A stretch of DNA of 37,040 bases. Origin: Stenomitos frigidus ULC18 (lineage in GTDB: Bacteria > Cyanobacteriota > Cyanobacteriia > Leptolyngbyales > Leptolyngbyaceae). Positions 1-37,040 of the stretch are shown piece after piece; position 1 is the stretch's first letter; each line of letters opens with the position of its first letter. Location: NCBI RefSeq assembly GCF_003003795.1, contig NZ_PVWK01000154.1, positions 1 to 37,040 of the forward strand. The letters run 5' to 3'. A program made the position numbers and the translations under genes. The notes beneath the pieces were generated by a model. It did no database searches. It was not told where the DNA came from and worked only from the letters and a program-made list of their open reading frames with translations.

Positions 1-42
1 ATTCGGGAACTGCGAAAGCGGGACTGAATGTTGGCCTGACGC

Positions 43-77
43 CATGTCGCTTTACGTACTTTTGCGTAAAAGAACCC
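43..77 (+). repeat. Left copy of 35-bp window-flanking inverted repeat
   Basis: This stretch is the reverse complement of 36964-36998 with 32 of 35 bases matching; its core reads CATGTCGCTTTACGTAC. The right copy is preceded by GGGG when read inward, as at Tn3-family transposon ends. The left copy has ACGC at the same place. The pair therefore looks like diverged transposon termini (inference). No transposase gene lies beside it. Confidence 0.75.
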
Positions 78-189
78 AACGTCTCCAGACTGGTTGGGGT
101 AAAGCCTTTCCTATGAGTTGGGTCTGGATTCCTAAACCGGTTAACCGAGAAGAACTCAGCCCGTTCAATATGCCAACGTTGGAGGATAG

Positions 190-375
190 GGAGTTGAGCC
201 GACATAAGGACAAAAAAGTGCAAGATGAGGCTACAAGTCTTTCTACGTCGGACTTCTGAATAAAGGCTCCAACAGGGAAGGAAGCATCAAAATTTCACGA
301 CAGAATCAGGCTTCCAGCCCTCTGCTGCACTAAATTAGCCTTGTGTCGGCTTAACCCCTATGTCGGCTCAACCCC
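190..375. repeat. Three copies of a 16-bp GGGG-ended repeat
   Basis: The 16-mer GGGGTTGAGCCGACAT occurs on the minus strand at 360-375 (exact) and 343-358 (14/16), and on the plus strand at 190-205 (15/16). The plus and minus copies face each other. A fourth copy lies at 1448-1463. The GGGG start and inverted arrangement resemble Tn3-family subterminal or terminal repeats, but no family was identified. The rest of 78-555 holds no gene I can support. Confidence 0.6.
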
Positions 376-555
376 TGAAAGGAACAGAATCCTCATTCTG
401 AATCAGCACTTCTGCGGCCGGGGCAGTTAACCCAGTGGCTGCAGCAAAGGCTCGAGGTAGTGAGGTTTTCACCGCCATCAGCACAAGAACTTGAGGTTTG
501 AGGTGCAGGGACGAGCGCTCACTCCGCTGAGCTTAACGCAGTGCCAACTGGATGC

Positions 556-1008
556 CTAGACATCAAACCGATAGCGCACCGCTCCCGTTTGCGGATCATT
601 CGTGACTTCGGCATACTCCAGTTGCTGCGCCTGTTTGAGCAGTGCTTGGAGTGCCGCCGGTTCTAATTCCGTATGCAGCGCTGCTTGCGCCAGCGATAAA
701 GTGCCACCATTCGCCTTCGCGGCTCTTAAGAGCTTCTGCATCGGCGGCGTGGTTGCGGCCACCGCGCCCACATCTGGCTGAGGGGCGTAACCCAGGTAGC
801 GTCCGCGTAGAGTCTGATTGCGCTCGTTGACCATACCGGGAATCAAAGCCAGGTCGATCAGTTGCCCAAAACCGAACAGACCGAAAGTGAACAGATAGAG
901 CAAGCCGGAGCCAATTTTGCCCGCGTAAAACCGTTGCCCGCCGCAGAAGCCGAACAAACAGATACACCAAAGCAGGTAAGCGACTCCAGTATCGATTTGA
1001 GGCGGCAT
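556..1008 (-). CDS. TM2-domain membrane protein
   Basis: This 150-residue protein is a small inner-membrane protein. The N-terminal part (about residues 8-58) is a TM2 domain: two hydrophobic helices around the typical GGQRFYAGK...G motif, with an acidic Asp in LIDL near the second helix. The C-terminal part (about 85-150) is soluble and has the helix and strand pattern of a small winged helix, a common partner of TM2 domains in cyanobacteria. The start lies after a CAAGG-like ribosome site. The biological role of bacterial TM2 proteins is not established. It stands alone on the minus strand, with repeated 16-mers on both sides (343-375 and 1448-1463). Confidence 0.8.
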   Translation of the reverse strand: MPPQIDTGVAYLLWCICLFGFCGGQRFYAGKIGSGLLYLFTFGLFGFGQLIDLALIPGMVNERNQTLRGRYLGYAPQPDVGAVAATTPPMQKLLRAAKANGGTLSLAQAALHTELEPAALQALLKQAQQLEYAEVTNDPQTGAVRYRFDV

Positions 1009-1555
1009 GGTTGTAACCTTGCGAAAGCGGCTTTTACTAAAGACTACCCCTCCGCAAGCCGCTGTTCCGCACTCAAGTACCCGTGCGCCTCAAACTTACT
1101 TTGGGGTATGACACCGTTCCTGGCCATGAAGTACCACATCGCCTGAAAGCTTTTTATAGCTTAACTTTCAGACTGTGATCTTGCTGCTTTGGCTCAACGT
1201 TGATGCACAGTCGCCGCGACGCAAGCGTTGAGGGGCAAAGCGATTGATCACTCCTGCTCATCTTTTGTTTGGCTGCCAATCACTGCGTGGATGGCAGAAG
1301 GGCAGCGGCAGCATGAGGGTTCTAAAGGTTCCTCTCAACGCAGGAATCGACCTTTAAGGCATGTGCCAGTGGGAGCATTGAGTCCAAAAGCGGTCCAAGG
1401 GTCAAAAGAAGAGCCAGTAAAAGCTGTACTTGCACCTGTTTGCCCGGATGTCGGCGCAACCCCAAAGATTCCCCCTACGGTGCAGGATAATTGAGGCATT
1501 GTGCCCCCAATGAGCTTGCTGCCAAAACGCACAATCTCTTAGCCCTCAAAAGCCT
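1009..1555. other. Gene-poor stretch between TM2 gene and aldolase
   Basis: I see no convincing gene here. Short open frames lack ribosome sites and family features. The only structured item is a minus-strand copy of the 16-bp repeat at 1448-1463. The aldolase promoter must lie in its right part, but no clear -35/-10 pair stands out. Confidence 0.5.
1448..1463 (-). repeat. Fourth copy of the GGGGTTGAGCCGACAT repeat
   Basis: The reverse complement reads GGGGTTGCGCCGACAT, 15 of 16 bases identical to the copy at 360-375. With the plus-strand copy at 190-205 it makes an inverted pair enclosing the TM2 gene. Confidence 0.55.
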
Positions 1556-2452
1556 ATGCTTGCCTCCACTCAAGAATTGCTAGAAACCGCTCGCCGCAAT
1601 GCCTACGCGATCGGTGCCTTTAATGTCTACAACCTGGAAGGCGTGAAAGCCGTCATCAATGCCGCGGAAAAGTTGCGCAGCCCTGCGATGCTGCAGATTC
1701 ATCCCAGTGCGCTGCGGTATGGGCGCTCGATGCTGGTAGCAATGTGTTTAGAAGCGGCTAAGGCCGCAACCGTTTCCGTTTCGGTGCATCTGGATCACAG
1801 CACCGATCAACAGGATATTCAGGACGCGTTGCAAGCGGGCGTTCGCTCCATCATGGCGGATGGGTCGCCCTTTGAGTATGGCAAGAATCTTGACTTTACC
1901 CGCCAGATGACCCAGCTGGCTCATCAATCTGGGGCGATCGTCGAAGCGGAAATTGGGCGCATTAGTGGCACCGAAGATGGCTTAACGATTGCCGAGAAAG
2001 AAGCCAAAATGACTGATCCGCTACAAGCGGTGGCCTTTGTGCGAGCAACCGGTGTCGATGCTTTGGCCGTGACGATCGGCAATGTCCATGGGGAGTACAA
2101 GCGTCCGCCCCGCCTGGACTTTGATCGTCTCGCCAAAATTCGCCAATTGCTGGAAATTCCCCTGGTGTTACATGGGGCCTCCGGCTTGCCAGCAGCGATG
2201 ATCAGCCGCTCGATTCAACTGGGAGTGTGTAAATTCAACGTGAATACGGAAGTGCGTCAAGCCTACTTGCAAGCCCTCAAGGAGGAAGTTTGCGGCAAGA
2301 GTCCCAGCGATTTGCTGGAGATTGCTGGAGCGGCGATCACGGCCATGGAGTCCGTGATTACAGAAAAACTGGCACTGTTTGGCTCCGTTGGCAAAGCCCA
2401 TTTGCACGAAACCTCCTATGCAGCCATGTTGGCCAGTCTGAGTCATGATTAA
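1556..2452 (+). CDS. Class II ketose-bisphosphate aldolase (fructose- or tagatose-1,6-bisphosphate)
   Basis: This cytosolic TIM-barrel enzyme of 298 residues cleaves a ketose-1,6-bisphosphate into dihydroxyacetone phosphate and glyceraldehyde-3-phosphate, or runs the reverse. Class II hallmarks are all present: HLDHSTD at 78-84 with catalytic Asp80 and zinc ligand His81, the EAEIGRISGTED loop at 130-141, GNVHGEYK with zinc ligand His178, LVLHGASG with zinc ligand His206, and the phosphate-binding KFNVNTE at 226-232. Its length matches the GatY/KbaY/short FbaA group (about 280-310) rather than the longer enzymes of about 350. Substrate choice between fructose and tagatose forms cannot be read from the sequence. 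No obvious Shine-Dalgarno precedes the ATG. It has no metabolic neighbours, so on this replicon it is an isolated cargo gene. Confidence 0.88.
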   Translation: MLASTQELLETARRNAYAIGAFNVYNLEGVKAVINAAEKLRSPAMLQIHPSALRYGRSMLVAMCLEAAKAATVSVSVHLDHSTDQQDIQDALQAGVRSIMADGSPFEYGKNLDFTRQMTQLAHQSGAIVEAEIGRISGTEDGLTIAEKEAKMTDPLQAVAFVRATGVDALAVTIGNVHGEYKRPPRLDFDRLAKIRQLLEIPLVLHGASGLPAAMISRSIQLGVCKFNVNTEVRQAYLQALKEEVCGKSPSDLLEIAGAAITAMESVITEKLALFGSVGKAHLHETSYAAMLASLSHD

Positions 2453-2479
2453 GTGCGATTGTGCGTTACACAGGCTGCG

Positions 2480-2599
2480 CCAACGCTCTCATGCCCCCGC
2501 CTAGAGAGGCAAAACCGGCAGAGGCTAGCCGCACGAAGCGCAGCGAGAGCGTTGGATCTCGCTGGAGTGACAGCGTTGCAGTCGCCGTGCTAGCAACGC
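2480..2599. terminator. Hairpin cluster between convergent genes
   Basis: Several inverted repeats are packed between the convergent aldolase and primase genes: CCAACGCTCTC (2480-2490) with GAGAGCGTTGG (2545-2555), CAGCGAGA with TCTCGCTG around 2541-2564, and AGCGTTGC with GCAACGCT around 2572-2599. The stems are GC-rich and could fold in both transcripts. There is no U-tract, so a bidirectional terminator is inferred from position only. Confidence 0.5.
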
Positions 2600-4180
2600 T
2601 TACGGCGTTGCCTGGTCAAAGGGGAGTGAGAGTTGGTCTTGTCCCGCTAAGCATTGGCGTTTCCGGGCGGTTTCGACCTGGCGTCTGGCTTTAACCTGGT
2701 TCAAGACCTGTTTGATATAGGCAATCCCCTCTTCTTGGGTCATATTCCTGGTCTCTGTCTGACTCAAATCCCCTAAGGGAAGGCTATTACACCCGATCGC
2801 CCCTAGCTCTAAACGTTCCAAAGGGTTAGAACTTGCTTCTGGCAGCGTCTTACACCCATTTTCACCCAATAAGTTTGTGTGACTGGTGGAGCCGGATGCC
2901 GCCCACGAGCAATCCGGCTCCACAGCACTCTGAAGCGCGCCGCTTGTTGCGTTTTGTAAATACCTTGGGTGCCAGAGATCACGATGCCGATAGAGTGTCG
3001 TACCACTCAGACCATAGGTGACAAGGGCATCAAAGCGTTTGGTAATGCCAGTTGGTAGGGCTGCTTGTTCCAAGAGGTTAGCGATCGCTTGTTGAATGCG
3101 GTCTCTCGCGGCGGCTTCCTGTTGTTGATTCCAGTTGGGTGCTTGTTCATCAGGCTGATCGGGACTCAACGCCACTGGAGGCTTGTCGGTGCCGTAATGA
3201 AAGTAGTGGCTCTGTTCAATGGCGTGCATCCAATCTTGAGCCCGTTTTTCCACCTCTTGCTGATGTTGGCACCAGTCCGCGTAACCAGGTAGCGCCTGGG
3301 CGGTGGTTACAATATCGCGGCTTAAGGCGTTACCCTCCAAAGGCTTGTCGCTATACAGGACGTGCCCAAAGATGTAAGAACGCATGGCGATGCGTCCGAG
3401 TAACCGATTGGTTTGTCCGGGACCCGTCCAACCCTGCTCAATTTCGGCATTCAGATCATTGAGAAACTTATCGGCTTTGCCGGTGACGCGAAACTGTCGT
3501 CGTCGAGCCGCTTTCAGTATGCGGTCCATTGCCTTGGTATCGAGGCTATTGCGCTGTTGGGCGAACTGCCAGTGCTGTACAAAGGTCTCTTGATTCCCCC
3601 AGATCATCTGCAAGTCTTGATTCAGGAGATATGACCCCGCTTGCATGGGCAGACGATGCCCGTTGTAGAGACTGTGCTCGCCACTGGTGACATAGGCTTT
3701 GCAGTTGGGGAAGACCTCTAGCTGTCCAGGAGCCAGTTTGAAGCCAGCGTTTTCCAACAGGGTAGAAACTGCCAGGGCGATCGCCCATGTTTTCTGTTCG
3801 GTGTCAAAGGGAAAGTAAAGATGCAGACCGCCGCTGTAGCTGGAGGTGCAGACGACGGCTTGCACCAGTCCTAAGTCGTCCAGTGCGGCAACGAGTCGTC
3901 GCCAAGCGAAGCGATCGCGCGTGGGGTGGTAGGCACTGCCTTTGTCTACATCAAGGACACAGTAGCGCGTGGTGGGACCAAAGCGGACACCGTAGAGCAT
4001 CGTGCCCTGTTGCAGCAGGCGATCTGAAAGCGGATGACGGCTCTCGGTTTGCCAGTCGGGTCGTTCGTCGGGATGGGGATGCTCGGCCCACAGGTAGTCA
4101 TAGCGGTGAGGCCAGAGCGCGAGGAAGGGATCATCACCTTCCTGCACGGATGGAAAGGCACGGGAGGGGGCTAGCTGCAT
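2600..4180 (-). CDS. Archaeo-eukaryotic primase-like protein, candidate plasmid replication protein
   Basis: This large protein of about 526 residues carries an archaeo-eukaryotic primase-polymerase signature. In the 532-residue frame, YCVLDVDKG (79-87) holds the metal-binding Asp83/Asp85 pair, SYSGGLHLYF (120-129) gives the nucleotide-binding His126, and FPNCK follows at 163-167. The C-terminal half is helical and ends in a basic tail, with no helicase motifs visible. The start chosen is the ATG at 4180, because GGGAGG lies seven bases before it; an upstream in-frame ATG at 4198 lacks such a site. Such proteins initiate or prime replication on many plasmids, and no other replication initiator is visible here, so a Rep role is likely but inferred. 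A perfect 13-bp inverted repeat lies about 95 bp upstream. Confidence 0.7.
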   Translation of the reverse strand: MQLAPSRAFPSVQEGDDPFLALWPHRYDYLWAEHPHPDERPDWQTESRHPLSDRLLQQGTMLYGVRFGPTTRYCVLDVDKGSAYHPTRDRFAWRRLVAALDDLGLVQAVVCTSSYSGGLHLYFPFDTEQKTWAIALAVSTLLENAGFKLAPGQLEVFPNCKAYVTSGEHSLYNGHRLPMQAGSYLLNQDLQMIWGNQETFVQHWQFAQQRNSLDTKAMDRILKAARRRQFRVTGKADKFLNDLNAEIEQGWTGPGQTNRLLGRIAMRSYIFGHVLYSDKPLEGNALSRDIVTTAQALPGYADWCQHQQEVEKRAQDWMHAIEQSHYFHYGTDKPPVALSPDQPDEQAPNWNQQQEAAARDRIQQAIANLLEQAALPTGITKRFDALVTYGLSGTTLYRHRDLWHPRYLQNATSGALQSAVEPDCSWAASGSTSHTNLLGENGCKTLPEASSNPLERLELGAIGCNSLPLGDLSQTETRNMTQEEGIAYIKQVLNQVKARRQVETARKRQCLAGQDQLSLPFDQATP

Positions 4181-4644
4181 GGGTTGCCCTCCCAACATTG
4201 ATGAAAAATTTGATGCACAAGTTAACTCCCTATGGCTGGAATAACAGCAGATAGGAAGCCATGCAAAAACTAGAGCAATTTGTCAAAAAGGTTGCACCAT
4301 TTGACAAATTGCCACTAAAATTGGCATAGCAATCTCTGGCGACTTAACTTTTGCTTTCCTACGGCGGTGAGTTAGAGTCTCCAAATCCTATATAAAAGTG
4401 AATATTCAAGTCTTTTGCCCCTTCTGTTTCTACCAGTGGGGGTTCTGACTTTTAAAGGGCTTGTTAGGTCATCCAGTTACCTCCTGTATCGTCCAAATGT
4501 GGAAACCTGTGAGTTCGTCTGCTGCTTGCACTACTGCCAGTGAAATTTACTGTAGTGAGTAGCTTAAGTGATCTAAGCGCAGATCTCGAAAAATGCCGCA
4601 GTTTTTGAGCCTGGATTTTTGTCAGTACAAACATTCAGCGCCTC
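4181..4644. other. Intergenic region upstream of the replication gene
   Basis: No gene is supported here. It holds the inverted repeat at 4275-4312 and AT-rich sequence such as CCTATATAAAAGTG near 4387-4400. Both flanking genes are on the minus strand, so it contains the primase promoter and the 3' end of the Uma2 transcript. It is also a reasonable place for a replication origin, though no iterons are seen. Confidence 0.4.
4275..4312. promoter_or_regulatory. Perfect 13-bp inverted repeat upstream of primase gene
   Basis: GCAATTTGTCAAA (4275-4287) and TTTGACAAATTGC (4300-4312) are exact reverse complements separated by 12 bases. Each arm contains TTGACA on one strand. This fits a dimeric regulator or Rep-binding operator controlling the gene starting at 4180, or part of the replication origin. 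Confidence 0.6.
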
Positions 4645-5271
4645 TTACGTCACGGGTGCAGTTGCGGCCGCCAAAATCTGCTCCAGGCTCAGTTGCAACT
4701 CAGGAAAGACCAGCGACTCGATCACCTGCTGTCCCCGGAATTGCTTCACCTGATACTCCCCAGCTGGGTTGAGTTGGTAGACCGAAAACGTGGGCTGTTT
4801 GGGAGAGCCAATATACCGCTTACCGCCCAAGCCCAAGTAATCGCAAACCCAGTATTCAGCAATGCCTAACGCCTCATAGTCTTCTAGCTTCATGGCGTAG
4901 TCATCACTCCAGTTGGTGCTAACGACTTCCACAACGACCTTGGCCGATTCCCCCCGCGTGATCGTGGATTCCTTTGCCCAGCGGGTATCGGCTGCGATCG
5001 TGTTGCTGTCCAGCACAATCAAATCGGGCTCGTAACCCGACTCACTGTATTTAACGATGCACTCCTTGGGAACGAAGTAAGGAAGTCGGAGCCGACGGAT
5101 TTCAAAATTGACTTCAGCCACCAGAAAACCGGCGACTTGTGAGTGTTTGCCAATGGGTTTCGGCATCTCAATGATTTCCCCATCATGCAACTCGTAGTGG
5201 TGTTCTGAGTGCTCTGGATACCAGTCCATGAACTCATCAAATGTGACTTGCTTCGGTATGGCTTGAATCAT
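4645..5271 (-). CDS. Uma2 family (DUF820) PD-(D/E)xK nuclease-like protein
   Basis: The 208-residue protein belongs to the Uma2 family, which is greatly expanded in cyanobacteria. It begins with the typical TFDEFMDWYPE and YELHDGEIIEM segments. The nuclease-fold core follows: GYEPDLIVLD with Asp83, VVVEVVSTN with Glu115, then KLEDYEALGIAEYWVCDY. The acidic pair and following Lys128 suggest an intact active site. Biological targets of the family are not known; links to transposons and to small partner genes are common. It follows the 57-residue gene at 5283-5456 with an 11-bp gap, so the two are probably one operon read from the control region near 5500-5609. Confidence 0.88.
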   Translation of the reverse strand: MIQAIPKQVTFDEFMDWYPEHSEHHYELHDGEIIEMPKPIGKHSQVAGFLVAEVNFEIRRLRLPYFVPKECIVKYSESGYEPDLIVLDSNTIAADTRWAKESTITRGESAKVVVEVVSTNWSDDYAMKLEDYEALGIAEYWVCDYLGLGGKRYIGSPKQPTFSVYQLNPAGEYQVKQFRGQQVIESLVFPELQLSLEQILAAATAPVT

Positions 5272-5282
5272 CGCGATCGCCC

Positions 5283-5456
5283 TTACTTGGCTTGTTCAAC
5301 CTCTTTTGCTTCCAGCTTCTCAATCACCAAGGCTCGGATTTTTCCAGCCATTGATAATTCACGCCACGCTGGATCCTCCCGATACAGCTCAATTCTGTCC
5401 TTGATGTCGGTTATATCGACCGATATGCGGTCTTTGGCAGCCACAAGTTCATCCAT
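5283..5456 (-). CDS. Small 57-residue protein upstream of Uma2 gene, antitoxin-like
   Basis: A short frame not longer than 57 residues starts MDELVAAKDR and ends EVEQAK. It has a strong ribosome site, GAGGAG, five bases before the ATG, and ends 11 bases before the Uma2 start, so translation of the pair is probably linked. It is charged and predicted helical, with a DNA- or partner-binding look typical of small antitoxin-like proteins that precede Uma2 genes. I do not recognise a named domain. A role as a regulator or neutraliser of the Uma2 protein is inference from context only. Confidence 0.75.
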   Translation of the reverse strand: MDELVAAKDRISVDITDIKDRIELYREDPAWRELSMAGKIRALVIEKLEAKEVEQAK

Positions 5457-5500
5457 TCACTTCTCCTCAATGTTAGTCCCATCGTTGCTTTTTTCTACTT

Positions 5501-5609
5501 ATGAAGCACTATGAAGCTTTATGCTTCACTTCATGTTAGCATTCCAAGCATGAATTGAATCTCATTGCTGCTTCATTGCCTTGGCATCAGCCTGCAATGA
5601 AGCAGCAAT
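5501..5609. promoter_or_regulatory. Divergent control region with ATGAAGC motifs and 16-bp inverted repeat
   Basis: The motif ATGAAGC occurs at 5501-5507, 5511-5517 and 5597-5603, with reverse copies GCTTCA at 5523-5528 and GCTTCAT at 5570-5576. The last pair sits inside a perfect 16-bp inverted repeat, ATTGCTGCTTCATTGC (5564-5579) and its complement at 5594-5609, with a 14-base spacer. It lies between the divergent Uma2 pair and the long plus-strand cluster, so one regulator probably controls both; the HTH-like product of 5625-5888 is a candidate. Confidence 0.6.
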
Positions 5610-5624
5610 ACGAATGGCAAACCT

Positions 5625-5888
5625 ATGGCACCGCAAGTCATTCAAGCGAACGGACATACCTTGCAAGAACTGGCTTGGCGACTCTCAACAGTGAGGCGGA
5701 AGCGAGTGCCCATTCGCACACTGCGCTGGTGGATCGAACAACTTCACATGGAGCCAAACGAATACGGACTTTATGACGACAGTGATTTAGCCTTGCTCAT
5801 CAGTCTTGTCTTGTTTCTCAAGCGTTGCCGATCCGTCGCTAAATTCAAAACCCTATTGCTTCAGGAGCTCGAAACCCATGCCCCTTAA
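5625..5888 (+). CDS. Small HTH-like protein heading the plus-strand cluster
   Basis: This 87-residue protein has a MerR-like look: a helix-turn-helix pattern at about 12-45 (TLQELAWRLSTVRRKRVPIRTLRWWIEQL) that I break here as TLQELAWRL and IRTLRWWIEQL, then a 'GLYDDSDLALLISLVLFL' helix resembling the region after the MerR wing. It is the first gene of the cluster and sits directly after the inverted-repeat operator. Its stop overlaps the next start by 11 bp. A DNA-binding regulator is likely but not proven; no effector domain is present. Confidence 0.65.
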   Translation: MAPQVIQANGHTLQELAWRLSTVRRKRVPIRTLRWWIEQLHMEPNEYGLYDDSDLALLISLVLFLKRCRSVAKFKTLLLQELETHAP

Positions 5889-6291
5889 CACCGATGCCCT
5901 TAAACACTCCGTCAACGGGCACAAGCCCAAAGCCAAGCGTCCCAACCCCAACACTGAGCAGCAACAGCAACGACTGTCTGAACTGGATCACCAGAGCGCC
6001 CATGCCATTTCGGCACTAGCTCAAACCGGCGTGAACACCATCAACGCTCAGGTGTTTGCCTTCGATGCCAAACTGACCCAGTTTGAGCGCAGCACCGCCA
6101 AAGTGATGGCCGAGCGTCTGCGGCAATCTCAACTCCGCATTCAGCAATATCTGGTGGCTGAACTGAGCGAACACCCCCACCAGTGCGCTGATTTTGCGGT
6201 ACTGCTAGACGACGCGCTTGAGGTGCCTGACCTGACCAGCAACTTTCTGGCGATCGCCCCCTACACAGCAGCCGGTGCGTTGCCGCTGTAA
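5878..6291 (+). CDS. Hypothetical helical protein, cluster gene 2
   Basis: The protein is 137 residues, starting MPLNTDALKH at the ATG inside the end of the previous gene; CAGGAG lies upstream. The first 40 residues are basic and Gln/Pro-rich, then a long amphipathic helical stretch (about 35-110) with heptad-like spacing suggests a coiled coil or oligomeriser. There is no signal peptide or membrane segment. I do not recognise a family. Tight packing with its neighbours argues that it works with the membrane proteins and ATPase downstream. Confidence 0.65.
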   Translation: MPLNTDALKHSVNGHKPKAKRPNPNTEQQQQRLSELDHQSAHAISALAQTGVNTINAQVFAFDAKLTQFERSTAKVMAERLRQSQLRIQQYLVAELSEHPHQCADFAVLLDDALEVPDLTSNFLAIAPYTAAGALPL

Positions 6292-6337
6292 GCTCTTTTG
6301 CCCCGTCAGTCTAGACCCCCTTCACGGTGCTAAAGCC

Positions 6338-6895
6338 ATGCCCCAGATCCCCAACCCAACCGAAGGACAATTTTTCACGCTGCAACCAGTGCCACCACCC
6401 GAGCCCAAAGCCACGACTCATTGGGGCTTACCGATCGCTCTGGGCTTGCTGGCGATTCCGCTGCTCATGTTTGGCTTCGGTTTCTCGCAACAGCAGACAC
6501 CAGTCACAACCGCCGCCAGTCCAACCGCTACACCTTCTGTCTCGCCGCTGCCGACCCCGTCACTAGCATCGCAAGATGCTACCACACAACAGCCAGAAAC
6601 GTCTGCAGCGCTGCCCACAGCGGCTGTAACCAATGCCCCGCCAGCAACCCCGCATGACCTCGCCACCTTCCCAATCGCCCAGATCCAGAGCCCTGGCATG
6701 GCCGCCAATTTCCGCGCCGCGCCCAGTTTACAGAGTCCAGTTTTAGGCGTACTAATGCACGGTGACCTGGTGGAATTGTCCCCGGAGCGCCGCGTCCAGC
6801 AGGACGGCGTGGTGTGGGTGCCTGTGCGGTGGCGGGGGCAGACTGGCTGGCTGGCCAGCAACTTTCTTGGAGGTTCCAACCATGCTCGCCCCTAA
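6338..6895 (+). CDS. Membrane-anchored protein with C-terminal bacterial SH3 domain
   Basis: The 185-residue protein has a short cytoplasmic N-terminus, one membrane helix (about 30-49, WGLPIALGLLAIPLLMFGFG), a Pro/Thr/Ala-rich linker (51-110), and a C-terminal bacterial SH3 (SH3_3-type) domain at about 115-178, with the typical NFRAAPS, GVLMHGDLVEL and GWLASNFL pieces. Such domains sit outside the cytoplasmic membrane and often bind peptidoglycan or envelope proteins. The architecture fits an envelope-spanning component of the cluster. No clear ribosome site is seen; the ATG at 6338 is preferred because the upstream part of the frame is low-quality. Its end overlaps the next gene by 14 bp. 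Confidence 0.72.
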   Translation: MPQIPNPTEGQFFTLQPVPPPEPKATTHWGLPIALGLLAIPLLMFGFGFSQQQTPVTTAASPTATPSVSPLPTPSLASQDATTQQPETSAALPTAAVTNAPPATPHDLATFPIAQIQSPGMAANFRAAPSLQSPVLGVLMHGDLVELSPERRVQQDGVVWVPVRWRGQTGWLASNFLGGSNHARP

Positions 6896-7250
6896 AGCCT
6901 TACCCCCAGCCGCAGCCGCCAAACTGGCTATCTGGTCAGACCAGACCGGCACGCCCTATCTGGTGCAACAGCAGCCGGACGGCCGCATCACCTTTACCCC
7001 ACTCGAAACGGCACTGGCGCAAGCGTCACCACCCAACCCTCCTGAGCGCGTGACTACGTACCGTGAACCGCTTAATACGGTGCTGCTCGGTATCGCTGTC
7101 GTGCTGGGGTTTGTCTTGAGTGGTTATTTGCTCGGCTTTCTCGCCGGTGCTGCCGGTCAGCGCGTCGTCCTCGTCCCCCGTGCGCCCCTCTGCGACACCC
7201 ATCGCAGCAGTTTTCTGTTCTGGTCTTCTGAAACCAAGGAGTGCAACTAA
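6882..7250 (+). CDS. Small single-pass membrane protein, cluster gene 4
   Basis: This 122-residue protein starts MLAPKALPPA after a good GGAGG site. It has a small soluble N-terminal part with a strand-like 'IWSDQTGTPYLVQQQPDGRI' piece, then one or two membrane helices at about 68-92 (LNTVLLGIAVVLGFVLSGYL). The C-terminus is short and basic. I do not recognise a family. Its stop TAA overlaps the next ATG (TAATG), which indicates translational coupling within the cluster. Confidence 0.65.
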   Translation: MLAPKALPPAAAAKLAIWSDQTGTPYLVQQQPDGRITFTPLETALAQASPPNPPERVTTYREPLNTVLLGIAVVLGFVLSGYLLGFLAGAAGQRVVLVPRAPLCDTHRSSFLFWSSETKECN

Positions 7251-7903
7251 TGTCAGCGCCCAAAGCCAAAGGCTACAGCAGCAGTCCCAAAGGCATCCAG
7301 TCCCATCTCCTGCCGCATGCCGGTGCCCTGACCGAACGCGCCACTCGCTACTTCGGCATCGACCTGGCGCGACTGCCGCAGATGAGCGACAACGAACTCG
7401 CCTTGTTTGCCGATCGCGCCACTGCCATGACCCGTCTCAAGGAGATTCTGCCGATCCTGGAGAAGCATTTCACCACGCTGATTGAAGGGCAAGTCGAGTA
7501 CGAGCAGTTTGTGCAACGCGTCTTAAAGCAAGTCGAGAAAGGCTCCAAGCAAATCGATAAAAGCCTGCTCGATGCGTGGCTGCTCTCGAAGGGTTACGAC
7601 AAGCATCTGCAACTGCTGAACCAGAAAGCGGGGCACGGCATCCAGAAGCTCGAAGCCGAATACCGCTCGGAGTATGACCTGAACCGTCTGGATTTCCAGA
7701 GCGCCATTAAACTGATTCACCTGCGGCATCAGAATCGTGCCAAAGCGATCGGCGAGAAAGTCCCCCAAGCACAGCGGCAGCTGCAAGTGCAGGAGGCATT
7801 GAGACGACAAGCCGAAACCCGTAAAGAGCTACTAACCTACGGCACCGCTGGCAAGCCTGGCAAAGGCTTCTGGCACGGTGTCAAAGACTTCTTTCGGGTG
7901 TGA
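7250..7903 (+). CDS. Hypothetical helical protein, cluster gene 5
   Basis: The 217-residue protein starts MSAPKAKGYS at ATG 7250, with AAGGAG eight bases upstream. It is soluble, basic and almost wholly helical; residues about 55-190 look like long alpha-helices with many Gln, Glu, Lys and Arg, suggesting a coiled-coil rod. The C-terminal tail ends in a conserved-looking GKGFWHGVKDFFRV amphipathic segment that could touch a membrane or partner. No family recognised. The start overlaps the preceding stop, so it is part of the same transcript. Confidence 0.68.
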   Translation: MSAPKAKGYSSSPKGIQSHLLPHAGALTERATRYFGIDLARLPQMSDNELALFADRATAMTRLKEILPILEKHFTTLIEGQVEYEQFVQRVLKQVEKGSKQIDKSLLDAWLLSKGYDKHLQLLNQKAGHGIQKLEAEYRSEYDLNRLDFQSAIKLIHLRHQNRAKAIGEKVPQAQRQLQVQEALRRQAETRKELLTYGTAGKPGKGFWHGVKDFFRV

Positions 7904-7911
7904 GGTAAGCC

Positions 7912-8289
7912 ATGTTTGACCCCTACGACTCCCCCCTCATGCTGCCACCGTCCGACGGCTACTACGAGCCAGAGGCAGCACCGGAACCGGATCGCGTCGA
8001 TTATGTCCTGGAAGGCGTCAGCCGCTTCATGGGGCTGTTTGCGCTGGGTATTACCGTTACCTTGATTGCCCGATGGCTGACGGCGCTCCTGCCGTTCTAC
8101 TGGATTGGCGCGATCGCCTGCATCCTCTCCCTGGCTTTGCCTGCCTATCTGTCTCGCAGTGCCCGGTTGCTCGCCATCGCGATCGCTCTCGCCGTCGCCC
8201 TCTTCACGGGCTGGTTTGACCAGCTTGCCCACACTAGTCAACAGGTGCAACAGCAAGTCCAGCAACAGGTGCAGGAGGTTTGGCAGTGA
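7912..8289 (+). CDS. Small multi-pass membrane protein, cluster gene 6
   Basis: This 125-residue protein has an acidic, Pro/Tyr-rich N-terminus (1-30) followed by about three hydrophobic helices (about 38-60, 63-80 and 84-102) and a Gln/Val-rich amphipathic C-terminal tail (105-125) with the repeat QQVQQQVQQQVQ. GAGGTAAG precedes the start. The tail could pair with the coiled-coil proteins of the cluster. Its stop codon overlaps the GTG start of the ATPase gene (GTGA). No family recognised. Confidence 0.68.
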   Translation: MFDPYDSPLMLPPSDGYYEPEAAPEPDRVDYVLEGVSRFMGLFALGITVTLIARWLTALLPFYWIGAIACILSLALPAYLSRSARLLAIAIALAVALFTGWFDQLAHTSQQVQQQVQQQVQEVWQ

Positions 8290-9821
8290 AAGATCCCTAT
8301 CTGCCTCAGATTCTGGGGCTACTGGCGGCTGGGATGACCAGTACGGCACTAGCCGTCAGCGGCTACCTGCACCAACCGGAGGCGTTTCGTTTTCTGGGTA
8401 CACAGCTCACCTATCAAGCAGCCTATCGCAAAATTCCGCTGTCTTTGGTAGGCACTGGGCTGTGCGTGTCTGCCTGGCTGCTCACCCAAACACGACGCGA
8501 TTACCGTCGCCAGTACCAGGAGTGGGAGCGCCAAACGCGGGTGCAACAAGGGCAACTGCAGGCGATCGCCCATCAGGCCGAACTGGAAGGCTATCAACAG
8601 GTGGCTCAATTACAGGCTGCCGAACGACTCTACCCCCAGATGGCACCTTATCTGGAAGCTGTCCAAGATGCTGACTATCAGGACGTAGCAGCGCCGCCAC
8701 AGCCCCAGGCTACCGCCCAGCCGGAGACAGTAACCGCTGCACCTGGGCAACCAGCCATGCCTGTCACGCCCACGTCTAATCCAGCGGCTGACCCGACGGC
8801 TTATCTACAAAACTTCCTGGAATATCCAGGGCTACTGTTTGGTGGCATGGGAGCCGGGAAAAGTTGGACGGCACGTTATCTGGTCATGCAAAAAGTCCGC
8901 GCGGGGCACCAGGTCGTGGTGCTCGACCCTCATGCTGCCAACCACGAGTGGAAGGGCATTCGCCATATCGGTGCCGGGATGGATTACCAGGCGATCGCTA
9001 CCTTTCTGCAGTGGTACCTGGACGAAATCGAGCGCCGCTACCAGGAGTTCAACCGCTCGGGGTTAACTGAGGAAGACTGGCAACAGTCGTTACGGCAGCA
9101 GCAGCGCATTACCAGCGTGGTGTCAGAAGAAATGACAAACTGGGCGGACCGCCTGCCGGGTGACATCGGCAGTAAGTTCTTCAAGTCCGCGATGAGTGAT
9201 AGTCGCAAAGTGCTGATGCCACCTTTGTTTGTCGCGCATGATCGGACGCTCTCAGCATTAGGGGATGCGAAAGGCATCGCCCGCCTACGGGATGCGGCTC
9301 TGCTGGAATTGGAATTGATGCCGACCATTCACCCCATAACTCGCAAACCTGTCTCCAGCGGCAAAGGCAAGTTGAAACTGCCTGGACACTCAGAATGGCT
9401 TGCTGTCGAACTGCCTCAGATTGAGCGCAAAATCACTGACTTTACCCTCTGGTCATCATCGCCAAGTCAAACCCATCAGCCATCTATGCCCCAACAACAA
9501 GCGCCACCGTTTGCTTTTCGCGCTCAGGTGAACAGCTGGTTACAGGACTGCTGGCAGGCAGACGCACCCGAGCCGGAACCAACGGAGAAGCCCAGTCAAG
9601 TGGAGGCGATGCCCACTGGTCAGCTTAAAAGCCTCGCGCTGTATCTCCGCAAGAAAGGGTCGATCGCGGTGCGGGACGTGCGGCAAAATTGGGGCCGCAA
9701 TCAAGGCTTAAACGGGGAGCAGGTGCAGGCGTTGCTGCTGGAGCTCATGGCGTTGCACCTGATCGAAACCTTCTCACCCCTCAACTCTAAGGCGGAATGG
9801 GTGCGCTGGTCTGAAACCTAG
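8286..9821 (+). CDS. Membrane-anchored P-loop ATPase, FtsK/VirD4/HerA-like, with C-terminal winged helix
   Basis: The 511-residue protein starts at GTG 8286, seven bases after AGGAGG. Two N-terminal membrane helices (about 7-28 and 50-67) are followed by a helical stalk, a Pro/Ala linker, and an ATPase domain. GGMGAGKSWTA (about 186-196) is the Walker A motif, VVLDPH follows as expected for this fold, and ITSVVSEEMTNW (about 275-286) is the Walker B with a Glu pair. The C-terminal 60 residues form a winged-helix-like domain after a Pro-rich linker, as in FtsK gamma. This layout fits a DNA-pumping or conjugation-coupling ATPase. No relaxase or VirB4 is present in the window, so calling it a conjugation gene is inference. 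Confidence 0.75.
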   Translation: MKDPYLPQILGLLAAGMTSTALAVSGYLHQPEAFRFLGTQLTYQAAYRKIPLSLVGTGLCVSAWLLTQTRRDYRRQYQEWERQTRVQQGQLQAIAHQAELEGYQQVAQLQAAERLYPQMAPYLEAVQDADYQDVAAPPQPQATAQPETVTAAPGQPAMPVTPTSNPAADPTAYLQNFLEYPGLLFGGMGAGKSWTARYLVMQKVRAGHQVVVLDPHAANHEWKGIRHIGAGMDYQAIATFLQWYLDEIERRYQEFNRSGLTEEDWQQSLRQQQRITSVVSEEMTNWADRLPGDIGSKFFKSAMSDSRKVLMPPLFVAHDRTLSALGDAKGIARLRDAALLELELMPTIHPITRKPVSSGKGKLKLPGHSEWLAVELPQIERKITDFTLWSSSPSQTHQPSMPQQQAPPFAFRAQVNSWLQDCWQADAPEPEPTEKPSQVEAMPTGQLKSLALYLRKKGSIAVRDVRQNWGRNQGLNGEQVQALLLELMALHLIETFSPLNSKAEWVRWSET

Positions 9822-9866
9822 ACGCAGCAGGACCTACATCCAATGATGTGTGATGTCACAGCAAGC

Positions 9867-9933
9867 ACACATCACCCCAGACAGCAGTACTCACATCGCT
9901 GACACATCACCGCTTCGCGTCGCTACACATCAC
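9867..9933. repeat. Three direct ACACATCAC repeats
   Basis: ACACATCAC occurs exactly at 9867-9875, 9902-9910 and 9925-9933, with related inverted sequence (ATGATGTGTGATGT) at 9843-9856. They fill the gap between the ATPase stop and the next start at 9949, so they may be a regulator-binding site for the last gene. Confidence 0.5.
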
Positions 9934-9948
9934 TGTTTAAGGAAGTCT

Positions 9949-10227
9949 ATGTTCGCCCACACCAACCCTGCTATCGTCCAGATTCGCCGCGATTTAAGAG
10001 GTCAATTACCCGATGAGTGGCTTGAGGATGTCATCTCAATTTTGGAGTATCAATTGACGTATCAAACGCTAGACGAGCTTGCCACCAATGACCTCCTGAA
10101 GCTCAAAATGGGCGCAAGCTTGAGTCCAGCGCTGCAGCAGTTGCTGTCGCTGGCGATCGCGCCTGACATTCAGTCAGTGGATGCATCGATCGCACCGCCT
10201 CAAACTTTTCGGCTACCCTGGCAATGA
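9949..10227 (+). CDS. Small hypothetical protein after the ATPase gene
   Basis: The protein is 92 residues, starting MFAHTNPAIV at 9949 with AAGGAA just upstream; a longer in-frame version from 9850 would run through the ACACATCAC repeats and lacks a ribosome site. It is helical, slightly acidic and soluble, with a 'LPDEWLEDVISILEYQLTYQ' segment. I do not recognise a family. It is separated from the cluster by 127 bp carrying repeats, so it may be separately controlled. Confidence 0.55.
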   Translation: MFAHTNPAIVQIRRDLRGQLPDEWLEDVISILEYQLTYQTLDELATNDLLKLKMGASLSPALQQLLSLAIAPDIQSVDASIAPPQTFRLPWQ

Positions 10228-10384
10228 GCCTTGAGTGGTGGACTCATTAGACTTGCTTGCTGCTACACAAAAAGAGGCAAAACGAATGACGATAAACTTA
10301 TGCCTGTAATTGGGATTGTCCCGCTTCCTAAACCAGTTCAATTGGTGGCATTGAGGGAGGTCTCTTTGGCACTTCACTCCCTTT

Positions 10385-10695
10385 AGGGTGTGTAAGCCCA
10401 AACCCCAGAAAATTCCGTCAACTCGCACGGCGACCGTGAACTTTCCGGTTTTCGATGGTTGGCGGGTTGCCATCCTGTGGTGTGGGACCCGCATGGTGAC
10501 TCATGACTCAATTTCAACTTTCCGGTTTACAAGCCTTCTATGGAAAGTTTTGGAGTTAATGATGCGCCGTGACGATGGCGGCGAAAAACAGGCTACTCAA
10601 CATCTACAGCGCTTGGCAGGTCATCAACGGGATGCGATCGTAGAGGGATGGAGTTGGGCTGACGGAATTTTCTGGGGTTTGGGCTTACACACCCT
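10385..10695. mobile_element. 311-bp MITE-like element with perfect 36-bp terminal inverted repeats
   Basis: Bases 10385-10420 and 10660-10695 are exact reverse complements over 36 bases; the outer end reads AGGGTGTGTAAGCCCAAACC. The interior of 239 bp has no credible gene, but repeats AACTTTCCGGTTT twice (10439-10451 and 10518-10530). This is the expected build of a miniature inverted-repeat transposable element moved by a transposase elsewhere. The flanks (CTTT and ATAT) do not form a clear target duplication. Confidence 0.75.
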
Positions 10696-10806
10696 ATATG
10701 CATCGTCGGCAGAAAAGCCAAGTAACAGCCACTGGTAACGATCGCACAGGAGACCGCGCACCAAAGTTGGGTGATCCGCTAGCGCAAAGTCGCCACATAG
10801 CAGCTG

Positions 10807-11043
10807 TCAGCAGGCTTGCGGGTTGATTTCAAAGAGGCATGAGATCGCCGCTTCTGCTTCTGCTTCTGCTTCTGCTTCGTTGATCGCAAGGCCATAAAGT
10901 GCCGCAGTCTGCATGGCTTGTTGTAAATAGTCTGACCAAGGCTCAAACTGTTCATCGGGTTTGAGTCTGCCAGCGCGATACAAGGTTTGTTGTGTGGTTG
11001 ACTGGCAGTCAGTAGCCTCCAGTCGGTGTTTGGGTATGAACAT
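10807..11043 (-). CDS. Hypothetical 78-residue protein with Ala-Glu repeat
   Basis: A minus-strand frame of 78 residues starts MFIPKHRLEA and includes an (AE)n run near residues 57-65, encoded by a GCTTCT hexanucleotide repeat. No ribosome site and no family are evident. The middle part (PDEQFEPWSDYLQQAMQTA) reads like a real helical protein. The gene may be genuine but is weakly supported. Confidence 0.4.
   Translation of the reverse strand: MFIPKHRLEATDCQSTTQQTLYRAGRLKPDEQFEPWSDYLQQAMQTAALYGLAINEAEAEAEAEAAISCLFEINPQAC
10850..10879 (+). repeat. Hexanucleotide tandem repeat (GCTTCT)
   Basis: Four exact GCTTCT units (10850-10873) are followed by GCTTCG (10874-10879). Unit gain or loss keeps the reading frame of the minus-strand gene and only changes its Ala-Glu run. 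Confidence 0.8.
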
Positions 11044-11257
11044 AGGCGAAAGAAAGGTAGGGGGGGATTAGCGATGTGTGATCAGGGAAGTCTAGTACTG
11101 ACACGTTGTAAGAAAGGGTGTGTCGGCGATCGCGCTCCAGAAACCAGGAGGCACCGGCTAGTTGGCTTCTTGCAGGCTGCTACTGGCTGCAAGCTTCGGC
11201 TGGGCAGCACCATCCTTGCTCGATACGCTTAAGTGGAAATCCCTAAACACATTCACA

Positions 11258-11515
11258 CTAAAGGACGAATGTATTGAGATCGATGTCATGTGTCTCCAAT
11301 TCTATGGCGTAGATGGTAATCAAATCATGAAGAGTCAGCTCATCCAGAGCAGCATGGATATCCTTCAAAGAATGGGATGTACCAGTGTGCTGTTCAGCCC
11401 AAGCCTGGAATTCTCTCAACTTTAAAGTAGACTTTCTACCACCTTGATAAAGGCAGAGCCAATTGTGGATCAGATAAGCTCGTTTGCTTAGATGGATCTG
11501 CTTTTTGGCGCTCAT
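11258..11515 (-). CDS. Small partner protein of the tyrosine recombinase
   Basis: The 85-residue protein starts MSAKKQIHLS. Its ATG overlaps the recombinase stop codon (ATGA at 11515-11512), a sign of translational coupling. It is basic at the start and helical, with the order of a winged-helix domain (LKLREFQAWAEQHTG...LKDIHAALDELTLHDLI). That fits a recombination directionality factor or a regulator, but no family is recognised and the role is inferred from the overlap. Like the recombinase it is AT-richer than the replicon. Confidence 0.62.
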   Translation of the reverse strand: MSAKKQIHLSKRAYLIHNWLCLYQGGRKSTLKLREFQAWAEQHTGTSHSLKDIHAALDELTLHDLITIYAIELETHDIDLNTFVL

Positions 11516-13422
11516 TCCCACCAATCATCTACAATCTCTTCAATTAAATCATAATCTTTAGTGATTTGAGCAGCATATTCATCGTCAATTTCAACACTGT
11601 GTCCTTGTAAGGAGCTAAAAGCTTCCTTACAATTTGCCTTTCCAATTAGTCGTAAATGCTTCGATCCAATATGTCTAAATCCATGGGGATTAAGGAACTT
11701 TGGGCATCCAAATAAGGCATTTGTAGCTCCGCCCACGTTCCATGAAACCAGTTCACATAGTAGAGAAAATCGATCGTCTGTGTACGGTTCACAGAAGGAA
11801 GTCTGGCTATTACCTGTGCCGATGATAAAAAAGACAGAATTACATTTTTCAGCATTAGCTTTTGCTACTTCCCAAGACTCGATACGCCCATGAATAGCCT
11901 TTATTCTTTTCTTCAGAGATGAAATGTAATCTTCAAGATTTTTAACCTTCCTAAGTGTTTTTCCTTTCTTCGCTTCTTCTAACCTTTGAGAGAGTTGTTT
12001 CTCCAGTTCTAAACTGTAACCAAAAAATTTAAGATAATCATCTAAATTCTTCGCCGCCTCAATCGCTGTTGGGCGTATTAGTTGAAGCCAGATATCTAAA
12101 TCTTGAGTAAGAACTGTTGGCAAAGGGTAATAACGTGATTTTCCTGTTTTATTAAGGTTTTTATGGTTTCTAATACGTACTGCATAACGCTCTGCCCCAT
12201 TCTTATCCTTCACTCTAATTAAAGTATCTCCCTCCCTAAGATTTCGTATTTCTTGTTGTCGAATAGGAGCGTAAACTAGAATTTTAACTATTAAATAAAC
12301 TCGCCAAGCTTTGAGGATAGCACTAGCAGAGCGTTTCTCTCCTCTAGCATTCAGTTTTGCACAGTGCTGATACAAATACCAGACAACCTTACGAGCTTCT
12401 TCATGAGCTAGCTCTTTTTCTTCCCACTTCTCCTCATCTGACTGGGGTTTTTGTTTATTATATTCTCCCTTGTACTGATTACAAAGATTTCTTAATTCTT
12501 CAACTAATGGTATATCTGACCAGTCACGTCTACGAGAGTCTTTGTATGTCAAGTATTTTGCAACTGAGAGAGCTGCAAGCGCTATAGATACTCCACTATG
12601 CGAGCTACGACCACGATCCTGAATGAGGTGTGTAGCATAATCTTCTAAAAGAATTTTATCAGTAATCCAATTAATGGTAATCTCATCAACAGAATAGCAT
12701 TCAACATTAATACACCATCCCCAAAAGCGTAAAACTGATTTACTATAGTTTTTAAAAGTCTTATCACTGTACTTAATTAGAACAGGTCTATCAAAAGTTC
12801 CCCTACCCTGCTCTTCTACCCGCCTTTTTTCTCTTTTATTTCGTCTCTCTACGCTTGTTTTGACTAATGTCTCTCTTCTAGGAAGATTCTCACATTTCTG
12901 ACTGTTTTCCTCTTCTATAGAGTTATGTGGCATCCAAAATGTTTGCCATTCCCTTAAAAAAACAGACAAATGCTCAGGAAGTTCCTCAACTTTTAAGCCG
13001 TACTCATAATCTTGGACTCTTGGTTTCCATTTGCGACTAATGGGTATTGTGCAAGGAGCTCGATCAGGAAGATTGTGGAGAAAAATTTCTTGATACCATG
13101 TTTCTTTTTGTAACCACTTTAAGAATCGACCCAGTGCCGAACTGTAATTTCCTTGCGTACTTTGCTTTGTTTTGCCCAGACTGACAGCGGTCTTGAAGTT
13201 TTCTCTAAATATTTTCAACCACATTTCAGGTGCTACTTCCTGAATAGATGCTTTGTGGCAATAAGCCTCAAAATCTGCATGAGAGTTAAAGCTAGAAACA
13301 AAATTGCATAAAATATACAACTTTAGAGCAGTTTTTAGAAATTTAAGAAGAACTGGATTAGAGGATACTTCTTTTGTTTGGCTCCAAAGGTAGATGATTC
13401 TATGTAGTGAGTATTTACTCAT
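11512..13422 (-). CDS. Large divergent tyrosine recombinase (phage-integrase type)
   Basis: This 636-residue protein is a tyrosine site-specific recombinase. A first catalytic Arg lies in APIRQQEIRNL (about residue 388). The second box is HGFRH with His580 and Arg583, followed by LQGHS with His608, and DDEYA with the nucleophile Tyr616. It is much longer than XerC/D-like enzymes (about 300), with a long N-terminal region of SAM-like helices and a charged, coiled-coil insert (about 480-540) between the two Arg boxes. The gene is clearly AT-richer than its neighbours and lacks HIP1 octamers, a sign of recent transfer. It would integrate or excise a mobile element; its attachment sites are not identified. 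Confidence 0.85.
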   Translation of the reverse strand: MSKYSLHRIIYLWSQTKEVSSNPVLLKFLKTALKLYILCNFVSSFNSHADFEAYCHKASIQEVAPEMWLKIFRENFKTAVSLGKTKQSTQGNYSSALGRFLKWLQKETWYQEIFLHNLPDRAPCTIPISRKWKPRVQDYEYGLKVEELPEHLSVFLREWQTFWMPHNSIEEENSQKCENLPRRETLVKTSVERRNKREKRRVEEQGRGTFDRPVLIKYSDKTFKNYSKSVLRFWGWCINVECYSVDEITINWITDKILLEDYATHLIQDRGRSSHSGVSIALAALSVAKYLTYKDSRRRDWSDIPLVEELRNLCNQYKGEYNKQKPQSDEEKWEEKELAHEEARKVVWYLYQHCAKLNARGEKRSASAILKAWRVYLIVKILVYAPIRQQEIRNLREGDTLIRVKDKNGAERYAVRIRNHKNLNKTGKSRYYPLPTVLTQDLDIWLQLIRPTAIEAAKNLDDYLKFFGYSLELEKQLSQRLEEAKKGKTLRKVKNLEDYISSLKKRIKAIHGRIESWEVAKANAEKCNSVFFIIGTGNSQTSFCEPYTDDRFSLLCELVSWNVGGATNALFGCPKFLNPHGFRHIGSKHLRLIGKANCKEAFSSLQGHSVEIDDEYAAQITKDYDLIEEIVDDWWE

Positions 13423-14633
13423 TTTCCTAGCGACCTAGAAGGTACGAAAATAACTCATTAGCTGAGAGCCACCCAAAGTATGAGTATGAATTCTCTAAAA
13501 ATGAGAAACTCCAGGAGCGTTGCTAGTCAGTGCTTTTGATGATTGAGGTTGAAATGGCTTCGTACTATAAGGTGTATGAATTCGTACTGAAGCCTGAAAC
13601 CTTCCTGGGCAAGGCTTTTCAGCAATATTAGAAAATTGTGACTGGTGGAAGGTTCTAGGTTTCCTGCTCTGAGGCAGATTTGAGAATTTTTGAGCGTGCA
13701 GAATCTCTTAGGCGACTGCAACTGCACCAGTTTATCGATAGTCATTGAGTTGGAGAGTATTGGCTTCAAAGATGTAATCTGCCCTGCTAAAGTTGATTTA
13801 GAAACCCAATTTCTTGTTGAGGTATGCAAACGGAATGATGCTTCTCTGTAGCAGGATTCACTGGTTTCTGCGTCATGGATATGCCACATACAAGTCTCCT
13901 AGAAAGACTGCTTTACTAGAAGCAGACAGTTGCCAAGGTCCGTCGGCTCTAGTAGAAGAACAGCGACGAGGCAAGGGAACTAGCCCTGACGAAGACACCT
14001 GATGGTGCAGTAATCTAGTAAAGTTTCTAGAGCCGCTTTCAGGCAGAAAACTCAGCCTAAAAAGTCCGAAACTATTGCTAGTTCAGAGGTGTTAGAGGCA
14101 TAGTGGAAAACTTCTACGATTCAGTGCAGCGTTCTGGACTCAAGCTGAGCGACGACCCACTGCTCAAATCTGCTCCTGGTTAAGCGTGATGCCTTGCTAT
14201 CTTGTCCTAGAGGTACTTGGCAGTGATCCAGTGGGGTTTGTCGTGCACAAACTTGCGAAGGGGGCTGCTCTCCTCTCGTCTTGTTTGGCAAAAAAATGAA
14301 ACGGCCAAAATTACGTTGAAAGGCTTTTTAAGCGATAGCATCAAAAACGGCTGAACTGCCTTTCTTGTCATCGCACCTGTTGCAGAGCTTTCTAGCGACG
14401 CTTGATTTTGGAGTGTTTGCTTTTTCTCGCCAGTAAAACAAATCGGGCTCATGTTGCATAGGGTACTTACCTTCTAGTTACTTCCTTGCGGGCATAAGAC
14501 AACCTTAGAGCAAATAAATTGGCCAAGGGTTTTAGTACCGTGTGACCAGAGAATTTTACATAACTTAACCAAGCTCTTGCTTTTGCTAGCTGCCTTCCAC
14601 GCATGGCATGAGAAAACAGGCATAGTCGGTCAT
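13423..14633. other. 1.2-kb gene-poor stretch behind the recombinase
   Basis: I find no gene that I can support. Open frames on the minus strand at 13527-13889 and 14207-14452 have no ribosome sites or family features. The composition is intermediate between the AT-rich recombinase and the rest, and stop codons are frequent in all frames. This looks like decayed DNA or an untranslated region, and it must include the recombinase promoter at its left end. Confidence 0.45.
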
Positions 14634-15473
14634 CTACATACGAAGCATTTGATACCTTTTATTTTTCCTCACCGTACAGTGGTACCGGCTTCTTGCTTTT
14701 GTAAAAGGACGCCAATAGTGAAAGTCAAAGTCGAGGCTCAATCGCGCCGTTTCGGTGCACGCTTTTGGCATTGTTAGTATGAGTGCTGCTAGCTCATCTA
14801 AACTTTGGAATTCAGCAAAGATAGTCACAGGATCACTCTTTAGAAAGGATTCTAGGTGACTGTAGTCTGTTGCTTCCTGCTTGTTTCCTAGATCTTCCTC
14901 CTCCTTGGCAGCTTTGCGCAAACCCTCGAACAACTTTGCTTTTCCCATAGAACGTGGTTTTCCCAAAAAGGAAGCGATGCGATCGGAGAAGTGTTCTTCA
15001 AAACTGGCAAGGAGGTCTAAATATTCCCAGATTAGCCACACAATCCTGGGCTCTCTAAAGTTGGTACTGAACCATTCCACGTGCTTACAAAGCCCTTCAC
15101 ACATGACAAACGTTGCCCTTACGTAGAGGGCTTCAGCCTCCATTACGTATTCAAGCGTCTCCTCATGAGGGCGGTACTCAACAAGGTTGTATTGGTAATA
15201 TCTCAACCATTGTGCAATTGCCCGAGTGATGAAACTACGGTTCTGGCAGATGGTCCGAATTTCAGTCCTGCGCTCTAAATTTATTGTGTACAAAGGAGTT
15301 TGATTGCCGCCGATCAGGGGGTCGCTAGATGGCTCCATCATCGAAGTTCTACTCATCAAATCTGCTTCTACAAGGGTCGGTAGAGCTTCAAACAGTTTGA
15401 AGTAGGGTTCCCAGTCTTGATCAACTGGCGCAGCCGCATTGGTGAGGCCTTGAATTTTCAATAGCGTGTTCAC
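14634..15473 (-). CDS. Unknown 279-residue protein
   Basis: The gene starts at GTG 15473 after a strong AAGGAGG site, so it is very likely real. The product starts MNTLLKIQGL and is soluble, acidic in the first two thirds and basic at the end, with many aromatic residues and long helices, for example around YVRATFVMCEGLCKHVEWF and VWLIWEYLDLLASFEEHFSD. No catalytic motif, membrane segment or signal peptide is seen. I do not recognise the family. It stands alone among decayed DNA. Confidence 0.65.
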   Translation of the reverse strand: MNTLLKIQGLTNAAAPVDQDWEPYFKLFEALPTLVEADLMSRTSMMEPSSDPLIGGNQTPLYTINLERRTEIRTICQNRSFITRAIAQWLRYYQYNLVEYRPHEETLEYVMEAEALYVRATFVMCEGLCKHVEWFSTNFREPRIVWLIWEYLDLLASFEEHFSDRIASFLGKPRSMGKAKLFEGLRKAAKEEEDLGNKQEATDYSHLESFLKSDPVTIFAEFQSLDELAALILTMPKACTETARLSLDFDFHYWRPFTKARSRYHCTVRKNKRYQMLRM

Positions 15474-16683
15474 TGCCTTACTCCTCCTTCTATGGGGTTA
15501 AACTAAGCCACCCCGTCACCCAGGCGGCTTGTCTTCAGAACCGCGCTTGAGATGTTAACCGCACACAGCGCCTCAGCCCTTTGGGCTAGCAGGCGCATCC
15601 ATGCATCAAGTAACGGTTTCGATGTGTCAGGAAACTTAGAGCTGACGGCGTAGAACTTAAGGTGGAATGGAAGCGCCTCCCCGATCGGTTGAAGCCTTCA
15701 TGGGCTGGAACTCATTACCCGTAAGCTTTCCCACCTTAAAATATACACCGAGCTGACCAGGTAACCTGATTTTGCTTGCTTGATGCGTTTGCTTGTGCTG
15801 ATCAAGACCTCATTGCGTGAAAAGCTCGGCACCAAGAAAATGGTCGTTTGGCTAGCTGTTGCCTTCACGGGCAATGAAAGCCTTGGGGGCTAAAGATTCC
15901 AGCCAAAACCGTCACTTTCGGTTCAACTGCGCCCGCTGGTCCTCTTTGAGCGGTCCAGGCAAGATCCAAAGCGACCGAACCCCCCTGTTGTCAAGCAGGT
16001 GGAAGCTTCGCTCTACCCAGCTTCGGGATCAATTTGCAGCTACGACCATCGTTACTAGGTCTGCTGCGTCGCTTGGCAGCGAACCGGCTGTCGTGCTTCA
16101 AGCGACAGGGTCCAGTTGTTTGAGCTGTAGTAACTCGCACGGCGTCCACCCCGACCCTGCTCAGCGGCTGCCCCATCTAGCGTCATGCCTTCAGGAGCGC
16201 CTGCAGAAACGCCAGTAGCTTGACCCGCTCCACACCACTCTTCGTCACCGTGACCTAACCGCAGGCTTTGGCTTTCTGCGTTTTGCTCAGGGTCGTTAAT
16301 GTCTTTACCTGCTCCGATAACGCGTTCCCGGTCAGGGGTTCGCTCGTCTTCTGTTGCGCCATGCCGCTGCTTTGCTGCCAAAAACTTGCACTCTCATCAT
16401 GCTGGATCAGCGGTCACCCTGATCGCCCGGAAACTGACGGCGATCGCCGAGTCAACGCCGTGCCGTGAAGGGTCGCACAGAACCCGGTTTTGGGGGGTGT
16501 ACTAGTGGCTCTGGACTAACTTTGGGCTTTTTGGACTCAGAAAGGGGTAGTACAGAGTGCCTTTTGCCTCTTTTCAACGGCTGCAAGCCCCATGCGCTCG
16601 TGGGTCCGTTGCGCCGTCTGCAGGTGACCAAGGCTTAAAGCGGAAGAGCGTTGAGTTTCTGAAGCTCAAACCAGATGGAATGA
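15474..16683. other. 1.2-kb gene-poor stretch with one inverted repeat
   Basis: No supported gene. TTAAGGTGG (15657-15665) and CCACCTTAA (15731-15739) form a 9-bp inverted repeat 65 bases apart. Overlapping frames on both strands around 15859-16381 are low-complexity shadows without family features. The sequence reads as eroded coding DNA. Confidence 0.4.
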
Positions 16684-16986
16684 GTACTCTATCTCACACC
16701 TTTGCTCCTTGCCTTGGCTCAACCCCGATTTGAGCTCCTCATCGACAAGATGCAGCAGCTTTTCTATCCACTAGGGCATCAGTTGACTTTGAACTTATTT
16801 TTTCATCTATTGAGAGCGGGGCAAGAGGGCTATGACGCTTGCAGCGTTTAAGTTGAAGCTGTACTTGAGAATGCCTATGATAAACTGCCGAAAGGTCAGG
16901 TAGTTAGGCTATTCAAGTGAGAGAACCTTGAAGCTTTGGCTGCTGTACAGATCTTTGACGAGAAGAGACCCTTTCTGGCTCATTAA
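16684..16986 (+). pseudogene. Decayed reading frame with two internal stops
   Basis: One frame reads as protein-like (FELLIDKMQQLFYPLGHQL and ENAYDKLPKGQVVRLFK) across two in-frame stops near 16850 and 16918 and ends at a stop near 16986. The codons between the stops look like coding sequence, so this may be a dead gene. The family is not recognised. Confidence 0.35.
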
Positions 16987-17046
16987 GGAATTAGGGCAGA
17001 CATAGTGAAAGTGCAATGAGAAACGCTTCACCATACTTAAGTGCCG

Positions 17047-19809
17047 ATGTCACTCAAACTGCTGAACCAGATCGTAAACGCAGCTTCTAGAAGAGTTTCT
17101 TTACGAACGGCTCTGATTGCTCCCTTCGTCTTGCAGATCTTTGCTGTAGCAGGCTTGTTAGGCTATCTCTCGTTTAAAAATGGGCAAAGAGCCGTTAATG
17201 ATGTGGCAACACAGCTCCGGAGTGAGCTGACCGATCGCATTAAGCAGAATCTTGATACCTATCTCGATACGCCGCAACGCCTGAATCAAAGCAATGCTAA
17301 TGCCATTCGGTTGGGTGAATTAGATGTCCGAAATTTTGCGGCGCTAGAGGCACACTTCTGGCATCAACTGGCGCTCTTTGATCGGGTGACTGTCATTGGG
17401 TATGCCAATCAAGATCGAGAGTTAATCGCTGCGGAGAGACAGAGCAATCAGGCGCTCACGATGAGGGTGTCTGGAAAAGCGACTGGTTATGACTTGCGAA
17501 CCTACACGACGAATCAGCAGGGTCAGCGTCTCGCCATCATTAATGTGGGCAAACATTACAATCCCCACAAGCGTTCCTGGTATAAAACGCCATTGCAAAC
17601 AGGCAAACAAAGTTGGAGTGAAATCTACCCTCACGTCACTGGGGAAACGCTCTATCTCGGTGCGAGTCAGCCTGTCTACAACCCAGATGGGAGTGTCGAA
17701 GGAGTCTTGCTGTCCAATCTCAATCTCTTGCAGCTTGGTGCTTTCTTACGCAGCTTAAAGATTGGCAAGCATGGGCAGGGTTTTATTATCGAGCGATCGG
17801 GTTTATTTGTTGCCACATCCACGGCAGAAGCCCCGTTTCAGATCACGACCAAACCTGTGGCTTTGCCAGAAGAGAAAGTCATTCGGCTCAAAGTCACTGC
17901 TAGCCGCGATCCCCTGACGCAAGCGACCGCCAACTATTTAACCGCAACCTTTGGCGATTTTCACGCCATCAAAACACCACAGCAACTTGATTTTACAATC
18001 AAGCAGCAGCGGCAATTTCTTCAGGTGGTGCCATTTAAAGATGATCGCGGGATTGACTGGCTGATTGTCGTCGTCATTCCAGAAGCAGACTTCATGGAGC
18101 AGATTGATCTGAATACCCGCACAACTGTCCTACTATGCTTTGCCGCTCTGGCTGTGAGCGTGATCATGGGTATTCTAACAGCGAGATGGATCACGCAGCC
18201 GATCGTCAGCGTGAGTCAGTCGGCAAAAGCACTCGCAGATGGTGAATGGGAACAGACGGTAGACATTGAGCGCTCTGGTGTTTTGGGTGAGATGGCACGA
18301 TCATTCAACCAAATGGCGCAGCAGATCCGAACCTCCTTTACGGCGATGCAGTCCTTAAATAAAGCCTTGTCAGACAATGAAAGCAAGCTGAAGCAATTTT
18401 TGGAAGCGGTGCCTGTGGGTATTGCTATTTTGGATGCCAGCGGCAGACCCTATTACACCAACGAAAGAGCGACTCAACTTTTGGGGCAAGGGGCGATCGC
18501 CTCTGTGTCAGCCGAGCAAATTCCAGCGTTTTATGAAATTTATGTTGCTGGCACCCAGCAGATTTACCCTGCTGAAGCACTCGCTGTGGTGAGAGCGTTA
18601 AAAGGTGAGCGCACAACGGCTGATAACCTTGAAGTTCATCGCGGTGACAAGATTATCCCGATCGAGACGTGGGGCACACCTGTATTTGATCAAGATGGAA
18701 ATATCGTGTATGCGATCGTTGCCTTTCAAGATATTACCGATCGCAAACAGGCAGAGAAACTTTTAGCCGACTACAACGAGATCTTGGCACAGCAAGTGGC
18801 TGAACGCACGCTGGAGTTGGAGCGGGAACAACTGGCTTTGCAACAGAGCGAAACGACAAATCGCGCCATGATTAGCGCCATTCCCGATCTGTTGATTCAA
18901 ATGAGTCAGGATGGCACTTATCTGAAAGTAGTGAGAAGCGGTAATTTTCCACTGTTTAATCCTCATCAACTGAAAGTTGGCATGAATATTCATGACGTTT
19001 TGCCGCCCAGTGTGGCGCAACAGCGAATGGAATATGCACAACAAGCCATCGAAACAGGCGAGCTACAGGTTTATGAACAGCAAATTGTGAGTGACAATCA
19101 GGTTTACGATCAGGAGGTGCGGATTGCTGCCAGCGGGGAAGGTGAGGTGCTGGTGATGGTGCGCGATATTAGCGACCGCAGACAAGCAGAAGAAGCTTCG
19201 ATTCTAGAAGAGCGGAACCGTATGGCACGCGAGATCCACGATACGCTTGCTCAAGCGTTTACCAGCATCATTGTTCACTTAGATGCTGCTACCCAGCGCC
19301 TCACGCTCGATCCAGAGGCTGCCCAGTCCCACCTGAAAACAGGACGCATTTTGGCACGTTCTGGTCTCTCCGATGCCCGCCGATCGGTCGAAGCGCTCCG
19401 TCCACAGCTTTTAGAAGAAGGGGATTTGCAGAGTGCCCTCGATCGATACGCGACTCAGATGTTTTCCCATACGTCAGTACAGGTAAGCTGCGAAGCGATC
19501 GGTGAACCCTACACGTTGCCAAGCGAGATCGAAACCAATCTACTTCGCATTGGGCAAGAGGCGTTAACCAATGCCTTTAAGTATGCCAATGCAAGTGAAA
19601 TTTGCGTTGAGCTACGGTATGAGCGATCGCACTGTCTTTTGCAGATCAAAGACAATGGGCGGGGGTTTGAAAGCAGCCTCCTCTCCATCGGTCAAGGCTT
19701 CGGGTTACTCGGCATGACCGAGCGTGCGGAACGGATTGGGGCAGAACTAACTATTCAGAGTCACCCTGGACAGGGAACAGAAATCATCGTCAGGGTACAA
19801 ACATCGTGA
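17047..19809 (+). CDS. NarL-type sensor histidine kinase with dCache, HAMP and two PAS domains
   Basis: This membrane sensor of 920 residues phosphorylates the response regulator encoded next to it. Order: membrane helix (about 19-45), periplasmic double-Cache sensor (about 46-345), membrane helix (358-378), HAMP (380-435), PAS (450-560, ending DITDRKQAEK), PAS (605-710, ending DISDRRQAEE), HisKA_3 dimerisation region with EERNRMAREIHDTLAQ and phospho-acceptor His731, then an ATPase domain with an N box (GQEALTNAFKYA), DNGRGF and GFGLLGM. All key residues are present. The frame could begin at GTG 17041; ATG 17047 is chosen without a clear ribosome site. The ligand of the Cache domain is unknown. 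Confidence 0.9.
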   Translation: MSLKLLNQIVNAASRRVSLRTALIAPFVLQIFAVAGLLGYLSFKNGQRAVNDVATQLRSELTDRIKQNLDTYLDTPQRLNQSNANAIRLGELDVRNFAALEAHFWHQLALFDRVTVIGYANQDRELIAAERQSNQALTMRVSGKATGYDLRTYTTNQQGQRLAIINVGKHYNPHKRSWYKTPLQTGKQSWSEIYPHVTGETLYLGASQPVYNPDGSVEGVLLSNLNLLQLGAFLRSLKIGKHGQGFIIERSGLFVATSTAEAPFQITTKPVALPEEKVIRLKVTASRDPLTQATANYLTATFGDFHAIKTPQQLDFTIKQQRQFLQVVPFKDDRGIDWLIVVVIPEADFMEQIDLNTRTTVLLCFAALAVSVIMGILTARWITQPIVSVSQSAKALADGEWEQTVDIERSGVLGEMARSFNQMAQQIRTSFTAMQSLNKALSDNESKLKQFLEAVPVGIAILDASGRPYYTNERATQLLGQGAIASVSAEQIPAFYEIYVAGTQQIYPAEALAVVRALKGERTTADNLEVHRGDKIIPIETWGTPVFDQDGNIVYAIVAFQDITDRKQAEKLLADYNEILAQQVAERTLELEREQLALQQSETTNRAMISAIPDLLIQMSQDGTYLKVVRSGNFPLFNPHQLKVGMNIHDVLPPSVAQQRMEYAQQAIETGELQVYEQQIVSDNQVYDQEVRIAASGEGEVLVMVRDISDRRQAEEASILEERNRMAREIHDTLAQAFTSIIVHLDAATQRLTLDPEAAQSHLKTGRILARSGLSDARRSVEALRPQLLEEGDLQSALDRYATQMFSHTSVQVSCEAIGEPYTLPSEIETNLLRIGQEALTNAFKYANASEICVELRYERSHCLLQIKDNGRGFESSLLSIGQGFGLLGMTERAERIGAELTIQSHPGQGTEIIVRVQTS

Positions 19810-20459
19810 CGCACCCACACACTCTCCCTCCCTCTGGCTCCTCTCCCATTCGTGTCTTAATTAGTGATGATCATCCCTTTATGCGAGAAGGTCTAGCCGC
19901 CGTCATTGACTATAAAGCAGATATGACGGTGGTTGGACAAGCCTGTAACGGGCATGAAGCTATAGACTTATTTCACCAGCATCAGCCCGATGTGACGTTG
20001 ATGGATTTGCGGATGCCTGAACTGAGCGGTGTTGAAGCGATCGCGGCGATCTGTGCTGCGTTCGCCAACGCTCGGATCATTGTTCTCACGACGTATGACG
20101 GTGACGAAGATATTTATCGAGGGCTGCGAGCGGGCGCAAAGGGCTATGTCTTAAAGGATGCAGAACCAGACGACCTGTTGAGTGCGATTCGGACAGTGCA
20201 CAGCGGTCAACAGTATATCCCTCCTGCCGTCGGTGCAAAATTGGCAGAGCGGATGGGTAGTCCAGAGTTGAGCGAGCGTGAACTAGAAGTGCTGCGCCTG
20301 ATGGCAACGGGCAAGAGTAACTTAGAGATTAGCAGTGCCTTGTCGATCGCGGAGGGCACGGTCAAATTTCATGCCAAAAATATTCTGAGCAAATTGGCAG
20401 TCAGCGATCGCACCCAAGCCATGATTGTGGCGTTGAAGCGCGGCATTATCACGCTTTAA
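19806..20459 (+). CDS. NarL/LuxR-family response regulator
   Basis: The 217-residue regulator has a receiver domain (about 14-130) with the acidic pair Asp21/Asp22, phospho-acceptor Asp67 in TLMDLRMP and the conserved Lys in YVLKDAE. The C-terminal LuxR-type HTH follows (about 154-212), with LSERELEVLRLMATGKSN and GTVKFHAKNILSKL. Its GTG start overlaps the kinase stop (GTGA), so the pair is translationally coupled and is a matched two-component system. It would bind promoter DNA after phosphorylation. Target genes are not visible; the DsbA-like gene downstream is a possible one. Confidence 0.92.
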   Translation: MTHPHTLPPSGSSPIRVLISDDHPFMREGLAAVIDYKADMTVVGQACNGHEAIDLFHQHQPDVTLMDLRMPELSGVEAIAAICAAFANARIIVLTTYDGDEDIYRGLRAGAKGYVLKDAEPDDLLSAIRTVHSGQQYIPPAVGAKLAERMGSPELSERELEVLRLMATGKSNLEISSALSIAEGTVKFHAKNILSKLAVSDRTQAMIVALKRGIITL

Positions 20460-20704
20460 GGCTTTAGCTGGCACTCAAATCAACCGCTTTGAGCTGTTAC
20501 CTGCTCTTAGGGATAGGTCGTTCTTAGTCCTGGGAGTCAGGCGATCGCTGATCTTATGGTTAGTGCAAAGACTTCTCGCAGGGGATGCGACAACGTGGAA
20601 GCAATGCCCGTATTGTGAGTATCAAGAAACAACATTCACTTTCTTGCTGTTCTTTCAAACGTTTTCATCGCAACGATGCCAGCTACAGACTGCATGAACA
20701 CACC

Positions 20705-21241
20705 ATGAGTCAGACAGACGATGGTAACAGGCTGTTCATACCCATTGCGGAACACGATCGCATTCAAGGAGCAATAAATGCACCCATTATTTTAGTTCTC
20801 TACGGTGATTATCAATGTCTTTCTTGTGGTGAGGTACATCGAATGATTCAAACCATTCAACAACAGCTCCCAGTGTGCTTTGTCTTTCGTCATTTTCCGC
20901 GCACACACCTTCATCCCCAAGCACAAAAGGCAGCAGAAGCGGCAGAAGCCGCCGCCGCACAACATCAGTTTTGGCAGATGCACAATGTTTTATTTGAGCA
21001 TCAAGATACCCTGAACGATGGTCATCTCCTAGAGTATGCCAATGATATCCAACTTGACATTGATCGCTTTCTACGAGACATGACAGACCATGTTCATGCT
21101 GAACGAGTGGCTAAAGATCTTCAAGGCGGCATCCAAAGCGGCGTTAACAGTGCGCCAGCTTTATTCATCAACGGTACTCGCTATCGGGATGCCTGGGATA
21201 AAGAGAGACTACTGAACGCGATCGCACTTCAAAACACTTAG
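20705..21241 (+). CDS. DsbA-family thioredoxin-fold protein
   Basis: The 178-residue protein has a DsbA/thioredoxin-like fold. YGDYQCLSCGEVH (about 34-46) carries a CxxC active site, Cys38 and Cys41, and SAPALFINGTRY near the end holds the cis-proline loop. The helical insert between them is typical of this family. No signal peptide is seen from this start, so it may act in the cytoplasm, like the thioredoxin-like modules attached to some antiporters. An in-frame ATG at 20585 would add 40 residues of poor quality. It is 245 bp behind the response regulator and may be a separate transcription unit. Confidence 0.78.
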   Translation: MSQTDDGNRLFIPIAEHDRIQGAINAPIILVLYGDYQCLSCGEVHRMIQTIQQQLPVCFVFRHFPRTHLHPQAQKAAEAAEAAAAQHQFWQMHNVLFEHQDTLNDGHLLEYANDIQLDIDRFLRDMTDHVHAERVAKDLQGGIQSGVNSAPALFINGTRYRDAWDKERLLNAIALQNT

Positions 21242-21309
21242 TTGAATCGATTTAATCAAGCTGAAGCAGCGATTCACCACAGCACCAGAGAGGATTCAAG
21301 GAATCAACC

Positions 21310-21990
21310 ATGAAGATTTTTGTTGCAGGTGCAACGGGAGCGATCGGTCAGCCGCTGATCGCGCAACTGTTGTCCAAAGATCACAATGTCGTAGCACTAA
21401 CCCGCTCTCTCGAAAAAGCGCAAACGTTAGCGGCGGGCGTAGAACCTGTAATCGCAGATATATTCGATGCCGATGCAATCAAAGCGGCTGTCATTCAGGC
21501 TCAACCAGACGTGGTGATCGAACAGCTCACTGCCCTGCCCAAAACTTACACCCGCGAGTCCATGAGTGCGGCAGCAGCCTTGAATACTCGGATTCGGGTA
21601 GAAGGCGGTGCCAATGTGCTGGCAGCAGCGCAGGCAGCGGGTGTGCGTCGTTATTTGAGGCAGTCGATCGCCTTCTGGGGCATTCCCGGTACAGGCTTGG
21701 CAGACGAGGAAACACCAATCGCGTTTGATGCGTCGCCTGCGGTGGCGGCGGATGCACACATCGTGACTGACATTGAACGCCACTTACTCGAAACACCCAG
21801 CATCGAAGGAATTGCCCTGCGCTATGGCTTCCTCTATGGACCCGGCACCTGGTTTGCGACCGATGGAGACGTTGCAGCACAGGTAAGACAGCAACAGTTT
21901 CCGATCGTCGGCAAGGGTGACGGCGTGTGGTCGTGGTTACACATTGAGGATGCCGCAGCAGCAACCGTTGCTGCAGTGCAAAATTGCACA
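21310..21990 (+). pseudogene. NAD(P)-dependent epimerase/reductase, 3' end lost at IS21 border
   Basis: The frame starts after AAGGAATCAACC with MKIFVAGATGAIG, a Rossmann dinucleotide-binding motif (GATGAIG), as in extended short-chain dehydrogenases of the NmrA/epimerase group. It reads normally through about residue 227 (LHIEDAAAATVAAVQN) and then runs into the IS21 left end at 21991, where an unrelated tail CTCFGT and a stop follow. The family normally continues for another 60-90 residues, including the C-terminal substrate-binding part. The rest of the gene is not found beyond the element, so it is truncated and probably inactive. Confidence 0.82.
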
Positions 21991-22120
21991 TGCTTCGGCA
22001 CCTAATTCTCCGGAGACTTCGGCACCGAAGTGACAACTGCTTCGGCACTCGATTCTCCGGATGCTTCGGCACTTAATTCTCCGGAAACCTCGGCAGGTCA
22101 TTTTCATCCAACTTCGGCAC
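21991..22120 (+). repeat. Multiple left-end repeats of the IS21 element
   Basis: The 24-bp unit TGCTTCGGCACNNNATTCTC, plus CGGA, occurs at 21991-22014, 22038-22061 and 22062-22085; the last two are in direct tandem. Shorter CTTCGGCAC words follow at 22016-22025 and 22111-22120. The right end has matching inverted words at 24561-24593. They are expected transposase (IstA) binding sites. Confidence 0.8.
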
Positions 22121-22167
22121 CTGCGCCTACACTGCACACACTTTAGTGAGCAAGAGCAGGAGTGCCA

Positions 22168-23712
22168 ATGAAACGACAGCAAGGAGGATTACTGCCGATG
22201 GCCAAATTTCGAGAAATGGTGCGCTTGCACGAGCTAGGACATAATCAGAGCGCCATTGCGCAAAGTTGTGGTGTCGCGCGGTCAACGGTGCAGGATTACC
22301 TTCGTCGAGCGACGGCAAAGGGCTTAAGCTCTGCGCAATTAAGCCAGATGAGCGACAGCCAAGCGTTAGAACGATTGGGCAAAGGCAACCGACAGGTGCC
22401 CATCCAAACCGAGACCATTGACTTTGCCCAAGTTGCGGTCGAGTTGCAACGCAAGGGTGTCACCCTGGCACTGCTGTGGCAGGAAGGCTTGGACAAGGGA
22501 GCGTGGCAACTCAGTTACGGTGGCTTCTGCCGACGCTACAATCGCTGGCGAGCCAAGCAGAAGCTATCGATGCGCCAAGTCCATAAGGGGGGCGAAAAGC
22601 TGTTTGTCGATTACTGCGGTTTGACGGTGCCCGTGACGCCTCCTGACACAGGCGAAGTCGTCCAGGCGCAAATCTTCGTGGCGTGCTTGGGTGCGAGTAA
22701 CTACACCTATGCCGAAGCTACCCCCACGCAGGAACTGCCCCATTGGCTGGGGTCGCATGGACGAGCGTTTGCGTTCTTGGGCGGAGTACCGCGCGCTGTC
22801 GTGCCCGACAACCTCAAGTCGGGGGTCACAGATCCGTGTCGCTATGAACCTGGCCTGAACCGCGCCTATCAAGAACTCGCTCAACACTATGAAGTGGCCG
22901 TGATTCCAGCACGACCGAAAAAGCCGAAGGATAAAGCGAAGGTGGAAAAAGCGGTGCAAGAAGTCGAACGACAAATCCTGGCACCCTTGCGTCATGAACA
23001 CTTTACGAGCTTTGCCGAGTTGAACGGGGCAATTGCAGTCCGTCTGAGTGTCCTTAACCAGCGGGTGATGTCTAGCTATGGGTTGTCGCGACAGGCCTTG
23101 TTCGAGCAGGTGGATCAACCGGCCTTGCGTCCGCTCCCCGTGCAGGCGTTTGTTCTGGGGCAATGGAAGCGTGCCAAGGTGAACCTGGATTATCACATCG
23201 AAGTCGAAGGGCATTACTACTCGGTGCCTTACCACTTGGTGCACTGCCCGGTCGAGGTCAAAGTGAGCGAGACACTGGTAGAGGTTTTTCATGAACATCA
23301 ACGCATGGCTTGCCACCAACGCTCACGAGTGCGCTATCGGCACACGACGCTACCCGCTCACATGCCACCCGAACATTGGGCGTACAAATCACAGTCGAAG
23401 GATGGCTTTCTAAGTTGGGCGGAGCGCATCGGGACTCAAACCAAAGCGCAGGTGCAAGCCATCTTTGAGAGCAAAGCGCATGAAGAGCAAGCCTTTCGCA
23501 GCCTCAAAGGCTTGCAAAGGTTAGCCGGGCAATATGGCAAAGACCGCCTGGAAGCGGCTTGTCATACGGCCAATGTCTTGGGCATGGTCGGACTGAAACG
23601 ACTGCGCTCGTTGCTAGAGCACCGCTTAGAGCAAGCGCCTGTCTGTGCTCAACCGCCATCAACGGCCCCGCTTGAACATGCCAACTTGCGGGGTGCCCAG
23701 TACTATCACTAA
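22168..23712 (+). CDS. istA: IS21 transposase IstA
   Basis: The 514-residue DDE transposase acts with IstB to cut and join the element ends. An N-terminal helix-turn-helix (FREMVRLHELGHNQSAIAQ and VARSTVQDYLRRA) is followed by an RNase-H-like core with the first Asp in LFVDYCGL (about residue 148), the second in AVVPDNLKSGV, and the Glu in KAKVEKAVQEVERQI. A C-terminal beta domain (WKRAKVNLDYHIEVEGHYYS) is typical of the family. The ATG at 22168 is chosen because AGGAG lies five bases upstream. Length is normal and no frame break is seen. Confidence 0.93.
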   Translation: MKRQQGGLLPMAKFREMVRLHELGHNQSAIAQSCGVARSTVQDYLRRATAKGLSSAQLSQMSDSQALERLGKGNRQVPIQTETIDFAQVAVELQRKGVTLALLWQEGLDKGAWQLSYGGFCRRYNRWRAKQKLSMRQVHKGGEKLFVDYCGLTVPVTPPDTGEVVQAQIFVACLGASNYTYAEATPTQELPHWLGSHGRAFAFLGGVPRAVVPDNLKSGVTDPCRYEPGLNRAYQELAQHYEVAVIPARPKKPKDKAKVEKAVQEVERQILAPLRHEHFTSFAELNGAIAVRLSVLNQRVMSSYGLSRQALFEQVDQPALRPLPVQAFVLGQWKRAKVNLDYHIEVEGHYYSVPYHLVHCPVEVKVSETLVEVFHEHQRMACHQRSRVRYRHTTLPAHMPPEHWAYKSQSKDGFLSWAERIGTQTKAQVQAIFESKAHEEQAFRSLKGLQRLAGQYGKDRLEAACHTANVLGMVGLKRLRSLLEHRLEQAPVCAQPPSTAPLEHANLRGAQYYH

Positions 23713-23723
23713 AGCGATTGCAT

Positions 23724-24475
23724 ATGAATCCATCAACGGTTGAACAACTCAAAGCGCTACGTTTAAGTGGGATGCTCGAAGCCTGGAGTGAGCAACACAC
23801 TCACTCGACCTATCACGATCTGGGCTTTGATGAACGCTTCTCTTTGTTAGTGGAGCGCGAACATCACCGCCGTGCCCAACAGCGACTGCAGCGCCGTCTC
23901 AAGCAAGCCCAACTCTCGACGACCGCTTCGGTGCCTGATATTGATTTTTTAGTACCCCGTGGTCTAGTCAAAGCCAAGTTTCTCGAACTTGCCGGTGGCC
24001 AATGGGTGCACGAGCATCTCAACTTAATGCTTGTGGGACCGACCGGCGTGGGCAAAACCTTTCTCTCCTCGGTGCTGGCTAATAGTTGTTGCACCCTCGG
24101 ACAGACAGTGCGCTACATCCGCAGTGCCGATTTGATCATGGAACTCAAATTGGCTCGAGCCGATGGCTCCCTGCCCAAGTTGCAACGTCAATTAGCGACT
24201 GTCATCTGCTCGTGCTCGATGACTGGCTGCGCGATCCACTGCCACTGCAAGAGGCGCGCGACTTGTTGGACTTGCTTGATTTACGCTACCGCAAAGCCTC
24301 CTGCTTATTTGCCACGCAACTCCCGGTGGAAGACTGGCATGGCCAAATTGCTGACCCAACCTTGGCCGATGCCATCCTCGACCGCATTGTGCATGACTCG
24401 TTGCGACTGGTGCTTAAAGGGGAGTCGATGCGCAAGCTCACGAGCAAATTGCATTCCCATCCCCAGTCAGCTTAA
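23724..24475 (+). pseudogene. istB: IS21 helper ATPase IstB, frameshifted
   Basis: IstB is the AAA+ partner of IstA. Residues 1-157 read MNPSTVEQLKALRLSGMLEA, with Walker A GPTGVGKTFL, up to PKLQRQLATV. The Walker B (HLLVLDDWL) and the C-terminal helices follow in another frame and end at 24475. The frame changes near 24195-24205, so the natural product would be cut before Walker B. A single-base sequencing error is possible. It begins 11 bases after istA stops, as usual. Confidence 0.85.
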
Positions 24476-24600
24476 TTCAGTCAATTCTTTTATTTCATTT
24501 TGTGTTTTTAGACGCACTGCTGATGCGATCTCATTGCCGATCTGAATTAATAGGTTTAGACCTGCCGAAGTTGACGGTGAATCCGGTGCCGAACTCGTGA

Positions 24601-25353
24601 AAATACAGCAATGACAACCAGGTTCATCTCATCACGCATGTCATCACGACGCCTGCCCATCAGGCTGATGTGGCGCAAACAGAGCCTATTCATGCGGCCT
24701 TGCAAGCCAAAGCACGGTTACCCGAACAACACATTGTCGATGCTGGTTTTGTCGATGCTGACCTACTTGTGACCAGCCAACAGCACTACGGGATTGCGCT
24801 CATTGGACCAGTCCGTCCCAATGTGAGTTGGCAGGCTAAGACACCCGGTGGCTATGACATCAGCCAATTCCAAGTGGACTGGCAAACGCAACGGGTGACT
24901 TGTCCGCAAGGCAAGCAGAGTCAGCAGTGGAAGCCTACAGTCGATGCTTGGGGAAATCCCATCCTGCCTGTGCAGTTTCCGCGAGCACAGTGCCGCCAGT
25001 GTCCCAGCCGTCACTTATGTACTCGCTCGAAAACGGCACCACGAGAACTCACTTTGCGTCCTCAAGCTGAGTATCAGGCCTTGCAAGCGGTCCGGCAGCA
25101 ACAAGAAACTGAGGCATGGAAACAAACCTATAATCGACGGGCTGGCATTGAAGGCACCCTGTCTCAAGGCGTGAATGCTTTTGGACTACGGCGGTCACGC
25201 TATCGCGGTTTGGCAAAAACGCGCTTGCAGCATCTGCTGACTAGTACGGCGATGAACATTGTGCGAATGGTCGCTTGGTTGCAAGGTGTCCCTCATGCCA
25301 AAACACGGGTTTCTCGCTTCGCCGCACTTGCACCTGAGCCAGATTACGTGTAG
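24601..25353 (+). pseudogene. IS1182-family transposase, 5' truncated
   Basis: The open frame DNQVHLITHV...EPDYV, about 250 residues, is the C-terminal half of an IS1182-type DDE transposase. VDAGFVDADLL carries the second Asp and RRAGIEGTLSQG carries the Glu, followed by the typical RYRGLAKTRLQH. A Cys-rich segment (CRQCPSRHLC) lies between them. The N-terminal half with the first Asp is missing: the frame begins a few bases after the IS21 right end, preceded by a stop. The gene cannot be active. It sits directly before the drmB remnant. Confidence 0.88.
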
Positions 25354-25360
25354 CACATTC

Positions 25361-25711
25361 GCCAACAGCATCCGTTACTACTCAAACCCCGGTTACGGTA
25401 TTTTGCTGCACACTGGCACCTCGGGTTCCGAAGGCACCCTGGGTGGACTGGTCGAGGTTGGCAGACACATCGAGTATCATCTGAGCAAAGCCCTGGAGTA
25501 TGGTCAGTTATGCTCCAACGATCCGGTTTGCGCTCAACATCGACCGGATGATCAGCAGGAAGATCGTTTCTTACATGGTGCAGCCTGTCATGGGTGTTTA
25601 CTGATTGCCGAAACATCTTGTGAACGCCGTAATGAAATGTTGGATCGGGCGTTAGTAGTCAACACAGTTGCAGGACTGGGGGCTGCCTTCTTCCCAGAGG
25701 CATTGCTATGA
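25361..25711 (+). pseudogene. drmB: DrmB (DUF1998) C-terminal fragment of a DISARM system
   Basis: About 116 residues match the C-terminal DUF1998 domain of DISARM DrmB. The clearest parts are NPGYGILLHTGTSGSEGTLG, GLVEVGRH, the Cys-bearing CSNDPVCAQHRP, and CHGCLLIAETSCERRNEMLD, which looks like a zinc site. Normal DrmB has roughly 600 residues, so over three quarters is missing, replaced by the IS1182 fragment. The stop overlaps the drmC start (ATGA), keeping the original operon spacing. The fragment has no visible start signal of its own. Confidence 0.85.
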
Positions 25712-26511
25712 TGTCTCCTTTTCTCAGTTTGAGCCGTCCGGCTCTGAGTGATCTGGCTGACGCTTTAGCGCTAGAGCGGCTTAGTTTTCCGGTTTATCCG
25801 TTTACCTTGGCTAGCTATGTTTCCGAAGACCTGGGACCTGTGTTAGCTGTAGAGTTGAACAAGCTACGGCAGCAAGGCATGAGTTCAGCCCATATCGCCT
25901 ACATGCTAAAGCTGCTGGCACAGGAACGAACCATCGCGCAGCAAAAACAAGAGCAGACCGCTTTGGTTTGGACCGGACCGGAAGTAGTGGGCGCTGAAAG
26001 TAGAGATACGGCTGTTGTGGTTCGAGAGTTGTTTAGTAGTGCTCGCCACAGTGTGCTGCTTTCTAGTTTTGCGATCGATCAAGGTGCCAAAGGGCATGCA
26101 CTCTTTCGCCCGCTGGTAGACCAGATGGCAGCCAACCCCAAACTGAGTGTACGGATGTTTCTTAACGTCAAACGTCATTACAACGATGCGACTCCAGCCT
26201 CTACTTTATTGCGACAATTTGCCGAAACTTTCCGCAACCACGTTTGGGCGGGACAGCAGTTGCCAGAGGTGTTTCATGATCCAAGAGCACTCGAACTGTC
26301 TACCCATAGCAATGCCTGCTTGCATGCCAAATGTGTCGTCGTAGACGAGGAGCGAGTCTTCATCACCTCAGCCAATTTCACGGAGGCAGCTCATCAACGC
26401 AACATTGAGGCGGGTGTTCTCCTTTCTAATCGAGTGACGGCAAGAGCCATTCGTTCTCAGTTTGAGATGCTAGTCACGCAAAAGATTCTTCAAAGAGTAC
26501 CAGGGCTTTAA
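25708..26511 (+). CDS. drmC: DrmC, phospholipase D-like protein of DISARM
   Basis: This 267-residue protein has the size and layout of DISARM DrmC: an N-terminal helical region (about 1-75) and a PLD-type nuclease fold with the HKD motif His206, Lys208 and Asp213 in HAKCVVVDEERVFITSANFT. Only one HKD is present, as usual for single-domain members that dimerise. DISARM protects against phage using DrmA, DrmB, DrmC and a methyltransferase; DrmC is reported to be dispensable in some systems. Here drmA, the methyltransferase and most of drmB are missing, so the gene is an intact orphan whose activity is uncertain. Its ATG overlaps the drmB stop. Confidence 0.88.
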   Translation: MMSPFLSLSRPALSDLADALALERLSFPVYPFTLASYVSEDLGPVLAVELNKLRQQGMSSAHIAYMLKLLAQERTIAQQKQEQTALVWTGPEVVGAESRDTAVVVRELFSSARHSVLLSSFAIDQGAKGHALFRPLVDQMAANPKLSVRMFLNVKRHYNDATPASTLLRQFAETFRNHVWAGQQLPEVFHDPRALELSTHSNACLHAKCVVVDEERVFITSANFTEAAHQRNIEAGVLLSNRVTARAIRSQFEMLVTQKILQRVPGL

Positions 26512-26619
26512 CCTTTAGCACTGGTTGCAACCTGACCGGCTATTGACATTTGATCGATAGAGAAGACTGGTAATGCCAGCCGCGCTTTAATTGTAGTGAT
26601 GACATGGTGAGGCATCCCC

Positions 26620-26808
26620 TCATTCATTCGGTACATTCCGATCGAACTCCTCAACCACAGCCGCCACAGCCTCAATCTCATGTTGTAGGTCTTCAATTGA
26701 AGGCAGCTTCGCCTTGAACTCTTCAGGTAGCGCAGCCGTAGTGCGATAAGTCGAGACACTGATCGGTTGGCGCATATCCCGAAGCGCATACTCAACGACT
26801 GCCTTTTT
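26620..26808 (-). pseudogene. C-terminal remnant of a YhcG/DUF1016-type nuclease
   Basis: The minus strand reads KKAVVEYALRDMRQPISVS, then YRTTAALPEEFKAKLPSIED and a stop at 26620. This is the conserved tail of YhcG/DUF1016 PD-(D/E)xK nucleases (EYALRDM..PI.VS.Y....LP..L...LP). The catalytic domain upstream is absent or scrambled; the frame becomes unlike the family before 26808. It is a different paralogue from the intact gene at 30035-31258, whose tail differs. Confidence 0.7.
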
Positions 26809-26842
26809 CTCCCTCTCTTGACAAGCAACAGGTGCAGCCTCT

Positions 26843-26996
26843 TTGCAATTAATCCTGCTTTGAGCGGGTGATTGCAGGTTCGTGGCACCTTAATCTCGAT
26901 TCAGTTGCAACGAATGCTGGTTTGAGCGTTTTGATCATTGCAGTTAATCCTGGTTGGAAAATGTCTTGATTGCAGGTTTGACGGCTTATGATTGCA
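26843..26996 (+). repeat. Degenerate ~33-nt tandem repeat array
   Basis: TTGCA recurs at 26843, 26872, 26905, 26938, 26970 and 26992, spaced 29, 33, 33, 32 and 22 bases. Units share parts of TTGCAGTTAATCCTGGTTTG, AGCG and GATTGCAGG. The repeats vary too much for a CRISPR array and have no constant repeat with unique spacers. It lies directly upstream, on the minus strand, of the YhcG remnant. Confidence 0.55.
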
Positions 26997-27127
26997 GGTC
27001 GCTACAACTATCACCCTTTTGCGGATCAGTGAGAGGAACCTGATTAGAAAACACAGAGCGGTTGCTTGTCCTCACCGCATTACAGCCTGCCCTTACAATC
27101 AGTTGTGATACGGATCGTTCTGTGTTC

Positions 27128-27161
27128 TTGCTCTTTGACTGAAGTTGCTCTTTGACTGAAG
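27128..27161 (+). repeat. Perfect 17-bp tandem duplication
   Basis: TTGCTCTTTGACTGAAG is present twice in direct contact (27128-27144 and 27145-27161), ending 18 bases before the SGNH-hydrolase start. It could be a binding site or a slippage product in the promoter or leader. Confidence 0.7.
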
Positions 27162-27179
27162 CGCTCAAAGCTTCCTTAC

Positions 27180-27941
27180 ATGATGAAGCACCCGTTACTG
27201 CTGCTCTCTCTTATCCTGAATCTGTTGCTTCTGTCTTGCCTTGGCTACATCACTTACAAAATGGGCTACCTCGGCAGATTCCTCATTGCGGCGACGGGCG
27301 ATCAGTTTGCTACACCCACAGATACCCTGAGTGCCCAACCCATGTGGCAAGAAACGGTTCGCTTTCAGCAAATGATCGCTGACCACCACCACTTCAAAGC
27401 CTGCTTGTTCGGTGATTCCATTTCGGCTCAGATCGAGAATACCTTGGGTAACGACACCTATAATTTTGCGATCCCTGGCATGAGTACGCTTTCGCTGCTA
27501 GAGCAACTAGACGCACTCAAGGCAGTACAGCCCACCTGTGACCTTGCCATCCTTGCCATTGGAACAAATGATGCCGCCTATCGCACCAATGAAGCGCAAT
27601 TTGAGCGTAACTTGAAGCAAATCATCGCCATACTCAGGTCAAGCATGGGTACACAGCAAATCGTTCTGCTGCCTGTGTTTTACTCTACCGTTGCTGCCAG
27701 CCATGATCCGTCGATCGCGGGGACGCTAGAGCGTGTCGAAGCGATCAACGCACGGCTTGAGCAAGTTGCCAGCAAGGAGCATCTACCGCTTCAAAAAGAT
27801 GCCACGCAAGCGCTGTTTGCTGGGCAGGCATTACGCGCTGATCTCACTGTTGATGGTGTCCATCTCAACCTGCTGGGTAGACAGATCTATCGCACGGCTT
27901 TGCTGCGGTTGGTTCATACCCATGAGCCGCTGCACGAATGA
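27180..27941 (+). CDS. Membrane-anchored SGNH/GDSL-family hydrolase
   Basis: The 253-residue protein has an N-terminal membrane helix (about 5-25) and an SGNH hydrolase domain. Block I is FGDSIS with nucleophile Ser80, block III is IGTND with Asn130, and block V is DGVHLN with Asp225 and His228, completing the triad. These enzymes cleave esters, often acyl or acetyl groups on lipids or polysaccharides; the substrate is not readable here. The anchor would place the catalytic part outside the cytoplasmic membrane. A second ATG at 27183 is equally possible; no ribosome site is clear. Confidence 0.85.
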   Translation: MMKHPLLLLSLILNLLLLSCLGYITYKMGYLGRFLIAATGDQFATPTDTLSAQPMWQETVRFQQMIADHHHFKACLFGDSISAQIENTLGNDTYNFAIPGMSTLSLLEQLDALKAVQPTCDLAILAIGTNDAAYRTNEAQFERNLKQIIAILRSSMGTQQIVLLPVFYSTVAASHDPSIAGTLERVEAINARLEQVASKEHLPLQKDATQALFAGQALRADLTVDGVHLNLLGRQIYRTALLRLVHTHEPLHE

Positions 27942-28029
27942 TGGGCTCATTACCAGGTGTAGAGGTAAAGCCATTGCTCTAATCGAAGCATCCTGCGTAA
28001 ACTGGGGCATTTACTGTAGCGAGTTTTTG

Positions 28030-29267
28030 ATGCCAATCCCGATCACCGCCAACAGTCAGACGCGCTGGCGGCTTCCCGTCGTCCTTGCCGTCACTGTCTT
28101 CATCAATTATTTAGACCGGAATAACCTGGCTCTGGCGCTCCCTCGCCTCGCTCAAGACTTTGGCTGGAGCGATCGCGAAGTCGGTGCCAAGGGTGAATGG
28201 CTGTTGGCTGCTTTCTTTCTAGCGTATGCGTTGTCGAATATGCTGCTGAGTCCTGTGGCGGAGCGGTTTGGTCCGAAACGGAGCGTGATGGTAGCCATCA
28301 GTGCCTTCTCACTCGTGACGCTTTTGAGTGCGTTATGGGATCGTCCTTGACGGCTTTGCTGGTCTTACGGTTGCTGTTGGGGTTGGGCGAGGGAGTCCAT
28401 ATTCCCATGTTGAGTGCGCTCACCAGCCGTTGGTTTTTGCGAGGGGAGCGATCGCGTGCGAATGCCATTTGGGGCAGCGGTATTTTACTCTCTACAGCCA
28501 TTGCACCCCTGCTAGTGGTGCCATTCATCCAACTCTGGGGGTGGCGTACAACCTTTGCCATTTTGGGCATTGGCGGGATGATGCTCTCGCTGCCCTTGGT
28601 GTATGTTCTGGTGCCAGACGAACCACCGGACGCGGTACGACAGGATGCTGTCGGCAGCGCAGCGCGTGCAGCCAAAGCAAGCAAGCCTGGGTTGAGCTAC
28701 CGTCGCGACTATCGGTTCTGGCTCACGGTTGCCGGGGGTAGCCTCAATGCCTTTTGTGCGTTTGGCTTACTCAACTGGTTGCCAACCTACTTCAATCGTG
28801 CCAAAGGGATCGACTTTGACCAGCTAGGATGGCCGCTGGCGCTCGTGTTTACCGCTGGCATTGTTGGCATGGCGCTGATGGCGTATTTAGGAGACAAACT
28901 GCAACAAAGAACATTACTGGCGGGGGTGGGGTTTCTCATCGCCGGGGTCATGGTCGCTCTTGCTGCCACCACAAGCAGGTTAGAACTTTTGGTACTCTTT
29001 TTTGCGATCGCCGTCTTTTGTCAAAGTGCCTACGGCGCTCAAGAATATGCCATTGTTCAACACCTCTTGCCAGCCGATCGGGTCGGGGCGGGCACAGGAC
29101 TCTATAACGGGCTAGCGGTCTTGTTGGGTGGAGTCGGCGGCTCTCTCATTCCAGGGGCAATCGTGGCAGCCACTGGCAGTTTTGATCTGGGTATCCTGAG
29201 CCTGGTCGTGGGTGCATGGCTTGCCGCCGCTGTGATGTTTGTGCTGGCACGTCTGCTCCGGTACTGA
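28030..29267 (+). pseudogene. MFS transporter with one frameshift
   Basis: The two halves make one major facilitator protein of about 412 residues. From ATG 28030 the frame reads MPIPITANSQTRWRLPVVLA and has the family signature VFINYLDRNNLALALPRLA, as in anion/sugar-acid cotransporters (ACS group), up to ALWDRP and a stop at 28350. The rest, starting LTALLVLRLLLGLGEG, continues in another frame to 29267 with the remaining helices intact. One missing base near 28345 explains the break. It may be a true mutation or a sequencing error; the downstream half shows no other decay. Confidence 0.82.
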
Positions 29268-29314
29268 CCGTTAGATGGTTGCGTCCAAGAGAGCCTGCCT
29301 GGAGGAAGCGATCG

Positions 29315-29707
29315 CTAGGACCAGAACGCATCCACAAGAGACTGGTTCAGGTTAAACGCCCAGGCTTCTTGGAGCCGTCCCGTTTGCAGTTGAAAGATCA
29401 CGCCTCCTTCCCATGACAGTGTTCTACCGTTCCGAGTGGCGGTATCACGAGTCAGTACCACGGCTCGATTGTCATTGGCAAAGACATCCTGTACGGTCAC
29501 CTGAAACTTGCCCTGGCTCAACGTCGCAAATTTGGCAAAATAGCCAAGAATCGCCACGACCCCTTGATAGTCACCAGAGAGCAGATTATTGCCGGGAGAG
29601 TGCCAAACAGCATCCTCGGTGATGAGTGACATTAAAGCACTGCTATCGGCGCTGGCGAACGCCTCGTACCCACGCCGAATAATGACTGCATTGGAATGTT
29701 CTACCAT
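29315..29707 (-). CDS. SnoaL/NTF2-like protein
   Basis: This 130-residue protein starts MVEHSNAVIIRRGYEAF, the usual beginning of SnoaL-like NTF2-fold proteins. HSPGNNLLSGDYQGVVAILG and the paired strands VQDVFANDNRAVVLTR complete the cone-shaped fold. Members include ketosteroid-isomerase-like enzymes and proteins with unknown ligands, so the reaction is not assigned. The inner ATG at 29707 is chosen because the family starts there and AGG lies upstream; the longer frame adds nine residues. It faces the MFS gene convergently with a 47-bp gap. Confidence 0.82.
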   Translation of the reverse strand: MVEHSNAVIIRRGYEAFASADSSALMSLITEDAVWHSPGNNLLSGDYQGVVAILGYFAKFATLSQGKFQVTVQDVFANDNRAVVLTRDTATRNGRTLSWEGGVIFQLQTGRLQEAWAFNLNQSLVDAFWS

Positions 29708-30034
29708 TTGTGATTGCCTCACTCGAATGACCATGATTCAGTTAATTTTGTCCTATCAGGTTACATTCCGCGATCGAGATCTAGCGACGTTAAACCTTTA
29801 AACTTACCGACACTGCCGCAGCGACTTGCCCTGCTGGAGCAACGTCTGCAAGAAAACGACGATGACCAGAAGCGGTGTAGACCCTACCCGACTTGCGAAC
29901 GTCAAATCAGAGCATAGTTGGCGAAAGTTGCGCTTGAACTGCAGCAATAGCGGTCATCCAGCCAAAGCTTGCCTTAGACCAGACGTGATAATATCATCCG
30001 GTCTACCGATTTACTTGTGAAAGGGAATTTGTGA
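29708..30034. other. Intergenic region between SnoaL and YhcG genes
   Basis: The two flanking genes diverge, so both promoters lie here. Short frames on the plus strand (29714-30020) look like broken coding sequence but match nothing I know. No strong repeat or palindrome is seen. Confidence 0.4.
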
Positions 30035-31258
30035 GTGGAGTACAGCCGCCTCCTAGCCGGAATTAGCTACATCAATAGCTTTAGCCAAATTGCCGTCGCT
30101 CGTGCAGTTAACCAAACGCTCACACTCCGTAACTGGTTAATTGGAGCCTACATCATTGAATATGAGCAAAACGGCGTTGATCGCGCTGCCTATGGCACCC
30201 AACTGATTGAAACCCTTGCAAAAGACCTGAAAAAACGAGGCATTGCAGGCTTCGCTCTTAGTAATCTAAGAAACTTTCGGCAGTTTGCCCTTGCCTATCC
30301 TCATCTTGCTGAAGAAGCTATCTTACCTAAGTTAATCTCCTTCGCCAGACTCGTACCGACTGAGATTCGCCAGACGGTGTCTGGTGAATTGAGATCAGAG
30401 CCTGCTGAAGTGTCTGTTGATGCCATTGAGATTTCCTTCGCAGAGCTTTTATTATTTCCATCTTTGCAAGGTCGCGCTCAAAACGAACCGCCTCTGCTGT
30501 GGCAAGATGCAGCGTATTATCAGAAACTTTTTGCCACCGTATCCTGGTCACATCTGCTAGAGCTTTGTCGGATCAGCGATCGCCTGAAGCGAGCTTTCTA
30601 CGAATTGGAGGCAGTTAAGAGCAATTGGTCTCTTCGCGAGATGAAGCGCCAGATGAATAATATGCTTTACGAGCGCATTGGGCTATCCAAAGACAAAGCA
30701 GCCGTTCTCACGCTTACCCAGCAAGGGCAATTGGTTGACTCTCCACAAACTCTTATTCGCGATCCTTACATTTTAGAATTCTTAGGGCTAGCAGAACGTC
30801 CTGTTTACACTGAAACTGACCTGGAGCAAGCCCTCATTGACCATCTCCAGGAATTTATGCAGGAACTCGGTCGAGATTTCTGCTTTGTTGAGCGACAATT
30901 CCGGATGACGGTTGAGAGTGAACATCACTTTCTGGATCTATTGTTTTACCATCGTGCGCTCCAATGCTTGATTGCGATCGACCTTAAGCTCGGAAAGTTC
31001 AAGCATGACTACGCTGGGCAAATGAACTTTTATCTTAATTACCTACGAGAGAACGTTGCTTATCCCTATGAAAACCCTCCGGTTGGCATCATCCTGTGTG
31101 CAGAACGAGACGCGGAGACTGTTAGATATGCGACCGCAGGGCTAGATAACCAACTGTTCGTTTCTCGCTATCTCATTGCTCTTCCTTCAGAAGCTACGCT
31201 CAAACAATGGTTGCGAGAGGAGCAAGAACGCCTCAGCGAGCCGAAAGAGCAGTCGTGA
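30035..31258 (+). CDS. YhcG/DUF1016-family PD-(D/E)xK nuclease
   Basis: The 407-residue protein has an N-terminal helical DUF1016 domain (about 15-250, with LRNWLIGAYIIEYEQNG, LSNLRNFRQFALAYP and SWSHLLELCRI) and a C-terminal nuclease domain. HHFLDLLFYH with Asp301 and IAIDLKLGKF with Asp316 and Lys318 form an intact active site. The family is common on mobile elements and in defence-linked regions; its exact target is not established. Start is GTG 30035 after AAAGGG. It lies just before the partition operon, on the same strand, with palindromes between. Confidence 0.88.
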   Translation: MEYSRLLAGISYINSFSQIAVARAVNQTLTLRNWLIGAYIIEYEQNGVDRAAYGTQLIETLAKDLKKRGIAGFALSNLRNFRQFALAYPHLAEEAILPKLISFARLVPTEIRQTVSGELRSEPAEVSVDAIEISFAELLLFPSLQGRAQNEPPLLWQDAAYYQKLFATVSWSHLLELCRISDRLKRAFYELEAVKSNWSLREMKRQMNNMLYERIGLSKDKAAVLTLTQQGQLVDSPQTLIRDPYILEFLGLAERPVYTETDLEQALIDHLQEFMQELGRDFCFVERQFRMTVESEHHFLDLLFYHRALQCLIAIDLKLGKFKHDYAGQMNFYLNYLRENVAYPYENPPVGIILCAERDAETVRYATAGLDNQLFVSRYLIALPSEATLKQWLREEQERLSEPKEQS

Positions 31259-31317
31259 GCGTTGAAAGGGTAAGTTTTAGCGCTTCAGACGAGTAAAGTA
31301 CGAGTAGAATTCTAGAG

Positions 31318-31375
31318 CGACACTAACGTTAGTGTCGTGCCTGCAACAAAAACAAGCGACACTAACGTTAGTGTC
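31318..31375. promoter_or_regulatory. Two 18-bp palindromes upstream of parA, candidate parS or operator
   Basis: GACACTAACGTTAGTGTC occurs exactly at 31319-31336 and 31358-31375, each a perfect palindrome and 39 bases apart from start to start. The first extends to 20 bp. They lie 32 bases before parA. In plasmid partition operons such sites bind ParB (parS) or the repressor form of ParA/ParB, so a centromere and/or autoregulatory operator is the likely role. Confidence 0.75.
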
Positions 31376-31406
31376 AAAAAGATTGTCGAACCATATCTCT
31401 GGCTGA

Positions 31407-32267
31407 ATGAAGACACGAAAAGCAGTAAAGCGTCAAATCCGTCTTGCCATTCTTAGCAACGCAGGTGGTAGCGGCAAAACCACGGCAGCGGTTCACCTTG
31501 CCTATGTCATCGGGGTGAAAGGCTACAAGGTTACATTAGTTGAGCTAGATAGTAACGGCTCAATTCAGACCTTTGCCGGACTTCCTCCAGCTAAGGCTGA
31601 AAGCTCTTTGGCAGTAGTTCTCAAAAAAGGTTTTGATGGTAACTATCCATTGATTCCTCTTTGGTCAGAACACGTCTCTAGCATTTGGGCAATACAAGGT
31701 GGCGCTCCCTTAAGGGAAAGCGTCGTTGAAATTAACAACTCTGAGCGGAAATCTCAAACGCTGAGAGATCGGCTGGAAGACTATCCCCTCGAAAGCGACT
31801 TGATCATTTTCGATACCCCTGCATCACTTGACACGATGGGTCTGCTTGCCTTGGCTGCCTGCACACATCTACTCGCCCCGATCAAGCCAGAGTACAAAGA
31901 CACGGGATCATTTGTTGATTTACTTAACTGGTACAACGAAAAAATTCGAGAGCTGCGGCTCAAACCGCGTCCAGAAATTTTAGGGTTTGTCCCATCACGA
32001 GTTGATATTGGAGAAGAAGCCATACACAGAAATCTTTTGGGCTTGACGAAGCAAGGAAAACCAAATAAGAAGATTCCTCCTGAAGAAACTTTACCCTTTC
32101 AAATTGAGCAAATGGGTATCCATTGCTTTCCACTCATTCGAGAATCTAGCTACTATCTATGGGCTTCAGGCGCAGGACTTCCGCTTCATCTCTATCGCCC
32201 CGGTTGCCCTTTCATTGAAGATTTTCAACCTTTAGTTAATGCTGTTGAAAAATTAATGACAGAGTAG
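31407..32267 (+). CDS. parA: ParA-type partition ATPase
   Basis: The 286-residue ATPase moves or positions plasmid copies together with ParB. The P-loop SNAGGSGKTT lies at 17-26 and LVELDSNGS and LIIFDTPASLD provide the A' and B motifs. In the classic deviant Walker A motif (KGGxGKT) the first residue is the signature lysine; here it is Ala19, so this is a divergent ParA/MinD-type member. No N-terminal DNA-binding domain is present, as in type Ib ParA. It starts 31 bases after the second palindrome, and parB follows after 5 bp. Confidence 0.88.
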   Translation: MKTRKAVKRQIRLAILSNAGGSGKTTAAVHLAYVIGVKGYKVTLVELDSNGSIQTFAGLPPAKAESSLAVVLKKGFDGNYPLIPLWSEHVSSIWAIQGGAPLRESVVEINNSERKSQTLRDRLEDYPLESDLIIFDTPASLDTMGLLALAACTHLLAPIKPEYKDTGSFVDLLNWYNEKIRELRLKPRPEILGFVPSRVDIGEEAIHRNLLGLTKQGKPNKKIPPEETLPFQIEQMGIHCFPLIRESSYYLWASGAGLPLHLYRPGCPFIEDFQPLVNAVEKLMTE

Positions 32268-32272
32268 GACTT

Positions 32273-33436
32273 ATGCCCGCAAAGAAACCCGCTTCAATCT
32301 CTCAAATGTTTGCTCCAGCCTCTCAAAATCAAGAAGTATTGCAGCTTCAAGACCGAGTCGAAGAGTTAGAAGACGAGCTACGGCAATTGCGTTTGCAGGA
32401 ACTTGATTCTGATGTAAAAACGGCTTTAGAAGAGCAGATTCAAGAGCTTGCCCAACAGCTTGCTCAACAAGGTGGAGAGCATTATATTTCCCTAGAGCAG
32501 ATTCAACCTGATGCTGATCAACCCAGAACCGTCTTTCCACCCACAGTAATTCAAGCTCGTGCCAAAAGCCTTCGTGAAGAGGGACAACATTCACCAATTA
32601 TTCTGATTCCCCAAACAGAAGACTTATACAAGTTATTCGATGGTGAGCTGCGTTGGCGCTCTGCTTCCCACGCTGGTCTGACTACACTACGGGCAGTCTT
32701 TCTCACACAAGATGCTCTGGACAAACTAGATAGGGCTGCTGTCTTTGATCGTCAACTGACAACCAGCCTGCAATCTGAAAAACTTCATCCTTTTGATCTT
32801 GCCAACGGTTTGGTCAAGTTGATGGTGATGCGTCATCCTCAATTGAATGAGCAGGTCAAAGCGATTCCAAGCTTGCTCAATGCTGTCATCCAACGGTTGC
32901 GACGTTCCGGGGAGATTGCAGAGCTAGAGGCAGTTGCGATCGCAGACCGAATTGTTCAACAGGAGTGGATTGAAAAGGTCTGCGTTTCTGAAACAGAGCG
33001 TTGGATTCTAGAAGCGATCTTAAGTAAGCAACTGAATCCAGTGTCTATCAATAGCAATGTGTTTACCTTGCTAAGCCTACCAGACGACCTTCAGTCAGTC
33101 ATTCGTACTGCGGGTCTAGAAGGCAGTAAAGTGCTGGAGCTAAGAAAGGTTTCTGGCAAGAACTTGCACAGTGATGAAGCGGTAGCAACGGACTTACGGA
33201 TAAAGCTAATCCACGAAATAATCCATCAAGGTCTATCACTTGATAAAATCCGCTTCAAAGTAAAGGCAATTCTTAAAGAACATTCAGATGCACAGCAACG
33301 ACCAAAACCACTTGATCTTGCTCAAAGGCTTTCAAGCATTCCTAAGCAGCTCAAACAGGCTAAGGTTTGGGAAGACGCGCAGAAACGACAGAAATTGGAA
33401 AAGTTACTCAATGAATTAGAGGGCTTGCTGTTGTGA
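32273..33436 (+). CDS. parB: ParB-like partition protein
   Basis: The 387-residue protein has an N-terminal coiled coil (about 22-65), then the ParB/sulfiredoxin-type domain: YISLEQIQPDADQPR (71-85), SLREEGQHSPIILIP (99-113) and GELRWRSASHAGLTTL (124-139), the GERRxRA-like box. A helical middle part (150-260) should hold the helix-turn-helix that binds the centromere, and the C-terminal 80 residues are basic and helical for dimerisation. AGGA lies just before the ATG and the gap to parA is 5 bp, so they form one operon. The palindromes upstream of parA are its probable targets. Confidence 0.87.
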   Translation: MPAKKPASISQMFAPASQNQEVLQLQDRVEELEDELRQLRLQELDSDVKTALEEQIQELAQQLAQQGGEHYISLEQIQPDADQPRTVFPPTVIQARAKSLREEGQHSPIILIPQTEDLYKLFDGELRWRSASHAGLTTLRAVFLTQDALDKLDRAAVFDRQLTTSLQSEKLHPFDLANGLVKLMVMRHPQLNEQVKAIPSLLNAVIQRLRRSGEIAELEAVAIADRIVQQEWIEKVCVSETERWILEAILSKQLNPVSINSNVFTLLSLPDDLQSVIRTAGLEGSKVLELRKVSGKNLHSDEAVATDLRIKLIHEIIHQGLSLDKIRFKVKAILKEHSDAQQRPKPLDLAQRLSSIPKQLKQAKVWEDAQKRQKLEKLLNELEGLLL

Positions 33437-33833
33437 TCAGAAGCGAGGTGATTCTAGCTTTTTTAGATGCACTTCCTAATATCCTCCGTTGCTCAGCCTC
33501 AAGCACTTTCTCATCTCGCTTTTGCATTGGGTGATTTTTACTAGCTTTTCCTTTGACAAGGGCATGCTCTACGCTTGCTGTGACTTTATACGGCATGACT
33601 CGACCGCCACAACCCTTTGTTTGTACGGTGCAACTGGCTCGCCAAACCTGGAACCTGCGTCCCACAAAGCTGCCAAATGTGGGGTTGGAGGAGCAGTGGA
33701 ACGGTAAATGCACTTAAGCATCCTCAATTTGCCCATATCAACCGCCTTAAGCACTAAGAATAAAGCCTTACAGCCTGTTGACATGCCCCATTAATCAAAG
33801 GCAATAGCCGAATCACTATGAGGTGGATACTCA

Positions 33834-33942
33834 TTGCACAAACGTTTGTTTGTGCAACGATGCAAAGCTCACCTAAAATAGACCCATAGCCTGTTGCATA
33901 AACGTATTGCATTATTACAACCATTGGCAACAGGTTTTTGCA
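33834..33942. promoter_or_regulatory. Candidate res site upstream of tnpR
   Basis: TTGCACAAAC (33834-33843) and GTTTGTGCAA (33848-33857) are a perfect inverted repeat with a 4-bp centre, as in a resolvase subsite. Further in, CCTGTTGC (33890-33897) and GCAACAGG (33927-33934) form a second pair, with TTGCATAAACGTATTGCA between. Position and spacing fit a multi-subsite res directly before tnpR. Confidence 0.6.
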
Positions 33943-34524
33943 ATGATGCTCATTGGTTACGCACGGGTTTCAACTCAGGAGCAGAACGCTGGACCTCAAA
34001 TTGCGGCGCTGAAGGCTGCTGGATGTGAACTCATTTTTCAGGAGACTGCCACAGGCGGTCGTTGGGAGCGACCTGAATTGCATCGTCTACTGGGTCAACT
34101 ACGCAAGGGTGATGTAGTGGTGGTCTGGAAGCTCGATCGTCTGTCACGTTCCTTAAAAGATGTTCTGGCCTTGATGGAAAAAATCCAAAAGGCCGAAGCG
34201 GGCTTTCAGAGTCTAACGGAAGCCATTGAGACCACTTCGCCGGCTGGTCGCATGATGATGCAAATGGTTGGTGCCTTTGCCGAGTTCGAGCGCGCCATGT
34301 TACGCGAACGTACATGTAATGGCTTGAATGCGGCTCGAAAGGAAGGGCGCGTTGGCGGTCGCCGCCCCAAACTCAAAGCACACCAGGAAAAAGAAATCCA
34401 ACACTTGGTGGCTTCAGGACAAAAGACCGCTGCCGATGCGGCTCGCCTGTTCAATGTGCATCCGTCTACGGTCTCGCGTTTGCTCGCGCGTCATCAGGTG
34501 ATTGCAGAGGGACTTGAGCCTTAA
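33943..34524 (+). CDS. tnpR: Tn3-type serine resolvase
   Basis: The 193-residue serine recombinase resolves cointegrates or plasmid multimers at res. MLIGYARVSTQEQ holds the nucleophile Ser10, and LIFQETATGG, VVWKLDRLSRSL, GRMMMQMVGAFAEFER and RERTCNGLNAAR complete the catalytic domain. A C-terminal helix-turn-helix (TAADAARLFNVHPSTVSRLL) binds the site. The ATG at 33943 fits the family start; a longer frame from 33907 adds 12 residues within the res region. The stop codon lies inside the right 38-bp terminal repeat. Confidence 0.92.
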   Translation: MMLIGYARVSTQEQNAGPQIAALKAAGCELIFQETATGGRWERPELHRLLGQLRKGDVVVVWKLDRLSRSLKDVLALMEKIQKAEAGFQSLTEAIETTSPAGRMMMQMVGAFAEFERAMLRERTCNGLNAARKEGRVGGRRPKLKAHQEKEIQHLVASGQKTAADAARLFNVHPSTVSRLLARHQVIAEGLEP

Positions 34525-34634
34525 GTGCCTTTACCGTTCCACTGCTCCCCAAACCCCACACTCTAGAAGCCTTCACTACGAAACCACCAACAACCGAAAT
34601 CGAAGCAGCTTATTATCTGGGCAGAGCGAGCAGC

Positions 34635-34997
34635 ATGGTGATCGTTGTCAGGGATGAGTGTCGCAAAGTCGAACGGGTCGCGCTGGATGCCCTTAACACG
34701 GCGATCGCTGCCAAGGACAGCGCCTACAACGAGCGCAACCAGTTGATCGCCTTCCTCGCGCGCGTCCTGGCTGGTAGTGGCTACACGGTGGGATTAGGTC
34801 AGCACGATCCGGAGGATAAGGAATGGGAGGACGATTGGCGCAACATTGTGTACATGGAACTCCCCAGCGGTCAGGTGAGCTGGCATATCCACGACTCGGA
34901 ACTCGATCAGTTTGCTTGGCTCCCAACCTATGAAAAGCCCTGGGATGGGCACGATACGCCCGAAAAGTACCGCCGTCTCGCGAAGGCAGGGATCTGA
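34635..34997 (+). CDS. Unknown protein with WDGHDT..KYRRL motif
   Basis: This 120-residue protein has an N-terminal helix pair and a beta-rich C-terminal half, with VSWHIHDSELDQFAWL and PWDGHDTPEKYRRL. The WDGH-T-xxKY pattern occurs in small phage and mobile-element proteins of unknown role (recollection, not checked here). Stop and next start overlap (TGATG), so it is coupled to the following gene. It starts 77 bp after the Tn3 mini-element border. No ribosome site is strong. Confidence 0.68.
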   Translation: MVIVVRDECRKVERVALDALNTAIAAKDSAYNERNQLIAFLARVLAGSGYTVGLGQHDPEDKEWEDDWRNIVYMELPSGQVSWHIHDSELDQFAWLPTYEKPWDGHDTPEKYRRLAKAGI

Positions 34998-35347
34998 TGC
35001 AACCAGACCACACCCGGATCATTGAACTGCTCGCCGCCCAGCATGAGCAGGGCAGAACGCTGATCGTTTCACTCCTGGGCGCGGGCGCAAAATGGCATCT
35101 CATCGCAACGATCGCCCAGTTCTACAGCTCGTTAGACGAGACGACCAACAATCTAGGCGATCGCCCTCATGGAGGCTTACAGGTCATCCAGGGGGCGGCG
35201 ATGCATGTTGGTTACTCCCAAGCCAGCGTGCTTGATCTGGAGGCTACCATGCAGGAGCTTTCCAGACTGGAAAAGCGCCTGCTCGCGGCGATCGAAGAGG
35301 TTGAGGCAAGAACGGCATCCTTGGAGCGGCAGGCGAGCCGCACCTAG
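34997..35347 (+). CDS. Unknown 116-residue protein
   Basis: The protein starts MQPDHTRIIE at the ATG overlapping the previous stop. It is soluble, with a helical C-terminal half (about 75-112) that has coiled-coil character (LEATMQELSRLEKRLLAAIE). No motif or family is recognised. Co-translation with the WDGH-motif protein suggests a joint function. Confidence 0.6.
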   Translation: MQPDHTRIIELLAAQHEQGRTLIVSLLGAGAKWHLIATIAQFYSSLDETTNNLGDRPHGGLQVIQGAAMHVGYSQASVLDLEATMQELSRLEKRLLAAIEEVEARTASLERQASRT

Positions 35348-35381
35348 CAACGCGCAGCAAAATCTGGGCACTCTAACCACA

Positions 35382-35429
35382 GGACTGCCCACGCCTTAGA
35401 AGGGATGCTTCAACGCTTCAAAGCATCCC
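35382..35429 (+). promoter_or_regulatory. Duplicated leader, copy 1, with hairpin before the start codon
   Basis: GGACTGCCCACGCCTTAG (35382-35399) and GGGATGCTTC (35402-35411) recur at 36520-36549. GGGATGCTT (35402-35410) pairs perfectly with AAGCATCCC (35421-35429), ending 4 bases before the ATG at 35434. No Shine-Dalgarno is visible, so the stem may control translation. Confidence 0.65.
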
Positions 35430-35433
35430 GCTC

Positions 35434-36258
35434 ATGACTCGCAAAGATCTTTTAAATCTGCTCGCCAAGAAAAACGCCTCCCTACCAGCGGGCAAGCGCT
35501 TGAACCCGTTCGGCAAATCAGATGCCGCGATCGCCAAGTTTGTGGGTGTGCAGATCCCCACCGCCCAGGCGGCTCACGGTGCGGACAAAAAGCAAAAGGA
35601 AGCCCGTCAGGCAGTCTTTGCGGCGGCTCACAGATTAAAGGCGGCGGGCAAGCCTGTCACCCGAGAGGCGCTTAAAGCCGAACTAGCGAAAGACCTGAGC
35701 AAAAAATACGCTAAAAAAGCCGTTGGTCTCACCGCCACAGAGGGCGCGGTCTATGCGGCGGGCTTGGCAGGCGGCGTGGTCGCGGGTCCGGTTGGGGCGG
35801 CGGTCGGTGGGGCGGCGACAAGAGCCGTGATTATCGGCGGTCAGAAAATTCACGCTGAAATGCAAAAGGTTAAAGCCGAATCACAAACGGCAAAGCAAGC
35901 AATCAGCGAAAACAAGGCTGCACGTCGAGCGATCGGCAACCTGGCAAGTGAGGGAATCACCCAGGTGAAGCGGGTAATGGGTACGCTGAAATCGGGCGAA
36001 TTCTTGACAGAATTGAAGCATGAGCTGGGTGGAGACCTTGTTGCTCCTGTACTCGAAGAAGCCGCGCATCACTTCATTGAGCACCACGCTGAACACCTCG
36101 TTAGCGCCGCTCTCGGTGGTGGGGCAGCCGCAGTCTTTGGGGGCATGATAGTTTCCAAGACAGTGAAGACGATCGATCACGCGCTGGCTCACCACAAGCC
36201 CTTACAGGCAGCAGGACGAGCGATCGCCGCAACAGTTCAAGCAAATATACACGGTTAA
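35434..36258 (+). CDS. Unknown protein with glycine-zipper-like hydrophobic segments
   Basis: The 274-residue protein starts MTRKDLLNLLAKKNASLPAG. Its N-terminal 95 residues are basic and helical. A Gly/Ala-rich segment (about 105-135, YAAGLAGGVVAGPVGAAVGG) and a second one (about 223-240, AALGGGAAAVFGGMIV) have the GxxxG spacing of glycine zippers and could insert in a membrane. Between them lies a charged helical region. I do not recognise the family; a membrane-active or phage-type structural protein would fit. The start lies 4 bases after the leader hairpin. Confidence 0.62.
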   Translation: MTRKDLLNLLAKKNASLPAGKRLNPFGKSDAAIAKFVGVQIPTAQAAHGADKKQKEARQAVFAAAHRLKAAGKPVTREALKAELAKDLSKKYAKKAVGLTATEGAVYAAGLAGGVVAGPVGAAVGGAATRAVIIGGQKIHAEMQKVKAESQTAKQAISENKAARRAIGNLASEGITQVKRVMGTLKSGEFLTELKHELGGDLVAPVLEEAAHHFIEHHAEHLVSAALGGGAAAVFGGMIVSKTVKTIDHALAHHKPLQAAGRAIAATVQANIHG

Positions 36259-36267
36259 AGGAGAGTT

Positions 36268-36513
36268 ATGGGCAAAGCAATCGATAAACTCAAAGAGCTA
36301 CGCAATCAGCTCGTGACTGGACAACAAAAGATTGACCAGGCTACAGAAATGGGCAAAGCGTCACTACTGAAGACGCTGAAAGCTAACGGCATCAAAGCCG
36401 ATGAGGTCCTTGAGTTTGACCTGAATGGCGCTGGCATCTTCATGATGGGCGGGAAGAAATACGTCTGTCAGGTCGAAGATGACGGCGTTAGTTATGGCGA
36501 AATCAAAGCGTAA
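36268..36513 (+). CDS. Small unknown protein, 81 residues
   Basis: The frame starts MGKAIDKLKE after a strong AAAGGAG site, nine bases behind the previous stop. The N-terminal half is a charged helix (about 3-40), the C-terminal half is beta-like (LEFDLNGAGIFMMGGKKYVC). No family recognised. Unlike its two neighbours it has a canonical ribosome site and no leader hairpin. Confidence 0.6.
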   Translation: MGKAIDKLKELRNQLVTGQQKIDQATEMGKASLLKTLKANGIKADEVLEFDLNGAGIFMMGGKKYVCQVEDDGVSYGEIKA

Positions 36514-36519
36514 CGACGC

Positions 36520-36570
36520 GGACTGCCCACGCCTTAGCTGGGATGCTTCTCTCTACCGTTTGGGCGTCCC
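36520..36570 (+). promoter_or_regulatory. Duplicated leader, copy 2, with hairpin before the start codon
   Basis: Bases 36520-36549 match 35382-35411 in 28 of 30 positions. GGGATGC (36540-36546) can pair with GCGTCCC (36564-36570), with one G-U pair, ending just before GTG 36573. The stem sits at the same place relative to the start as in copy 1. Confidence 0.6.
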
Positions 36571-36572
36571 CA

Positions 36573-36974
36573 GTGACTACAATTACGCGCAAAGCCGTCT
36601 ATGAGGCAGTCAGGGCAAAGCTGCCTACTGCCAAGCAACGGGCGGCGCTCACCCAGAAATTAGGCAAGCCCTGGAGTCATGCCAGCACTGAGGCGATCGC
36701 CCAGGCGATTGGCATGGAGGCGACGCCACGTAAACCCAGCAAGAACGCTGCCCATTCAGTAGCCAAGCGCTACGGCGTGGCGAAAACGTTCGCGGCTGAT
36801 GCCGTCGCGACGAAGATCGCGGGCGAAGATCAGCACCATCAGATCCAGGTAAGGCAACGCGTCGTGAGAGCAATAAACCGCGCCATGAATGCGAAGGCAA
36901 AGGAATTAGGGCGCAAGCTGACGCCAGAAGAGAAGCGGCACATCGCTGTGAAAGCACTCCATAGGGTTCCTTGA
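36573..36974 (+). CDS. Unknown basic protein, last gene of the window
   Basis: Read from GTG 36573, the product is about 133 residues and starts with TTITRKAVYEA. The GTG is preferred to ATG 36543 because the latter lies inside the repeated leader, and because GTG has the same distance from the hairpin as the ATG of 35434. The protein is very basic and helical, with KRYGVAKTFAADAVATKI and GRKLTPEEKRHIAVKALHR, and may bind nucleic acid. No family recognised. Its stop codon lies inside the right flanking inverted repeat. Confidence 0.58.
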   Translation: MTTITRKAVYEAVRAKLPTAKQRAALTQKLGKPWSHASTEAIAQAIGMEATPRKPSKNAAHSVAKRYGVAKTFAADAVATKIAGEDQHHQIQVRQRVVRAINRAMNAKAKELGRKLTPEEKRHIAVKALHRVP

Positions 36975-36998
36975 CGCAAAGGTACGTAAAGCGACATG
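36964..36998 (-). repeat. Right copy of 35-bp window-flanking inverted repeat
   Basis: Reverse complement of 43-77 with 32 of 35 matches. Read from the outer side, it is preceded by GGGG (36999-37002), as in Tn3-family ends. It overlaps the stop codon of the last gene. Confidence 0.75.
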
Positions 36999-37040
36999 CC
37001 CCTGCGAGGAAAGGCGCTAAGATCCACCGTTTACATGGGT

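What the first reader, a model, noticed from the sequence alone, without database searches (positions are those of the whole stretch)
25361..26511. DISARM anti-phage system eroded by a transposon, leaving the drmB tail and intact drmC
DUF1998 sequence with its Cys motif is directly followed by a full DrmC with an intact HKD motif and the native ATGA overlap. Everything upstream in the DISARM operon is replaced by the end of an IS1182 transposase. It shows recent loss of a defence system on a mobile replicon, and raises the question of why drmC stays intact.
Basis: partly seen in the sequence, partly recalled or inferred. Interest (0 to 1): 0.6.

Follow-up and report, generated by a model that had tools for sequence, protein, structure and literature searches.

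The report
DISARM defence relic cut by transposons
A cyanobacterial anti-phage DISARM operon has been cut away from the left by an insertion sequence, leaving about the last sixth of drmB and a whole drmC, and related genomes suggest ordinary decay from either end and not special preservation of drmC.

Summary
Window 25391-25711 encodes the last 106 residues of DrmB, with the four-cysteine motif, overlapping by ATGA a complete 267-residue DrmC (25708-26511) with an intact HKD motif. Seven related cyanobacterial loci carry this drmC behind a full-length drmB and drmA (drmA cut by a contig edge in one, with stops in another). The own genome has no drmA and no other drmB or drmC found; a 36-residue drmMI fossil lies on another contig.

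Corrections: the junction is 25390/25391, where an IS1182-family element ends at its complete right terminus, not 25354-25361. That element's left part is gone and an IS21-family element abuts it. The right side is eroded too: a 3' scrap of a yhcG nuclease gene, then an interspersed repeat.

Intact drmC needs no special explanation. The orphaned drmB tail shows equally strong past constraint, so the loss is recent relative to the split from the nearest relative. In 388 cyanobacterial genomes loss goes both ways: 5 of 50 drmC loci examined lost drmA and the front of drmB; five loci kept drmA and drmB without a recognisable complete drmC. 'Mobile replicon' is plausible but unproven. An ordinary, well-resolved relic.

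The parts
21310..22005 (+). NAD-dependent epimerase/reductase gene, probably 3'-truncated at the left end of the IS21-family element
   Evidence: Aligns to positions 1-221 of a 304-position reductase model (200.7 bits, under its cut-off of 400), then runs into short repeats shared with the right flank of the IS21 element; not part of DISARM
22150..23712 (+). IS21-family transposase istA (520-codon frame)
   Evidence: NF033546 2.7e-86; no other copy in the assembly
23718..24475 (+). istB-like gene broken by a frameshift (two overlapping frames)
   Evidence: ORFs 23676-24545 and 24086-24475; IstB identity recalled, not tested by a model
24611..25390 (+). Right ~40% of an IS1182-family element: transposase C-terminus (frame 24601-25353) and complete right terminus ending ...CTCAAACCCC at 25390
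   Evidence: NF033551 positions 275-488 of 488; 5 of 11 matching places in other genomes end at window 25390-25392, the other 6 end earlier; a copy in G039 of about 1.94 kb has an inverted terminus at its left end; same terminus at three other places in the own genome
25391..25711 (+). 3' remnant of drmB: last 106 codons (DUF1998/Zn-cysteine part) and stop
   Evidence: Alignment with L003 drmB, 91% nt; NF038324; 7s9v_B
25708..26511 (+). drmC, complete, PLD-type nuclease with intact HKD motif; overlaps the drmB stop by ATGA
   Evidence: PDLC02587 and NF038319; 93% identical to L003 DrmC
26632..26798 (-). 3' end of a converging yhcG (DUF1016/PD-(D/E)xK nuclease) gene, the right-hand neighbour of drmC in L004, L005 and L009
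   Evidence: 82% nt to L005 3869-4035; tblastn 76% over residues 300-364 of 367 at 26829-26632
26798..27006 (.). Interspersed repeat (IS- or MITE-like) that replaces the rest of yhcG
   Evidence: 87% to G038:C61 12273-12479; parts at further places in G038, G037 and the own genome, two of them at contig starts

Best explanation
A class 1-type DISARM operon of a Leptolyngbya-like cyanobacterium was destroyed by insertion sequences. An IS1182-family element inserted in drmB about 106 codons before its stop (shown: its right terminus abuts drmB). DNA on the element's left, with the rest of drmB, drmA and drmMI, was then lost; the IS21-family element now joined to the truncated IS suggests IS-linked deletion or recombination (inferred). 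A repeat cuts a yhcG gene on the right (shown as a junction; that this yhcG was the DISARM neighbour, and the mechanism, are inferred). drmC stayed whole because neither cut reached it and too little time has passed for decay. No DISARM function is expected, because the DrmA helicase and most of DrmB are absent; DrmC may be silent, or expressed as a partnerless PLD nuclease (inferred).
For: Family membership; related loci with drmA, drmB and drmC; no drmA in the own genome (the same protein is found in 80 of 388 genomes), no other drmB or drmC; IS terminus at 25390; yhcG scrap and repeat on the right; drmMI fossil with an in-frame stop on contig C30. Recency: the drmB tail on the window branch has 11 synonymous and 2 nonsynonymous changes, where full neutrality predicts about 32 nonsynonymous. 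Loss in both directions in other genomes.
Against: The assembly is a draft of 167 contigs; no reads across the junction were available. The IS1182 left end, and so any target duplication, is missing; the order IS insertion then deletion is inferred. The yhcG scrap is closer to copies not seen next to DISARM (90% G000:C108, 88% G036:C162) than to the L005 copy (82%). The nonsynonymous/synonymous test cannot exclude continuing selection on drmC: drmC alone gives an even tighter bound than the tail.
Confidence: 0.88

Rival explanations
1. drmC (perhaps with the DrmB Zn-domain tail) is kept by selection as a stand-alone nuclease or as a spare partner for another defence system after the rest of DISARM was lost. 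(It shares the physical history of the main reading.)
For: drmC has 31 synonymous and 7 nonsynonymous changes on the window branch, at least as constrained as in the intact relative (17 and 11; Fisher p 0.09), and departs from none of 101 invariant columns. Two further 5'-truncated loci, G374:C3 and G147:C298, keep an open drmC. Bravo et al. 2022 propose that DrmAB may recruit other PLD nucleases (PMC9142583, passages).
Against: The drmB tail shows the same constraint, so the constraint seen can date from before the loss. In G242 drmC carries a stop, in G294 it lacks about its first 158 residues and in G010 only the last 50 were found. Five loci have drmA and drmB without a recognisable complete drmC. 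No sigma-70-like promoter was found in 24500-27200.
Confidence: 0.06
2. The junction is an assembly artefact, and the rest of the operon exists unassembled.
For: Draft assembly; junctions at repeats are where assemblers fail.
Against: Assembly completeness is given as 100%; drmA and the rest of drmB were not found in the 167 contigs; neither IS showed another near-identical copy in the assembly that could mis-join contigs; the IS ends exactly at its natural terminus.
Confidence: 0.05
3. drmC and the drmB tail arrived here already truncated, by recombination of a mobile fragment, and the operon was never complete at this site. (It differs from the main reading only in where the truncation happened, so the two overlap.)
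For: Window flank genes tested (IS1182 and IS21 transposases, reductase, thioredoxin-like, GDSL lipase) have no match in the regions held of L003-L009; parA-like, parB-like and resolvase genes lie 5-8 kb away; homologous loci occur on plasmids.
Against: Three of the six other genomes of the same genus searched carry the close drmC behind drmB, with drmA complete (G037), with two stops (G039) or cut by the contig edge (G036); a drmMI fossil exists elsewhere in the own genome.
Confidence: 0.15

Closest known systems
Class 1 DISARM (drmMI-drmA-drmB-drmC), as at Leptolyngbya sp. FACHB-321 (L003/G037) and Microcoleus sp. FACHB-1515 (L009)
   Same: DrmC 93% and 74% identical; DrmB tail 91% nt identical to L003; same drmB-drmC ATGA overlap; same gene order at the 3' end
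   Different: The window lacks drmMI, drmA and all but 106 codons of drmB; IS DNA stands in their place. drmD was not traced in any locus
Serratia sp. SCBI DrmB (7s9v/7s9w; Bravo et al. 2022, PMC9142583, passages seen)
   Same: The tail aligns to residues 519-616, including CSxDPxC and ACHxC, which fit the cysteines C559, C565, C581 and C584 named in the paper
   Different: Only the C-terminal module is present here
Other 5'-truncated DISARM loci found here: G374:C3, G147:C298, G242:C213, G294:C99
   Same: drmC or its 3' part survives without drmA; an IS605-type OrfB lies next to the G374 junction and a DDE transposase next to the G294 junction
   Different: Different break points and different neighbours; drmC is itself damaged in G242 and G294

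Membership tests
DISARM (functional system) | drmA, YprA-type helicase | tested here: not met
   No match in the own genome with L003 DrmA; the query matches in 80 of 388 genomes
DISARM (functional system) | Complete drmB with DUF1998 domain | tested here: not met
   Only profile positions 513-604 of 604, the only DrmB match in the genome
DISARM (functional system) | Methyltransferase drmMI or drmMII | tested here: not met
   For drmMI: only a 36-residue fossil with an in-frame stop on C30. drmMII was not searched for
DISARM (functional system) | drmC PLD nuclease (accessory) | tested here: met
   Full-length PDLC02587; NF038319 over its cut-off
DrmB family (remnant) | C-terminal DUF1998/Zn-cysteine module homologous to DrmB rather than to another DUF1998 protein | tested here: met
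   NF038324 148.8 bits; Pfam MZB only 18.7 bits, below its 24.2 cut-off; the only PDB match is DrmB
IS1182 family element | DDE transposase of the family and terminal inverted repeats | tested here: met
   NF033551 179.6 bits, below the whole-protein cut-off of 270, for 214 of 488 positions; right terminus shared with a longer copy in G039 that has an inverted terminus on its left; the left end is absent here
Plasmid or other mobile replicon | Circularity, replication gene, mobility genes | tested here: inconclusive
   ParA-like, ParB-like and resolvase genes at 31407-34524; no exact end overlap at the lengths tested, 20-127 bases; no replication initiator recognised among the window proteins scanned with Pfam

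The most novel reading that the evidence does not exclude
After loss of DrmAB, the DrmC nuclease persists as an autonomous, selected module, perhaps with the DrmB zinc-domain tail, acting alone or lent to another helicase-based defence system; the parallel drmB-tail/drmC units in G374 and G147 would be the same unit arisen independently.
Probability: 0.05. Interest if true: 0.5.

Novelty: new member of a known kind. Interest (0 to 1): 0.2.

Why it matters
It is one well-resolved case of how a multi-gene defence operon is lost piece by piece around insertion sequences. The orphaned drmB tail next to drmC is a useful internal clock: it shows that an intact leftover gene need not be a retained gene. 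The survey of 388 genomes gives a first count, for this drmC clade, of loss from either end, and warns that a drmC hit alone does not mean a working DISARM.

Tried and rejected
Special retention of drmC: tested with branch counts using the drmB tail as control and by looking at loss from both ends; not supported, not excluded. The same codon comparison on the parallel case G374:C3 against intact G160 gave dN/dS 0.139 for the tail and 0.173 for drmC; branch counts (synonymous:nonsynonymous) tail 16:12 and drmC 16:16 on the G374 side against 12:6 and 18:12 on the G160 side: no sign that drmC is held while the tail decays. The counts used the window, L003, L004, L005 and L006; L007, L008 and L009 were left out.

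Junction hot spot: in G242 the drmB homology starts within a few residues of the window's break, but the sequence just upstream is not the IS1182 terminus, so this was treated as coincidence. A promoter driving drmC: no sigma-70-like site found in 24500-27200, 2.0 expected by chance. Left end and target duplication of the IS: not recoverable. A clean end of the IS21 element: not resolved. Complete plasmid: end overlap not found. The order search returned the same 42 genomes as the family search and added nothing.

Technical misses: the scripts failed and were replaced. In one search the L003 DrmB query was out of frame and useless, so DrmB there was scored with the G018 and G013 DrmB only; one search used it in frame. 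In some searches some 'stops' in drmB come from a non-coding extension of the query or cannot be told from one, so I give no count of broken drmB among loci that still have the gene.

Full report
What is there. The window is the whole contig C55 (37,040 bases) of a 6.98-Mb cyanobacterial draft genome in 167 contigs. At 25708-26511 lies a complete drmC, overlapped by ATGA with the end of drmB. The cysteine and HKD motifs are intact. The fragment is DrmB proper, not another DUF1998 protein: NF038324 148.8 bits, Pfam's general MZB model only 18.7 bits and below its cut-off, and the only PDB match is DrmB 7s9v_B.

Where the break is. Alignment with drmB of L003, L004, L005 and L006 shows clear homology from window 25391 on and none just before it. 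The last ~40 bases before that point, GTAGCACATTCGCC...CTCAAACCCC, recur at three other places in the own genome. In the class search 11 places in other genomes match this IS; 5 of them (G039, G057, G195, G277, G171) run to window 25390-25392 and stop, 6 stop earlier. A copy of about 1.94 kb in G039 has a matching inverted terminus on its left. So the IS1182-family right terminus is complete and abuts drmB at 25390/25391. The IS is cut on its left at about 24611; an IS21-family element with a frameshifted istB-like gene precedes it, and beyond that a reductase gene that aligns only to position 221 of a 304-position model. Neither IS showed a second full copy in the assembly.

The right side. 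In L004, L005 and L009 drmC is followed by a converging yhcG nuclease gene, then ParB-like and ParA-like frames (the par names there come from reading the translations, not from a model). In the window only the 3' end of a yhcG remains (26632-26798), then a repeat found at further places in the genus (26798-27006). The scrap is nearer to yhcG copies not seen next to DISARM (90% and 88%) than to the L005 copy (82%), so common descent rests on position.

Intact relatives. All seven loci have a full-length drmB frame next to drmC and drmA before it; L005 is cut in drmA by its contig edge and L007 drmA has two in-frame TAG codons. PADLOC calls L003 and L004 DrmA at over 1000 bits and L009's upstream gene DrmMI at 1408 bits, hence class 1. 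drmD was not traced. In the own genome DrmA was not found, DrmB is only this fragment, DrmC only this copy, and DrmMI only a 36-residue fossil, 81% identical to G037 DrmMI with one in-frame stop, on contig C30.

Why drmC is intact. On the window branch since the split from L003, with L004-L006 as outgroups, drmC has 31 synonymous and 7 nonsynonymous changes (L003 branch 17 and 11; 20 sites unresolved) and the drmB tail 11 and 2 (L003 branch 8 and 0; 7 unresolved). A tail neutral over the whole branch would have about 32 nonsynonymous changes. With assumed omega of 0.035 for the tail and 0.095 for drmC, at most about 17% of the branch can have been neutral for the tail and 5% for drmC (parsimony counts, rough). 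The difference between the two branches in drmC is not significant (Fisher p 0.09). The tail cannot work as DrmB yet is undecayed, so the simplest reading is that the loss is recent and intact drmC needs no selection. Continuing selection on drmC is not excluded.

Loss from both ends. A class search found drmC at E <= 1e-30 in 45 of 388 genomes: 52 rows, 51 loci after joining two pieces in G135:C184. I examined 50 of 51 (not G147:C90, whose match starts at base 6 of its contig). 36 have drmA, at least in large part, and drmB upstream, some with stops, frameshifts or inserted DNA; 9 are limited by contig edges; 5 have lost drmA and the front or all of drmB within the contig: the window, G242:C213 (stop in drmC), G374:C3, G147:C298 and G294:C99 (only about drmC residues 160-267). 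G147 is listed at 8% contamination. G010 (E 2.6e-16, outside that count) keeps only the last 50 residues of drmC.

In the reverse search 80 of 388 genomes have DrmA at E <= 1e-60, 94 rows. I fetched 20 regions covering 21 of those rows: 14 with no drmC known close by and 6 whose genome has its drmC on another contig. Most of the distant group (about 41-47% identity) was left out, and so was G135:C234. drmA and drmB are present without recognisable drmC in G341, G166, G317 and G055, and with only drmC residues 6-60 in G215, whose drmA has one stop. G201 also shows no drmC but is distant (drmB 34%). G330 has drmA alone; G091:C84 has fragments of drmA and drmB. G379 has drmA and drmB on one contig and drmC on another. 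G310 and G237 are distant and show neither drmB nor drmC; G360 and G308 have a distant drmC (31-32%). The other seven end at or within about 120 bases of a contig edge. A divergent DrmC could be missed at that threshold (tblastn, E 1e-5). I see no preferential keeping of drmC, but the two counts come from different samples and are no test of polarity. This agrees with Bravo et al. 2022, who state that DrmC is dispensable, often missing and does not co-purify with DrmAB (PMC9142583, passages), and with the YprA preprint, which describes DrmC as a PLD nuclease typically encoded after the DUF1998 gene (PMC12458937, passages).

Replicon. ParA-like, ParB-like and resolvase genes at 31407-34524, and related drmC genes in 17 of 72,556 plasmid records (nine of the 15 listed at 58-59% identity, the rest at 28-29%), make a plasmid plausible. 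The contig shows no end overlap at the lengths tested and carries a class II fructose-bisphosphate aldolase. I leave this open.

Novelty. Four searches (DISARM with drmC and drmB; with cyanobacteria and defense systems; with incomplete, transposon, pseudogene and defense islands; with drmC alone, listings only) showed no paper on this locus. One cyanobacterial paper reports DISARM genes without a complete system in MAGs (PMC9716671, passages). I take decay of a defence operon around insertion sequences to be a known kind of event (from general knowledge); this is one more, unusually clear, instance.

Noticed in passing
L053 16467-17271 (G031:C33) and L008 478-1157: drmMI is split at the same residue (about 913/922) in two genera by an inserted two-gene module; in L008 it is DUF433 plus DUF5615 (Pfam), and the L053 insert reads like a different module of the same kind (by eye). 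G031 drmMI also has one in-frame stop elsewhere.
   Followed up: partly
G000:C30:3565-3672 (L062): A 36-residue drmMI fossil, 81% identical to G037 DrmMI with one in-frame stop, lies on a different contig from the drmC relic.
   Followed up: partly
L007 4101-7532 (G039): drmA carries two in-frame TAG codons and drmMI is reduced to a fragment with a stop, while drmB and drmC are open: another DISARM in decay in the same genus.
   Followed up: partly
L115 5770-7292 (G374:C3): A genome in 7 contigs has a truncated drmB tail plus open drmC on its 6.6-Mb contig next to an IS605-type OrfB, and drmA-drmB-drmC on a 218,101-base contig, the length of Nostoc sp. UHCC 0926 plasmid NZ_CP117771.1.
   Followed up: partly
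L094 and L095 (G098:C410 and C303): Two similar drmB-drmC ends break off at the same point of drmB at contig ends, and two drmA contigs break off at a matching point: probably two close DISARM copies that the assembler could not separate.
   Followed up: no
window 30035-31258: A second, complete YhcG/DUF1016 nuclease gene (PADLOC PDC-S02) stands just before the parA-like and parB-like genes.
   Followed up: no
L003 705-3389, L052 13026-14756, L004 147-1877 and 1938-4622, L006 129-2828 and 2915-4654: Upstream of drmA (between drmMI and drmA in G037) these loci hold a protein matching MkoA models and one matching Orf5/HEC-06 models of PADLOC (the L052 frame was read by eye as the same kind).
   Followed up: no
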